Of a stretch of DNA of 48,664 bases, positions 1 through 48,664 are shown piece after piece (within the stretch, counting starts at the first letter, position 1; the number at the start of each line of letters is the position of its first letter). Source of the stretch: an uncultured Aquincola sp. (lineage in GTDB: Bacteria > Pseudomonadota > Gammaproteobacteria > Burkholderiales > Burkholderiaceae); NCBI GenBank assembly GCA_937883885.1, contig CAKZXL010000212.1, positions 1 through 48,664 on the forward strand, written 5' to 3'. The translations under genes and the position numbers were made by a program. The notes under the pieces are model-generated. The model searched no databases. It saw only the letters and a program-made list of their open reading frames with translations, and had not been told where the DNA came from.

Positions 1-574
1 CGCCCTACCAGCGCGGCCAATACTTCGGCCGGCGACTTGTAGGGCACGTGGGTGAGCTGAACGCCGCCCAGGGCCGCATAACGCGCCATCAGGAAGTGCG
101 GCGCGGTGCCGATGCCCGGCGTGGCGCAGGCCATGGCGTGCGGCTGGTGGCGCAACCACGTCGTGAGCTGCCGCAGTTCGTCGGCCGGCACCTCGTTCGA
201 CACGCACAGCACGAACTCCAGCACCGCCACCTGGGCCAGCGGCACCAGGTCGGTGGCCGGGTCATAGCCCAGCGGGCGGAACACCTGCGGAAACAGCGTG
301 ACGGCCCCATGCGGCACCAGCAGCAGCGCATGGCCGTCGGGCCTGGCGGCCTTCAAGGCCTGCGGCGCGAAGCGCCCGCTGGCGCCGGGCCGCGCGTCCA
401 CCAGCACCGGGCGCTGCAGCAGCGGGGCCAGCCGTTCGGCCAGCAGCCGCGCCACCAGGTCCACGGTGCCGGCCGGAAAGCCGATCAGCAGCCGCAGCGG
501 CTCGGCCGGCTGCGCGGCGGCCAGGCCGGGCAGCATGCCGGCGCCCAGCGCCGCGTTGAAGCGGCGGCGGCGCA

Positions 575-575
<1 letters not shown>
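1..575 (-). CDS. Bug/TctC-family periplasmic tricarboxylate-type receptor (partial, 3' end outside window)
   Basis: Translating the minus strand from ATG 575 gives 191 residues reading to the window edge. It starts with an Arg-rich signal peptide (MRRRRFNAALGAG..., likely cut near AAA-QP), then the pattern usual for Bug receptors: PLRLLIGFPAGTVDLVAR, a 'RPVLVDARPGASG' strand, 'ARPDGHALLLV', and later 'ATPGIGTAPHFLMARY' and 'THVPYKSPAEVLAAL'. The family binds carboxylates in the periplasm, either for tripartite tricarboxylate transporters or as orphan sensory receptors. The ATG overlaps the kinase stop (TGATG), so the gene is probably translated with the kinase. The ligand cannot be told. The usual length is ~320 aa, so about 130 residues lie outside. 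Confidence 0.85.
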
Positions 576-2147
<1,572 letters not shown>

Positions 2148-2172
2148 TGTGGGGAGGTGATCGGTTTTGCAC
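2148..2172 (+). repeat. Left terminal inverted repeat with innermost-to-end transposase box L1
   Basis: These 25 bases match the reverse complement of 43698-43722 at 20 positions. Both begin TGTGG and finish with the identical octamer TTTTGCAC (2165-2172), with the octamer 17 bases from the terminus on each side. TG...CA termini and repeated boxes are what MuA-type transposases use. Confidence 0.85.
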
Positions 2173-2247
2173 AGACGGTCCAAAATTTGGACGACGGAAA
2201 AGTCATTTGGATCAACGACTTACCCTCGTCCTGGGGACCCCCACCGC

Positions 2248-2255
2248 TTTTGCAC
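2248..2255 (+). promoter_or_regulatory. Transposase-binding box L2 (TTTTGCAC)
   Basis: This is the same octamer as in the terminal repeat and in the same orientation, 83 bases further in. Widely spaced left sites and closely packed right sites are the arrangement of Mu attL and attR. Function is inferred from that resemblance. Confidence 0.65.
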
Positions 2256-2423
2256 GAAATCGGTCGTAGAGGCCATAAAACGCACCAGGAGGCGCGTTAA
2301 ATCGGTCGGAGTGGGTCTGGCACGGACCGGTTCGGCGAGGCCCGCTAAAGCCCGTTTTCTCTCTTAGCAGCAGTCGCTTGGGGAGGCCCTGGGCCAAATC
2401 GCCCTGCCGTTCGTCCAGCGGGT

Positions 2424-2473
2424 CGAAGTCGGACGTTTCGAAGTCGGACGTTCCAAGACGTCCGACTTCGAAA
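2424..2473. repeat. Tandem 15-bp direct repeat plus inverted copy (GAAGTCGGACGT)
   Basis: TCGAAGTCGGACGTT occurs twice in perfect tandem (2424-2438, 2439-2453). The second copy forms a perfect 15-bp inverted repeat with 2459-2473 (arm TTCGAAGTCGGACGT, 6-base spacer). Further copies of GTCGGACGT are at 2541-2549 and, inverted, at 43644-43652 beside the right-end transposase boxes. It could be a transposase/repressor operator cluster or a terminator for the leftward early operon, but no T-run follows on either strand. Confidence 0.6.
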
Positions 2474-2601
2474 TTCCTTGCTGAATCATGCGCTTAGCGC
2501 CGCCCGAGTCTTCTAAGGCGTGGGAGGCAAGTGGCTGGAAGTCGGACGTAGCACGAGAGGGATCTCCCTTTTGTGCGAAAACAGGACCGCCGGACACGCG
2601 G

Positions 2602-2615
2602 CCTGTGGATAACTC
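2602..2615. promoter_or_regulatory. CCTGTGGATAACTC element containing a consensus DnaA-box sequence
   Basis: TGTGGATAA (reverse TTATCCACA, the consensus DnaA box) lies just past the Mor gene. A near-identical 14-mer, CCTGTGGACAACTC, is at 43597-43610 just past the last late gene. Mu replication is not known to need DnaA, so the role is open. Confidence 0.4.
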
Positions 2616-2627
2616 GCCAGCACTCGT

Positions 2628-3032
2628 TCAGTCGAACAGGTCGCCCGTGGTGTCCACCGGCCCTGCGCCGGCAGCCAGGATCTCGCAGATACGTCGCTCG
2701 GCCAAGCGGTACTTCTCGACCAGCTGGCGCAGCGACAGCGTCGCGTGATCGGCCCGGATGCGGGCGTCGCGGATGGCGCGCAGCGCCCGGCCGGCCTTGG
2801 GGATGCGCAGGCGTTCGAGGCCGTATTCCTTGGCAAGTGCGCGGGCAGCCTCGTACCCGACCAGCTGCGACAGCGCACCGTCGGGCGCCGGCTGCTCGGC
2901 GATGTAAATCCAGGCGCCCCCGTGCGCATCGACGATCCGCATGGTCGCCTCCAGCCCGATCAGCGCCACAAAGCGGCGCAGCAGCGGCTCCAGCAGCTCG
3001 ACGTCGACGGCGGGGGCACCGGCGTTGCTCAT
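2628..3032 (-). CDS. mor: Mor-type transcription activator (134 aa)
   Basis: Mor/C-family proteins bind DNA as dimers upstream of phage middle or late promoters and recruit RNA polymerase. The protein has the usual layout: an N-terminal helical dimerisation part (ELLEPLLRRFVALIGLEATMRIVDAHGG), a central stretch, and a C-terminal helix-turn-helix (ATLSLRQLVEKYRLAERRICEILA). It directly follows GemA, as in Mu-like phages, with ATG 3032 overlapping the GemA stop (ATGA). No second C-like activator is seen, so this single protein probably switches on the rightward late region. It is the last gene of the early operon. Confidence 0.85.
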   Translation of the reverse strand: MSNAGAPAVDVELLEPLLRRFVALIGLEATMRIVDAHGGAWIYIAEQPAPDGALSQLVGYEAARALAKEYGLERLRIPKAGRALRAIRDARIRADHATLSLRQLVEKYRLAERRICEILAAGAGPVDTTGDLFD

Positions 3033-3493
3033 GGAGTCACCGACTCCCGGCGCTTGGCCTTCTCGCGGTCGCGCCACGCCTTCAGCGCCTCAACCACGCG
3101 GTTGCCCTCGACCGACGTCAGGAATCGGGGCGCTGCCTTCTGGGTCGTCTTGAACACAAAGGCGTTGAGCCCGTGATCGGTGGCGTCCCGCAGGGCACCC
3201 AGGGCCGCCAGCTCGGCCCAGACGCGGCGCATCTTCTCCGCGTGCCAGCCATCGGCGGGCTTGATCTGGCGGCCGGGGTTCAGCGTCTGCTGCAAATGCC
3301 GCACCACGCGCTTTAAAGCAGCGTCGTCCATGTCGGTGGTGCTGGTCGCGCCGCCCACGGCCGACAGCATCGAGCGGTAGTCGCTCTGCGGGTTCTTGTC
3401 GGCCGTGTCCATGCCTAGCTTGGCGGCCGATGCGTGGATGGCGGCGATGTATCGACGCCGCTCAGTGGTCGAGGTCGACACGAGCTTCACCAT
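3029..3493 (-). CDS. gemA: GemA / Mu gp16-like regulator (DUF1018)
   Basis: The 154-aa product has the DUF1018 pattern: an N-terminal RRRYIAAIHASAAKLGMD, a middle GGATSTTDMDDAALKRVVRHLQQ, and a C-terminal WAELAALGALRDATDHGLNAFVFKTTQ. In Mu, GemA (gp16) is an early protein reported to affect host gene expression and DNA supercoiling. It starts 7 bases inside the preceding gene and overlaps mor by 4, so it is translated within the same leftward early operon. Confidence 0.85.
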   Translation of the reverse strand: MVKLVSTSTTERRRYIAAIHASAAKLGMDTADKNPQSDYRSMLSAVGGATSTTDMDDAALKRVVRHLQQTLNPGRQIKPADGWHAEKMRRVWAELAALGALRDATDHGLNAFVFKTTQKAAPRFLTSVEGNRVVEALKAWRDREKAKRRESVTP

Positions 3494-3882
3494 GGCGCGG
3501 TCTCCTCGTCGGCCGTGATCAGCACCGCGTCGTCGCCGAGCATGGTGATCAGGCCACGCGCAATCAGCCAGGTCACCGCGTCGAAGATCTCGCTGTAGCG
3601 CTCGTGGTCCATGGGCAAGCCGTAGGTCGCGCCGACCTCGTCACCCTTGATGCATTCCGACCGGATCAGCTCCAGCATCGCCTCATCGGCGATCGCCAAG
3701 CCGCGGGCGATGCCCTCGTCGCTCAGCGGCGCGTGCAGGAAGAGGTCGTGGAGCTCACCGCTGGCGCCGCTGGCCACCAGCTGCGCGCGGTGCTCCTCCA
3801 GGTAGACGCTCGGCTTGCCCTGGTGCGGCTGGAACAGCCATGCGGTAGCGCGCGGCTTGAGAGCGGTGCGGCCGCCTCTCAT
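3487..3882 (-). CDS. Early phage protein of unknown function (131 aa)
   Basis: I do not recognise the family. The protein is mostly helical by composition (LHDLFLHAPLSDEGIARGLAIADEAMLELI; YSEIFDAVTWLIARGLITML) with an acidic C-terminus ending ITADEETAPW. There is no signal peptide or membrane segment. It overlaps both neighbours by a few bases and sits directly before gemA, so it is co-expressed in the early operon. Confidence 0.75.
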   Translation of the reverse strand: MRGGRTALKPRATAWLFQPHQGKPSVYLEEHRAQLVASGASGELHDLFLHAPLSDEGIARGLAIADEAMLELIRSECIKGDEVGATYGLPMDHERYSEIFDAVTWLIARGLITMLGDDAVLITADEETAPW

Positions 3883-4166
3883 CGCAGGACTCCAAAGCCA
3901 GGCTTGTGCTCAAGCTGCAGCTGCTGCGGCGTGTCCGCATCGCCCTTCCTTGCGCGCACCTGGTCAGGCTTGACCGAGTGGTACTCGACCTGGACCGGCT
4001 CCTCGATGAGGAACACAGGTGTGCGGCCGTCGAAGTGCTGACGGACCCGCACGGCGTCTTCGAGCAGCTCGACGAGCTTGCGGCCCTTGTCGGCCGGCAG
4101 CAGCAGCGAGTGGTAGTCAATGGAAACGCAGCACAGGCGCTGCGGCGGCTTCTTGGTGGTGGCCAT
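3879..4166 (-). CDS. Early phage protein of unknown function (95 aa)
   Basis: This short, charged protein is not recognised. It begins with a basic stretch (MATTKKPPQRLCCVSIDYHSL), has a helix-like segment (GRKLVELLEDAVRVRQHF) and a strand-rich middle (PVFLIEEPVQVEYHSV). It is cytoplasmic by composition. Start and stop overlap the neighbouring genes by 1-4 bases, typical of this operon, which supports it being real. Confidence 0.7.
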   Translation of the reverse strand: MATTKKPPQRLCCVSIDYHSLLLPADKGRKLVELLEDAVRVRQHFDGRTPVFLIEEPVQVEYHSVKPDQVRARKGDADTPQQLQLEHKPGFGVLR

Positions 4167-4621
4167 CAGGCAAAGAGCTCCAGGTTGTTGCGCGCGGCCA
4201 GGCGCGTCATGTAGGCCGTCTGGCGGTGGTGTTCGGCGTCATAGGCCAGGTGATGGCGCTGGCACCACGCGCGAAGGTTCGCCAGGTCGCAGTGCTCGGG
4301 AACATGGTCCAGGTGAGCGACCGTCAGCACGATCACCGTCATCGGCGCGTTGGCCACTGCGAACTCACGCGCCTCTCGGTAAGACAGCGGCAAGCCCGTG
4401 GGCCAGGTCAGGCCGGTGCCTGCGGCATCGCATGGGCTGCTGCCACCGAGCGGATGCCACACGTGGTGTCCACCGATCGACTGGCGCCACGCGCCGACCG
4501 CGTGGTTGCGGATACCGCAGCCAGGCCACTCGCAGCGATGCTGAGCATGCTGGAGCACGGCCGCGCGAATCTCTTGCCAGTTGGCCGGATAGCGGTGGCG
4601 GTTTTCAGGCCTGATCGGCAT
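4166..4621 (-). CDS. HNH endonuclease-like protein (151 aa)
   Basis: An HNH core is visible near the C-terminus: TVAHLDHVPEHCDLANLRAWCQRHHLAYD, with His in LDHV, Asn in LANL and a final HH. A CEWPGCG motif upstream probably holds structural zinc. HNH proteins cut DNA using one metal ion. Many tailed phages carry an HNH gene beside the terminase for packaging; this one is instead in the early operon, as in several Mu-like phages. ATG 4621 overlaps the preceding stop (TGATG); a longer upstream start would run through the 53-aa gene. Confidence 0.85.
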   Translation of the reverse strand: MPIRPENRHRYPANWQEIRAAVLQHAQHRCEWPGCGIRNHAVGAWRQSIGGHHVWHPLGGSSPCDAAGTGLTWPTGLPLSYREAREFAVANAPMTVIVLTVAHLDHVPEHCDLANLRAWCQRHHLAYDAEHHRQTAYMTRLAARNNLELFA

Positions 4622-4782
4622 CACGCCTCCTGCACCGCCGGCTGCGTCGGCAACTCCTCGACTTGCCAGCTGCACCCGCCCTTGAAGGCAACGCACACGC
4701 GGAAGTCAATGAGGCCGATCCAGCCTGCGATGATGGCCAGGAGCAATGCACAGCCAAGACATCTGGCAAAGCTGCTCAGCAT
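4621..4782 (-). CDS. Small single-span membrane protein (53 aa)
   Basis: The product starts MLSSFARCLGCALLLAIIAGW and has one hydrophobic segment (about residues 10-25), then a short exposed tail with Cys residues and VEELPTQPAV. It could be a signal-anchored inner-membrane peptide. It overlaps the preceding gene by 7 bases and the HNH gene by one. Too short for a family call; small early membrane proteins in phages are often host-takeover or exclusion factors, which is only a guess here. Confidence 0.6.
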   Translation of the reverse strand: MLSSFARCLGCALLLAIIAGWIGLIDFRVCVAFKGGCSWQVEELPTQPAVQEA

Positions 4783-5363
4783 TGCGGCCTCGCTGCGTTG
4801 TGATTGCCCTTTGCTTCCTGCTCTCCCTCCACCAAGGCAATCGCTTTCTGTGCCTTCACGAGCATCTGCCCGGCGTTGACCTTTGCCAAGTGAGCACCAC
4901 CCGCCGAGAAGCTGAACTCCGTGGAGGACGGGTCGATTTCCAGCTCCTTCATCAGCGCCGTCACCAGGAAGAGAAGCAACTGCGTGGAGTCGTACAGCTC
5001 TTTGGCACCGGCGAACAGTCGTGCGTCCGCATCGTTCAACACCGCCGCGAATGGCCTGCCCCCTTCCTCCACGATGGTGAGGAGCGACTGGCCCTTCGCG
5101 TCCGCAGGGCACAGCCGTGTGACGGTGTCCCCGACCTCAAACAGGCGCAGCGGACCTTCGGTGATACGGCCCTCGGCGGCTGCGGCGCGTGGTCGCAGCG
5201 CAGGCTGTTCGACCGCTTCATCCGGTGCTTCGACGAACACCGCCTTCACGTTGGGCAGACCCTGCATGTCCGCAGGGCAGCGCTCGCCAATGCAAACCGA
5301 TGCGGTCAGCGGCGAGTGGACGTAGGCCCAACCCCAGGGCCGACGGGTAGTGTCTTGGCTCAT
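4776..5363 (-). CDS. Early phage protein of unknown function (195 aa)
   Basis: Two parts can be seen. The N-terminal half has Cys pairs (ASVCIGERCPAD) and strand-rich sequence. The C-terminal half (AAVLNDADARLFAGAKELYDSTQLLLFLVTAL ... VNAGQMLVKAQKAIALVEG) has the pattern of a common small phage domain in which an 'ADARLxAxAxELxxxxxxLL' helix is followed by a final AxxAIA helix. No catalytic motif is evident. ATG 5363 overlaps the previous stop (ATGA). Confidence 0.75.
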   Translation of the reverse strand: MSQDTTRRPWGWAYVHSPLTASVCIGERCPADMQGLPNVKAVFVEAPDEAVEQPALRPRAAAAEGRITEGPLRLFEVGDTVTRLCPADAKGQSLLTIVEEGGRPFAAVLNDADARLFAGAKELYDSTQLLLFLVTALMKELEIDPSSTEFSFSAGGAHLAKVNAGQMLVKAQKAIALVEGEQEAKGNHNAARPQC

Positions 5364-5827
5364 GCGCCGGCTCCCGGAGTGGGCATCGGGGGACGGGCGT
5401 CGAGCTGGTCGGTGGCACACAAGGCCCAGGTCTGCAAGACGTCCAGGTGCGGCCCAAACACCGCCTGGCCGCGCCACCGAAAGGCCTCGCGGGCCTCATG
5501 ATCCACGCTGGTCAGCACGCACTTGAGCGCGGTCTGCACCACCTCGCTGACCGTCATGTGCTGCGACAGCAGCCACTTGCGCGTGCGCTGTTCCTCCACC
5601 GCGCCCGTGTTGGCGCAGGCCGCCATGAACGACGCCTGCAGGTAGATCACGGCGCCGTCGATCAGGCTGACGACGTGGAAGCTGTAGCCCGGGAAGGTGA
5701 CCGACTCGACGATGTGCTTGATCGAATCGACCGTTTGCGCGGTGAGCCCGCCAGCGGCGGCCACGCTGGGCGCGTCCACGGGCACCCGATGGGGTCCGCG
5801 CCAGTCAGGCGCTTCGTTGTTGCTCAT
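5360..5827 (-). CDS. Early phage protein of unknown function (155 aa)
   Basis: Not recognised. The readable core is SIKHIVESVTFPGYSFHVVSLIDGAVIYLQASF, then a charged helical part (VEEQRTRKWLLSQHMTVSEVVQTALKCVLTSVDHEAREAF) and a Pro-rich tail. There is no signal peptide. The chosen ATG (5827) overlaps the upstream gene by 23 bases; an ATG at 5857 would overlap more. The start is therefore uncertain. Confidence 0.7.
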   Translation of the reverse strand: MSNNEAPDWRGPHRVPVDAPSVAAAGGLTAQTVDSIKHIVESVTFPGYSFHVVSLIDGAVIYLQASFMAACANTGAVEEQRTRKWLLSQHMTVSEVVQTALKCVLTSVDHEAREAFRWRGQAVFGPHLDVLQTWALCATDQLDARPPMPTPGAGA

Positions 5828-6119
5828 GAGCAGGATCTCCGGATCGGTGAGCGGCATGCGAACGCAGCCGCCCTTGGAGCCGCGCGAGGGCGGCGAGCTT
5901 GTACAGGTCGACCAGGCCGGACCCGACGATCAGCCTCAGCTGCTCGCAGGCCACCTCCACGTCGGCCACGGCCAGGGCGACCGCATCGGTGCGCGTGATG
6001 TCGCCAGCGCGAAGCCGCGCAATGGACTCCACCAGGTGGTAGGCATCGGCCATGGCCGTCCGCAGGCAGGCGGCCTTGCCGAGGTGTTCGACCGCGTGCT
6101 GATAGTCGATCTGCTGCAT
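5805..6119 (-). CDS. MazG-like helical protein (104 aa, tentative)
   Basis: The sequence MADAYHLVESIARLRAGDITRTDAVALAVADVEVACEQLRLIVG followed by LYKLAALARLQGRL follows the all-alpha NTP pyrophosphohydrolase (MazG-like) pattern, where an EExxE helix is followed by an 'E(I/V)ADVEIMxEQL' helix. Here the second helix keeps ADVEV, but the first has MADAYHLVE in place of the usual acidic cluster, so catalytic activity is doubtful. MazG-like proteins are frequent in Mu-like phages. A 5-base gap separates it from the upstream gene. Confidence 0.6.
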   Translation of the reverse strand: MQQIDYQHAVEHLGKAACLRTAMADAYHLVESIARLRAGDITRTDAVALAVADVEVACEQLRLIVGSGLVDLYKLAALARLQGRLRSHAAHRSGDPAHEQQRSA

Positions 6120-6124
6120 ACCGG

Positions 6125-6397
6125 TCAGTGCAATGCGCCAGTCGCGCCGTCAGGGCAGTGCCCCTGGGCCAGCTGACGGGACAGTTTGAGCAGCAAGGGA
6201 CCCAGGCTGGCGCTGATCGAACAACCACATTCAGCCCGGACCGCCAAGGTCCCCGCCTTCGGGTCGAAGAGCACCAAGACAGGCTTCTCGAAACCCAACG
6301 CGGGGCAGACCACGCCAGCGACCACCCAGTGTTCGCCGGCCTTCGTGCACTCTTTGGGTTCCTGGACGTGCAGGTCGTAGACGACGGCCTCCACCAT
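6125..6397 (-). CDS. Early phage protein of unknown function (90 aa)
   Basis: A small protein with Cys residues at spaced positions (PKECTKAG, GVVCPAL, RAECGCS, GHCPDG), possibly a metal-binding or disulphide-free cytoplasmic fold. The middle is strand-rich (HWVVAGVVCPAL ... KPVLVLFDPKAGTLAVRAECG). ATG 6397 was chosen because it starts just past the preceding stop; an upstream start at 6418 would overlap by 20 bases. No family recognised. Confidence 0.65.
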   Translation of the reverse strand: MVEAVVYDLHVQEPKECTKAGEHWVVAGVVCPALGFEKPVLVLFDPKAGTLAVRAECGCSISASLGPLLLKLSRQLAQGHCPDGATGALH

Positions 6398-6398
6398 G

Positions 6399-7031
6399 TC
6401 AGACCCCGGCCAGGTCAAGCACGATCGCCGTGAACTCGTCGGTGCCGTCCACCCGCTGGTAGAAGCGGATGTATTGCTTGGAGCCGACCACCTGGACTGA
6501 GTCGCTGATGGCCTGCATGGCCTGGCGCCACTTCTCGTCCTTGATCTCGAGGCTGCGCAGGCTCAGGACCCGGCCCGTGTTGAGCTTGCCTTCCTTGTCG
6601 GTGTCGAAGGCCTTCTGCACGATGGCCTTGATCTCCGGCCGGCTGCCTTCCGCCCATTCGTTGATGCAGGCGTCGACCAGTTCCTTGGCGGCCTGCAGGC
6701 GCTCGTCGAAGACGATGTTGTCCGCGCTGGCCAGCTGGACCTTGAGCGAGCCGTCGAAGCTGTGCAGCGAGATGTTGCCCTTCTTGCCGCCGAGGCTGGC
6801 GCCGTACTTCTCGGCGCTCATAGACGCGAAGGCGTTGACGTCGCCGAACCACTTGCGCTTGAACTCGGCCATCTGCACCTGCAGCTCCTTGGCGCCTTGG
6901 ACCATCTCGCGCACCAGGTCGTCGCGGGCGCGGTCGATGGGCGCGACCAGCTCGATCGGCACCAGGTGGCCCTGGCCGTTCTTCATGTAGCCGTCCGGCA
7001 CGCCGGCCGGGGTGTTGTTCTCAGTGGTCAT
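6399..7031 (-). CDS. DUF3164-family early phage protein (210 aa)
   Basis: The protein opens MTTENNTPAGVPDGYMKNGQGHLVP and continues with IDRARDDLVREMVQGAKELQVQMAEFK, then YGASLGGKKGNISLHSFDGSLKVQLA, DERLQAAKELVDACINEWAEG and a C-terminal KWRQAMQAISDSVQVVGSKQYIRFYQR. This is the layout of DUF3164 proteins, which are nearly always in the early operons of Mu-like phages; their function is not known to me. ATG 7031 overlaps the upstream stop (ATGA). Confidence 0.85.
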   Translation of the reverse strand: MTTENNTPAGVPDGYMKNGQGHLVPIELVAPIDRARDDLVREMVQGAKELQVQMAEFKRKWFGDVNAFASMSAEKYGASLGGKKGNISLHSFDGSLKVQLASADNIVFDERLQAAKELVDACINEWAEGSRPEIKAIVQKAFDTDKEGKLNTGRVLSLRSLEIKDEKWRQAMQAISDSVQVVGSKQYIRFYQRVDGTDEFTAIVLDLAGV

Positions 7032-7273
7032 CGTTGCTCCGAAGAGGTGGGTTTGAGGGCGGCCAGCGCCGCATCGCAGGCCTTGCGGTACTCCGCGAGG
7101 CTGGCCAGGCCCATGCGGGGGTTCTTGCGCCGCTCGAAGGCCCGCCAGGTGCGGTAGACGTCGAGCTGCAGTGGTTTGGGCACGCCGTGCCAGCAGCCGC
7201 CGCACATCAGGTGGCCGGCGCGGGCAGGCCGCTGGCAGGCAGCACAGGGGTGGAGCACACGGGCCGTGGTCAT
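7028..7273 (-). CDS. Small zinc-finger-like early protein (81 aa)
   Basis: Two Cys pairs near the N-terminus, HPCAACQRPARAG and HLMCGGCWHGVP, form a likely zinc-binding knuckle. A basic helical part follows (LDVYRTWRAFERRKNPRMGLASLAEYRKACDAAL). Small proteins of this kind are common in Mu-like early operons and probably bind nucleic acid, though this is inferred. ATG 7273 overlaps the preceding stop region by 4 bases. Confidence 0.75.
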   Translation of the reverse strand: MTTARVLHPCAACQRPARAGHLMCGGCWHGVPKPLQLDVYRTWRAFERRKNPRMGLASLAEYRKACDAALAALKPTSSEQR

Positions 7274-7482
7274 GGCAGCCTGCCCTCCACCCCGATGCCG
7301 TAGTAGTCCTGGCCGTCGCGCGTCGCGTGCTGCACATGGCAAGAGCGCACGAGTTCGTGGCACGCCATGTGGACCTTCTCGGCGGTGCAGCCGACGCGGT
7401 CATGCAGAGTCTTGAAGGGCAGCCATTCGCCCTGGTGCGCATCGATGCACAGCAGGATTGCGGCCAACAGGGCGCTGCTCAT
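7270..7482 (-). CDS. Small early protein, winged-helix-like (70 aa)
   Basis: MSSALLAAILLCIDAHQGEWLPFKTLHDRVGCTAEKVHMACHELVRS reads like a compact helix-turn-helix of the winged type, with a short hairpin afterwards (CHVQHATRDGQDYYGIGV). There is no membrane segment long enough for an anchor. It overlaps both neighbours by 4 bases. Possible DNA-binding protein; no family named. Confidence 0.65.
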   Translation of the reverse strand: MSSALLAAILLCIDAHQGEWLPFKTLHDRVGCTAEKVHMACHELVRSCHVQHATRDGQDYYGIGVEGRLP

Positions 7483-7853
7483 AGGCGTTCCACGTCAAAG
7501 ATGCTGTTGGGCGTATGCCGCCGGGTGATCGTCCCGTGCAGTGTTGGCAGAGCGGTCGTCGGCGTAAGCCGCGGCGTAGCGCGCGGCACCGCGGCTGGCG
7601 CAGGCCGCATGGGCGTCCCTGCTGGCACCGGTTTGCAGTTGGCCGTGATGCGGAAGTGCCCGGACATCGCGGCGCGCTCGACGTATCCCAGCGCGGCCAG
7701 GTTGTAGAGCGTGCTGCGCACCCGCTGCACCTTGACGTCGCTGCGGCCCAGCACGGTGTGCAGCAGCCTGGCGTCCACGCCCTCCCGATCGCCGACGTGG
7801 TGCACCAGCGCCAGCAGCTCCAGCGCGAGCTCCCCGAGGTGCGAGCCGCTCAC
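7479..7853 (-). CDS. Early protein with winged-helix-like N-terminus (124 aa, GTG start)
   Basis: The N-terminal half (ARLLHTVLGRSDVKVQRVRSTLYNLAALGYVERAAMSGHFRIT) has the helix-turn-helix-wing arrangement; the C-terminal half is Pro/Thr-rich and probably unstructured. No ATG fits; GTG 7853 overlaps the upstream stop as GTGA, a pattern repeated in this operon. Probably a DNA-binding accessory protein; partner unknown. Confidence 0.65.
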   Translation of the reverse strand: MSGSHLGELALELLALVHHVGDREGVDARLLHTVLGRSDVKVQRVRSTLYNLAALGYVERAAMSGHFRITANCKPVPAGTPMRPAPAAVPRATPRLTPTTALPTLHGTITRRHTPNSIFDVERL

Positions 7854-8197
7854 GGCTGCTTTCCTTGCCAGAGCCGGCTGCAGGCGTGCGCGAATGCCTC
7901 GCCGCGGTCGCTGGATTCGACGCTGGCCAGCGCCTCTTGCCAGCCCTGTTTGTAGGCAGCGCGGGCAGTGCCTGACAGCTCGTCGATCAGCTCCAGCCGT
8001 TGTGCCTCCAGCGCGGCGGCCAACTCGATATCGGCAGAGACCTCCACGCGGCGATCGTAGGCGTGGTCTTCGGACTGGACCAGGGCGTACATCGCCAGCA
8101 ACAGCATGACGACGACGATCGCCACAAGCCAGGCGAGCCAGGCAGGCCACTGCACATTCGGGGGCTCGAAGTCGTGAAAGGGATGATGCGTGCTCAC
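7850..8197 (-). CDS. Single-span membrane protein (115 aa, GTG start)
   Basis: A short N-terminal tail (STHHPFHDFEPPNVQ) precedes one strong hydrophobic segment (WLAWLVAIVVVMLLLAMYAL, about residues 20-40). A long helical, acidic cytoplasmic or periplasmic part follows (DIELAAALEAQRLELIDEL ... YKQGWQEALASVESS). GTG 8197 overlaps the upstream stop (GTGA). No family recognised; an early membrane protein in a transposable phage might act in superinfection exclusion, but nothing proves it. Confidence 0.65.
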   Translation of the reverse strand: MSTHHPFHDFEPPNVQWPAWLAWLVAIVVVMLLLAMYALVQSEDHAYDRRVEVSADIELAAALEAQRLELIDELSGTARAAYKQGWQEALASVESSDRGEAFAHACSRLWQGKQP

Positions 8198-8634
8198 TTG
8201 ACCTCCTTGCGGTACTTGGCGGGATAGATGCGATGGGCAGGGCGGCGCGACGCCGTGCTGCGCGGCACGGGCGGGGCGCTGTGCTCCTTTTGCGGACAGG
8301 TGCGGCAAGCGCGCCAGTGCGCCAGGTCGCGGGGGCTGCCCGTGGGCGCCTCCCGATGCGCGAAGGACCGGCATTGCTCGGCCGACACCTCACGCGGTTC
8401 GTCCGGATCACTCAGGTACGGGCAGGCCCACTTGCCGAAGGCGTCGTTGACCCGCTGCGCAAAGCGCCGGGTGCTTGCCGTGCCCTTGCCGTACTCGCCC
8501 GTGCCGTTGAGCACCTGGTTGACCAGGCTGTCAGTCACGGCCAGCTGCTGCGCCACCTTGCGCTGTGTCGAGCGCTTGACCGCCTCGTGGAACAGCTTGA
8601 ACCACGGTTCCTGCTGGTACGTCGGGCCGCTCAT
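8194..8634 (-). CDS. HTH protein with Cys-rich C-terminal part (146 aa)
   Basis: The N-terminus (FKLFHEAVKRSTQRKVAQQLAVTDSLVNQVLNGTGEYGKGT) is a helix-turn-helix of the XRE/LacI-like kind. The C-terminal half has Cys at WACPYL, AEQCRSF, WRACRTCPQ and could bind zinc. Proteins of this type occur near the A/B genes of Mu-like phages. ATG 8634 overlaps the upstream stop (ATGA). Confidence 0.75.
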   Translation of the reverse strand: MSGPTYQQEPWFKLFHEAVKRSTQRKVAQQLAVTDSLVNQVLNGTGEYGKGTASTRRFAQRVNDAFGKWACPYLSDPDEPREVSAEQCRSFAHREAPTGSPRDLAHWRACRTCPQKEHSAPPVPRSTASRRPAHRIYPAKYRKEVK

Positions 8635-9260
8635 GAACGCTCCTCGGCCGCCGCGCGCTGCAGGGCGATCTGGCGCCAGGCCGGCGGATGGGTGGAGCCC
8701 TTCCAGGCATCGACCAGCACGTAGCGCTTGGCGCCGGTGTTGCTGCCCGGGACCTGCACGCGGCGCGCTGATTCGGTGAGGGCGCCGGCTGCGGCCCAGC
8801 GGCGCAGGTGCCGCTGCACGTTGGCCTGGGCGACCTTGAAGTTCCCGGTGCCCGCGTCACACAGGGTCTGCGCGGCCGACTCGCTGTCGACGATGGTGCG
8901 CAGGCGCACCAGGGCCCACAGCCGCATCACCAGCGAGTCCGGCTTGAGCGTGTTGGCCTTGCGCGTGCCTTTACAGCCGCTCTTCAGCACGGCGCCCCGG
9001 CCCGCTTCGGTGATGGCCACGGCGCCATCGGCCGTCACCGTGTAGATGTGAATGGCCCGGGCCTGGTCTTGCGACACGCGCACGGCATGGGTCAGGAAGG
9101 CAAGGTGGCACAGCCGGCTGGTGGCCTTCAGCCGCTGGGGCTTGGTGAGGCGATCACCCAGCCAGGCGACCAGGTCGTCAGCAGTGAACTGCGCCCCAGC
9201 GTGGTTCAGCTGCCGCGACGCCAGCAGCTGCAGGACGGTGGCAGATACCCACACGGTCAC
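8631..9260 (-). CDS. Early phage protein of unknown function, HTH-like segments (209 aa, GTG start)
   Basis: The GTG at 9260 overlaps the stop of the B gene (GTGA); the reading frame continues upstream without a fitting ATG and in a sequence that is clearly a shadow of B. The product has several helical repeats (FTADDLVAWLGDRLTKPQRLKATSRLCHLAFL; NFKVAQANVQRHLRRWAAAGALTES), each like a small HTH, and a basic middle. It directly follows the transposition genes, so a role in transposition or replication accessory functions is possible. Family unknown. Confidence 0.7.
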   Translation of the reverse strand: MTVWVSATVLQLLASRQLNHAGAQFTADDLVAWLGDRLTKPQRLKATSRLCHLAFLTHAVRVSQDQARAIHIYTVTADGAVAITEAGRGAVLKSGCKGTRKANTLKPDSLVMRLWALVRLRTIVDSESAAQTLCDAGTGNFKVAQANVQRHLRRWAAAGALTESARRVQVPGSNTGAKRYVLVDAWKGSTHPPAWRQIALQRAAAEERS

Positions 9261-10006
9261 AGCGCCGCTCCCCGGCGCACGGCGCCTGACTTGAACTCGA
9301 CACAAAGGGGACGGCCCTTGATGTGCTCGGACCCGACCTCGGCCAGGCCGTTGGCCTCGGCCAGCTGCTCGATGTTGCTGATGGCGTTGAGCGCCAGGCG
9401 CATCCGGCCGTTGCTCTGGGCGTGGATCGCCTCGACCACCTCGGGCTTGAGCTTGACCTCGCTGAGCTTCTCGCAGGCGGCCTTGACGTCGGCCAGACTG
9501 AGCGGCTGGAACTCGACGATCCGAGCGACGCGGCTGGCGATGTGGCCATGACGGGCCAGGCGGTCCCCGAAGGCCTCCATGCCCACCAGGTAGCACGCCA
9601 CGCCGGTGACGTCGGTGATGTCGCGGATGCACTCCAGCATGGCCGGCGACGACTTGCTGCCCGTGCCGCGCACCAAGAAATCCGCCTCGTCGAACACCAG
9701 GGGCGACATGTCCACCGCCAGGCGGCCGATGACGCGGGCCTGCACCTCGCTGTTGCGGCCGCGGGTGTCCAGGCCCATGCGCTCGGCGATCTCGTCCACC
9801 AAAGCGCGCTTGGTCCAGGTCTCCTTGCAGCGCACGAAGATGGCCCGGTTGTCGACGGCCCAGCGCTCGACGATCTCGGACTTGCCGACACCGAAGGGGC
9901 CTTTAATGATGACCAGGCCAGCCTCCTGGGCACCGCGCTTTTCGACGGCGCGCTGCGCCTCGGTGAGGCGGCGGAAGTTCTCGGTCAGGACAAAACCTTT
10001 TCTCAT
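9257..10006 (-). CDS. Transposition target-activating AAA ATPase, MuB-like (249 aa)
   Basis: The family binds target DNA with ATP and delivers it to the transposase, and helps target immunity. Walker A is GPFGVGKSE (about residues 36-44) and Walker B PLVFDEADFLV (about 102-112), followed by a sensor-type region and the lid domain (RIVEFQPLSLADVKAAC). The start MRKGFVLTENFRRLTEAQ is typical of the family and has AAGAAG upstream. A GTG at 10054 overlapping the A stop would add 16 unusual His-rich residues; I prefer ATG 10006. Confidence 0.9.
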   Translation of the reverse strand: MRKGFVLTENFRRLTEAQRAVEKRGAQEAGLVIIKGPFGVGKSEIVERWAVDNRAIFVRCKETWTKRALVDEIAERMGLDTRGRNSEVQARVIGRLAVDMSPLVFDEADFLVRGTGSKSSPAMLECIRDITDVTGVACYLVGMEAFGDRLARHGHIASRVARIVEFQPLSLADVKAACEKLSEVKLKPEVVEAIHAQSNGRMRLALNAISNIEQLAEANGLAEVGSEHIKGRPLCVEFKSGAVRRGAAL

Positions 10007-10050
10007 GGCGGTGTGCTTCTTGGTGTGGTGGTGCAAGCCGGATGGGGCGG

Positions 10051-12243
10051 TCACCCGGCGGTCTTAAAACCCTGCGCGCCTTCGACCCACGACAGGCCGC
10101 GGCCCGCGTAGTACTCGGCGAGCGCTTCATATTCCGGGCCGGCCACGTAGGTGGCCAGCCAGCTGGCGTCGGCATCGATCCACTGGTCGCGGTGGGCCAG
10201 CAGCCATTCGTAGCGCTCGCTGGCGCTTTCAAAGAAGGGGCGGACCGGGCCAGCAGGGGCGGCGACTTGCGCTGCCGGCGCGGGCTCCACCCGCTCGACC
10301 AGGGGCAGCGACGCGGCGGGCGCCATGTCGGCCTGGGCCAGGTAGGCGGCCCCGCCTTCCGGCACGGTGGGTCCGAGCTCGCGCAAGGCGGTGTCCATGC
10401 GCTGCTGTGCGCGCTTGACCATGCCGCGCACGCGCTTCTCGCGGGCGGCCTCGACGGCGGACTTCGGGAAGAAGTCCGACTTGTTGGCGTCGAGCTTGGC
10501 CTCGCAGACGAACTGGCCCGAGACGGTCCAGACGAACACCCGGGATGGGTCGTGCACGTCGTAGCGCACGCTGACCCGCTCGCCGTCGACCTGCATCAGC
10601 TCGTCGGACGCATACACCTGGTTGAGGAACTGGACCTCACCGCGCTGGGCCGTGCGCAGCGCGCTCGGCATAAACAGCGCCCGGACTTCCATGACGTCGG
10701 GCTTGATGACCAGGTCGGGCACCAGCATGGCCTCCCAGGCCTCGTTCGGCGTCATGTGCAGGCCGGCGTGAGGGCCGCTGCTGTGCTTGGGCAGGCTGCG
10801 GTGGCGGTGCTCGCTGTTGTACTCGTGCACCGCCTGCTCAATCGCGGCGATGAACTGCTGCCAGCTGGGCACGCGACGGCTGAGCGTCACGACGTCGCCT
10901 GTCTTGCGGGCGCGGTCGACGGCACGCTGTTCGCGCTGCAGCTCCAGCGTCACTTGCCGGTGGCTGGCGCGGTCGACGTCCTTGCCCTGGTAGGTGTCGA
11001 ACTGCCGGGCGCACCGGATCATGTGTGTGCGCCAGCTGCGCTCCAGGATGCCGCGCGCCTGGGGATGGCCCGGCTTGCCGGTGCGGTGTTCGGTGCCGAG
11101 GCGGGCATACAGCCCATCGACCGGGCAGTCGAGCTGCATGCCCGTCTCGCCGGCACCGTTGTCGCTGTAGATCATGGCGTGCACGCCGTGCGTGCTGACG
11201 CTGTGCGTGATCGCGGCGCCCACGGCCATCGTGGACTCGCTGAGCGAGACCGACCACCCGGTGATTTTGCGGGTCGCCGCGTCCTTGACGATGGAGACTT
11301 CCGGGGCGAAGGGCTGCCCGTGGTCCGGGTGCCTGACCTTCGCCTTGAACGAGTGACCGTCGATGACACCGATGTCCAGCGGTGAGAACAGGCTGGTGTC
11401 GCGGCGCTTGAAGGGCAGCCGCGCCGCACGCTCAGCGCCGGTGTGACGGGCCTTGATCATCTGCACCTTGTCGACCTTCGGCATGGCCCGGCGTGCCTGG
11501 TCGTACAGGCGGCGCCAGTCGTCGAAGGGTCGGCCCAGCGCCCGCGTCACGGCCTGCGCGACCTCGGTCAAGTTGCGGGCCGAGCCCTTGGCGCTGGCGT
11601 AGGCCTTGATGACTGCTGCGACGTCATCACCGACGGCGGTGAGCGCCGTGGGCGCCACAGGCTTGGGCAACAGGCCCCACCAGCCTTGCGACGTGTAGGC
11701 CGCATGCCAGAGGAACAGCGTGCGAGGCTTGATGCGGACGCGGCCGTCCACGATGCGGGGCCGCAGGTTGGCCGCTTTAGCTGCCGCCACCAGTGCTTCG
11801 GCGGCGTCGTCTTCGACCAGGTGGTCCGACAGCGCAGCAGCTGCACGGGTAATGCTGCCCATGGCGTCCACGAGCTCCATCAGCTGACGGACCACCACGG
11901 TGCGCGCATCGGCGCATGCCACATCCGCGCGGCTGGGTGGGCGGCGATCGGCGAGCTGCGTGCTCACGGCGGACTGCGAGGGCGCAGCTACCGTGAACGA
12001 CTCGGTCGGCGATGCGGCTTCGAGCTGCGGCGGCAGCGCAGCCTCTTTGAGCTTGCGCGCCAGCAAGGCCTTGCGCGTCTCAAGAGGAAGTGCCGCTGTG
12101 TCGAACTCCCTGCCGCCGCCAACGCGTCCGGCGCGGGGCCTGGACGGCACGCCGATGCGGTCGAGCCATTCGCGAGTGCGCCGTTCAGAACTCGGCAGGC
12201 CTTGAAGGCCTGCAAGTTCGGCGGCAGTGAGCCACGAATTCAT
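10051..12243 (-). CDS. DDE transposase A, MuA-like (730 aa)
   Basis: This is the recombinase that cuts phage ends and joins them to target DNA. An N-terminal Mu-type DNA-binding domain (residues ~1-65, AAELAGLQGLPSSERRTREWLDRIGVPSR) is followed by further end-binding helices (~105-270). The RNase H-like catalytic core has D295 (GVIDGHSF), D361 (YSDNGAG) and E401 (RGILERSW). A beta-barrel domain and a C-terminal tail (~600-730) follow. MuA is 663 aa; this one is somewhat longer. Its presumed boxes are TTTTGCAC at the prophage ends. It overlaps the upstream 75-aa gene by 4 bases. Confidence 0.95.
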   Translation of the reverse strand: MNSWLTAAELAGLQGLPSSERRTREWLDRIGVPSRPRAGRVGGGREFDTAALPLETRKALLARKLKEAALPPQLEAASPTESFTVAAPSQSAVSTQLADRRPPSRADVACADARTVVVRQLMELVDAMGSITRAAAALSDHLVEDDAAEALVAAAKAANLRPRIVDGRVRIKPRTLFLWHAAYTSQGWWGLLPKPVAPTALTAVGDDVAAVIKAYASAKGSARNLTEVAQAVTRALGRPFDDWRRLYDQARRAMPKVDKVQMIKARHTGAERAARLPFKRRDTSLFSPLDIGVIDGHSFKAKVRHPDHGQPFAPEVSIVKDAATRKITGWSVSLSESTMAVGAAITHSVSTHGVHAMIYSDNGAGETGMQLDCPVDGLYARLGTEHRTGKPGHPQARGILERSWRTHMIRCARQFDTYQGKDVDRASHRQVTLELQREQRAVDRARKTGDVVTLSRRVPSWQQFIAAIEQAVHEYNSEHRHRSLPKHSSGPHAGLHMTPNEAWEAMLVPDLVIKPDVMEVRALFMPSALRTAQRGEVQFLNQVYASDELMQVDGERVSVRYDVHDPSRVFVWTVSGQFVCEAKLDANKSDFFPKSAVEAAREKRVRGMVKRAQQRMDTALRELGPTVPEGGAAYLAQADMAPAASLPLVERVEPAPAAQVAAPAGPVRPFFESASERYEWLLAHRDQWIDADASWLATYVAGPEYEALAEYYAGRGLSWVEGAQGFKTAG

Positions 12244-12467
12244 TCGGAGCCTCGCGCCGCGGACGAGCTGTCTTGGACAGATTCCGCACCGGCCCCGAGC
12301 TTCGTCGCTTCAAACTCCGCGAGTACTTGAGTAAGCAGGCCTTCCATTCGATGAGCGCTGACTACGGCCTCATCTAACCGGCTGCTGATTGAGCCCATCA
12401 GCATGACCAGCGCCGCAATATCTGCAGCCGTTGCGGGCTGTTCCAGGGCGTCCCTAGTCTCAGACAT
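12240..12467 (-). CDS. Small early protein of unknown function (75 aa)
   Basis: An acidic, probably coiled-coil protein (ADIAALVMLMGSISSRLDEAVVSAHRMEGLLTQVLAEFEATK) with a Ser-rich tail. It starts 8 bases inside the gp16-like gene and overlaps the transposase start by 4, so the three genes form one translational unit. No family recognised. Confidence 0.65.
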   Translation of the reverse strand: MSETRDALEQPATAADIAALVMLMGSISSRLDEAVVSAHRMEGLLTQVLAEFEATKLGAGAESVQDSSSAARGSE

Positions 12468-12699
12468 GCGCCGCCCCGCTGCGAGTCAACACGTTGTGCA
12501 TCGGGGGCAGCTGAATGCCCATCGCATGCATGGCCTGACGGCACTTGCCCCGCCGCCCGACAGCGCGCCCGCGTACGACCATGTACACGACGTTCAGGTC
12601 TAGGTTTCGTTCCCGTGCCCATTCAGCGACCGTCTTGTTCTGCGCTTCCAGCTCCTTGAGGAACATCTCCAGCGTTTTGGGGGGGGTGATCTTTCTCAT
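12460..12699 (-). CDS. BcepMu gp16-family DNA-binding protein (79 aa), first early gene
   Basis: The sequence ELEAQNKTVAEWARERNLDLNVVYMVVRGRAVGRRGKCRQAMHAMGI is the short HTH layout of the BcepMu gp16 family (AxWARxxGLxxxxVYxVLxGRxxxxRGxxHxIAVxLG). Its position, first gene of the leftward operon and divergent from the repressor, is that of Ner/Cro-like early regulators, so it probably turns down the early or repressor promoter. ATG 12699 lies ~35 bases past the predicted transcription start. Confidence 0.8.
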   Translation of the reverse strand: MRKITPPKTLEMFLKELEAQNKTVAEWARERNLDLNVVYMVVRGRAVGRRGKCRQAMHAMGIQLPPMHNVLTRSGAAHV

Positions 12700-12733
12700 G
12701 GGCCGCTTAAAGTAGGTGTTGGAGCAAGTCTGT

Positions 12734-12764
12734 AGTCGTGGATTCTAGTCTCGACTCTAAGACT
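12734..12764. promoter_or_regulatory. Operator-like repeats between repressor and early operon
   Basis: AGTC occurs at 12734-12737 and 12747-12750, and its inverse GACT at 12753-12756 and 12761-12764. The middle pair makes the dyad AGTC-TC-GACT. They overlap the early promoter, as expected for repressor or Ner-like sites. Protein binding is inferred. Confidence 0.5.
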
Positions 12765-12769
12765 GTCAA
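12742..12769 (-). promoter_or_regulatory. Early promoter (leftward)
   Basis: On the minus strand a perfect -35 TTGACA (12769-12764) is followed after 16 bases by a -10 TAGAAT (12747-12742). The first early gene starts at 12699. This is the best sigma-70 promoter I see in the prophage, and the dyads at 12747-12764 fall inside its spacer. Confidence 0.75.
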
Positions 12770-12784
12770 CTAAGCGGAAGCCCC

Positions 12785-13234
12785 ATGTCGCCGGAAGAGC
12801 ACCAAGTCAGAATCCAACACGCCGATCGGCTGAAAGCAGAACGTTTGAGACTGGACCTCACACACGAGGAACTGGCATCCGCGACGGGGGTGTCGCGCGC
12901 CACTCAGTTCGCCTACGAAAACGGGTCTCGTGCGCCAGACGTCCTGTACCTAGCGAAGGCCCGTGACGCTGGCGTTGACGTCCTGTTCGTAATTTCTGGA
13001 CAGCGAGAGCGAGGTACGCCGGGCGTGACTTCTGAAGAGCGGGTGCTTATCGATCGCTACAACACGCTCGCGCCGCCACTAAGAAAGACAGTCGACGACG
13101 TCTTGTTGCTTGCAACCCACGCGTCTACAGGTGAATCCTCACCACGTGTTGCGCAAACGTTCCACGGCCCTGTAGGCGCAGTGGGGGACGCCGCTCGGGT
13201 TAAGCAGACCATCAAACACAAGGTTGGTCGATGA
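12785..13234 (+). CDS. XRE-family phage repressor (149 aa)
   Basis: An N-terminal helix-turn-helix (RLKAERLRLDLTHEELASATGVSRATQFAYENGSRAPDVLYL, residues ~14-55) is of the XRE/CI type, followed by a segment like that in other phage regulators (EERVLIDRYNTLAPPLRKTVDDVLLLA) and a tail FHGPVGAVGDAARVKQTIKH. It is divergent from the early operon and carries no protease (S24) domain. It is most likely the lysogeny repressor. A GGAAG precedes ATG by 4-5 bases. GC content is lower here than in the structural genes. Confidence 0.85.
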   Translation: MSPEEHQVRIQHADRLKAERLRLDLTHEELASATGVSRATQFAYENGSRAPDVLYLAKARDAGVDVLFVISGQRERGTPGVTSEERVLIDRYNTLAPPLRKTVDDVLLLATHASTGESSPRVAQTFHGPVGAVGDAARVKQTIKHKVGR

Positions 13235-13338
13235 AGCGAACGGCGTTCCGCTGCGCAAGCAATAGCGCCGGGCCGATCCCCTTGCCAACCGTGTCTTGGC
13301 AGCGAAAATGCGACCCTGCGTAACAGGTTGTTCGAGGC
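13235..13338. other. Short gap after the repressor gene
   Basis: About 100 bases follow the repressor stop. I see no gene, hairpin with a T-run, or strong promoter in it. Confidence 0.5.
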
Positions 13339-13581
13339 GTGCAGGTGTCCGTTCAAGAGTTTCATGGCCAGGTTGACCAAGTTGCGGTGGAGATCACTAA
13401 TACCCACCATCACCACTACGTCGTCGTGATCGGTGCTCAAAACGACGGACTAGGTGCACCTGAACATCGCCATTGCTGTGCGGCCTGCAAGCGACGTGTG
13501 AATTCACGAGGCGCTCAGGGCCTTGCGAAAGCTGCATGGCGTGCGATCTTGCGCATGGCCAGGTCAACTACCAACGATTGA
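13339..13581 (+). CDS. Possible small zinc-binding protein (80 aa, GTG start)
   Basis: The N-terminus VQEFHGQVDQVAVEITNTHHHHYVVVIG is strand-like and shares the FHG-x-V opening with the repressor tail. The second half has HRHCCAACKRRV, a possible zinc site, and a basic helix. There is no clear ribosome site, so reality is uncertain. Its place between the repressor and the next gene would suit a gene expressed in the lysogen. Confidence 0.45.
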   Translation: MQVSVQEFHGQVDQVAVEITNTHHHHYVVVIGAQNDGLGAPEHRHCCAACKRRVNSRGAQGLAKAAWRAILRMARSTTND

Positions 13582-13591
13582 GAGGTATGAA

Positions 13592-13912
13592 ATGGCGATG
13601 GTTGCCTGCAAGGAGTGCAGCGCTGAGCTCAGCACCTCGGCAAAAGCTTGTCCAAAGTGCGGGGCGGTCCGGCCCAAGCCGAAGCTCTGGCTATGGGTGC
13701 CTCTTGGTCTTGTGGGTGCCTTCTTCGCCTTCGGCATGGTCGCTGGGAATTCGCCAGAGGCGCGGGCGAAAAGCGAGGCGCGCGCGAAGATCAAATACTG
13801 CTGGAGCGAGCAGGAACGGAAGTCACTTGACTCCAGCTCGCAGCGGTTCGTCGCCAGAGTGTGTGAAGACCTAGAGTCGGACTATCGGAATCGGTACGGG
13901 CACACTCCTTGA
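13592..13912 (+). CDS. Zinc-ribbon membrane protein (106 aa), possible lysogeny gene
   Basis: The start ATG 13592 has AGAGG 7 bases upstream. A zinc ribbon of the type CKECSAELSTSAKACPKCG (residues ~6-24) precedes one hydrophobic segment (LWLWVPLGLVGAFFAFGMVAG, ~33-53) and a charged helical tail (KSEARAKIKYCWSEQERKSLDSSSQRFVARVCEDLESDYRNRYG). Zinc-ribbon plus one membrane span proteins are widespread and poorly understood. Located right after the repressor, it may be expressed in lysogens and act in superinfection exclusion; that is a guess. Confidence 0.75.
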   Translation: MAMVACKECSAELSTSAKACPKCGAVRPKPKLWLWVPLGLVGAFFAFGMVAGNSPEARAKSEARAKIKYCWSEQERKSLDSSSQRFVARVCEDLESDYRNRYGHTP

Positions 13913-13929
13913 TCTACCGCACGACCGGA

Positions 13930-13958
13930 TTGACCTTCCCGCGCCTCGCGCGTTAGGC
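13930..13958 (+). promoter_or_regulatory. Candidate promoter before the lysis genes
   Basis: TTGACC (13930-13935) and TTAGGC (13953-13958) are 17 bases apart. The -10 is weak, as expected for an activator-dependent late promoter. The dyad at 13983 and the amidase start at 14035 follow. Confidence 0.35.
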
Positions 13959-13982
13959 TGAAACCTCAGCTGCTGCACGGCC

Positions 13983-14003
13983 CTGCGTCACCGCAGAGTT
14001 ACC
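13983..14003 (+). promoter_or_regulatory. CTGCG-N4-CGCAGAGTTACC dyad, copy 1
   Basis: A 5-base inverted repeat with a TCAC spacer followed by AGTTACC lies 31 bases before the amidase start. The same 21-base pattern is at 26999-27019, and the dyad plus AGT is at 43610-43626. All three are on the same strand at late-region boundaries. It may be a Mor-type activator site or an RNA hairpin. Confidence 0.5.
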
Positions 14004-14016
14004 TGTAGGACGGCAC

Positions 14017-14033
14017 CCCGGCACTCTGCCGGG
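14017..14033 (+). promoter_or_regulatory. Hairpin abutting the endolysin start
   Basis: CCCGGCA-CTC-TGCCGGG forms a 7-bp perfect stem ending two bases before ATG 14035. No ribosome-binding sequence is free upstream. A similar stem (CCCGGCA-AG-TGCCGGG, followed by CAT in both) is at 19306-19321. It could restrain endolysin translation or end the upstream transcript. Confidence 0.5.
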
Positions 14034-14034
14034 C

Positions 14035-14652
14035 ATGCAGCTCCCGGACCTCCCCACCTCCATCGCACGTGCGATCGGCTTGATCGTCGTGCACTGCTCG
14101 GCCACACCGAGCGGTCAGTGGCTCCCGGGCACCGGCCCGGCCTTCAAGCGCACCGCAGCCGGCGTCATCGACGACTGGCACGCCGCACGCGGCTTCAAGC
14201 GGCAGACGGCAGCCACCAATGCGTTCAACGCCCGGCTGCCGCACATCGGCTACCACTACGTGGTCGACGTCGACGGCTACATCTGGACCGGCCGCCACCT
14301 CAACGAGATCGGCGCCCACGTCGCCAACTTCAACGCCAACAGCGTTGGCATCTGTTTGGTCGGCGGCATCGAGCGCGAAGGCCGGTACACGCCCGAGCAG
14401 TGGGACTCGCTGTCCGCGCTGGTGTACCAGCTGGCGACCGGCCTGTCGGTGCCGCTGGTCAAGCGCAGCGGCATCCGGGCCAGCAAGGGAATCTGCGGCC
14501 ACCGGGACCTGTCGCCCGACACCGACGGTGACGGCGAGGTATCCCAGCGCGAGTGGCTGAAGACGTGTCCGGGCTTCGACGTCGCGACGTGGCTGGGCCG
14601 TGGCATGCGCCCCATGCCGCAACACGTGGCCGTCAGCGTCGGGGTGGCGTGA
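14035..14652 (+). CDS. Endolysin, N-acetylmuramoyl-L-alanine amidase (205 aa)
   Basis: Cleaves the amide bond between muramic acid and the peptide stem at lysis. The T7-lysozyme-like amidase_2 fold is seen with zinc ligands H20 (VVHCSAT), H156 (CGHRDLSPD) and C178 (KTCPGFD), and the fold motif IGYHYVVD (71-78). No signal peptide, so release needs the holin next door. It opens the late region and overlaps the holin gene (TGATG). The start lacks a ribosome site and lies right after a hairpin. Confidence 0.9.
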   Translation: MQLPDLPTSIARAIGLIVVHCSATPSGQWLPGTGPAFKRTAAGVIDDWHAARGFKRQTAATNAFNARLPHIGYHYVVDVDGYIWTGRHLNEIGAHVANFNANSVGICLVGGIEREGRYTPEQWDSLSALVYQLATGLSVPLVKRSGIRASKGICGHRDLSPDTDGDGEVSQREWLKTCPGFDVATWLGRGMRPMPQHVAVSVGVA

Positions 14653-15026
14653 TGGGCGACCAGGCCAGCATCAATGTCTTCGTCTCCCGCGAGCTGGCCG
14701 ACGCCGGCTGTCGCGTCGTGAAGCACGACGACGGCAGCATCCACATTGAGCTCGACGGCCAGGCAGTGCCTGCTGCTGCATCACCGGCCCGCCGCGGCAT
14801 CCTCATCCCCGAATGGCGCCGCGCCTGGCGCCTGAGCACCGTCTGGGCGGCCGCGCTGCTGGGCGCCCTGTCGATGGTCCAGGCCGAAGTACTCCCGCAG
14901 CTGCAGGCCCTGGTGCCGCCGCAGCGCTGGCCCTGGGTCACCCTCGGTTTTGCGCTGGCCATCGTAGTGCTGCGCATCGTGGCGCAGCCCAAGGCGCTGG
15001 ACCCCAACACCGGGGACCGCCCTTGA
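14652..15026 (+). CDS. Putative holin (124 aa)
   Basis: After a soluble N-terminal part (MGDQASINVFVSRELADAGC...) two hydrophobic segments follow: LSTVWAAALLGALSMVQAEVL (~58-78) and WVTLGFALAIVVLRIVAQP (~97-115). Its position between the amidase and Rz, and translational overlaps with both, point to the holin, which opens the inner membrane at a set time. The long N-terminal tail is unusual for a holin but is seen in phage membrane proteins of this position. Confidence 0.75.
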   Translation: MGDQASINVFVSRELADAGCRVVKHDDGSIHIELDGQAVPAAASPARRGILIPEWRRAWRLSTVWAAALLGALSMVQAEVLPQLQALVPPQRWPWVTLGFALAIVVLRIVAQPKALDPNTGDRP

Positions 15027-15661
15027 AACCTTCCCTGTCCCTGCGCCTGCTGCTGGTTGCCGTGCTCGTGGGCGGCCTCGTCATGGCCGCCGCCGTCATC
15101 CGCTCGCACTTCGTCGACGTCGGCGTGCAAAAGGAACGCGCCCGCTGGCAGGCCGCGGAAGTACTGCGCGAGCGCGAGGCTGCCCAGACCTACGCCGAGA
15201 ACGTGCGCCTGGGCAACCAGGCTGCGGCCGCAGCCACCAGCCGCCTCCAGGCCGAGCTGGCCTTCTCCGATCAACTCACCAAGGAAAGACGCCATGCCGT
15301 TTTGGTCACCGCTCCTGCTTGTCCTGCTCGGACTGATGCTGCTCACGCTGGGCTTCCTGGCGCCGACCTGGCGGCTGTCGACCTACCCGGTGCAGCGTCG
15401 GCCCCAGCTGCGCCGCCTGCGGTGGCCCCTGTGCTGCTCACTGCTGATGCTGTCCGGCTGTGGAACTCAGCCCTTGCGGGTCGACACATGCCCGCCGGTG
15501 CCTGCGGAGCTGATGACCCGGCCGAACCCGCCTGTGCTGCTGGCGCCGGGCTTGCGCTTGAAGACGCTTGGGACAACCAGGCCATCAACGCCCGCCTCTG
15601 CCGCATCGACCGCGCCCGCCACGACGCGCTGATCGACTTTCTGACTCAACGCGCCAGGTAA
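15023..15661 (+). CDS. i-spanin, Rz-like (212 aa, TTG start)
   Basis: An N-terminal anchor (RLLLVAVLVGGLVMAAAVI) is followed by a long helix of coiled-coil type (KERARWQAAEVLREREAAQTYAENVRLGNQAAAAATSRLQAE). The C-terminus has VRLWNSALAG and LEDAWDNQAINARLCRIDRARHDALIDFL, as in Rz-type proteins of lysis cassettes. With Rz1 it joins inner and outer membranes at lysis. TTG 15023 overlaps the holin stop. The Rz1 gene is embedded in another frame. Confidence 0.75.
   Translation: MKPSLSLRLLLVAVLVGGLVMAAAVIRSHFVDVGVQKERARWQAAEVLREREAAQTYAENVRLGNQAAAAATSRLQAELAFSDQLTKERRHAVLVTAPACPARTDAAHAGLPGADLAAVDLPGAASAPAAPPAVAPVLLTADAVRLWNSALAGRHMPAGACGADDPAEPACAAGAGLALEDAWDNQAINARLCRIDRARHDALIDFLTQRAR
15294..15632 (+). 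CDS. o-spanin, Rz1-like lipoprotein embedded in Rz (up to 112 aa)
   Basis: Read in the +1 frame relative to Rz. ATG 15294 has a strong AAGGAAAG ribosome site, then a hydrophobic segment (PLLLVLLGLMLLTLGFLA), a basic stretch and a lipobox-like LLMLSGC (lipidated Cys) with a Pro-rich tail (CPPVPAELMTRPNPPVLLAPG), as expected of Rz1. Because the lipobox is preceded by its own basic-hydrophobic signal (RRLRWPLCCSLLMLSGC), an internal GTG around 15390 may be the true Rz1 start, and the upstream part another small membrane peptide. Confidence 0.65.
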   Translation: MPFWSPLLLVLLGLMLLTLGFLAPTWRLSTYPVQRRPQLRRLRWPLCCSLLMLSGCGTQPLRVDTCPPVPAELMTRPNPPVLLAPGLRLKTLGTTRPSTPASAASTAPATTR

Positions 15662-15665
15662 GTCG

Positions 15666-16961
15666 ATGACCCTCACCTACAGCCCCCTGCACTCGATCAC
15701 CTTGCTGTCCAGCCAGGCGGTCAAAGCCAAGCGCTTCGTTGCGATCGACGGCACTCATGCCGCTTCGTCTGCCGCGGCCGTTGGCATCTCCGAACACGAC
15801 TGCGAGCCGGGCAAGGCGCTGAGTGCGCTCACCGGTTATAGCGGCCTCATGGAGGCCTCGGCCGCCATCCCCTTCGGCGCGCCGGTCAAGCCCGCCACGG
15901 ACGGCAGCGGCCGCGCCGCGGTAGGTTCTGCCGCGGACTACTGCGGTCGGGCCTTGACCGAGGCCACGGGAGCAGGCGCGGTCTTGGTGGTGCGCTTCAT
16001 CGAGATCGGCGGCAGCCCAGCACCGGCGCCGTCCGAAGCACCGGTCAACACGGTGCTGCCGAGCATCACCGGCACGCCGACCGTCGGTCAGACCCTCACG
16101 GCGCTCGACGGCAGCTGGAGCGGCGGCCCGACGTTGACCCGGCAGTGGCGCCGCAACGGCGCGGCCATCGCTGGCGCCACCGGCAGCACCTACCTGCTGG
16201 TCTCGGCCGATCTGGGTGCATCCATCAGCGTCACGGTCACCGCAGCCAACATCGCCGGCTCGACGTCGGCAACCAGTGCGGGCACGGCCGCTGTCGCAGC
16301 TGCAGGCGGCGGCGCAGCGCCGGTGAACACCGTGCTGCCAGCCATCACCGGCACGGCCCAGGATGGCCAGGTCCTCACTGTGTCCAACGGCACCTGGTCG
16401 AATGCGCCGACATCCTATGCCCGCCAGTGGAAGCGAGGCGGCGCCAACATTGCAGGCGCCACCGGCACCACCTACACCTGCGTGACCGCAGACGTCGGCT
16501 CGACCATCACCTGCACGGTGACAGCCACGAACGCGTCGGGCTCAGCGTCGGCGACCTCGGCGCCGACGGCGGCAGTGACAGCAGCAGCGGCCGACAGCCG
16601 CGCCCGGTTTGGTGTCGGCTCGGCGACCGCCGGCGTGACCGATCCGGCCACGCTCCTGGCCGCGATGACGGCCATGACCGGCTCGGCGAACGCCTCGAAG
16701 TCGGGCTCCTTCACTGTCAACCCCGCGGCCGGCCAGTACGGCTGGGCGGCCTTCGAAGCGACGGCCTCCGCAGGCGGCGTGACCTTCACCGACAGCCTCG
16801 GCACCGGTGGTTGGCAAGGTGCCACCTCCGCCGGCAACAACGTCGCGGACGACGGCTCCAGCCCGAACACCTCCACTGTCACCGCTGTCGTCAACGGGGT
16901 CACCTGGCGCTTCTTCCGCCAAAGCTATGCCGGTGCTTCCGGCTCCTTTACCACCACCTGA
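15666..16961 (+). CDS. DUF2190-like capsid decoration protein with two Ig-like domains (431 aa)
   Basis: Residues 1-115 (TYSPLHSITLLSSQAVKAKRF, GISEHDCEPGKALSALTGYSGLMEAS, GRALTEATGAGAVLVVRFI) match the pattern of DUF2190 capsid-cement proteins. Two ~90-residue Ig-like repeats follow, each APVNTVLPxITGTxxxGQ ... W(S/K)RxGAxIAGATGxTY ... ATSAxTAAV. The last ~120 residues form another strand-rich domain (FGVGSATAGVTDP...). Such Ig-like domains on capsids can bind surface glycans. It lies in the late region after lysis rather than beside the capsid gene. Confidence 0.75.
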   Translation: MTLTYSPLHSITLLSSQAVKAKRFVAIDGTHAASSAAAVGISEHDCEPGKALSALTGYSGLMEASAAIPFGAPVKPATDGSGRAAVGSAADYCGRALTEATGAGAVLVVRFIEIGGSPAPAPSEAPVNTVLPSITGTPTVGQTLTALDGSWSGGPTLTRQWRRNGAAIAGATGSTYLLVSADLGASISVTVTAANIAGSTSATSAGTAAVAAAGGGAAPVNTVLPAITGTAQDGQVLTVSNGTWSNAPTSYARQWKRGGANIAGATGTTYTCVTADVGSTITCTVTATNASGSASATSAPTAAVTAAAADSRARFGVGSATAGVTDPATLLAAMTAMTGSANASKSGSFTVNPAAGQYGWAAFEATASAGGVTFTDSLGTGGWQGATSAGNNVADDGSSPNTSTVTAVVNGVTWRFFRQSYAGASGSFTTT

Positions 16962-16976
16962 TCCTGGAGCTCGCAC

Positions 16977-19253
16977 ATGCCTCAACTCACCTCTCCGCTG
17001 TCGACCCCGGCCGGCATGGCTGGCGTCAATCCGGCACACGTCGGCAAGATGGCGGGCACGCGCCTCCACTTCCCGAGCTTTGCGGCTTGGACTGCTGCGA
17101 TCACCAGCGGAGCGACCGGCTTCGCGTCGGACCTCTGGGCCGATGGCCAGGAAATGACCATCGCCGACGAGGCGGACACCGGAGCGGTTCGGGTGTGGCG
17201 CACCTCGTTGGCTCACGCGCGCACTGTCCGGATGGGCGGCACTTCTGTCGTCCTCGCTGCGAACACCAACCTGGCAATCGCCACCTCAGGCGTCCCCTCG
17301 TCCGGCACAGGTAGCGTCGGTGACGTGGCCATCGATGGTGGTGCGGGCGTTTACTACACGAAGGGCGCGGGTGGCTGGGGTTCCGCGTCCTCCCTCTATC
17401 CGGTGTCAGGGGTTGGGAACCTGCTGAGCACCGCTACGACGTCCGGCGACTCGTTCGAGGCGCTGATGCACCAAGGCTTCATCCCCAACAGCGCTGTCGT
17501 CGCGAATGGTGTTGCCACTCTGGGCTTCGCCGCCGCGCATGGTCTCTACACCGGCACGAAGATCAACGCGACCGGCGGTCCCAGCGAGGCCATTAACGGC
17601 ATTCGCGTGGCGATCACGCGGATCGATGCAACGCATCTGAGTTACCCAGTACCTGGCGCGCCTGACGGTGTCATTGTCAGCGGCCCAGCCCAGTATCAGA
17701 TCTTCGCCTGGTCGCAGAGGACGATGACGGGCATCTATCCCCACTTGCAGCGCCTCTCCAAGGGCTCATTACGGCTGCTGCAGGCTGGCGGCATGTCGGG
17801 TCACCGAATGGCCGACGTGCTGGCCCGGTACGAGACGTCGCTGCGGCCCTATAAGGCTAAGCTGCACATCCACTGGGGCTACTTCAACGACCTGCAATAC
17901 GGCGTAACTGCCGCTGCCTCCGCCGCGACCGTGCAGCAGATACTGACGCAACGCAAGGCGGATGGCTGCCTCACGGTCTGCGTGTCCGCGATTGCGGTTC
18001 AAACCGGCGTTTGGACCTGGCCGACGCTGACGGCCCCCTTGACGACGATGACCGACGCTACTGCGGCGGCGTGGATCTTGGCCTGGAACAAGCTGATGTC
18101 CGCTTGGTGCCTGGCCAACGGTGTCATCTGGATCGATGTGCACACCGGAACCGTCGACCCCGCCACCGGCTACGCCACCGCGGGTGCTTGCAAGGCGAAC
18201 GACATCCATCCGGCGGCCCGCAGCTGCTACCTCGCCGCGAAGTTGATCTACACGCGCCTCTCCGGCGCTGGCTTCTTTTCGCCACGCGCCCTCGCATCCA
18301 GCGCGCTGGACAACGTCGGTGCCGACTCGACGAACCGAAATCTGTGCCGCGCAGCGCCGGTCGCGCAAGGCGCTGGCGGCACGCCCGGCGCCGGTCAGAC
18401 CACCGCCTACACGACCTGGGCTTCCAGCATCGGGGCGGCCGTGGCGGCCAACCGCTGGCGCACCAATGCCGGCAATCTCTACTTCACGGCGGCGGGCGGG
18501 ACGGTATCCTCGGCGTGGCAGACAGGCCAAGCCGTCACCAGCGGCCAGTACCGCATCAACGGCGGCAACCTTTACCAAGCCAGCAGCTCCGGCACGACTG
18601 GTGCCACAGCACCGACGCATACGGCCGGCTCTGCGAGCGACGGCGCTGTGTCGTGGCAGTACATCTCGGCTGCAGGACCAACGCACACCAGCGGATCGGC
18701 GACGGGCGTCGACGGAATTGCCTGGGCCTACATGGGCAAGGCGGAAGGCACCGCGGGCGTGCCCGCAAGCTACCGAGCGATCAACACGTCGACCGCGCTC
18801 GCGCTCACCTCGCTGGTGGACAAGGCATCCGGCGTCAAGGCGATGCGCAACACGACCTATGCCACGCTGGCCAACGACAGCAGCCTGCAAAGCTACAGCT
18901 TCACGCTGACGGACTTGGTAGGCGGAGACGTGCTGGACATCGCCTTCTTGGCGTCGCTCCTTACCAATTTCACGGGGGTGGCTGGCGGACCGAGCGCTCA
19001 GAACGTCAAGAGCTTCACCGGCTACGTGGAATTCCAGACGGACGGCGTGACGTACCTGGTCTACGAACAACTCGGCGGCGTGTCAGCTGCCAACGAGCAA
19101 ATCACCGATGACCTCAGCGACGTTGCCATCGTGCTCGAAGAAGTTGTGGTTCCGACCGGTAGCACAACGCTGGCGCGGGTACATCTTCAAACGCAGTGGT
19201 CCGGGGCGGGACAGGCGGCCACGGAGATGGGCTGTCTGACGGCAACGCACTGA
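16977..19253 (+). CDS. SGNH/GDSL-type hydrolase with fibre-like C-terminal repeats (758 aa)
   Basis: The SGNH blocks can be followed: block I GDSF (S159), block II Gly in QAGGMSGHRMAD (~270-280), block III GYFND (N304), block V NDIHPA (D409, H411). A strand-rich insert (~170-245; AAAHGLYTGTKINATGG) sits between blocks I and II. After ~440 come repeats typical of phage fibres (GNLYFTAAGGT; NLYQASSSGTTGATAPTHTAGSASDGAVSW; HTSGSATGVDGIAW). Such enzymes remove acetyl groups from sugars, so this may act on the host surface polymer or a released polymer. The exact substrate is unknown. GGAG precedes ATG 16977. Confidence 0.75.
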   Translation: MPQLTSPLSTPAGMAGVNPAHVGKMAGTRLHFPSFAAWTAAITSGATGFASDLWADGQEMTIADEADTGAVRVWRTSLAHARTVRMGGTSVVLAANTNLAIATSGVPSSGTGSVGDVAIDGGAGVYYTKGAGGWGSASSLYPVSGVGNLLSTATTSGDSFEALMHQGFIPNSAVVANGVATLGFAAAHGLYTGTKINATGGPSEAINGIRVAITRIDATHLSYPVPGAPDGVIVSGPAQYQIFAWSQRTMTGIYPHLQRLSKGSLRLLQAGGMSGHRMADVLARYETSLRPYKAKLHIHWGYFNDLQYGVTAAASAATVQQILTQRKADGCLTVCVSAIAVQTGVWTWPTLTAPLTTMTDATAAAWILAWNKLMSAWCLANGVIWIDVHTGTVDPATGYATAGACKANDIHPAARSCYLAAKLIYTRLSGAGFFSPRALASSALDNVGADSTNRNLCRAAPVAQGAGGTPGAGQTTAYTTWASSIGAAVAANRWRTNAGNLYFTAAGGTVSSAWQTGQAVTSGQYRINGGNLYQASSSGTTGATAPTHTAGSASDGAVSWQYISAAGPTHTSGSATGVDGIAWAYMGKAEGTAGVPASYRAINTSTALALTSLVDKASGVKAMRNTTYATLANDSSLQSYSFTLTDLVGGDVLDIAFLASLLTNFTGVAGGPSAQNVKSFTGYVEFQTDGVTYLVYEQLGGVSAANEQITDDLSDVAIVLEEVVVPTGSTTLARVHLQTQWSGAGQAATEMGCLTATH

Positions 19254-19305
19254 CACCAGGCAAGCCCGAATGACGAAGCGGAAAGCTTACCGAGATGATG
19301 AGAGA

Positions 19306-19321
19306 CCCGGCAAGTGCCGGG
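19306..19321 (+). promoter_or_regulatory. Hairpin upstream of the PEP-CTERM gene
   Basis: CCCGGC-AAGT-GCCGGG is a perfect 6-bp stem 8 bases before the AGGAGG site. It resembles the stem before the endolysin. It could limit read-through into the gene. Confidence 0.45.
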
Positions 19322-19338
19322 CATCACGAGGAGGATAT

Positions 19339-20091
19339 ATGAAGATTCTGAAGCATTTCGCTGTCGCCGCACTCTCGTTCGCAGGCGCTGCCTACGCGGA
19401 TGGCCACGCCAACGGCACCGTCGCCTTTGCCGACATCAGCGGCTACGGCATTCGGTACACGGCAGACTGGATAACGCCGGTGGACTACAAGCTTTCCGCC
19501 TCAGCCACTACCTATGGGCGATATCCCATTGACGGCCTCTACCAGTACATCCTTGTGTCCGGCAATTTGGCCTTGGCTCCCACAGTGCCGGCAGGCGCTG
19601 GCAGTTTTGACCTGCAGGTCACGATGACTATGGAGTACATCAACCTTGCTACCGGCAAGGTTGAGGCGCCCGCACAGTTCTATGAGATGGTCAAGAAGAC
19701 CGGTGGGGGCTTCAGCCATACGGACGCCGTCAATTGCCCAAGCGGCTACAACGTCGAACTCCGATTCTCAAACTCGGTGTGCGATTTCAACGCGACCGCA
19801 GCCTCGTCGGGCGGCGGCAACCCGGCCAACGACGTATTCAGGTTTCCGCTGGCGGTCACAACCAGCACCCTGTACCACTTCAGGGGTGGTCACTACTTGA
19901 GCGCGTCAAACGACCCTACATGCGCGTCGTTTGACTGCATGACACCAGGTCAAGACCTTTTCGGTTTGCCCACGGTAAGGCTAGACGCGACGATTGCGAT
20001 CAGCACGGTCCCTGAGCCTGCAACGGCTGCGCTGATGCTCGCGGGCCTGGCCTTCACGGCGACCGTGGCGCGACGTCGCCGAGGCGATTAA
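19339..20091 (+). CDS. PEP-CTERM-sorted exported protein (250 aa)
   Basis: A Sec signal (MKILKHFAVAALSFAGAAYADG) is followed by a ~200-residue secreted domain and a C-terminal sorting signal: VPEP (TVPEPATAALM), a hydrophobic helix (MLAGLAFTATVA) and RRRRGD. Exosortase (EpsH-type) recognises such tags and links the protein to the cell surface or polymer; the host would need to supply it, since none is seen here. The ribosome site AGGAGG is the strongest in the prophage. Base composition is lower in GC than the neighbours and hairpins flank it, so it looks like a separately acquired cargo gene (moron). Confidence 0.85.
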   Translation: MKILKHFAVAALSFAGAAYADGHANGTVAFADISGYGIRYTADWITPVDYKLSASATTYGRYPIDGLYQYILVSGNLALAPTVPAGAGSFDLQVTMTMEYINLATGKVEAPAQFYEMVKKTGGGFSHTDAVNCPSGYNVELRFSNSVCDFNATAASSGGGNPANDVFRFPLAVTTSTLYHFRGGHYLSASNDPTCASFDCMTPGQDLFGLPTVRLDATIAISTVPEPATAALMLAGLAFTATVARRRRGD

Positions 20092-20099
20092 CCCAATAA

Positions 20100-20118
20100 G
20101 GGGAGGTCGATCCTCCCC
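20100..20118 (+). terminator. Terminator-like hairpin after the PEP-CTERM gene
   Basis: GGGGAGG-TCGAT-CCTCCCC forms a 7-bp stem 9 bases after the stop codon. No T-run follows, so it may only stabilise or attenuate the transcript. Confidence 0.5.
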
Positions 20119-20175
20119 CCACCACCTGCCGGTGCCCATGTACCAAAGCAATGGCCTTCCTTCTGTCGGAGCAAC

Positions 20176-20439
20176 ATGAGCGATAACAACCGATCACAAG
20201 AGCTGCTGCTCCTCGGAGAGATCAAAGGCATCGTGCAAGGCCTCAAGGATGGCCAGGATCTGCAGACCAAGCGCATCGACGCCATGCAGGGCACCATCGA
20301 GAACATGGACGGCCGCCTGCGCAACGTCGAGCAGAAGTCGGCGGTCATCGGTGCCGTCTCCGGCGGGGCCATGTCGATCGGCATCGCGCTGATCATCGAA
20401 GGCGCCAAGCAGTTCCTCGTCGGCCGCGGAGGCAACTGA
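20176..20439 (+). CDS. Small coiled-coil membrane protein (87 aa)
   Basis: A polar coiled-coil N-terminus (LLLGEIKGIVQGLKDGQDLQTKRIDAMQGTIENMDGRLRNVEQKSA) precedes one hydrophobic segment (VIGAVSGGAMSIGIALIIEGA). Proteins of this kind occur in lysis or packaging regions of many phages, some annotated as holin-like or haemolysin XhlA-like. Here it directly precedes the terminase genes. A GGAG ribosome site is present. Confidence 0.75.
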   Translation: MSDNNRSQELLLLGEIKGIVQGLKDGQDLQTKRIDAMQGTIENMDGRLRNVEQKSAVIGAVSGGAMSIGIALIIEGAKQFLVGRGGN

Positions 20440-20442
20440 GCC

Positions 20443-20943
20443 ATGGCGCATCCGTCCGAGCGGCGCACGCAGCTGCGCGGCCTGTACGTCTACAAGCGCC
20501 TGCCGATGGAGTCGGCGTGCAACGCGCTCAAGATCGCGAAGTCGACGGGCATCCGCTGGAAGGCCGAGGCCCGCGACGAGGGTGACGACTGGGACACCGC
20601 CCGGTCGGCACTGGCGATGGGCGACGAGAACTTCACGCAGCTGGCGCGCCGGCTCATCGAAGACTACCTGGTGCAGCACCAGGCGGTGATGGAGACCCTG
20701 CGCAACGACGAGGCGCTATCGCCCGCGCAGCGCATGAGCATCCTGGCCAGCGCCGGCGACAGCTTCCACAAGACCATGTCGGCCTTCAAGAAAGTGGCGC
20801 CGGAGATCAACCGGCACGCCATCGCGCTGGACACGCTGCAGCGCTTCGCGTCCTTCGCGCAGCAGCAGTACCCGCAGCACGTGCCTGCGATGCTGGAGAT
20901 GCTGGAGCCCTTCGGCTCGGAGCTGGCCAAGGCCTATGGCTAA
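20443..20943 (+). CDS. Terminase small subunit (DUF1804-like, 166 aa)
   Basis: The N-terminus (ERRTQLRGLYVYKRLPMESACNALKIAKSTGIRWKAEARDEGDDWDTARSA) is a helix-turn-helix with the DUF1804 pattern known from Mu gp27-like proteins, followed by helices (FTQLARRLIEDYLVQHQAVMETLR; SFHKTMSAFKKVAPEINRHAIALDTLQRFASF). It recognises phage DNA for headful packaging with the large subunit, whose gene overlaps its end by 8 bases. Confidence 0.85.
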   Translation: MAHPSERRTQLRGLYVYKRLPMESACNALKIAKSTGIRWKAEARDEGDDWDTARSALAMGDENFTQLARRLIEDYLVQHQAVMETLRNDEALSPAQRMSILASAGDSFHKTMSAFKKVAPEINRHAIALDTLQRFASFAQQQYPQHVPAMLEMLEPFGSELAKAYG

Positions 20944-22612
20944 GACCAGCAAGGACTTCCTTGCCGGCCTGGCCGGCCTGGTCGAAGGCCTGCGCCGCCA
21001 GGTCGACGCCAACCTCGACGGCTGGGACCTGACGCCCGAGGCCATTGCCGAACGCCGGCGCCAGGTGGCCGACGACATCAACGGCTTTGCGTTCTTCGAC
21101 CGGACGTACTTCCCGCACTACGGCACCGCGGAGCCGTCGGCGCTGCATCGGTACCTGCACAAGCGCCTGCCCGAGATCGTCAACACGCCCACCGGCCAGC
21201 GCGACGCTTTGGCAGCTCCGCGCGGCGAGGCCAAGTCGACCAAGATCAGCCTGATCTTCTTGCTGTGGTGCGTGGTCCGCAAGATCAAGCACTACCCGCT
21301 GATCTTCATGGACGCCTTCGAACAGGCGGCCGAGATGCTGGAGGCGGTGAAGGTCGAGCTCGAATCGAACCCGCGCCTGGCCAGCGACTTCCCGGATGCC
21401 TGCGGCCAGGGACGCGTCTGGCGCGTGGGCTGCATCGTGACGGCCAACGACGTCAAGATCGAGTCCTTCGGCGTCGGCAAGCGGGTGCGCGGCCGTCGTC
21501 ACGGCCCCTATCGGCCGGACCTGGCCATCCTCGACGACATCGAGAACGACGAGAACTCGGCCACTCCGGCCCAGCGCGACAAGCTGCAACGCTACGTGAC
21601 CAAGGCGGTGCTCAGCCTGGGCCCGGTCGACGACAGCATGGACGCGGTCCTGGTGGGCACCGTGCTGCACTACGACAGCGTGTTGTCGAGGTTCCTGAAG
21701 CACCCGATGTGGAACAGCCGGGTCTTCAAGGCGATCTTGAAGTGGCCAGACCGCATGGACCTGTGGGACGAGTTCGAGGCTCTCCTGCTGGGCGGTGACA
21801 CGCCGCAGGAGGGCGAGGCGTCAGCCATGCTGCTGTATGCCAAGCACCAGGCCGAGATGAACAAGGGCGCCGAGGTGAGCTGGCCAGCGGTGCGGCCGCT
21901 GGTCAAGCTGATGATCAAGCGCGCCCGAGACGGCCACGAGGCCTTCGACAGCGAGCAGCAGAACGACCCCATCAGCGGCGAGGAAGCGCCCTTTGCGGGA
22001 TGCATCCAGTTCTGGGTCAATCGCATCGCCGAGTGGGTGTTCTACGGCGCCTGTGACCCGTCGCTGGGGCTCAAGGGCAAGAGCCGAGATCCCAGTGCGC
22101 TGCTCGTGGGCGGCTACCAGCGTGAGAAGGGCATCCTGAGCGTCGTCGACGCCCGCATACGCAAGCGCACGCCGGACCGGATCATCAGCGACATCATCAC
22201 GATGCAGTCCGAGTGGCAGTGCGTGATGTGGGCGATCGAGGCGGTGCAGTTCCAGGAGTTCCTGCGCACCGAGCTGCTCAAGCGCAGCGCGATCGCGGGG
22301 GTGCCGGTGTCGGCCCGCGGCGTCAAGCCGCACGACGACAAGCTCTTGCGCATCGAAGCCCTGCAGCCCTTTGTCGCGGCTGGCCAGATCCTGCTGCACG
22401 CCGGCCAGACCACGCTGGTCGACCAGCTGCGCCACTTCCCCAAGGCTGACCACGACGACGGGCCCGACGCGCTGGAGATGCTGTGGAAGCTGGCATCGAC
22501 CGGCGGCCGCGCAGCTGGCGCCACCGTCGATGGCAGCCGTGAAGACCAATCCGAGCGCGCTGGCGCTCGCCGAGCTCGACGCGCCCGCGGCCGCCGAGCT
22601 GCTCTTGCCTGA
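20936..22612 (+). CDS. Terminase large subunit (Mu gp28-like, 558 aa)
   Basis: ATPase and nuclease that package DNA. The ATPase part has a Walker-A-like APRGEAKST (~94-102) and Walker B DLAILDDIE (~195-203). The nuclease part has the acidic patches YGACDPSLG (~362), and DDGPDALEM near residue 512. The last ~25 residues are Arg/Ala-rich and lie where a portal reading frame may already be in use, so the C-terminus may differ from what the frame suggests. Confidence 0.9.
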   Translation: MAKTSKDFLAGLAGLVEGLRRQVDANLDGWDLTPEAIAERRRQVADDINGFAFFDRTYFPHYGTAEPSALHRYLHKRLPEIVNTPTGQRDALAAPRGEAKSTKISLIFLLWCVVRKIKHYPLIFMDAFEQAAEMLEAVKVELESNPRLASDFPDACGQGRVWRVGCIVTANDVKIESFGVGKRVRGRRHGPYRPDLAILDDIENDENSATPAQRDKLQRYVTKAVLSLGPVDDSMDAVLVGTVLHYDSVLSRFLKHPMWNSRVFKAILKWPDRMDLWDEFEALLLGGDTPQEGEASAMLLYAKHQAEMNKGAEVSWPAVRPLVKLMIKRARDGHEAFDSEQQNDPISGEEAPFAGCIQFWVNRIAEWVFYGACDPSLGLKGKSRDPSALLVGGYQREKGILSVVDARIRKRTPDRIISDIITMQSEWQCVMWAIEAVQFQEFLRTELLKRSAIAGVPVSARGVKPHDDKLLRIEALQPFVAAGQILLHAGQTTLVDQLRHFPKADHDDGPDALEMLWKLASTGGRAAGATVDGSREDQSERAGARRARRARGRRAALA

Positions 22613-22619
22613 GGCCCCT

Positions 22620-24107
22620 ATGAGCAACGCCTACACCTTGGCCGACTTCGGCATCACCATGCTTGGCCAGGCGCTGCCGACCAAGACCGCGCCCGTGGCC
22701 ACCCGGGAAGCCGCAGGCGCCTTCGACGACGAAGACCGCGGCTGGCGCACCCTCACCGGCGTGGCTAGGCGCGACCTGTCCAGCGTCAGCCAGGCGCAGA
22801 TGCAAAAGCTGGCTGCCTACCTGTGGGAAACCAATCTGTTGGCCAACCGCCTGGTCGAGCTGCCGCTGGCATTCCTGGTGGCCGAGGGCGTCAAACTCAC
22901 CTGCGAGGACGAAGAGCACCAGGAATGGCTGCGCGCCTTTTGGAACGATCCCATCAACAAGATGGATTTGCGCCTACCCACCTTCGCGCGCGAGCTCGCG
23001 CTGTTTGGTGAGCAGTGCTGGCCGGTGTATGTCAACGACGTCAACGGGCATGTGCGCCTTGGTTATCTCGATCCGTCCTTGATTGAAAACGTCATCGTGG
23101 ACCCGGGGAACCCTTCTCAGGAAATCGGCGTTCGCACCGTCAAGGACGCCGCCGGGGTATTTCGGCAGTTTCGGGTGATCGTGCGTGGCGAGGACGATGA
23201 GTTGTTTGCGGCGCCGGCCAGGCAGCTGCGGGCCGGTTTCGACAGCGGTGAGGCGTTTTATTTTGCGGTCAACAAATTCGCTGCGGGTCGGCGCGGCCGC
23301 AGCGATCTGATTGCCCAGATGGATTGGCTCGACGGCTACGACGAGTTTCTGTTCGACCAGCTGGAGCGGGCCGGTGAGCTCGACGCATTCATCTGGGATG
23401 TCGAGCTGACCGGCGCGGACGAAGAAAAGGTCAAGGCGCGCGCCAAGGAAATCAAGCGACCTGGTCGAGGCAGCGTGCGCGTTCACAACGAACAGGAGAA
23501 GTGGACGGCCGAGGCGCCCAGCCTGAACGCGGTCGACCGCGCCGAGAGCGCCCGCATGTTCCGCAACCATGCGCTCGGCGGCGCCACGCTGCCCGAACAC
23601 TGGTACGGCGGCGGCGGTGACGTCAACCGCGCCTCGGCCGCCGAGATGGGCGACCCCTTCTTCAAGGTCGCAACCATGCGCCAGACCACCCTGCGCCACA
23701 TGCTGCAGGAGATGGGGCACTACGTGCTGTATCGGCGGGCGATCGCCGCTGGCCAGCGGCCGCAGTGGGGCAAGCCGGAGTGGACCGTTCGGGCCGAGTT
23801 CCCGGAGATGGTCACCCGGGACGTCACCAAATTGGCCAGCGCGCTGCAGAGCTGCGTCGTCGCCGTGGCGTCCGCCCTCGGTGAGCGGCTGATCACCCGG
23901 GCCACCGCCTTGCGGATCATCGCAACCGCTGCGAAGCGCCTGGAGGTCGACATCGACCCCGAGGCCGAGCTGGCGGCGGTGGAGGAGGAGGCACCGGACC
24001 CGGCAGCTGCTGCAGCGGCCGCAGCGGCCGTGGTGACCGTGCCAGCCGGCCTGGAAGACGACGACGCCAGCCAGGGCGCAGCCGATGGCCACGGGCAAGG
24101 CAAGTAA
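22620..24107 (+). CDS. Portal protein (495 aa)
   Basis: It follows the terminase as portals do and has the portal pattern: NRLVELPLAFLVAEGVKLT, FARELALFGEQCWPVYVN, YLDPSLIENVIVDPGNP, AFYFAVNKFAAGRRGRSDL, NHALGGATLPEHWYGGGGDVNRASAAEMGDPF, and an acidic Ala-rich tail. It forms the ring at the head vertex through which DNA passes. GAGG 5 bases upstream supports ATG 22620. An upstream in-frame ATG at 22530 (MAAVKTNPSALALAELD...) overlaps the terminase by 83 bases and could be the start instead. Confidence 0.88.
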   Translation: MSNAYTLADFGITMLGQALPTKTAPVATREAAGAFDDEDRGWRTLTGVARRDLSSVSQAQMQKLAAYLWETNLLANRLVELPLAFLVAEGVKLTCEDEEHQEWLRAFWNDPINKMDLRLPTFARELALFGEQCWPVYVNDVNGHVRLGYLDPSLIENVIVDPGNPSQEIGVRTVKDAAGVFRQFRVIVRGEDDELFAAPARQLRAGFDSGEAFYFAVNKFAAGRRGRSDLIAQMDWLDGYDEFLFDQLERAGELDAFIWDVELTGADEEKVKARAKEIKRPGRGSVRVHNEQEKWTAEAPSLNAVDRAESARMFRNHALGGATLPEHWYGGGGDVNRASAAEMGDPFFKVATMRQTTLRHMLQEMGHYVLYRRAIAAGQRPQWGKPEWTVRAEFPEMVTRDVTKLASALQSCVVAVASALGERLITRATALRIIATAAKRLEVDIDPEAELAAVEEEAPDPAAAAAAAAAVVTVPAGLEDDDASQGAADGHGQGK

Positions 24108-25095
24108 TGGGGCGCCGGGCACCGACCCCGCCAAGGCTGCCAAGGCCGCGCTGGCCCAGGTGCTTCGCCAACGCGTGGCGCTGTGGGCTAACCTGGATGC
24201 AGAGCTGGCGCGGCTGATCGACCAGGCGTTGCTCACGATCAACGGTCAGCTGGCGCGGGCGCCCTCCGACTACCAGCAGTGGGTGCTGCCGCGACTGTCC
24301 GACAGCATCCGGCGTGTCTCCGACGAACTGGCCGTGTCTGCCAGCACCAAGGCCTCGGACGGCTTGCGCCAAGCCTGGGCGCTGGGTGAAAGGGTGGTGC
24401 AAGCGCCGATCGCCGCGGCGCAGGCGGCAGAGACGCTGCTGGCGGTCGCCGGCGCCAGCCAGGCCACGCCCGCCGCGGCCGTGGCCACCGCAGTCTTCAG
24501 CTCGCCCGACCTGCGCCAGCTGCGCGCGCTGCAGGCGGTCAACACCCACCTGATCACGGGCGCGACCGCCGACCTGGTCAACAGCGTCAATCGCGAGCTC
24601 GGTCAGGTGGTGCTGGGCGCCCGCACGCCCTTCGAGGCGATGCAAGCGGTCCAGCAGCTGCTGCCCGACCGCACGAAGAACCAGGTGCGGGGCATCGTCA
24701 CCAGCAACCTCGGCACCGCCTTCAACACGGCGAGTTTCAAGGCCCTGCAGGCCCAGGCCGCCCGCGATTCGAAGATCCGCAAGCAGTGGCGCCGCTCGGG
24801 CAAGCTGCACAGCCGCTGGAACCACGACGCGATCGACGGCCAGGTCCAGGAAATCAACGACCCCTTCGAGCTGCCGGCGGGCAAGGGGCGTGGCAGCGTG
24901 CAGATGATGTACCCGGCTGATCCAGCCGCTCCAATCGGTGAGGTCATTCACTGCGGCTGCGTTGCGCTGCCGTGGAAGGCGACGTGGAAGATGCGGGTGC
25001 CGGCAGGCAGGCCGCTGACCCCGGAAGAAGTCGAGGCCCGCCGGGAGGACGCGGCCCGGCTGGAAGGCAAGCGGCTGCCTCCGCGCAGGCGCTGA
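24085..25095 (+). CDS. Head morphogenesis protein, MuF/SPP1 gp7-like (336 aa)
   Basis: The C-terminal part has the MuF pattern: SNLGTAFNTASFKALQAQA, QWRRSGKLHSRWNHDAIDGQVQEINDPFELPAG, and IGEVIHCGCVALP with the HCxC pair. The N-terminal half is long, helical and Ala-rich. MuF proteins are minor head components beside the portal. It overlaps the portal gene by 23 bases and is the last gene before the reversed insert. Confidence 0.88.
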   Translation: MATGKASNGAPGTDPAKAAKAALAQVLRQRVALWANLDAELARLIDQALLTINGQLARAPSDYQQWVLPRLSDSIRRVSDELAVSASTKASDGLRQAWALGERVVQAPIAAAQAAETLLAVAGASQATPAAAVATAVFSSPDLRQLRALQAVNTHLITGATADLVNSVNRELGQVVLGARTPFEAMQAVQQLLPDRTKNQVRGIVTSNLGTAFNTASFKALQAQAARDSKIRKQWRRSGKLHSRWNHDAIDGQVQEINDPFELPAGKGRGSVQMMYPADPAAPIGEVIHCGCVALPWKATWKMRVPAGRPLTPEEVEARREDAARLEGKRLPPRRR

Positions 25096-25103
25096 CCCGC
25101 CAG

Positions 25104-25118
25104 AGGCTCTAGGAGCCT
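25104..25118 (+). terminator. Hairpin after the MuF gene
   Basis: AGGCTC-TAG-GAGCCT is a 6-bp perfect stem 9 bases past the stop, with only TCGCGTTC after it. It marks the border between the head genes and the reversed insert. Confidence 0.4.
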
Positions 25119-25233
25119 TCGCGTTCGCTTTCGGCACCCCATGCACCATCCGAGGGTCGTCAGGCGATCCTGGCGCGATTTACAGTGGTTTTAAAGTGGG
25201 TCGGCCGGTCTACGCTCAGTCGCCAAGGCGAGC

Positions 25234-25791
25234 TCAGTCCGCGACTGGCGGTTCAGGCAGCGGCCGATCCGACTTTGGACGGCGCATGCCCACCGCCTTG
25301 ACGCCCTCTATCGTGAGGGCCCGGCTGTCCTCGTGGTCCAGGTAGGTCTTGACCTTGTCTGCCGGCACCAGCGTCAAGAGCACGGTCCACAACTGCCAGA
25401 TGGTGAGCGTAGCCAGCGTTCCATAAGAGAGCCCGCGCAAGACCGCGATGTCGACGGCGAACTCCTGCCGCTTGAGGATCGGCACGCTCACGCCTAAAAC
25501 CAAGATGACGCTCAGGATGGCGGTCGAGTGGACGACGGGCAAGAACAGCTGGTTGAGCCCGGTGGCAGAGCTGGCCGCGCCCGGCTGTTGAGGTTTGAAG
25601 GACAGCTTCAGGCGATCGGGGTAAATGATGGCCATCCAAGCGCCAATGACCGCAAAGATGATCGAGGCCGTGGTCCGCAGCGCCTCAAACATCGGCCACT
25701 GCTCTGCCATGGGCACGACGCGGCCGAACCAGCCCGCCGCCGCGATCAGTGCGATCGCGATCAGTGCGAAGAAGATCCGGAAAGCGTTCAA
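25234..25791 (-). CDS. Four-helix membrane protein of the reversed insert, RexB-like in layout (185 aa, TTG start)
   Basis: Four hydrophobic segments are visible: FRIFFALIAIALIAAAGWFG (~4-23), LRTTASIIFAVIGAWMAIIY (~40-60), VVHSTAILSVILVLGVSVPI (~87-106), and LSYGTLATLTIWQLWTVLLTLV (~122-143), with a charged C-terminal tail. GAGG is 8 bases before TTG 25791, and the start follows the upstream stop by 10 bases, so the two reversed genes are one operon. No family is recognised. A soluble partner with a four-helix membrane protein is the RexA/RexB arrangement; the sequence is not clearly RexB. Confidence 0.75.
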   Translation of the reverse strand: MNAFRIFFALIAIALIAAAGWFGRVVPMAEQWPMFEALRTTASIIFAVIGAWMAIIYPDRLKLSFKPQQPGAASSATGLNQLFLPVVHSTAILSVILVLGVSVPILKRQEFAVDIAVLRGLSYGTLATLTIWQLWTVLLTLVPADKVKTYLDHEDSRALTIEGVKAVGMRRPKSDRPLPEPPVAD

Positions 25792-25801
25792 GGGGATTGC
25801 C

Positions 25802-26833
25802 TCAGGGGATCGTGGCCAGGATCTGCCGGCGCAGGCGGTGCAGCTCGTGCAGCAGTGACTCACCGTTGACGTGCTCAGGATTCTCGCGCCGAACGTCCAG
25901 CTCGAACGTGTCCCGCGCAATCGACCTCGAAATCCAGTGGACCTTGTTGGCATCCCCGGTGAACACGAAGCCAAGGTCGTCCCACTCCGTTTGGTTCTGC
26001 TCGTCCTGCCACTGCGCAATGAGCTCTCGCACGTCCGTCTCCGTCAGCGAGACTTCCAGCTCGTATCCCAGCTTGACGTCCGTACGTCTGGCGATGGGCT
26101 CGCGCATGCCGCTGTACTCCAACAGTCGCTGCCACATTGCCCGTTGATCGCGACGCTCCAGCGAGAGCGTGGACTTTCGGATGATCTTGCGAATGCTGGT
26201 CGCCCGACGAATTAGCAGCTCATGTTCTCCTGCTTTGGTGAACAGCTCGCTACGGAAGCGACCACGTAGATTTAAAATGTCCGCCCCGGGCCGCTCGCAG
26301 TAACCCAAAATCGTAGGGTCCTGGGCATCTTCGTCGAAAACGACGTGTCGCCCGAAGTTTCTGAGGAACGACTGCAGATATGTCTGCAGCTGGTAATGGC
26401 CGCCTGAGAGATGCTGAAAACGGATGGACGCAAAGTACGGGGCGCCGTGGATGAACCAGAAGTATGTCGAGTAGCCCGGGATGCTGTTCGGCTGAATCGC
26501 GTTCATGAACACTTCTGGGTTGCCCACCTGAGATATGGCGCTGACCGAGGCGACCTTGCCATCGGTCTCCGGTGTGGCATTCCAGAGTGCTACTAGGCGG
26601 TCACCTTGAAGCTGGTGGGTACTGAGTAGATAGACACCCAGGTCGGGCCCATCCTCACCTGGCGTGAAGGTAAGGGTTTCGCCGAGATCCTTGTGTTGCG
26701 ACCAAACCGCCAAGTCTTCAAGCAGGTCAGCCAGACTGCCAAACATGTACTGATCACCACGGGGCCGGTAGTAGCCGCACTTCGCGATCCGATAGAACGT
26801 GATTTTTGCTTCTTCCAAAACCGCCTCACCCAT
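25802..26833 (-). CDS. Soluble protein of the reversed insert, RexA-like in layout (343 aa)
   Basis: Not recognised as a named family. The N-terminal half is mixed alpha-beta: ITFYRIAKCGYYRPRGDQYMFGSLADLLEDLAVW, RLVALWNATPETDGKVASVSAI, GYSTYFWFIHGAPYFASIRFQHLSGGHYQLQTYLQSFLRN. The C-terminal half is highly charged (TSIRKIIRKSTLSLERRDQRAMWQRLLEYSG ... LIAQWQDEQNQTEWDDLGFVF). No signal peptide or membrane segment. The order (short N-terminal strand, 'FGSLADLL' helix, value-and-display strands, 'FWF...' then a Q-rich helix) recalls lambda RexA, at the level of layout only. Composition is less GC-rich than the phage genes, and it is read against the late operon, so it is a moron probably expressed in the lysogen. 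Confidence 0.8.
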   Translation of the reverse strand: MGEAVLEEAKITFYRIAKCGYYRPRGDQYMFGSLADLLEDLAVWSQHKDLGETLTFTPGEDGPDLGVYLLSTHQLQGDRLVALWNATPETDGKVASVSAISQVGNPEVFMNAIQPNSIPGYSTYFWFIHGAPYFASIRFQHLSGGHYQLQTYLQSFLRNFGRHVVFDEDAQDPTILGYCERPGADILNLRGRFRSELFTKAGEHELLIRRATSIRKIIRKSTLSLERRDQRAMWQRLLEYSGMREPIARRTDVKLGYELEVSLTETDVRELIAQWQDEQNQTEWDDLGFVFTGDANKVHWISRSIARDTFELDVRRENPEHVNGESLLHELHRLRRQILATIP

Positions 26834-26998
26834 AAACAGTTGCTTGCCGATTGTTACGGTGGATCAGCGGGCCCGAGGGGCGGCTGGTGGTCAAGATTTA
26901 CCCTCGTGCACCAGCGTTCAGCCTCTAGACAGTCGCCGCATGCCGCTGTACAGCGTGCGCTTGCTGAGGCAGACTGATCGGGCGCAATCACCAGCGTT

Positions 26999-27019
26999 CT
27001 GCGCCCCCGCAGAGTTACC
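26999..27019 (+). promoter_or_regulatory. CTGCG-N4-CGCAGAGTTACC dyad, copy 2
   Basis: Same 21-base pattern as at 13983-14003, here with CCCC in the spacer and the stem extended by one T-A pair. It lies 48 bases before the first gene of the capsid block, just after the reversed insert, where a fresh late promoter would be needed. Confidence 0.5.
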
Positions 27020-27067
27020 GAAGAGCTTGTCGCTCGGCAAAGTCCGCTCCACCCACTGGAGCGCGAC

Positions 27068-27289
27068 ATGCCCGAGACCAAAGACCAAGCCACCCCCACC
27101 AAAGAGCTGACCGCGGCCGACGTGGTCAAGGTGGTCAAGCGCCGCACCCTCGTCGAAGACAAGGGCGTCAGCCGCGTGGTGACCAGCCCGCTGAAGGCGA
27201 GCGAAGTTTTGTCATTCAAGGACTACGGCACGCACATCGTCGTCGTGACGACCGACGGCCAGAAGTTCAGCAACGCCGACGAGGCCTGA
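27068..27289 (+). CDS. Small late protein of unknown function (73 aa)
   Basis: A polar protein with a central strand-rich part (KGVSRVVTSPLKASEVLSFKDYGTHIVVVTTDGQKFSNADEA). It resembles the small proteins that precede the capsid gene in several Mu-like phages. A ten-base gap precedes the capsid fusion gene. Function not known. Confidence 0.7.
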   Translation: MPETKDQATPTKELTAADVVKVVKRRTLVEDKGVSRVVTSPLKASEVLSFKDYGTHIVVVTTDGQKFSNADEA

Positions 27290-27299
27290 GCGCAGCGCC

Positions 27300-29609
27300 A
27301 TGAGCGTCAAGCGCATCCCCGCTGGCCAGGGCTTCACCCGCCTGTCCGAGGCCGTCACCACCGAATACGCCAGCCTGCTGGAGCTGGTGCGCGCCGCACT
27401 GCGCGACAAGCTGCGCGCCACGCCTGGCGTCTCGGACTACTACCTGGAGCTGTCGGGGATCTGGCCCGATCGCGTGGTGGCCAAGGTGCAGGGCCGCTTC
27501 ATGTCCTTTCCGTACACGCTGGACGCCGACAACAAAGTGGTGCTGGCCGACGGCAAGGAAGTGGTCCTCGACTACACCGCAGTGCGCGAAGCCACTGGCC
27601 TGGCAGACCCGACGGCCACCTTCCGCGAAGCGGCCGACGGGTCGATCGCGGTGACCATCATCCGGGCCGGCGCCAGCATCAACGGCAACTACTACACCGA
27701 CGCGTCTTTGCAGGGCGCGGTGCAAATGTTTGAAGGCGTCCGCGTCTTCAGCAAGAGCGACGCCGATCACACCAAGGGCGCCGGCAAGGACGTGCGCAAC
27801 CTCATTGGCGGCATCTACGGCGTGAGCTTCGCGGCCGGCAGCACGGCCGACACCGGCTCGCTGGTCGGCACCTTCCGGCCCATCGACCCGACCGATGCCG
27901 TCGTCACCAAGATGACCGAAGCCGTCAAGCGCGGGATGCAGGGCCTCATGGGCCTGTCCATCGACGCGGAGGCCTACACCAAGAAGCAGAAGGTCGGCGG
28001 CCGCCAGATGCGCGTGGCCAAGTCCTTCGCCAAGGTGCACAGCGTTGACCTGATCGTCGAACCGGGCGCGGGTGGCGGCCTGGATCGCCTCACCGAAGCC
28101 ACCACCCCCCCTTCCGACAACGGAGAAACCATGCTCAAGACGCGCATGTACGAGGCCATCAAGGCCAAGAACAAGGCCCGTGCGGCCGAGATCGACCTGG
28201 ACACCATCACCGACGAAGAGCTGCTGAAGGTGTACGAGGCCGTCTGCGGCACCGCCGGCAACGGCGCTGCGGCCGCGGGCGCCGACGGCACCATCAAGGG
28301 CCGCGTGAGCGAAGCCGATGCCGGCGACGACGCCCCCGTCACCCGCGCCCAGCTGGCGCTGCACAACGCCCGCTTCTATGCCTCGACGGCCATCGCGGTC
28401 AGCACGCTGCCGCAAGTGGCCAAGGACCGCCTGCAGGCCGACTTCAAGGTGCGCGAGCGCTTCACCGAGGCCGAAGTTGACAGCGCCATCAAGAGCGAGC
28501 GCGAATACCTGGCCCGTTTCACCGAAAGCGGCCGCCCCACCGGTGGCATGCCGCGCATCGAGGTGGGCGACCGCACGGTGGCGGTCAAGGACATGCTGGA
28601 CGCCTTCTTCGACCCCAAGCACAAGGACCACCGCAGCGTGCGGTCCTTCCGCGAGTGCTACGTCGAGATCACCGGCGATCGCGAGATCACCGGCCGCCCG
28701 GACCGCGTGCGCCTGACCGAGTCCATCGGCACCGACACCTTTGCCGACGCGCTGGGCAACTCCATCACCCGCCGCATGCAGGCCGAGTACCGCGATGCGG
28801 TGGCCTGGGACGCCTGGCGCCAGGTGGTGTCGGTGGCCAACGTTGCCGACTTCCGGGTGCAAGAGCGCACCCAGATTGGCGGCTACGGTGACCTGCCGAT
28901 CGTGGCCGAACGCGGCAACTACACCACGCTGTCGGACCCGAGCGACGACAAGGCGCTGTACCAGGTGGCCAAGCGCGGCGGCCTGGCGCAGGTCACGATG
29001 GAAGCCATCGCCAACGACGATGTGCAGGCCATCCGCCGCATCCCGATCGAGCTGGGCCGCGGTGCCAAGCGCACCCTCTACAGCTTCGTCTTCAACTTCT
29101 TCGCAGCCAACCCGGTCACTTACGACGGCCTGGCGCTGTACCACGCCACCCACGGCAACCTGCTCACCGGTGCGCTGAGCGCGGCGCAGATCTCGGCCCA
29201 CCGCCTGGCCATGAAAAAGCAGCCGGGCCGCGACACCGGCAAGCGCATGGGCATCGGCCCGCGCTTCCTGCTGGTGCCCGATGACCTCGAAGAGGCCAGC
29301 GCGGACATCTTCCGGCGCAACACCAACAACGACAAGACGTTTGTCCAGAGCCTGACGCTGGACATCATCCCGGTGTCGACGTGGACCGACACCAACGACT
29401 GGGTGTCGCTGGCCGATCCGCTGGATCTGCCGGTGATCGAAATCGGCTTCTGGAACGGCGAGGAGGAGCCCACGCTGCTGACGCAAAACGGTGCCACCGA
29501 AGGCTCGGTGTTCACCAACGACGTCATCTCCTACAAGGTCCGCCACGTCTACGGCGGCAATGTCCTGGTCGACGGCTTCAAGGGCACGACGAAGGCGGTG
29601 GTGCCCTAA
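27300..29609 (+). CDS. Prohead protease-scaffold-major capsid fusion (769 aa)
   Basis: The N-terminal ~270 residues have the prohead-protease pattern with catalytic His157 (DADHTKGAGKD) and Ser220 (GLMGLSIDAEA). A linker (~265-277) leads to a helical scaffold-like part (MLKTRMYEAIKAKNKARAAEIDLDTITDEELLKVYEA, from 278) and the capsid (FTEAEVDSAIKSEREYLARF; DTFADALGNSITRRMQAEYRDAV; RFLLVPDDLEEASADIF; LPVIEIGFWNGEEEPTLL). Protease-capsid fusions are known in phages. The protease presumably frees itself and trims the scaffold. An internal start at 28131 may yield the scaffold-capsid alone. Confidence 0.88.
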   Translation: MSVKRIPAGQGFTRLSEAVTTEYASLLELVRAALRDKLRATPGVSDYYLELSGIWPDRVVAKVQGRFMSFPYTLDADNKVVLADGKEVVLDYTAVREATGLADPTATFREAADGSIAVTIIRAGASINGNYYTDASLQGAVQMFEGVRVFSKSDADHTKGAGKDVRNLIGGIYGVSFAAGSTADTGSLVGTFRPIDPTDAVVTKMTEAVKRGMQGLMGLSIDAEAYTKKQKVGGRQMRVAKSFAKVHSVDLIVEPGAGGGLDRLTEATTPPSDNGETMLKTRMYEAIKAKNKARAAEIDLDTITDEELLKVYEAVCGTAGNGAAAAGADGTIKGRVSEADAGDDAPVTRAQLALHNARFYASTAIAVSTLPQVAKDRLQADFKVRERFTEAEVDSAIKSEREYLARFTESGRPTGGMPRIEVGDRTVAVKDMLDAFFDPKHKDHRSVRSFRECYVEITGDREITGRPDRVRLTESIGTDTFADALGNSITRRMQAEYRDAVAWDAWRQVVSVANVADFRVQERTQIGGYGDLPIVAERGNYTTLSDPSDDKALYQVAKRGGLAQVTMEAIANDDVQAIRRIPIELGRGAKRTLYSFVFNFFAANPVTYDGLALYHATHGNLLTGALSAAQISAHRLAMKKQPGRDTGKRMGIGPRFLLVPDDLEEASADIFRRNTNNDKTFVQSLTLDIIPVSTWTDTNDWVSLADPLDLPVIEIGFWNGEEEPTLLTQNGATEGSVFTNDVISYKVRHVYGGNVLVDGFKGTTKAVVP
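28122..28133 (+). promoter_or_regulatory. Internal ribosome site and ATG within the protease-capsid gene
   Basis: GGAGA stands 5 bases before an in-frame ATG (28131), codon 278, exactly where the protease domain ends. Use of this start would give a 492-aa scaffold-capsid protein in excess over the fused protease. Confidence 0.55.
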
Positions 29610-29627
29610 AGCGGACGGGGCACCTTT

Positions 29628-29656
29628 GGCCGGCGCTTTCGGGCGCCGGCCCTTTT
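29628..29656 (+). terminator. Intrinsic terminator after the capsid gene
   Basis: GGCCGGCGC-TTTCGG-GCGCCGGCC forms a perfect 9-bp stem followed by CTTTTG. It lies 19 bases past the capsid stop, so part of the transcripts probably end here and capsid expression exceeds that of the tail genes. Confidence 0.8.
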
Positions 29657-29701
29657 GCCATAGCGGCCACCGGCTCCTGCGGCAAGGGCTCACACACCAC
29701 C

Positions 29702-30370
29702 ATGACCATCGCCACCATCACCCAACTCGTCGACGACAAGCTGCGTACCTTCGCCCTCGGCGACCTGGCGCCGGCCGGCGCGCGCGATCGGGCCATTGGC
29801 CAGGCGCTGCTGCAGTACAACCTGGACGCGCCGCAGCGCCTGTCGGCCGACGTGGCCATGTCGGGTGAGGCCTTCGCCGCGCCGGCCGGCTGGGTGGTCG
29901 ACTGGTCTCAGCTGGTGGCCGTCGAGCATCCGATCGGCCAGGTGCCGATGCAGACGCTGCGGGCGGGCATCACCATGAGCCTGAGCAACACGCAGATGAT
30001 CGTGCTGCTGTACGACAGCCTGCCGGTGACCACGGTCCGGGTGCACTTCACCGCGCCGCACGCCTCGGACGCCAGCACGGTGCCGCCGCGGCACGAGAAC
30101 GCGCTGGCCTGCTGGGCGGCCGCCGAGCTGTGCCGCCAGGCCGCCACCAAGGCCGGCTTTGACCGCGACGCCACCATCGGCGCGGCCAACGTCAGCGCGC
30201 AGAGCCAGTCGGGCGAGCTGGCCCGCCGCGCCAAGGACTGGCTGGCCCAGTACCGCACGGCCCTGGGCCTCGCAGACCCCGAGAAGGCGGGCGCTCAGCC
30301 GGCCGGTACCGTGGTGGCCTGGGATGGTGATGGCCACCGCCGCGGCCGCTTCAGCAGCCTGGGCTACTGA
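29702..30370 (+). CDS. Head-tail connector protein (222 aa)
   Basis: A mixed protein with TITQLVDDKLRTFALG, QYNLDAPQRLSADVAMSGEAFAAPAGWVVDWSQLVAVEHPIG, and PPRHENALACWAAAELCRQAATKAGFDRDATIGAANVSAQSQSGELARRAKDWLAQY. Position right after the capsid gene and this helical pattern fit an adaptor/connector (phi-gp6-like). No ribosome site stands out before ATG 29702. Confidence 0.7.
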   Translation: MTIATITQLVDDKLRTFALGDLAPAGARDRAIGQALLQYNLDAPQRLSADVAMSGEAFAAPAGWVVDWSQLVAVEHPIGQVPMQTLRAGITMSLSNTQMIVLLYDSLPVTTVRVHFTAPHASDASTVPPRHENALACWAAAELCRQAATKAGFDRDATIGAANVSAQSQSGELARRAKDWLAQYRTALGLADPEKAGAQPAGTVVAWDGDGHRRGRFSSLGY

Positions 30371-30371
30371 C

Positions 30372-30872
30372 ATGCGCATCGGCCTGGACGTCACCACCGC
30401 AGCACAGGTCACCGCTGCCTTTGCGAAGGCGCCGGAGATCGTGCTCGAAGAGCTGGAGACCGCCATGGGCTCCGCCGTGGCCTACCTGCTGCGCGAGACC
30501 CAGGAGAACACGCCCACGGCCAGCGGCGTGCTGCGCCGGTCCTTCTTCGGCCGCGTCGACGTGCTGGCCTCACTGGGCGCAGTCTTCGGCACGGTGGGCA
30601 GCAGCCTGGCGTACGCGCTGCCGGTCGAACTCGGCACCAAGCCGCACTATCCGCCGCTGGCGCCGCTCATCAGCTGGGTCGAGCAGAAGCTCGGCATCAC
30701 GGGCGAGGAGGCCGAAGCGCGGGCGCTGGCCATCCAGCGGCGCATTGGCCTGGTGGGCACGCCCGGCTACGGCATGGCCCGCTTCGCCCTGCTGGACGGC
30801 CGCGAGACCATCCAGGCCGAGTTCGACGACGCGGCCGACCGCATCCAGGCGCGGCTGGGAGGGCTGGTATGA
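30372..30872 (+). CDS. Head-tail joining protein, HK97-gp10-like (166 aa)
   Basis: AYLLRETQENTPTASGVLRRSFFGRVDV followed by GTVGSSLAYALPVELGTKPHYPPLAPLISWVEQKLG is the pattern of HK97 gp10-like tail completion proteins. It starts two bases past the connector gene and overlaps the next gene by 4. Confidence 0.75.
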   Translation: MRIGLDVTTAAQVTAAFAKAPEIVLEELETAMGSAVAYLLRETQENTPTASGVLRRSFFGRVDVLASLGAVFGTVGSSLAYALPVELGTKPHYPPLAPLISWVEQKLGITGEEAEARALAIQRRIGLVGTPGYGMARFALLDGRETIQAEFDDAADRIQARLGGLV

Positions 30873-31072
30873 CGCCGCTGCGCTTCAAGTCCTACGGCCC
30901 CGGCCGCTCCGCACCCACGGTGATCGCCGAGCGCATCACCCACTGGTATCTCGTCGACTTCAACGGCAACCACGGCACTTGCATCGTGCTGGACACCGGC
31001 AAGGAAGTCACCGTCGGCGACTGGCCCGAAGACGTCGAAAGGGCGGTGCGCGCCGCACAGGAGGCCCGATGA
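30869..31072 (+). CDS. Small late protein of unknown function (67 aa)
   Basis: A small protein with a strand-rich core (HWYLVDFNGNHGTCIVLDTGKEVTVGDWPEDVERAV). Overlaps both neighbours by 4 bases in a tight block of head-tail genes, which supports it as real. Not recognised. Confidence 0.65.
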   Translation: MTPLRFKSYGPGRSAPTVIAERITHWYLVDFNGNHGTCIVLDTGKEVTVGDWPEDVERAVRAAQEAR

Positions 31073-31548
31073 GCAGCCTCGCAGCCCACCGTGCCGCCAT
31101 CCTGGCCAAACTTCAAACCGTCGCCCAGCTTGGGGTCCTTCACGACGAAGAACCCTATGCCCGTGACAACGCGGCCTTCCAGGCCAAGTACCTCTGGGAC
31201 CTGGGCAGCGGTCAGAAGCAACTGCGCGGCTGGTTCTTCCGCCGCACCGCGACCCGCGAAATGACCCTTGGCGTCGGCCGCGTCATGAACGCGCACACCT
31301 GGCGCTTGCAGGGCTTCATGGCCCTCAACCCGCCCGACAGCGGCAAGACCTTCGACGGCCTCATCGAAGCGATGCGGCAGGCGTTCCGCGCGGACGAGAC
31401 CTTGGGCGGCATCGCAGCACCCGGGCCGCTCAACAACCCGACCGGCGTCCAAGTGCTGGACAGCGGACCCGTGTCCTTCACCGGCGTGCTGTGCCACGGC
31501 GCGACCTTGCAGCTCACCACCTATGCCTACCTCAACCCGGAAGACTGA
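31069..31548 (+). CDS. Tail terminator-like protein (159 aa)
   Basis: The position between the gp10-like protein and the tail tube gene, the size, and the alternating strand-helix sequence (LHDEEPYARDNAAFQAKYLWDLGSGQKQLRGWFFRRTATREMTLGVGRVMNAHTWRLQGFMAL ... TFDGLIEAMRQAFRAD) match tail terminators (lambda U-like). The family call is from position and layout only. Confidence 0.65.
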   Translation: MSSLAAHRAAILAKLQTVAQLGVLHDEEPYARDNAAFQAKYLWDLGSGQKQLRGWFFRRTATREMTLGVGRVMNAHTWRLQGFMALNPPDSGKTFDGLIEAMRQAFRADETLGGIAAPGPLNNPTGVQVLDSGPVSFTGVLCHGATLQLTTYAYLNPED

Positions 31549-31549
31549 C

Positions 31550-31747
31550 ATGGGCACCAAGACCTCCACTGCCAACGCCACCACCAACGCCACCACCGCC
31601 GCCGCCCCTGCGCCCAGCACCGATGCATCGATCGACGAGTACGCCGGCCAAGGCGGCAGCTACGTGATCGAGGACGGCCGGCGCCGCCTGGTCGAACGCA
31701 CCGAGCCGGCGGGCGAGACGCCTGCCACCAACGACGAAGGGAACTGA
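31550..31747 (+). CDS. Small Thr/Ala-rich late protein (65 aa)
   Basis: Low-complexity N-terminus (TKTSTANATTNATTAAAPAPSTDAS) then GQGGSYVIEDGRRRLVERTEPAG, a short strand-turn motif. It sits between the terminator and tail tube genes with one-base gaps. Similar tiny proteins are common there in related phages. Function unknown. Confidence 0.6.
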   Translation: MGTKTSTANATTNATTAAAPAPSTDASIDEYAGQGGSYVIEDGRRRLVERTEPAGETPATNDEGN

Positions 31748-31748
31748 C

Positions 31749-32681
31749 ATGGCCGCGCCCATCCTGATCCGCAGCTCGGCCGTCCTGGCCAAGATCGAAG
31801 CCACCGCGGGCGTCGACCCCGTGCCCACCGCAGCCGCCAACGCGGTCAAGGTGTCGAACTTGTCCATCACGCCGCTGGAAGTGGAGATGGCCGACCGGGC
31901 CACCACGCAGCCGTACCTCGGCAATAACGACCAGGTGCTGGTGGCCGGCTGGACCCGCACCGAGTTCGAGGTCGAGATCGCGGGCGCCGGCGCGGCCGGC
32001 ACCGTGCCGCAGTACGGCCCGCTGCTGCGCGCCTGCGGCTTCAGCGAAACCGTGTCCGCCGGCACCAGCGTCGTCTACGCGCCGATCAGCACCGCCTTCG
32101 AGAGCTTGACGCTGTACGTCAACGTCGGCGGCGTGCTCTACAAGAGCAGCTTCGCGGCCGGGTCGGTGGCACTGACGCTGAACAGCCGGGCCATTCCCCA
32201 GTTCCGCTTCAGCTTCACGGGCCTGTACGCGCCGGTCACCGACTCGGCGCTGCCGGCGGCCACCTACCGGGATGTCAAGCCGGTGGCGGTCAGCAAGCTC
32301 AACACGCCGTCTTTCAGCCTGCTCGGCTACGCCGCGGTGATGCAGCAGCTGACGCTGGACATGAAGAACACGGTGATCTACCGCAACCTGGTCAACCACG
32401 AGTCGGTGCGTCTGACCGACCGAAAGCCCGATGGCAGCGTGCGGATCGAGGCGACGAAGGTCGCCGACAAGGACTGGTGGACCCCGATCCGCGCCGGCGC
32501 CGTTGGCCCGCTGGCCCTCACCCACGGCACCGTGGCCGGCAACACCATCGAGATCGCTTGCCCTGGCGTGCAGATGACGTCGCCGGGCTTCGACGACGAC
32601 AACGGCGTCCAGATGTTCCGCACCAACCTGGTCGTCAAGCCGGTCAACGGCAACGACGAACTCACCATCACCGTCAAGTAA
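31749..32681 (+). CDS. Major tail tube protein (310 aa)
   Basis: Strand-rich throughout with the tube-protein pattern: MAAPILIRSSAVLAKIEATAGVDPVPTAAANAV, VLVAGWTRTEFEVEIAGAGAAGTVPQYGPLLRACGFS, SFAAGSVALTLNSRAIPQFRFSFTGLYAP. Tubes of this size are typical of B3/D3112-like siphoviruses. No sheath gene is next to it, in contrast to Mu and BcepMu, so the tail is non-contractile. Confidence 0.8.
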   Translation: MAAPILIRSSAVLAKIEATAGVDPVPTAAANAVKVSNLSITPLEVEMADRATTQPYLGNNDQVLVAGWTRTEFEVEIAGAGAAGTVPQYGPLLRACGFSETVSAGTSVVYAPISTAFESLTLYVNVGGVLYKSSFAAGSVALTLNSRAIPQFRFSFTGLYAPVTDSALPAATYRDVKPVAVSKLNTPSFSLLGYAAVMQQLTLDMKNTVIYRNLVNHESVRLTDRKPDGSVRIEATKVADKDWWTPIRAGAVGPLALTHGTVAGNTIEIACPGVQMTSPGFDDDNGVQMFRTNLVVKPVNGNDELTITVK

Positions 32682-32689
32682 GGCGCCCC

Positions 32690-33016
32690 ATGCTCAAGCT
32701 GCTTGCCAAGCCCCAGTTCCTGACCACCGTCGAGATCCACACCGCCGCCATCCAAGGCGACTTCTCGATGATGGCGTATGCGTACCGCACCAGCGAGCTC
32801 AAGGCACTGGAGGAGCGCACCCAACAGGATGGCAGCGGGGTGGCGGGCTTCCTCAAAGAGGTGGTGGCCTCGGTCGCCGATGTGGAGTTGCCGGATGGCC
32901 CGCTTCCAACGGCATTGCCCAAGGCGATCGACGCCCTGTGCGACTACCCCGGTGTCGGCGTGGCGATGCAGCGGGCCTACTACCGCGGCCTGTGGGAGGA
33001 AGAGGCAAAAAACTGA
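32690..33016 (+). CDS. Tail assembly chaperone G-like (108 aa)
   Basis: A small protein (MLKLLAKPQFLTTVEIHTAAIQGDFSMMAYAYRT...) located between the tail tube and the tape measure genes, as lambda G is. It ends EEEAKN with the slippery sequence directly before its stop codon. Together with the extended GT form it binds the tape measure and recruits tube subunits. Confidence 0.8.
   Translation: MLKLLAKPQFLTTVEIHTAAIQGDFSMMAYAYRTSELKALEERTQQDGSGVAGFLKEVVASVADVELPDGPLPTALPKAIDALCDYPGVGVAMQRAYYRGLWEEEAKN
32994..33016 (+). promoter_or_regulatory. Programmed -1 frameshift signal
   Basis: The canonical heptamer A-AAA-AAC lies in frame at 33007-33013 directly before the G stop TGA. A strong Shine-Dalgarno-like GGGAGGA (32994-33000) is 6 bases upstream, a stimulator known from dnaX. 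GC-rich palindromes follow. After slipping, reading continues at CTG 33013 in the GT frame. Confidence 0.8.
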
Positions 33017-33399
33017 AGGCGGCCGCGGTGTGGCTGCTGACGCCGGGCCCGGCCGACAGCACCGACGCGGCCGCGCAGCAGGAGGCCACCTTGCGCCAGT
33101 TCGGCGTCAGCCAGGCGGCCATCGATGAGAACCGCCGAGCACCTGGCGAAGACGAAGCGGAGCTGGCGTCGCTGTGGGCCTGGCACCTGCCCGCCCTGCA
33201 GCTCTTCGACGCCATGCGCACGCAGTGGCGGACCGCCGCCGGGATGAGCGGTTTGGTGTTCCTGGGACTGGACTACGGCGCGCTGACTCTGGTCAAGCAA
33301 GAGCTGGGGCTGCCGGCCTCTGACCCCGAGCTGTTCAAGCAGTTGCAGGCCATGGAACGCGGCGCCCTGCGTTACCTCAACCGACCGAGCACGTCATGA
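33013..33399 (+). CDS. T-domain of the G-GT tail chaperone fusion (128 aa, made by -1 frameshift)
   Basis: The frame opens LKAAAVWLLTPGPADSTDAAAQQEATLRQFGVSQAAIDENR and has no ATG with a ribosome site; a GTG at 33028 is possible but weak. Joined to G by frameshift the product is about 236 aa. Its middle (LWAWHLPALQLFDAMRTQWRTAAGMSGLVFLGLDYGALTLVKQELG) is like DUF1799 proteins, found at this position in lambda-like tails. It overlaps the tape measure start by 4 bases. Confidence 0.8.
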   Translation: MKAAAVWLLTPGPADSTDAAAQQEATLRQFGVSQAAIDENRRAPGEDEAELASLWAWHLPALQLFDAMRTQWRTAAGMSGLVFLGLDYGALTLVKQELGLPASDPELFKQLQAMERGALRYLNRPSTS

Positions 33400-36089
33400 G
33401 CGACTACGAACTCAAAACCACCCTCACCGCAGATGGCAGTCCGCTGACCAATGCGATGAAAACGGCCGAGAAGCAAGTCGACGACTTCAAGAACACGGTC
33501 ACCCAGTCCAGCACCAGCGCGGCGAGCGCGGCGCAGGCGGCCACTGCGGCCATCACGGCGCAGGGCGCAGCAGCTGCAAAGGGTGCGTCTGCTGCGGCCG
33601 CAGCGGCCAGCGCCAACGCGCAGGCTGCCGCGGCGGCGCAGAAGCTGGGCGTCTCGGCAGGGCAGACGGCCGCTGCGATGCGCCAGCTGCCAGCGCAGAT
33701 CACCGACATTGCCACCAGCCTGGCCAGCGGCATGCCGGTGTGGATGGTGGCCATTCAGCAGGGCGGCCAGATCAAGGATGCCTTTGGGGGCATCGGCCCG
33801 GCCTTTACCGCCATCACCTCCAAGATCTCGCCGCTGGTGGCGGGCATCGGCGCCGTCGGTACCGCCGCGGCCGTCGCCGCCCTGGCCTACGCCCGCGGCT
33901 CCGCGGAAGCGGACGAATACAGCCGCGCCATCATCATGTCGGGCAACGCGGCGGGCACCACGATCAGCAAGCTCACTGCCATGGCCGAGAGCATCGACAG
34001 CGTGGTCGGCACGCAGGCCGATGCGGCCAACGCCCTCGCGCAGCTGACGGCCAGCGGCCAGGTGGCCAACGGCAACCTGGAGTCGATCGCCACGACGTCG
34101 GTGCGCATGCAGCGGGTGCTGGGTCAGAGCATCGAGACCTCGGTCAAGCAGTTCGAGGAGCTCGGGCGCAAGCCGCTGGAGACCAGCGCCAAGCTCAACC
34201 AGTCCTATGGCTACCTGACCGCCTCCATCTACGACCGCATCAAGGCGCTGGAAAAGCAAGGCAAGCTTGACCAGGCCGGCGAACTGGCGCAGCAGGCCTT
34301 TGCCAAGGCGATGGACGATCGCACGCGGCAGCTCGAAACCAACGCCGGCACCATCGAGCGGGCCTGGAAGGGCATCAAGGACATCGCCAGCGAGGCCTGG
34401 GACGCGATGCTAGGCATCGGCCGCAAGAAGACCACGCAGCAGGAGCTGGACTTCGTTGGCCAACAGTTGGCTGCGCTCGAGGAGAGGAAGTCCACCAACC
34501 CCAAGCGGACGGAGGAACTCAAGGCCACCCTGGAGGCAAAGCAGGCCCAACTGCGTGAGCAGCTGCGCTTCGAGACGCGGTCGGCGCAATCCCAGTCCGA
34601 CGAGCGCAAGAGCACTGACAAACATATCCGCGACGCGGAGGAGGCGGAGAAGAAGCGGGGCGCCACCGAAGCTGCTGCGCGCCAGGCCGCCGAAGCCCGG
34701 ACCAAGGCATCGATTGACCGCATCAAGAATGATCTGAAGGGCATGACGGGCGCCTACGGGGATGCAGAGCGCTTGCTGGACGCGCAGCGTGACGCGGGCA
34801 TCGTCAGCGAGAACGAGTACTGGCAGGCCAAGCGGGCGCTGATCGCCTTGGAAGAACAGGCACAGCTGCGCGCCCTGGAGCAAGAGAACCAGGTGCTGGC
34901 GGCTCAAAAGGCCACCGGGGCGGACAAGATCCGCCTGGACGCCGAGATCGCGTCCAACGTGGCCGAGATGGCGCGCGTGCGCGCCAAAGCCTCGGCCGAT
35001 GTGGCAATCGCCAATGCGCAAGAGACCGCGGGCATCACCAAACTGAGCCGCGCGCAGCAGGAGTACTTGCAGCAGCTGCGCGAGGCCGAGGCGACCCGAC
35101 AGCGGCAGCACGAGCGCGAGCTGGCCAGCTTCGGCCGCGGGGACGCTGCACGTGACCTGGCTGGCCGGCAGAACGCCGTCGACGACCGGGTGTTCCAGCA
35201 GCGCCAGCAGCTCGACAGCGACCGCCTGGGCGGGCGGCTGACCGAGTCGGAGTACCAGGCGCGCCTGAGCGCCCTGCAGGCCTACCACGAGCGTGCACTG
35301 CAGGCCGAGGTGGGCTACCAGGCACAGCGCCGGGCACTGGAAGCCAACGGGATGAATGGCTTCACCCGTGCCCTGGAGAACTACCTCGACAGCGCACGCA
35401 ACGTCGCGAGTCAAACGGAGCAGCTCTTTGGACGGGCCTTCCAGGGCATGGAAGACGCCGTGGTGCAGTTTGCGATGACGGGCAAGATGTCCTTCAGCGC
35501 CTTCGCCGAAAGCGTCATCGCCGACCTGATCCGCATCTATGTGCGCCAGCAGATGGCCGGCCTTCTGAGCTCGGCGGGGAGCTTCGTTGGCAGCCTTTTT
35601 GGTGGTGGAGCGGGTGCCGGCAGTGCTGGGGTGGACTACAGCCTGCCGACGGCCGGGGTGAAGTTGGGTGGCTTCGCGACTGGGGGCTATACGGGCGCTG
35701 GTGGACGCTACGAGCCTGCGGGCGTCGTGCATAGGGGTGAGTTCGTGATCAACGCGGACAGCACCCGAGCCTTGGGCGTAGCGTTCCTCTCACGCCTGAA
35801 CGGGTATGCCGACGGTGGCTATGTGGGCGGCCAGGACTTCACGCCCGACCAGCTGCGGCACCTGCAGCCAGTCGGTGGCAGCAGCCCGGTCAGCGTCAAC
35901 ATGCCCGTGAACGTCTACAACAACAACGCCAGCCACAACCAGGTCACCACCCGCCGCAACTCGGACGGGGGCCTGGACATCCTCATCGACGCGGTGGAGG
36001 CCACGATGGCCGACCGCGTCGGCAACGGCCAAGGCCCAATGTCGCAGGCGCTGGAAGGCCGCTACGGCATGCGCCCGGCCATGGCCTGA
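33396..36089 (+). CDS. Tape measure protein (897 aa)
   Basis: Sets tail length and is ejected with the DNA. The N-terminus (LKTTLTADGSPLTNAMKTAEKQVDDFKNTVTQSS) and Ala-rich coils, long helical stretches at ~340-640 with coiled-coil character, hydrophobic segments (~150-175, ~710-740), and the C-terminal signature FATGGYTGAGGRYEPAGVVHRGEFVI are typical of lambda-type tape measures. At ~1.5 A per residue the tail would be near 130 nm. Confidence 0.92.
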   Translation: MSDYELKTTLTADGSPLTNAMKTAEKQVDDFKNTVTQSSTSAASAAQAATAAITAQGAAAAKGASAAAAAASANAQAAAAAQKLGVSAGQTAAAMRQLPAQITDIATSLASGMPVWMVAIQQGGQIKDAFGGIGPAFTAITSKISPLVAGIGAVGTAAAVAALAYARGSAEADEYSRAIIMSGNAAGTTISKLTAMAESIDSVVGTQADAANALAQLTASGQVANGNLESIATTSVRMQRVLGQSIETSVKQFEELGRKPLETSAKLNQSYGYLTASIYDRIKALEKQGKLDQAGELAQQAFAKAMDDRTRQLETNAGTIERAWKGIKDIASEAWDAMLGIGRKKTTQQELDFVGQQLAALEERKSTNPKRTEELKATLEAKQAQLREQLRFETRSAQSQSDERKSTDKHIRDAEEAEKKRGATEAAARQAAEARTKASIDRIKNDLKGMTGAYGDAERLLDAQRDAGIVSENEYWQAKRALIALEEQAQLRALEQENQVLAAQKATGADKIRLDAEIASNVAEMARVRAKASADVAIANAQETAGITKLSRAQQEYLQQLREAEATRQRQHERELASFGRGDAARDLAGRQNAVDDRVFQQRQQLDSDRLGGRLTESEYQARLSALQAYHERALQAEVGYQAQRRALEANGMNGFTRALENYLDSARNVASQTEQLFGRAFQGMEDAVVQFAMTGKMSFSAFAESVIADLIRIYVRQQMAGLLSSAGSFVGSLFGGGAGAGSAGVDYSLPTAGVKLGGFATGGYTGAGGRYEPAGVVHRGEFVINADSTRALGVAFLSRLNGYADGGYVGGQDFTPDQLRHLQPVGGSSPVSVNMPVNVYNNNASHNQVTTRRNSDGGLDILIDAVEATMADRVGNGQGPMSQALEGRYGMRPAMA

Positions 36090-36100
36090 GGAGCACCGAC

Positions 36101-36469
36101 ATGGCGAGCTTTCCCCCTTATGCCAAGTACGACTGGCGCGACCTGGTCGAAGCGCCGGACAGCGTCGTCGAACGAACTGAGATGGAGCGCGGCCGCCCTA
36201 AGCAGCGCCGGATCGCCAGCGACGTGCGGATCGAGATCCAGTTGACAGTGCGCTTCGACACCAAGGCGCAGGCGGCCGCCTTTGAAGATTGGTTCTTCGA
36301 CACCATCAACGCTGGCCAGGAATACTTTGACTGGCAGCACCCTCGCACCGGCGCCGTCCTGCAGGCCCGCGTGGTGGGCGGCGAGCTCGGTGCCCTGAAG
36401 TTCGAGCAGCAGACGCTGGAAGCCAGCAACCGCAGCTTGAAGTTGGAGTACTGGAGGTCCGCATGGTGA
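36101..36469 (+). CDS. Minor tail protein, DUF2460-like (122 aa)
   Basis: FPPYAKYDWRDLVEAPDSVVERTEMERGRPKQR, VRIEIQLTVRFDTKAQAAAFEDWFFDTINAGQEYFDW, and SNRSLKLEYWRS are the layout of the M-like tail tip protein, which caps the tape measure end of the tube. It follows the tape measure by 11 bases and overlaps the next gene. Confidence 0.8.
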   Translation: MASFPPYAKYDWRDLVEAPDSVVERTEMERGRPKQRRIASDVRIEIQLTVRFDTKAQAAAFEDWFFDTINAGQEYFDWQHPRTGAVLQARVVGGELGALKFEQQTLEASNRSLKLEYWRSAW

Positions 36470-36933
36470 GCCCCAACACGCGCGAGCAGCTGCAGCGCAC
36501 CGACGATCCGGCGGGCATGCTGGTGCTGCTGAAGTTGGAGCACCCGGCCATGGAGACGGCGCACGTCGTCAACGACACCCGGGACTGGGTCATCGACGGC
36601 ACCAGCTGGATCGGCTTGCCCTTCCGCTTCAGGCTGCCCAACAGCGTGGCCGGGGAAGCGCCACGTGCGATGCTGGAGATCGACAACGTTGGCCGCTCCC
36701 TGACCGTCGAGCTCGAACGCCTGCCGCCTGGTGGCGCGCTGCAGGCCACGGTCTACGTCGTCAGCCGCGCCAACCCGTCCATCGTCGACTACACCTTCAC
36801 GGCGCCGCTGTCGGGCGTCAGCGCATCGGTCCAGACCATCACCGGCAGCGTCGGCAACGATGACGCCTTGCGGGCACCGGCGGTCAAGCTGCGCTACGAC
36901 CCGAGCACCGCACCCGGACTGTTTGCAGGATGA
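36463..36933 (+). CDS. Minor tail protein, DUF1833-like (156 aa)
   Basis: MLVLLKLEHPAMETAHVVNDTRDWVIDGTSWIGLPFRFRLPNSVAGEAPRAMLEIDNVGRSL and YVVSRANPSIVDYTFTAPLSGVSAS give the DUF1833 pattern, equal to the lambda L position in the tip. Overlaps both neighbours by 4-7 bases. Confidence 0.8.
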   Translation: MVSPNTREQLQRTDDPAGMLVLLKLEHPAMETAHVVNDTRDWVIDGTSWIGLPFRFRLPNSVAGEAPRAMLEIDNVGRSLTVELERLPPGGALQATVYVVSRANPSIVDYTFTAPLSGVSASVQTITGSVGNDDALRAPAVKLRYDPSTAPGLFAG

Positions 36934-37370
36934 CCCCCATGCACGTCACGCTGCGCGACGCTGAGCGCCTGGTCGGTCGACCGCACATCGACGGTGTCGC
37001 GGACTGCGGCCACCTGGTCGTCGACACCCAGCGACTGCTGTTCAACCGGGAGGTCGACCTGCCGCTGCAGCACCCCCAGGGCCGGCGCGGTCAGGCTGCC
37101 CTGATCGGCCGGCTATCGGCCGTCCTGGTGCAGCGCGTCGACGTTCCGGCGACGGGCGACGTCGGCCTGTACATCGAAGACGACGATGACGGCGGCTGGC
37201 ACTTCCACCTCGGGACCATCTTCGTTCAGGGCGGCGAGCGCTGGCTGCTGCACTCGCATGCCACCACCGGCGCCAGCATCCTGCAGCGCGAGGCCGATGC
37301 GCTGCGTTTGGGGCTTCGGGTGGAGGGTCACTACCGGTGGTCCGAATTCAACGCACAGGAGGCCGTCTGA
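36930..37370 (+). CDS. NlpC/P60-like tail tip hydrolase (146 aa)
   Basis: The papain-like core shows Cys in GVADCGHLVVDTQRLL and His in GWHFHLGTIF, with a later LLHSHATTGASIL. It takes the lambda K position; such proteins open peptidoglycan at infection or help assembly. ATG 36930 overlaps the previous stop (ATGA). Compared with typical NlpC proteins it is short, so the fold is only inferred. Confidence 0.7.
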   Translation: MTPMHVTLRDAERLVGRPHIDGVADCGHLVVDTQRLLFNREVDLPLQHPQGRRGQAALIGRLSAVLVQRVDVPATGDVGLYIEDDDDGGWHFHLGTIFVQGGERWLLHSHATTGASILQREADALRLGLRVEGHYRWSEFNAQEAV

Positions 37371-40300
37371 TGGCCTGCAATCGACGCTCCCAGCGCAAGC
37401 GCGCCCACCTGAGCATGGCCCGCCGGCTGGCGGCCGCGCCTGTTTGCGATCCGGTGGAAGTCGCACCGCCGCGCATGTCGGCCCGCACCGACCTGGTCGT
37501 CACGCCGCACCCGCTGACCCTCAACGAACGGAGCATCGTTCAGGGCGCGGAGCTGCGACCCGGCGAGACGTTGGCGGTGTTTCTGACGCGTCATGGGGTG
37601 GACCTGTCGGCCGGCGACTGGGCGGTCACCATCGGCGGCGCCCAGGTGCCGCGCCTGATGTGGGACAGGGTGCGTCCACGGCATGGCCATCTAATTGAGT
37701 GCCGACGTCTTGCGGGCAAGAGCGCACTGCGCATCGTCGCGCTGGTTGCACTCACGTACTTCACGATGGGCATGGCAGCGCCAGCTGCTGGAATGGCAAC
37801 CGGCCTGGCAGGCTCGCTCGGCATGTCTGCCGGATTCGCGTCATTTGCGCTGAACGCCGGTGCTTTCATGCTCGGCAGCATGGTGATCAACAAGCTGCTG
37901 CCGCCGCCGAAGGCGAAAGCACCGCAGTACGACAGCACGCCAGCGACCTACTCGATCTCCGGCGGCCGCAACAAGCTGCGCCCTTACGAACCGCTTGGCC
38001 TGGTGTTCGGTCAGCCGCGCGTGGTGCCCGACTTCGCCGCGCAGCCCTACGCGTGGTTCGAGGGTGATGACCAGTTCCAGTACGTGCGGCTGCACGCCGG
38101 CATCAACTGCGGCGAGGTCAGCGACCTGAAGGTCGGCACCACCGCGATCGAATCCTTCGCGGGCGTGACGGTCAGCCAGGCGGGCTTTCCTGGCCAGACG
38201 GCCAGCAAGCTCCTCGACTGGAGCAACGTGGACACGATTGGTGGCGGCACCCTGGAGTCGCCGACCGACGACTCCGGGCCCGGCGCATGGGTCACCCGCA
38301 CGTCCTCGGCCGACACCGTCAAGCTGGCGGTCGACGTCAGCGCCAGCCTCTATGCCATGTCCAACGACGGCAAGATGAAAGAGGCGGAGCTGCAGTTCGA
38401 GGCCCAGTACCGCCTGCTGCCCGATGGCCCGTGGACGCCGCTGCTCGGTGGCACGCTGACGATGCTGTCCAAGAGCACCAAGCCCCTGCGCCGCAGCTAC
38501 GAGTCGCCCCAGCTGAACGCGGGCCAGTACGAGGTCCGGCTGCGCAAGCTGACCAAGACCATCACCTCGCCCAGTTCGGCCAACACGCTGGACTGGCTGA
38601 CGCTGAAGTCCTACCAGCTCGACAACACCAACTACGCATCCCACCCGCACGTGGGCATTCGGATCAAGGCCAGTGGCCAGCTCAGCGGTGCGCTCGACGA
38701 GGTCAGCTGGCTGGCCAAGCAAGCCGCGGCGCCGGTGTGGACCTCGTCGGGCTGGGTCGACACCCCTGGCACCCGCAACCCCGGCGCCCACCTTCTGCAG
38801 TTCGCCCGCGGCATCTACGACACCGAGGGCCGGCTGATGGCCGGGATGGGGCTGCCCGACTCGCAGATCGACATCGAGGGGCTCAAGCTCTTCATGCTCC
38901 ACTGCGCCGAGAAGCAGTACACCTTCGACCACATGTTCACGTCGATGGTCTCCTGCCTCGACTTGATGGAAGCGATCGCCGCGGCGGGCCTTGGCAGCAT
39001 CAGCTACCACCCGGGCCGGCTGTCCGTGATCTGGGCGCGCGACGACCAGCCGTTGGAAGCGGTCGTCAACATGGGCAACATCAAGAAGGGGTCCTTCAGG
39101 GTCGACTACGCCACCCGTGAAAGCGCCGAAGAGATCGAGATTGCCTGGGTCGATCGCGATGATGGCTGGCGAGATCGAACCTTGCGCATCAAGGCGCCGG
39201 GCGTCGAGATGCCGCGCGACACGGCCCGCTTGGCACCGCTGGGAGTGACCACCGCGGCCGGCGGCTTGCGCAGCGGCCGCTTCACGATGGCCCAGAACAT
39301 CTACCAGCGCAAGTCGGTGGTCTGGGACATGGACCTGGAGCACCTGACTTTCCGTCGCTGGTCCCTCATTGCGCTCAGCCACGACATGACCCAATGGGGC
39401 GCCGGCGGCCGGCTCAAGGCGGCGAACACCGCGGGCGGCGTGGTGACCCTGGTCTTGGATGATGTGGTCAAGGCCTATACCGGCGTGAGTAGCTGGTACG
39501 TGGGCCTGCGCGTGCCAGGTGCCCAGGGCTACCAGGTGATGGCCGTGCAGCCCTTCACCGAAGACACCCACACGCTCACGCTGGTCCAACCCTGGCCAGC
39601 GGGCCTGGCGCTGCCTGGCAGCGACGGCAAACCCGTCCACGACACGCTGTGGATCTTCGACTTCAAATCACAGCCTGGCCAGCGCCTGCGCGTGACCTCC
39701 ATCGAACCGGCCAATGGCATGACCGGCGCCCGCATCACCGCGGTGCCCGAAGGCCCGGAGTTCTGGAACTACGTCGCAACCGGGCAGTACGAGGCGCCGC
39801 CGCTGCCGCCTGCGGCCGCGCCCTTGGTGGCCAGCAACGTCCAGGTCACCCAGGACCGCCTCGGGCTGAACTACGACGCCCGGTCGCAGCTGACGGTTAC
39901 CTTCGACGTGACGGGCCCCTACGACCACGCACAGGTCTGGGGTGCGCTGTCGGGTCACACGCTGGAGCTGCTCGGCGAAACCCGCACCACGCGCTTCGGC
40001 GACTGGACCATCGACTTGGAGGGCAACTACGACATCGAGGTCCGGCCGTATGACGCGCTGGGTCGGCTGGGCCAGATGGCAGGGCTGGTATACGCCGCGA
40101 CGATCGACCCACTGACCAGCGGCGCCCGTTTCATCAAGCTGCGCGCGACGAGCCTGATCTTCCGCGTGCCGCAGTCGGGATCGGGGGTGGTGTCGCCTTC
40201 GTCGATCACACTGAACCTCGACCGCGGTGGCGCTGGCCTGGTCGCGCCGGCCAACTGGACCACACTGCCGGCGACCACGCTGGGTGGCAGCGGCGATGAG

Positions 40301-41938
40301 CGCTCGCTGGCCTACCTGGACATGCCGGGTGACGTGCTGCAGGTCAACGTGTCGGTGGAGCAAGACGGCAAGCTGTACATCGACACGCTGACCATCGTGA
40401 AGCTGTACGACGGTGCCGATGCGCCGGAGACCGTCAAGGACCTGACGCCGCCGCCGATGGTCGAGAACTTCACGGCCCTGGCTGGCTTGGCATCGGTGGT
40501 CTGCTTTTGGGATGCGCCGTCCTACACGGTGGGCCACGGCCCTGCCAAGACGAACATCTACGGTGCAAAGCGGGCGGCTGGCGCACCAGCACCAGTGTTC
40601 GCCGACGCCCAGCGGGTTGCAGAGCCTTCAGGGCCGCCTGGCGGCTTCTCTTCGGACCCTCGCACCACGTGGCACCTCTGGGCCAAGCACGAGACGGTTG
40701 ATGGCGTCGAGTCGTTGGTGCCAGCCGGCGGTGAGCATGGCGTGGTCGCGATCACGACGGCCATCGGCGGTCAGGACATCGGTGACCGTGTGATTGAGGC
40801 CGAGAACCTGGCAGATGGCGCGCTGCCGCAGAAATTGGCTGGTGTGCAGCGTTTCGACTCGATCACAGTGCGTGGCACCGGCCTGAACGGTAGCTATGGA
40901 GGCCACGGGCAGATGTTCATTCGTGACGTGCACAAGGGTGACACGATCACGCGTGGTTTCACGGTTCGGATCTTCGTTCGCGCAACCCACGAGCAGGCCG
41001 ACGATGCGCGCGGCTGGGACACCTACGGCGGCGCCACGGGGGGTGGATACGTGCCGCAGCTGGAGATGGCGGCCTACCTGAACGGCCTCGGCGACGATCG
41101 GGTCGTGATGATCGCGTCCTACGACGCTGTCAGCTTTGACAGTCCCGGCGATGTCCTGCGACTGGCATTGAAGCGGTTGGGGGCCTCACCCGCCATCGAC
41201 GGCGCCAGGGGTGCCGATCGCTTCCAGTACGCCTTCGTTGGTATCCCTGGCCTTGGTCAAGGCAACGGCCTTGAAATGCTGAAGCCGTCGACGCCAGGTC
41301 TGCCGCCGGCCGAGGTGGCTTGTTTCTGGCTGGACAACACCATCCTTGGCTCCGGCAGCACGATCAATGGGCTGACGCTGCTGAGTGGCGACTACTTCGT
41401 CGACGGGACCATGGAGGCCCGCCACCTGAAGAGCCAGACCATCACCGCCGGCAGCGGGGTCTTTGCCGAGGGCGCGATCACGCGCTTCGCCCTGGGCGCC
41501 GGCTCGGTAGACGACGCCGTCATCCTGAACCTCTCCGCTGCAAAGTTGACGGCCGGCGACGGAACCATCGGTGGCCGGCTCAAGAGTGCCAACTACAGCT
41601 CTGGTGCGGCCGGATGGATCATCTATCCAGATGGCGGTGCTGAGTTCAACAACATCACCGTCCGCAACTCCACCACCACCGGCACGATCGTCGCTGGCGC
41701 GGGCACCATCGGCGGGATCAACATCACGCCCTTCTCGCTCTACAACACCGGCTTCATCAGCGCGGTCAGTGGCTTCGCGCTTGGCAGTGACGGCACGGCA
41801 GAGTTCAACAGCGGTGTGACCTTCCGCGGTGCGCTGGACGTGGGCGGCAACAGCGGCCAGCGCACCAAGATCACGAACGCCGGCGTCCAGGTCTTCAACG
41901 CCTCGAACGTCGAGGTGATCACACTGGGCAACTACTGA
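37370..41938 (+). CDS. Central tail fibre / host-specificity protein J-like (1522 aa)
   Basis: The start at ATG 37370 overlaps the upstream stop and has AGGAGG 5 bases before. The N-terminal part has an I-like stretch with hydrophobic helices (~115-180), then YDSTPATYSISGGRNKLRPYEPLGLVFGQPRVVPDF typical of J. The central hub (RGIYDTEGRLMAGMGLPDSQIDIEGLKLFMLHCAEKQYTFDH) and fibronectin-like repeats (~870-1150) follow, and the C-terminal ~200 residues (MEARHLKSQTITAGSGVFAEGAITRFALGAGSVDDAVILNLSAAKLTAGDGTIGGRLKSAN) are the fibre. It attaches to the receptor. In lambda J is 1132 aa. Confidence 0.92.
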   Translation: MACNRRSQRKRAHLSMARRLAAAPVCDPVEVAPPRMSARTDLVVTPHPLTLNERSIVQGAELRPGETLAVFLTRHGVDLSAGDWAVTIGGAQVPRLMWDRVRPRHGHLIECRRLAGKSALRIVALVALTYFTMGMAAPAAGMATGLAGSLGMSAGFASFALNAGAFMLGSMVINKLLPPPKAKAPQYDSTPATYSISGGRNKLRPYEPLGLVFGQPRVVPDFAAQPYAWFEGDDQFQYVRLHAGINCGEVSDLKVGTTAIESFAGVTVSQAGFPGQTASKLLDWSNVDTIGGGTLESPTDDSGPGAWVTRTSSADTVKLAVDVSASLYAMSNDGKMKEAELQFEAQYRLLPDGPWTPLLGGTLTMLSKSTKPLRRSYESPQLNAGQYEVRLRKLTKTITSPSSANTLDWLTLKSYQLDNTNYASHPHVGIRIKASGQLSGALDEVSWLAKQAAAPVWTSSGWVDTPGTRNPGAHLLQFARGIYDTEGRLMAGMGLPDSQIDIEGLKLFMLHCAEKQYTFDHMFTSMVSCLDLMEAIAAAGLGSISYHPGRLSVIWARDDQPLEAVVNMGNIKKGSFRVDYATRESAEEIEIAWVDRDDGWRDRTLRIKAPGVEMPRDTARLAPLGVTTAAGGLRSGRFTMAQNIYQRKSVVWDMDLEHLTFRRWSLIALSHDMTQWGAGGRLKAANTAGGVVTLVLDDVVKAYTGVSSWYVGLRVPGAQGYQVMAVQPFTEDTHTLTLVQPWPAGLALPGSDGKPVHDTLWIFDFKSQPGQRLRVTSIEPANGMTGARITAVPEGPEFWNYVATGQYEAPPLPPAAAPLVASNVQVTQDRLGLNYDARSQLTVTFDVTGPYDHAQVWGALSGHTLELLGETRTTRFGDWTIDLEGNYDIEVRPYDALGRLGQMAGLVYAATIDPLTSGARFIKLRATSLIFRVPQSGSGVVSPSSITLNLDRGGAGLVAPANWTTLPATTLGGSGDERSLAYLDMPGDVLQVNVSVEQDGKLYIDTLTIVKLYDGADAPETVKDLTPPPMVENFTALAGLASVVCFWDAPSYTVGHGPAKTNIYGAKRAAGAPAPVFADAQRVAEPSGPPGGFSSDPRTTWHLWAKHETVDGVESLVPAGGEHGVVAITTAIGGQDIGDRVIEAENLADGALPQKLAGVQRFDSITVRGTGLNGSYGGHGQMFIRDVHKGDTITRGFTVRIFVRATHEQADDARGWDTYGGATGGGYVPQLEMAAYLNGLGDDRVVMIASYDAVSFDSPGDVLRLALKRLGASPAIDGARGADRFQYAFVGIPGLGQGNGLEMLKPSTPGLPPAEVACFWLDNTILGSGSTINGLTLLSGDYFVDGTMEARHLKSQTITAGSGVFAEGAITRFALGAGSVDDAVILNLSAAKLTAGDGTIGGRLKSANYSSGAAGWIIYPDGGAEFNNITVRNSTTTGTIVAGAGTIGGINITPFSLYNTGFISAVSGFALGSDGTAEFNSGVTFRGALDVGGNSGQRTKITNAGVQVFNASNVEVITLGNY

Positions 41939-42210
41939 TGGCCGAGCCGGTGTTCATCGTCCGCAGCAGCGCAGGCGCCGTGGTGTTCGACAGCCGCGAC
42001 GCCTACGCGGGCGTATGCGTCGGCCTGATCGAGGTGCCGGCGAGCACGCCTCAGACCTACCTGTTTCCGAACTACGTGGGCCGCACGCTTAAGGTCTCGT
42101 CCATGTGGGGCCTGGTGGCCTGGGGCCTGGCCGTCGACTATGCCCTCGGCTACCCCCGCCTGACGGTCGATGCTGGCTCCGCGCGGTCGTTCATCCTGTT
42201 CATGCAATGA
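41938..42210 (+). CDS. Small tail-associated protein (90 aa)
   Basis: MAEPVFIVRSSAGAVVFDSRDAYAGVCVGLIEVP resembles the start of the next protein (VLNPSGGLVLSARDSFGLNYIGQAVP), suggesting a duplicated N-terminal domain. The rest is strand-rich with a hydrophobic stretch. TGATG overlap with J. Probably a tail tip or fibre accessory protein. Confidence 0.65.
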   Translation: MAEPVFIVRSSAGAVVFDSRDAYAGVCVGLIEVPASTPQTYLFPNYVGRTLKVSSMWGLVAWGLAVDYALGYPRLTVDAGSARSFILFMQ

Positions 42211-42950
42211 CCGCCATCCTGCGCGTGCTCAACCCGTCGGGCGGCCTGGTGCTGTCGGCGAGGGATTCGTTCGGCCTCAACTACATCGGCCAGGCCGTGC
42301 CGTACAGCCTGGTGCAGCCCGCCGGCAACGCGACGACGATCGGCGGGCGCCGCTCGGGCTACAGCGTCTACCGCATCGAGAGCCCGAACCGGCCCGTGCC
42401 GTTCTACCGTCTGCAGCCGGGCTACATCCTGCGGGTGAACAGCGTCGTCAACGTCGGCGGCACCACCTGGGAGATCAACGTCTTCTGCGGCAACGTGGGC
42501 AGCACCGACAGCGATGGCTTCGAGTACCAGGCCTACACGCAGATCTTCTGCTTCGCCGTGCCCTGGTCGCACTCTTGGCCAGGCCTGCGCCTGAACGACG
42601 ACGCCGGCAACCTGCGGTGGTCGATCAGCGAGACCTCCGGCCGGCCGCTGTTCCTGAAGGGCGGCTTCTCGCTCTCGGGTTCGATCTTCGAGCTGAACGG
42701 CGACTTCGGCATCCCCGCGCTGGCCATTCCGGCGGCGCTGGGCACACCGTCCAGCCGCCGCCAGAACAGCCTGCCTGCCGGCACCCTCTGGGACAACAGG
42801 CTGGTCCAGTTCGGCTTTCAACAGCTGTCGGCCACCACGGTGCGGCAGCAGGAATTCTTCCAGCGCAAGTACCGGGACGACGGCGACCTCACCAACATCA
42901 GCACGGCCACCCCGCTGGACGTGTTTCTCATCGACGCCAGCGGCCTCTGA
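42207..42950 (+). CDS. Tail-fibre accessory protein (247 aa)
   Basis: Begins ILRVLNPSGGLVLSARDSFGLNYIGQAVPYSLVQPAGN and continues strand-rich (YSVYRIESPNRPVPFYRLQPGYILRVNSVVNVGGTTWEINVFCGNVG). Placed between J and the DUF4376 protein, it is probably a fibre or receptor-binding part. No family recognised beyond this resemblance to its small neighbour. Confidence 0.65.
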   Translation: MTAILRVLNPSGGLVLSARDSFGLNYIGQAVPYSLVQPAGNATTIGGRRSGYSVYRIESPNRPVPFYRLQPGYILRVNSVVNVGGTTWEINVFCGNVGSTDSDGFEYQAYTQIFCFAVPWSHSWPGLRLNDDAGNLRWSISETSGRPLFLKGGFSLSGSIFELNGDFGIPALAIPAALGTPSSRRQNSLPAGTLWDNRLVQFGFQQLSATTVRQQEFFQRKYRDDGDLTNISTATPLDVFLIDASGL

Positions 42951-42963
42951 CCGGAAACAGCCC

Positions 42964-43593
42964 ATGCCCATCTTCAAGACCCTCACCACGCCGAACGGCA
43001 TCGCCGTCTCGTTCCACAAGCCCGGCACCGGGGAGATCAACTTCGCTGCCGGCGTGGTCGTCGTGCGCATGCTCAGCTGGGTTGACCAGGCCACTCACGA
43101 CGCGGCCCCTGGCACAGGTCAGGTGTGGAGCTGGGCCATCTCGGTCCCGATCGACCAGGCGGCCGACGTCGAAGCCGCGATGCTGGTCAGCGGCCCCTTC
43201 GCGGGCGGTTCGCGCGTCAGCGACACCTCGGGCAGCCTGGAGGCGCGCCGCGCACGCCGCTGGGCCGAGCTGAAGCAGCAGCGTGAGGTGCGCGAGTACG
43301 GCGGCTTCGTGTGGGACGGCTCGGCCTTCGACAGCGACCCGGAGAGCAGGGCGCGGATCATGGGCGCCGTGCAGCTGGCCGTGCTGGCGGCCGCGGAAGG
43401 CCAGCCCTTCGAGCGCACCTGGGTGCTGGCCGACGACACCACCCGCGTGCTGTCAGGCGACGACATGGTCGCCGTCGGCCTGGCGCTTGGCCTGCACGTT
43501 GGCCGACTCTTCGACCAGGGCGTTCAGGTGCGTGCGCAGCTGGCCTTCAGCGACCAGCCTGAGGCGATCCTCTGGCCTGATGCTCAGGCTTGA
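42964..43593 (+). CDS. DUF4376-domain tail protein (209 aa)
   Basis: The C-terminal half (RARRWAELKQQREVREYGGFVWDGSAFDSDPESRARIMGAVQLAVLAAAEGQPFERTWVLADDTTRVLSGDDMVAVGLALGLHVGRLFDQ) is the DUF4376 pattern found with tail-fibre genes; the role is not established. The N-terminal half is a small strand-rich domain. It is the last gene of the late operon; the right end follows. Confidence 0.8.
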   Translation: MPIFKTLTTPNGIAVSFHKPGTGEINFAAGVVVVRMLSWVDQATHDAAPGTGQVWSWAISVPIDQAADVEAAMLVSGPFAGGSRVSDTSGSLEARRARRWAELKQQREVREYGGFVWDGSAFDSDPESRARIMGAVQLAVLAAAEGQPFERTWVLADDTTRVLSGDDMVAVGLALGLHVGRLFDQGVQVRAQLAFSDQPEAILWPDAQA

Positions 43594-43596
43594 CAT

Positions 43597-43610
43597 CCTG
43601 TGGACAACTC
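43597..43610. promoter_or_regulatory. CCTGTGGACAACTC element at the right end
   Basis: Matches CCTGTGGATAACTC at 2602-2615 in 13 of 14 bases, each directly past the last gene at its end of the prophage. It contains the DnaA-box-like TTGTCCACA on the reverse strand. Confidence 0.4.
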
Positions 43611-43642
43611 TGCGCACCCGCAGAGTCAGCCCGCGCTTTTTT
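43608..43642 (+). terminator. Terminator-like hairpin of the late operon, containing dyad copy 3
   Basis: ACTCTGCG-CACC-CGCAGAGT forms an 8-bp perfect stem; after ten bases comes a run of six or more T. This is the third copy of the CTGCG-N4-CGCAGAGT dyad. The gap before the T-run is long for a standard intrinsic terminator. Confidence 0.55.
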
Positions 43643-43654
43643 CACGTCCGACCC

Positions 43655-43705
43655 GTGCAAAAGGGCTCGCCAACCGTGCAAAAACTTTTGCTAAATCGTG
43701 CAAAA
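43655..43705 (-). promoter_or_regulatory. Three transposase boxes R3, R2, R1 (GTGCAAAA on the plus strand)
   Basis: GTGCAAAA occurs at 43655-43662, 43676-43683 and 43698-43705, at 21- and 22-base spacing, i.e. two helical turns. R1 is the copy in the terminal repeat. This matches the R1-R2-R3 arrangement of Mu attR. An inverted GTCGGACGT repeat lies at 43644-43652. Confidence 0.75.
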
Positions 43706-43722
43706 GCGAGCGCCGCGCCACA
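43698..43722 (-). repeat. Right terminal inverted repeat
   Basis: Reverse complement of this 25-mer begins TGTGGCG and ends TTTTGCAC; it matches 2148-2172 at 20 of 25 bases, with CA as the last two bases on the plus strand. Confidence 0.85.
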
Positions 43723-43726
43723 TTCC
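43723..43726. repeat. Target-site duplication, right copy (TTCC)
   Basis: Second copy of the TTCC at 2144-2147. Joining the host sequences across one copy restores the kinase frame. Confidence 0.7.
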
Positions 43727-44238
43727 AGCGTGAACTGCAGCAGCGGCCGGCCTTCATGCTCGAAGCGCATCAGGTGCACCCGTGCGTCCCACTGCGTCCC
43801 GTCAGGCCGCTGGTGCAGCGCCTCGAACACCTCGATGCCGGTGCGCATCGCGCTGGCCGCGCGCAGCCGCTTGCGGTTGACCATCATCTCGGCCGTGGGA
43901 ATGCCGTTGCGCTGCACCGGCGCCTGCACGTCCAGCGGGGTCAGGCCGATCACGTCTTCGCGCCGCTGCAGGCCATAGATGCGCACCGCAGCCTCGTTGC
44001 AGTCGATGAAGCCGCCGGCGGGGTCGTAGATGACCATGGGCCGCAGCGACTGGCGGAACAGCTTGTCGGCATAGGCCTCGGCCCGGCGCATGCGCTCGGC
44101 TTCGCGGCGGGCCTGATCACGCTCATGCCGCAGCCGCCCCATCGCCTTGACCACACCGGTCGGCAGGGCGGTTGAAACTACCCCGCGTCGTGATGTCTTC
44201 GGTTTTTGTCGAGCGACCATGGCCGTCTGCGGCAGCAT
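43723..44238 (-). pseudogene. Hybrid sensor histidine kinase, N-terminal fragment (gene split by prophage)
   Basis: Contains a coil-like start (HERDQARREAERMRRAEAYADKLFRQ), then a PAS domain (SLRPMVIYDPAGGFIDCNEAAVRIYGLQRREDVIGL ... PDGTQWDARVHLMRFEHEGRPLLQFTLE). After QFTLE the frame runs into the prophage and stops at 43642 following 28 foreign residues. The start is uncertain: ATG 44238 or 44217; neither has a clear ribosome site. The kinase, HATPase and receiver domains are at 575-2147. Confidence 0.9.
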
Positions 44239-44420
44239 GCCCGGCGCATTCTAGGGACGTACTGGCCACCCATGGCGCCCGTGCACGTGCACGGTCTTCG
44301 GCCCGGGCAAGCACCAATTTGGTGCCGTCAGCTTGTGCACGAAAGTTGCGGACCTGCCTTGAATGCGCCGCACGCCCCGTGGGCGCGATGCCCGTCACCT
44401 GTGCCCTGGAGTACCTGCCC
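44239..44420. promoter_or_regulatory. Divergent control region with two perfect palindromes
   Basis: Between the kinase start and the importer operon stand GTGCACGTGCAC (44281-44292, perfect 12-bp palindrome) and GCACCAATTTGGTGC (44311-44325, 7-1-7 palindrome), plus another GTGCAC at 44335-44340. These are plausible operators for either gene. No clear -35/-10 pair found. Confidence 0.45.
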
Positions 44421-45473
44421 ATGACCTTTGCCGCACCGCTGCTCGACAGCGCCCGCCGCCGCCTGATCGGCGCCACCGCCGCCGCAGCCGCCCTGCTGGC
44501 CACCGGCCCCGTGCTGGCCCAGGAAACGCCGATCAAGTTCCAGCTCGACTGGCGCTTCGAAGGCCCCGCCGCGCTGTTCCTGGTGCCTGCCGCCAAGGGG
44601 TACTTCAAGGCCGAGAAGCTCAACGTCAGCATCGATGCCGGCAATGGCTCCGGCGGCACCGTCACCCGCGTGGCCTCGGGCACGTATGACATGGGGTTTG
44701 CCGACCTGGCGGCGCTGATGGAGTTCCACGCCAACAACCCCACCGCGCCCAACAAGCCGGTGGCGGTGATGATGGTCTACAACAACACGCCGGCCGCGGT
44801 GCTGGCGCTCAAGAAGAGCGGCATCAAGACGCCCGCCGACCTCAATGGCAAGAAGCTGGGCGCCCCGGTGTTTGACGCCGGCCGCCGCGCCTGGCCCATC
44901 TTTGCGCAGGCCAACAAGATCAGCAACGTGACCTGGACGGCGATGGACCCGCCGCTGCGCGAGACCATGCTGGTGCGCGGCGACATCGAGGCCATCACCG
45001 GCTTTTCGTTCACCTCGCTGCTGAACCTGGAAGCGCGCGGCGTGAAGACCGAAGACGTGGTCATCCTGCCCTACCCGCAATACGGCGTGAAGCTGTACGG
45101 CAACGTGGTCATCGCCAGCGAAGAGTTCCTGAAGAAGAACCCCGAGCAGGTCAAGGCCTTCCTGCGCGCCTTCACCAAGGGCGTGAAGGACGTGATCGCC
45201 GACCCCAAGGCGGCGATCGCCACCGTCAAGGAGCGTGACGGCATCATCAACGCCGACCTGGAAACCCGCCGCCTGAAGCTGGCGCTGGACCAGACGGTGC
45301 TGACGGCCGATGCCAAGGCCGAAGGCTTCGGCGCCATCAACCCCGCCCGCCTGACGTTGATGGCCAGCCAGGTGTCCGACGCCTTCGCCACCAAGCAGCG
45401 CGTCAACGCCGCCGCGGTGTGGAACGACAGCTTCCTGCCCGCCGCCGCCGACCGCAACATCTTCAAGAAATGA
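44421..45473 (+). CDS. ABC importer substrate-binding protein, NMT1/SsuA-like (350 aa)
   Basis: Signal peptide with RRR and AxA cleavage (ARRRLIGATAAAAALLATGPVLAQE), then the NMT1/THI5-like pattern: IKFQLDWRFEGPAALFLVPAAKGYFKAEKLNVSIDAGNGSGGTVTRVASGTYDMGFADLAAL, LKKSGIKTPADLNGKKLGAPVFDAGRRAWPIFA, and a C-terminal VNAAAVWNDSFLP. The family brings in organic sulphonates, thiamine precursors, pyrimidines or similar; the ligand cannot be read. ATG 44421 was preferred because the signal peptide starts there. Overlaps the ATPase gene (ATGA). Confidence 0.88.
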   Translation: MTFAAPLLDSARRRLIGATAAAAALLATGPVLAQETPIKFQLDWRFEGPAALFLVPAAKGYFKAEKLNVSIDAGNGSGGTVTRVASGTYDMGFADLAALMEFHANNPTAPNKPVAVMMVYNNTPAAVLALKKSGIKTPADLNGKKLGAPVFDAGRRAWPIFAQANKISNVTWTAMDPPLRETMLVRGDIEAITGFSFTSLLNLEARGVKTEDVVILPYPQYGVKLYGNVVIASEEFLKKNPEQVKAFLRAFTKGVKDVIADPKAAIATVKERDGIINADLETRRLKLALDQTVLTADAKAEGFGAINPARLTLMASQVSDAFATKQRVNAAAVWNDSFLPAAADRNIFKK

Positions 45474-46282
45474 CCGCGTTTGTCGACTTTCATCAAGTCT
45501 GGCTGGCCTACAACGAAGAGCTGGAAGCGGCCGGGCAGTACGCCGTCGAGGACATCAACCTGAAGGTCAACGAGGGCGAGTTCATCGCCATCGTCGGCCC
45601 TTCGGGCTGCGGCAAAAGCACCTTCATGAAGCTGGCCACCGGCCTGCGCCGGCCCACCAAGGGCACGGTGATCATCGGCGGGCAGGAAGTGAAGGGTCCG
45701 CTGAAGATCACCGGCATGAGCTTCCAGGCGCCCAGCCTGCTGCCCTGGCGCACCACGCTGTCCAACGTGATGCTGCCGCTGGAGATCGTCGAGCCCTACC
45801 GCTCCAACTTCCGCGCGAAGAAGGCGGAGTACACCGAGAAGGCCCGCGCGCTGCTCAAGAGCGTGGGCCTGGGCGGCTACGAGGACAAGTTCCCGTGGCA
45901 GCTGTCGGGCGGCATGCAGCAGCGCGCGGCCATCTGCCGGGCGCTGGTGCACGAGCCCAAGATGCTGCTGCTGGACGAGCCTTTCGGCGCGCTCGACGCC
46001 TTCACCCGCGAAGAGCTGTGGTGTGCGCTGCGCGACCTGCAGGCGGCGCAGAAGTTCAACGTCATCCTGGTCACCCACGACCTGCGCGAAAGCGTGTTCC
46101 TGGCCGACACGGTGTACGTGATGAGCAAGAGCCCCGGCCGCTTCGTCGTGCGCCGCGAGATCGACCTGCCGCGCCCGCGCGACCTGGAAGTGACCTACAC
46201 GCCCGAGTTCACCGCCATCGTGCATGAACTGCGGGGCTACATCGGCGCGATGCGCAAGACCGGCGCGGAGGTGGCGCAATGA
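45470..46282 (+). CDS. ABC importer ATP-binding protein, SsuB/TauB-like (270 aa)
   Basis: Walker [10 protein letters not shown] (43-51), Q-loop [10 protein letters not shown], signature [11 protein letters not shown], Walker [13 protein letters not shown] and H-loop VTHDLRES are all intact. It powers the importer made with the binding protein before it and the permease after it, overlapping both by 4 bases. Confidence 0.93.
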
Positions 46283-47049
46283 AGAAGAACAGGCTGCTTC
46301 ACCGCGCGGCACCGCTGCTGCTGGGCGTGGGCGTGGTGCTGCTGTGGCAGATCGTCTGCAGCGGCTTCAACGTCAGCGACTTCATCTTCCCCAGCCCGGC
46401 GCGCATCGCCGAGCAGTCGTGGGAACACCGCACGCTGATCCTGGGCCATGCCTGGCACACCTTCTGGGTGACGATGGTGGGCTTTGGCATCGCCATCGTG
46501 GTGGGCGTGCTGCTGGGCTTTCTGATGGGCAGCTCCAAGCTGGCCTACGACGCGATGTACCCGCTGATGACCGGCTTCAACGCCCTGCCCAAGGCGGCCT
46601 TCGTGCCCATCCTGGTGGTGTGGTTCGGCATCGGCGTCGGGCCGGCCATCCTCACGGCCTTCCTCATCTCGTTCTTTCCCATCATGGTCAACATCGCCAC
46701 CGGGCTGGCCACGCTGGAGCCCGAGCTGGAAGACGTGCTGCGGGTGCTGGGCGCCAAGCGCTGGGACGTGCTGATGAAGGTGGGCCTGCCGCGCTCGCTG
46801 CCGTATTTCTACGGCTCGCTCAAGGTGGCCATCACGCTGGCCTTCGTGGGCACCACGGTCAGCGAGATGACGGCCAGCAACGAAGGCATCGGCTACCTGC
46901 TCATCAGCGCCGGCAGCTCGATGCAGATGGGCCTGGCCTTCAGCGGCCTGCTGGCCGTGGGCATCATGGCGATGGCGATGTACGAGCTGTTCTCGGTGGT
47001 GGAAAAGCGCACCACCGCCTGGGCGCACCGGGGATCGCAGAACCATTAA
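46279..47049 (+). CDS. ABC importer permease, SsuC/TauC-like (256 aa)
   Basis: About six hydrophobic segments, from [18 protein letters not shown] to [17 protein letters not shown], with the BPD_transp_1 coupling motif [39 protein letters not shown]. It forms the membrane channel of the importer. It ends the operon; gmk starts 38 bases later. Confidence 0.92.
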
Positions 47050-47087
47050 GCCTTGATACAGCCGGGCGCTGCTACCATCCTGCGCCC

Positions 47088-47708
47088 ATGGAAACGCCCG
47101 GCAACCTCTTCGTCGTCGCCGCCCCCAGTGGCGCCGGCAAATCCAGCCTCGTCAAGGCGCTGCTCGAGCTCGACTCGCACCTGGCGGTGTCGGTCTCGCA
47201 CACCACGCGGGCGCCACGCGGCCAGGAGCAGCAGGGCCGCGAATACGTCTTCACCGACGAGGCCAGCTTCCGCGACATGATCGACCGCGGCGACTTCTTC
47301 GAGTGGGCGCAGGTGCATGGCAACCTGTACGGCACCTCGCGCTCGGCCATCGAAGACCGGCTCAACCGCGGCGAAGACGTGGTGCTGGAGATCGACTGGC
47401 AGGGCGCGCTGCAGATCAAGCAGCTGTTCGTGCATGCGGTGCTGATCTTCATCCTGCCGCCCAGCTGGAACGAGCTGCTGCAGCGCCTGCAGCGCCGCGG
47501 CGAAGACCAGCCCGAGGTGATCGAGCAGCGCATGGCCAACGCCCGCCACGAGGTGGCGCAGGCCCGGCACTTCGACTTCGTTATAATCAACGCCCTCTTC
47601 GAGACAGCGCTTTTCGACCTCAAAACGGTCGTTCACTCGCAGCGCCTGAAATACGCCGCCCAGCGGCGTAACAAATCCCAGGTTTTTGCCGCGCTCGACC
47701 TGATCTGA
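47088..47708 (+). CDS. gmk: Guanylate kinase (206 aa)
   Basis: Converts GMP to GDP. P-loop [15 protein letters not shown] (12-26), the GMP-binding stretch [24 protein letters not shown], and [17 protein letters not shown] with later [14 protein letters not shown] are intact. Length is usual for the family. The neighbours rpoZ and spoT are its standard partners in proteobacteria. Confidence 0.96.
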
Positions 47709-47726
47709 ACCTCACCAGGACACTCC

Positions 47727-47930
47727 ATGGCCCGCATCACTGTCGAAGACTGCCTGAACAAGATCCCGAACCGCTTCCAGCTGGTGCTCGCGGCCACTTA
47801 CCGCGCCCGCATGCTGAGCCAGGGCCACACCCCGCGCATCGAAAGCAAGAACAAGCCGGGCGTGACCGCGCTGCGCGAAATCGCCGCCGGCGAAATCGGC
47901 CTGGAAATGCTGCGCAAGGTGCCGGTGTAA
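47727..47930 (+). CDS. rpoZ: RNA polymerase omega subunit (67 aa)
   Basis: [33 protein letters not shown] is the omega signature, with [14 protein letters not shown] at the end. Omega helps assemble core polymerase and takes part in the ppGpp response made by the next gene. Length is typical of betaproteobacteria. Confidence 0.96.
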
Positions 47931-47986
47931 GCACGGCGCACAGCCACCGCTGAGACGGGCGCTTCGGCGCACGGCCTCTCAAAAAA

Positions 47987-48008
47987 GACGGGCGCCCAGG
48001 CGCCCGTC
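47987..48008. terminator. Intrinsic terminator between rpoZ and spoT
   Basis: GACGGGCGC-CCAG-GCGCCCGTC forms a 9-bp perfect stem. A6 upstream gives a T6 on the reverse strand, and GGCCTTTCC follows on the forward strand, so it may work in both directions. Confidence 0.7.
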
Positions 48009-48078
48009 GGCCTTTCCGGGGCCTGGACAAATCCACGGCGCAGCGGTTCGCGCCGACACTCCTGCTAGATTCGGTGCC

Positions 48079-48664
48079 ATGGGGATCCGATCGTTCGCCG
48101 CTGAACTGTTGCCAAGTGCGCTGGTCGCCGCGCGCTCTGCGGCGCAGCGTGCGTCCGAACCGCAGGAGGCTGCCTCCTTCGCGGCGCTGCTGGACAAGCT
48201 GGGCTACCTGCCCAAGACCGACGTCAAGGTCATCCGCGAGGCCTACAAGTTCGCCGACGCGGCCCACCTGGGCCAGTACCGCGCCACCGGCCAGCCCTAC
48301 ATCACCCATCCGATCGCCGTCGCCGGCCTGGTGGCCGACTGGAAGCTGGACGCGCAGGCCATCATGGCCGCCCTGCTGCACGACACGATCGAAGACTGCG
48401 GCGTCACCAAGCCGCAGCTGATCGAGCACTTTGGCGCCGCCACCGCCGACCTGGTGGACGGGCTGACCAAGCTGGACAAGCTGCACTTCAGCACCCGCGA
48501 GGAGTCGCAGGCCGAGAGCTTCCGCAAGATGCTGCTGGCCATGGCGCGCGACGTGCGCGTGATCCTGGTCAAGCTGGCCGACCGACTGCACAACATGCGC
48601 ACGATGACGGGCATGGCGCCGGAAAAGCGCGCCCGCATCGCCCGCGAGACGCTGGAGATCTACG
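48079..48664 (+). CDS. spoT: Bifunctional (p)ppGpp synthase/hydrolase SpoT/Rel (partial, 3' end outside window)
   Basis: The visible 195 residues cover the N-terminal HD hydrolase domain: GQYRATGQPYITHPIAVAGL (H77), MAALLHDTIEDCG (H101, D102), LVDGLTKLDKLHF, and VKLADRLHNMRTM. The enzyme removes pyrophosphate from (p)ppGpp and, in most betaproteobacteria, can also make it through a later domain that is outside. Gene order with gmk and rpoZ supports SpoT over RelA. Confidence 0.93.
   Translation, partial: MGIRSFAAELLPSALVAARSAAQRASEPQEAASFAALLDKLGYLPKTDVKVIREAYKFADAAHLGQYRATGQPYITHPIAVAGLVADWKLDAQAIMAALLHDTIEDCGVTKPQLIEHFGAATADLVDGLTKLDKLHFSTREESQAESFRKMLLAMARDVRVILVKLADRLHNMRTMTGMAPEKRARIARETLEIY

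Follow-up and report, generated by a model that had tools for sequence, protein, structure and literature searches.

A reversed PDC-M18 gene pair in a prophage head operon is probably a RexAB-type phage-exclusion module

Two genes that lie reversed in the head operon of an apparently transposable prophage belong, judging by profile matches, to PDC-M18, a two-gene candidate defence system listed in PADLOC. We consider it probable that the prophage carries them as cargo and that together, as a RexA-fold sensor and a membrane effector, they make up a phage-exclusion (abortive infection) module of the RexAB type. This reading is built on the structure of the two genes, their near-constant pairing among relatives, the correlated divergence of their proteins, rough signs of purifying selection, the predicted fold of the first protein, the four-helix model of the second and the position of some relatives next to a repressor. 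The window, by which we mean the whole stretch of DNA analyzed, is 48,664 nt long.

Gene A (25802-26833, reverse strand) starts with ATG and encodes 343 amino acids, and gene B (25234-25791, reverse strand) starts with TTG and encodes a four-helix membrane protein of 185 amino acids. Read from the sequence, their junction (25792-25804, reverse strand) consists of the stop codon of A (25802-25804) and 10 nt leading to the TTG of B, with a GAGG that overlaps this stop codon 8 nt before the TTG; the N-termini of relatives are consistent with this start. A hydropathy scan of B finds four hydrophobic segments (residues 4-22, 38-56, 83-101 and 126-144), and GC content is 58% in A and 63% in B, compared with 67% in the window, 70% in the MuF gene and 67% in the capsid gene. 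The preliminary description of this DNA had reported two reverse-strand reading frames of these lengths, 10 bases apart between the MuF gene and the capsid block, less GC-rich than the neighboring phage genes, the second beginning at TTG with GAGG and encoding four hydrophobic segments, and it was accurate on each of these points.

We take A and B to be real genes because of their family matches: A matches the PADLOC model PDC-M18A (E 1.9e-115, residues 7-341 of 343) and B matches PDC-M18B (E 4.4e-67, residues 4-173 of 185). Measured against these models, neither frame is broken or shortened, and with the two partners side by side the pair is, by profile, a member of PDC-M18. The PADLOC PDC systems were found by 'guilt by embedding' and are described as uncharacterized (PMC10855318). 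A full-text search for the name PDC-M18 returned no mention, and the literature searched contained no report of an effect of PDC-M18 on phages. Among PHROGs, both proteins match families of unknown function (B weakly, E 2.3e-4), and Pfam and NCBIfam searches of A and B gave nothing convincing; Josephin (E 0.21) and SCO4848 (E 0.041) fell below the curated cut-off and were dismissed.

Relatives were collected with alignment-based scans, one search pattern each. The 54 loci obtained from genome contigs and the 53 from viral contigs overlap in part, so their counts are not independent. The viral scan returned no relative with the single A protein as query and 53 with an alignment. B follows A directly on the same strand at 51 of 53 genome loci (in the remaining locus, L059, which is a fragment, no A could be called), at 52 of 53 viral loci and in all three annotated phages examined out of the six whose records contain A. 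Two of the exceptions, L039 and L124, lie near contig ends; in the third, L061, A is split and B follows its second piece. A search with B picked out 9 of 398 Pseudomonas genomes, counting the centre genome, and A precedes B in every one of them. The distance matrices of A and B correlate at 0.80 across 84 non-redundant pairs, compared with at most 0.26 in 2,000 shuffles, a pattern that points to joint inheritance and not to contact between the proteins. Where dN/dS could be computed (for A in 5 and for B in 8 of 15 close pairs of relatives), it lies between 0.03 and 0.13, values that are rough, with dS above 1 in all but one of the computable pairs, and that give rough signs of purifying selection on both genes in the relatives; the only close nucleotide relative of the window copy is identical to it. 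According to record titles, several of which belong to metagenome bins, PDC-M18 is spread over Proteobacteria, Cyanobacteria, Campylobacterales, Desulfo- groups and Spirochaetes, together with their temperate phages.

The preliminary description had seen in the pair the layout of lambda RexA/RexB without clear sequence identity, and had suggested a profile search and structure prediction. Sequence methods do find no similarity to Rex. The profile search led to PDC-M18; A matches neither family model of RexA (Pfam PF15969, PADLOC RexA) and B neither model of RexB (Pfam PF15968, PADLOC RexB). Phmmer and profile searches of PDB sequences opened no route to RexA or RexB, and hhalign comparisons of the pair with lambda RexA/RexB, a four-member RexA alignment and Sbash gp30/gp31 gave nothing. 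In control searches, the RexA models match lambda RexA and miss Sbash gp30, so these models are narrow; the Pfam and PADLOC RexB models miss Sbash gp31. The DUF4747 motif, said to be common to RexA and Sbash gp30 (PMC6426596), has no Pfam match in A, nor in lambda RexA or Sbash gp30 themselves.

The predicted model of A (pLDDT 92.2, pTM 0.84) shows the two-domain RexA/RdgC fold. Its best Foldseek match is lambda RexA (8TWQ, E 1.4e-4), which ranks first of 546 fold matches and is, with two chains, the only match at an E of 1e-3 or below among 350,542 PDB chains. The model of B (pLDDT 90.6) has four long helices, in keeping with the hydropathy scan. Its second-ranked viral fold match, which is not significant (E 0.46), is equal in length to the RexB-like effector Sbash gp31, a structural resemblance that is suggestive only. 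Because sequence methods and the Rex models give no match, we keep the pair outside the RexA/RexB sequence families and within PDC-M18, but it is built like RexAB and most likely works like RexAB. The parallel to RexA/RexB is right, and stronger than first judged, because the model of A has the RexA fold and some relatives stand behind a repressor in the lambda arrangement.

We propose that A is a RexA-fold, DNA-binding sensor or trigger and B a membrane effector, roles assigned by analogy with Sbash gp30/gp31 and with RexABpp of Pseudomonas putida. With its predicted RexA/RdgC fold, A would probably dimerize and clamp DNA, and it would stay idle in the lysogen. Upon infection by another phage, it might respond to a DNA or DNA-protein intermediate that is specific to infection, or to a phage protein, and, once triggered, switch on B, a predicted four-helix inner-membrane protein that could oligomerize and breach or perturb the membrane, stopping growth before progeny form and thereby excluding the incoming phage. 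For RexABpp it is reported that both genes are needed, that its A protein binds DNA and that overproduction of A causes the four-TM B to arrest growth and to permeabilize the membrane in a subpopulation; two-hybrid assays showed no A-B binding, no depolarization was detected and A supplied in trans did not restore defence (PMC12894663).

The two roles could also be reversed, with A as the antiviral (toxic) cytoplasmic component and B holding it at the membrane until infection, as described for Butters gp30/gp31, in which the membrane partner is dispensable for defence (PMC12894663). The A-B layout seen here fits either scheme. We nevertheless regard the reversal as unlikely, given that B is present as regularly as A, with equally low dN/dS in the few cases where it could be computed, and that the membrane protein is the described effector of the P. 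putida, Sbash and CarolAnn pairs (PMC12894663). Quite unlikely, in our estimate, is a Kiwa-like scheme in which B, in the role of KwaA, is a membrane sensor of infection that releases or positions A, in the role of KwaB, as a DNA-binding effector. In Kiwa, KwaA senses infection and KwaB binds DNA. The types of component are the same, a membrane-associated helical protein and a dimeric two-domain partner (PMC11514479), but no Kiwa model, KwaA or KwaB, appears among the PADLOC matches of A or B up to E 1, and no entry named Kiwa is found among the best 50 of the 546 fold matches of A, in which RexA comes first.

The RexAB-type reading that we prefer draws as well on the neighborhoods of relatives. 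Vibrio phage 10N.222.45.E8_PE002 carries the pair directly downstream of its repressor on the same strand, with no gene between; in Halomonas phage vB_HboP_4908 one gene separates the pair from a LexA-type repressor upstream on the same strand, and in Pseudomonas phage Ps59, for which no literature on superinfection was found, two genes separate it from a repressor likewise upstream and on its strand. At least 14 of 53 viral contigs and at least 5 of 53 genome loci (one with a 54-aa fragment) have a repressor-like ORF on the strand of the pair, no more than 1.5 kb upstream; these are lower bounds obtained by phmmer from seven seeds, and at six loci (L022, L023, L028, L103, L108 and L119) such ORFs lie elsewhere, either downstream or upstream on the other strand. 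Some viral copies adjoin antitermination Q or tail genes, one of them (L122) standing between the major tail protein and tape measure genes with one further gene on each side, and upstream neighbors at genome loci are diverse as far as scanned. These tallies cover the first 25 families; they come from 89 of 101 viral neighbors and from 91 proteins for the genome loci (90 of 109 upstream neighbors and the Ps59 repressor, with 100 downstream neighbors left out), and the ORFs were picked mechanically, those removed by hand being mostly very short or very long. Because its neighbors vary from repressors to antitermination Q, tail genes and diverse genome loci, the pair looks like a mobile cassette, for which the lambda order cI-rexA-rexB is a frequent but not a constant setting.

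The copies that adjoin repressors would also suit a module for regulating lysogeny and not for defence, in which A binds DNA and biases the prophage's own lytic-lysogenic switch with B as an accessory, much as lambda RexA without RexB can bias the lambda switch (PMC11077077). We hold this to be very unlikely, however, as the window pair is far from its repressor, only a minority of loci, itself a lower bound, gave a repressor close by, and the contexts of the copies vary, with tail operons and bacterial contigs of diverse gene content around the pair among them.

The Vibrio phage copy (L003, 5339-10924), directly behind a CI-type repressor in a phage with P2/186-like replication and integrase notes, adjoins genes noted as Septu and as a type IV restriction enzyme, with which it makes up a compact prophage defence cluster. 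The region of the vB_HboP_4908 pair (L002, 5989-7569 and 9626-11478) has a cytosine methyltransferase gene and an Eco29kI-family restriction gene nearby.

The phage in the window looks transposable and Mu-like, to judge by early genes (9257-12699, reverse strand) that we read as MuB-, MuA- and Ner-like from matches to phrog_296 (DNA transposition protein), phrog_310 (transposase) and phrog_925 (HTH). Its repressor candidate (12785-13234, forward strand; Pfam HTH_3, E 4.5e-7) is divergent from the Ner-like gene and lies ~12 kb from the pair on the opposite strand, so the window pair does not occupy a position directly downstream of the prophage repressor. The slot that it occupies is bounded on the left by a MuF-like head morphogenesis gene (24085-25095, forward strand; phrog_2468, E 3.7e-20) and on the right by a 73-aa late gene (27068-27289, forward strand) that has no PHROG match and relatives in 6 of 15 compared loci, and that is kept beside the capsid gene, a protease-major head protein fusion of 769 amino acids (27300-29609, forward strand; phrog_4523, E 1e-45; phrog_133, E 1.6e-44).

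A survey of this slot in related prophages, as the preliminary description had proposed, found that 12 of the 15 compared relatives have both MuF and the capsid gene on a single contig. The gap between them, taking in the 73-aa gene where present, measures 320-687 bp in 10 of the 12, widens to 825 bp in L087 and reaches 1,989 bp in L079, compared with 2,204 bp here. One of several ORFs in the L079 gap (2955-4943) is a staphylococcal-nuclease-like gene on the reverse strand (Pfam SNase, E 5.8e-8). Because the gaps are mostly short and that of L079 contains other reverse-strand cargo, the MuF-capsid junction is a place that takes cargo at times, and its use in reverse orientation is not peculiar to this prophage. 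The nuclease-like gene has an apparent signal peptide by eye, and a small HTH gene is also present in that gap. Microcystis phage Mae-JY22, the best annotated phage match of the window's head genes (69% DNA identity over 18% of the query), has only 99 bp between MuF and the next gene and represents the empty slot. In L086, ~2.2 kb (1537-3788) between portal and MuF hold two ORFs of 323 and 421 amino acids, the longer with Ala/Thr-rich repeats, and this interval is perhaps a second cargo slot. No inverted repeats were found in 25050-27320 and the direct repeats there are short; we claim no insertion mechanism from such footprints.

Because the repressor is ~12 kb away and encoded on the opposite strand, the pair needs a promoter of its own, which would most simply lie in the 234 nt upstream of A (26834-27067, reverse strand), its presumed control region. 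Here a 14-nt direct repeat (CACCAGCGTTCAGC at 26909-26922 and CACCAGCGTTCTGC at 26989-27002, 80 nt apart), whose core CACCAGCGTTC occurs twice in the region and nowhere else in the window, is a possible operator. An exact 15-nt repeat, CGCATGCCGCTGTAC, is shared by the coding region of A (26103-26117) and its upstream region (26937-26951). No promoter was recognized in 25000-27300 by a simple sigma-70 scan, a result that says little with 0.3 expected by chance, and there is one terminator-like site, inside B, which is fewer than chance. Expression in the lysogen, which the preliminary description read from the reverse orientation, is thus an inference. That the pair is decayed or neutral cargo with reading frames kept by chance, for which its lower GC and lack of a recognizable promoter might speak, is hardly credible when neither frame is interrupted or truncated relative to the family models, relatives keep the pair together and dN/dS in the relatives' copies is low, if rough.

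More broadly, we lean toward viewing PDC-M18 as a large second clade of RexAB-type systems, a self-contained cassette with the RdgC/RexA DNA-clamp fold that would move into repressor, antiterminator, tail and head-gene slots and, being self-regulated in such varied places, need not depend on CI for its expression. Such a clade would have gone unrecognized as RexAB-type because sequence methods miss PDC-M18. If this is true, lambda Rex is the most familiar branch of a two-component immune family that occurs widely, and an anonymous PADLOC candidate acquires a testable mechanism. Such a family, divergent in sequence yet alike in fold and layout, would also offer many natural variants in which to map the trigger, the interface and the channel.

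The preliminary description had further suggested an undescribed exclusion system, a claim that needs narrowing, as PADLOC lists PDC-M18 and RexAB-type systems are known. No earlier statement linking PDC-M18 to RexA or RexAB is among the matches listed in our literature search, whose scope stopped short of most subscription journals and separate preprints, and the RexABpp paper (PMC12894663) mentions neither PADLOC nor PDC. As far as we have seen, then, two things are new: the recognition of PDC-M18, until now a bioinformatic candidate in PADLOC-DB, as a RexAB-type family by fold, layout and context, and the placement of a PDC-M18 pair in reverse within a head operon.

RexAB was the first abortive-infection system found. 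By January 2026, only five RexAB-like systems had been described, those of lambda, Sbash, CarolAnn, Butters and P. putida (PMC12894663). The window pair resembles lambda RexA/RexB in gene order (A, then B), in the RexA fold of A's model, in the four-segment membrane partner encoded directly after A and, among some of its relatives, in linkage to a repressor; it differs in having no detectable sequence similarity, in size (343 and 185 amino acids compared with 279 and 144) and in lying away from the repressor. RexABpp (P. putida prophage P1, PP_5643/PP_5644, 2026) is by its description similar in protein sizes and in its four-TM B, its A protein is structurally closest to 8TWQ and it lies downstream of a CI-like repressor, whereas HHpred found RexA for PP_5643 and hhalign found none for A. 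The relatives' loci compared gave no match to a RexBpp fingerprint (W25 F35 L55 T103 S145 G153 Y181, with six of the seven residues sufficing), and PP_5643/PP_5644 were not identified through Pseudomonas genomes, the fingerprint or a distant-subfamily protein search (41 matches). The exclusion genes of phage Fc02, described as small, overlapping and upstream of the repressor (PMC9936078), were taken to be different. Sbash gp30/gp31 and CarolAnn gp44/gp43 are, like the window pair, two-gene prophage systems with a four-TM protein, the effector in their case; Sbash gp30/gp31, which has no sequence similarity to A or B, is reported to provide defence and is modeled like RexABpp (PMC6426596). In its described genome context, the Sbash pair lies behind lysis and late genes, away from the repressor, and because it too is displaced, linkage to a repressor is not universal in the RexAB-type class to which the window pair probably belongs.
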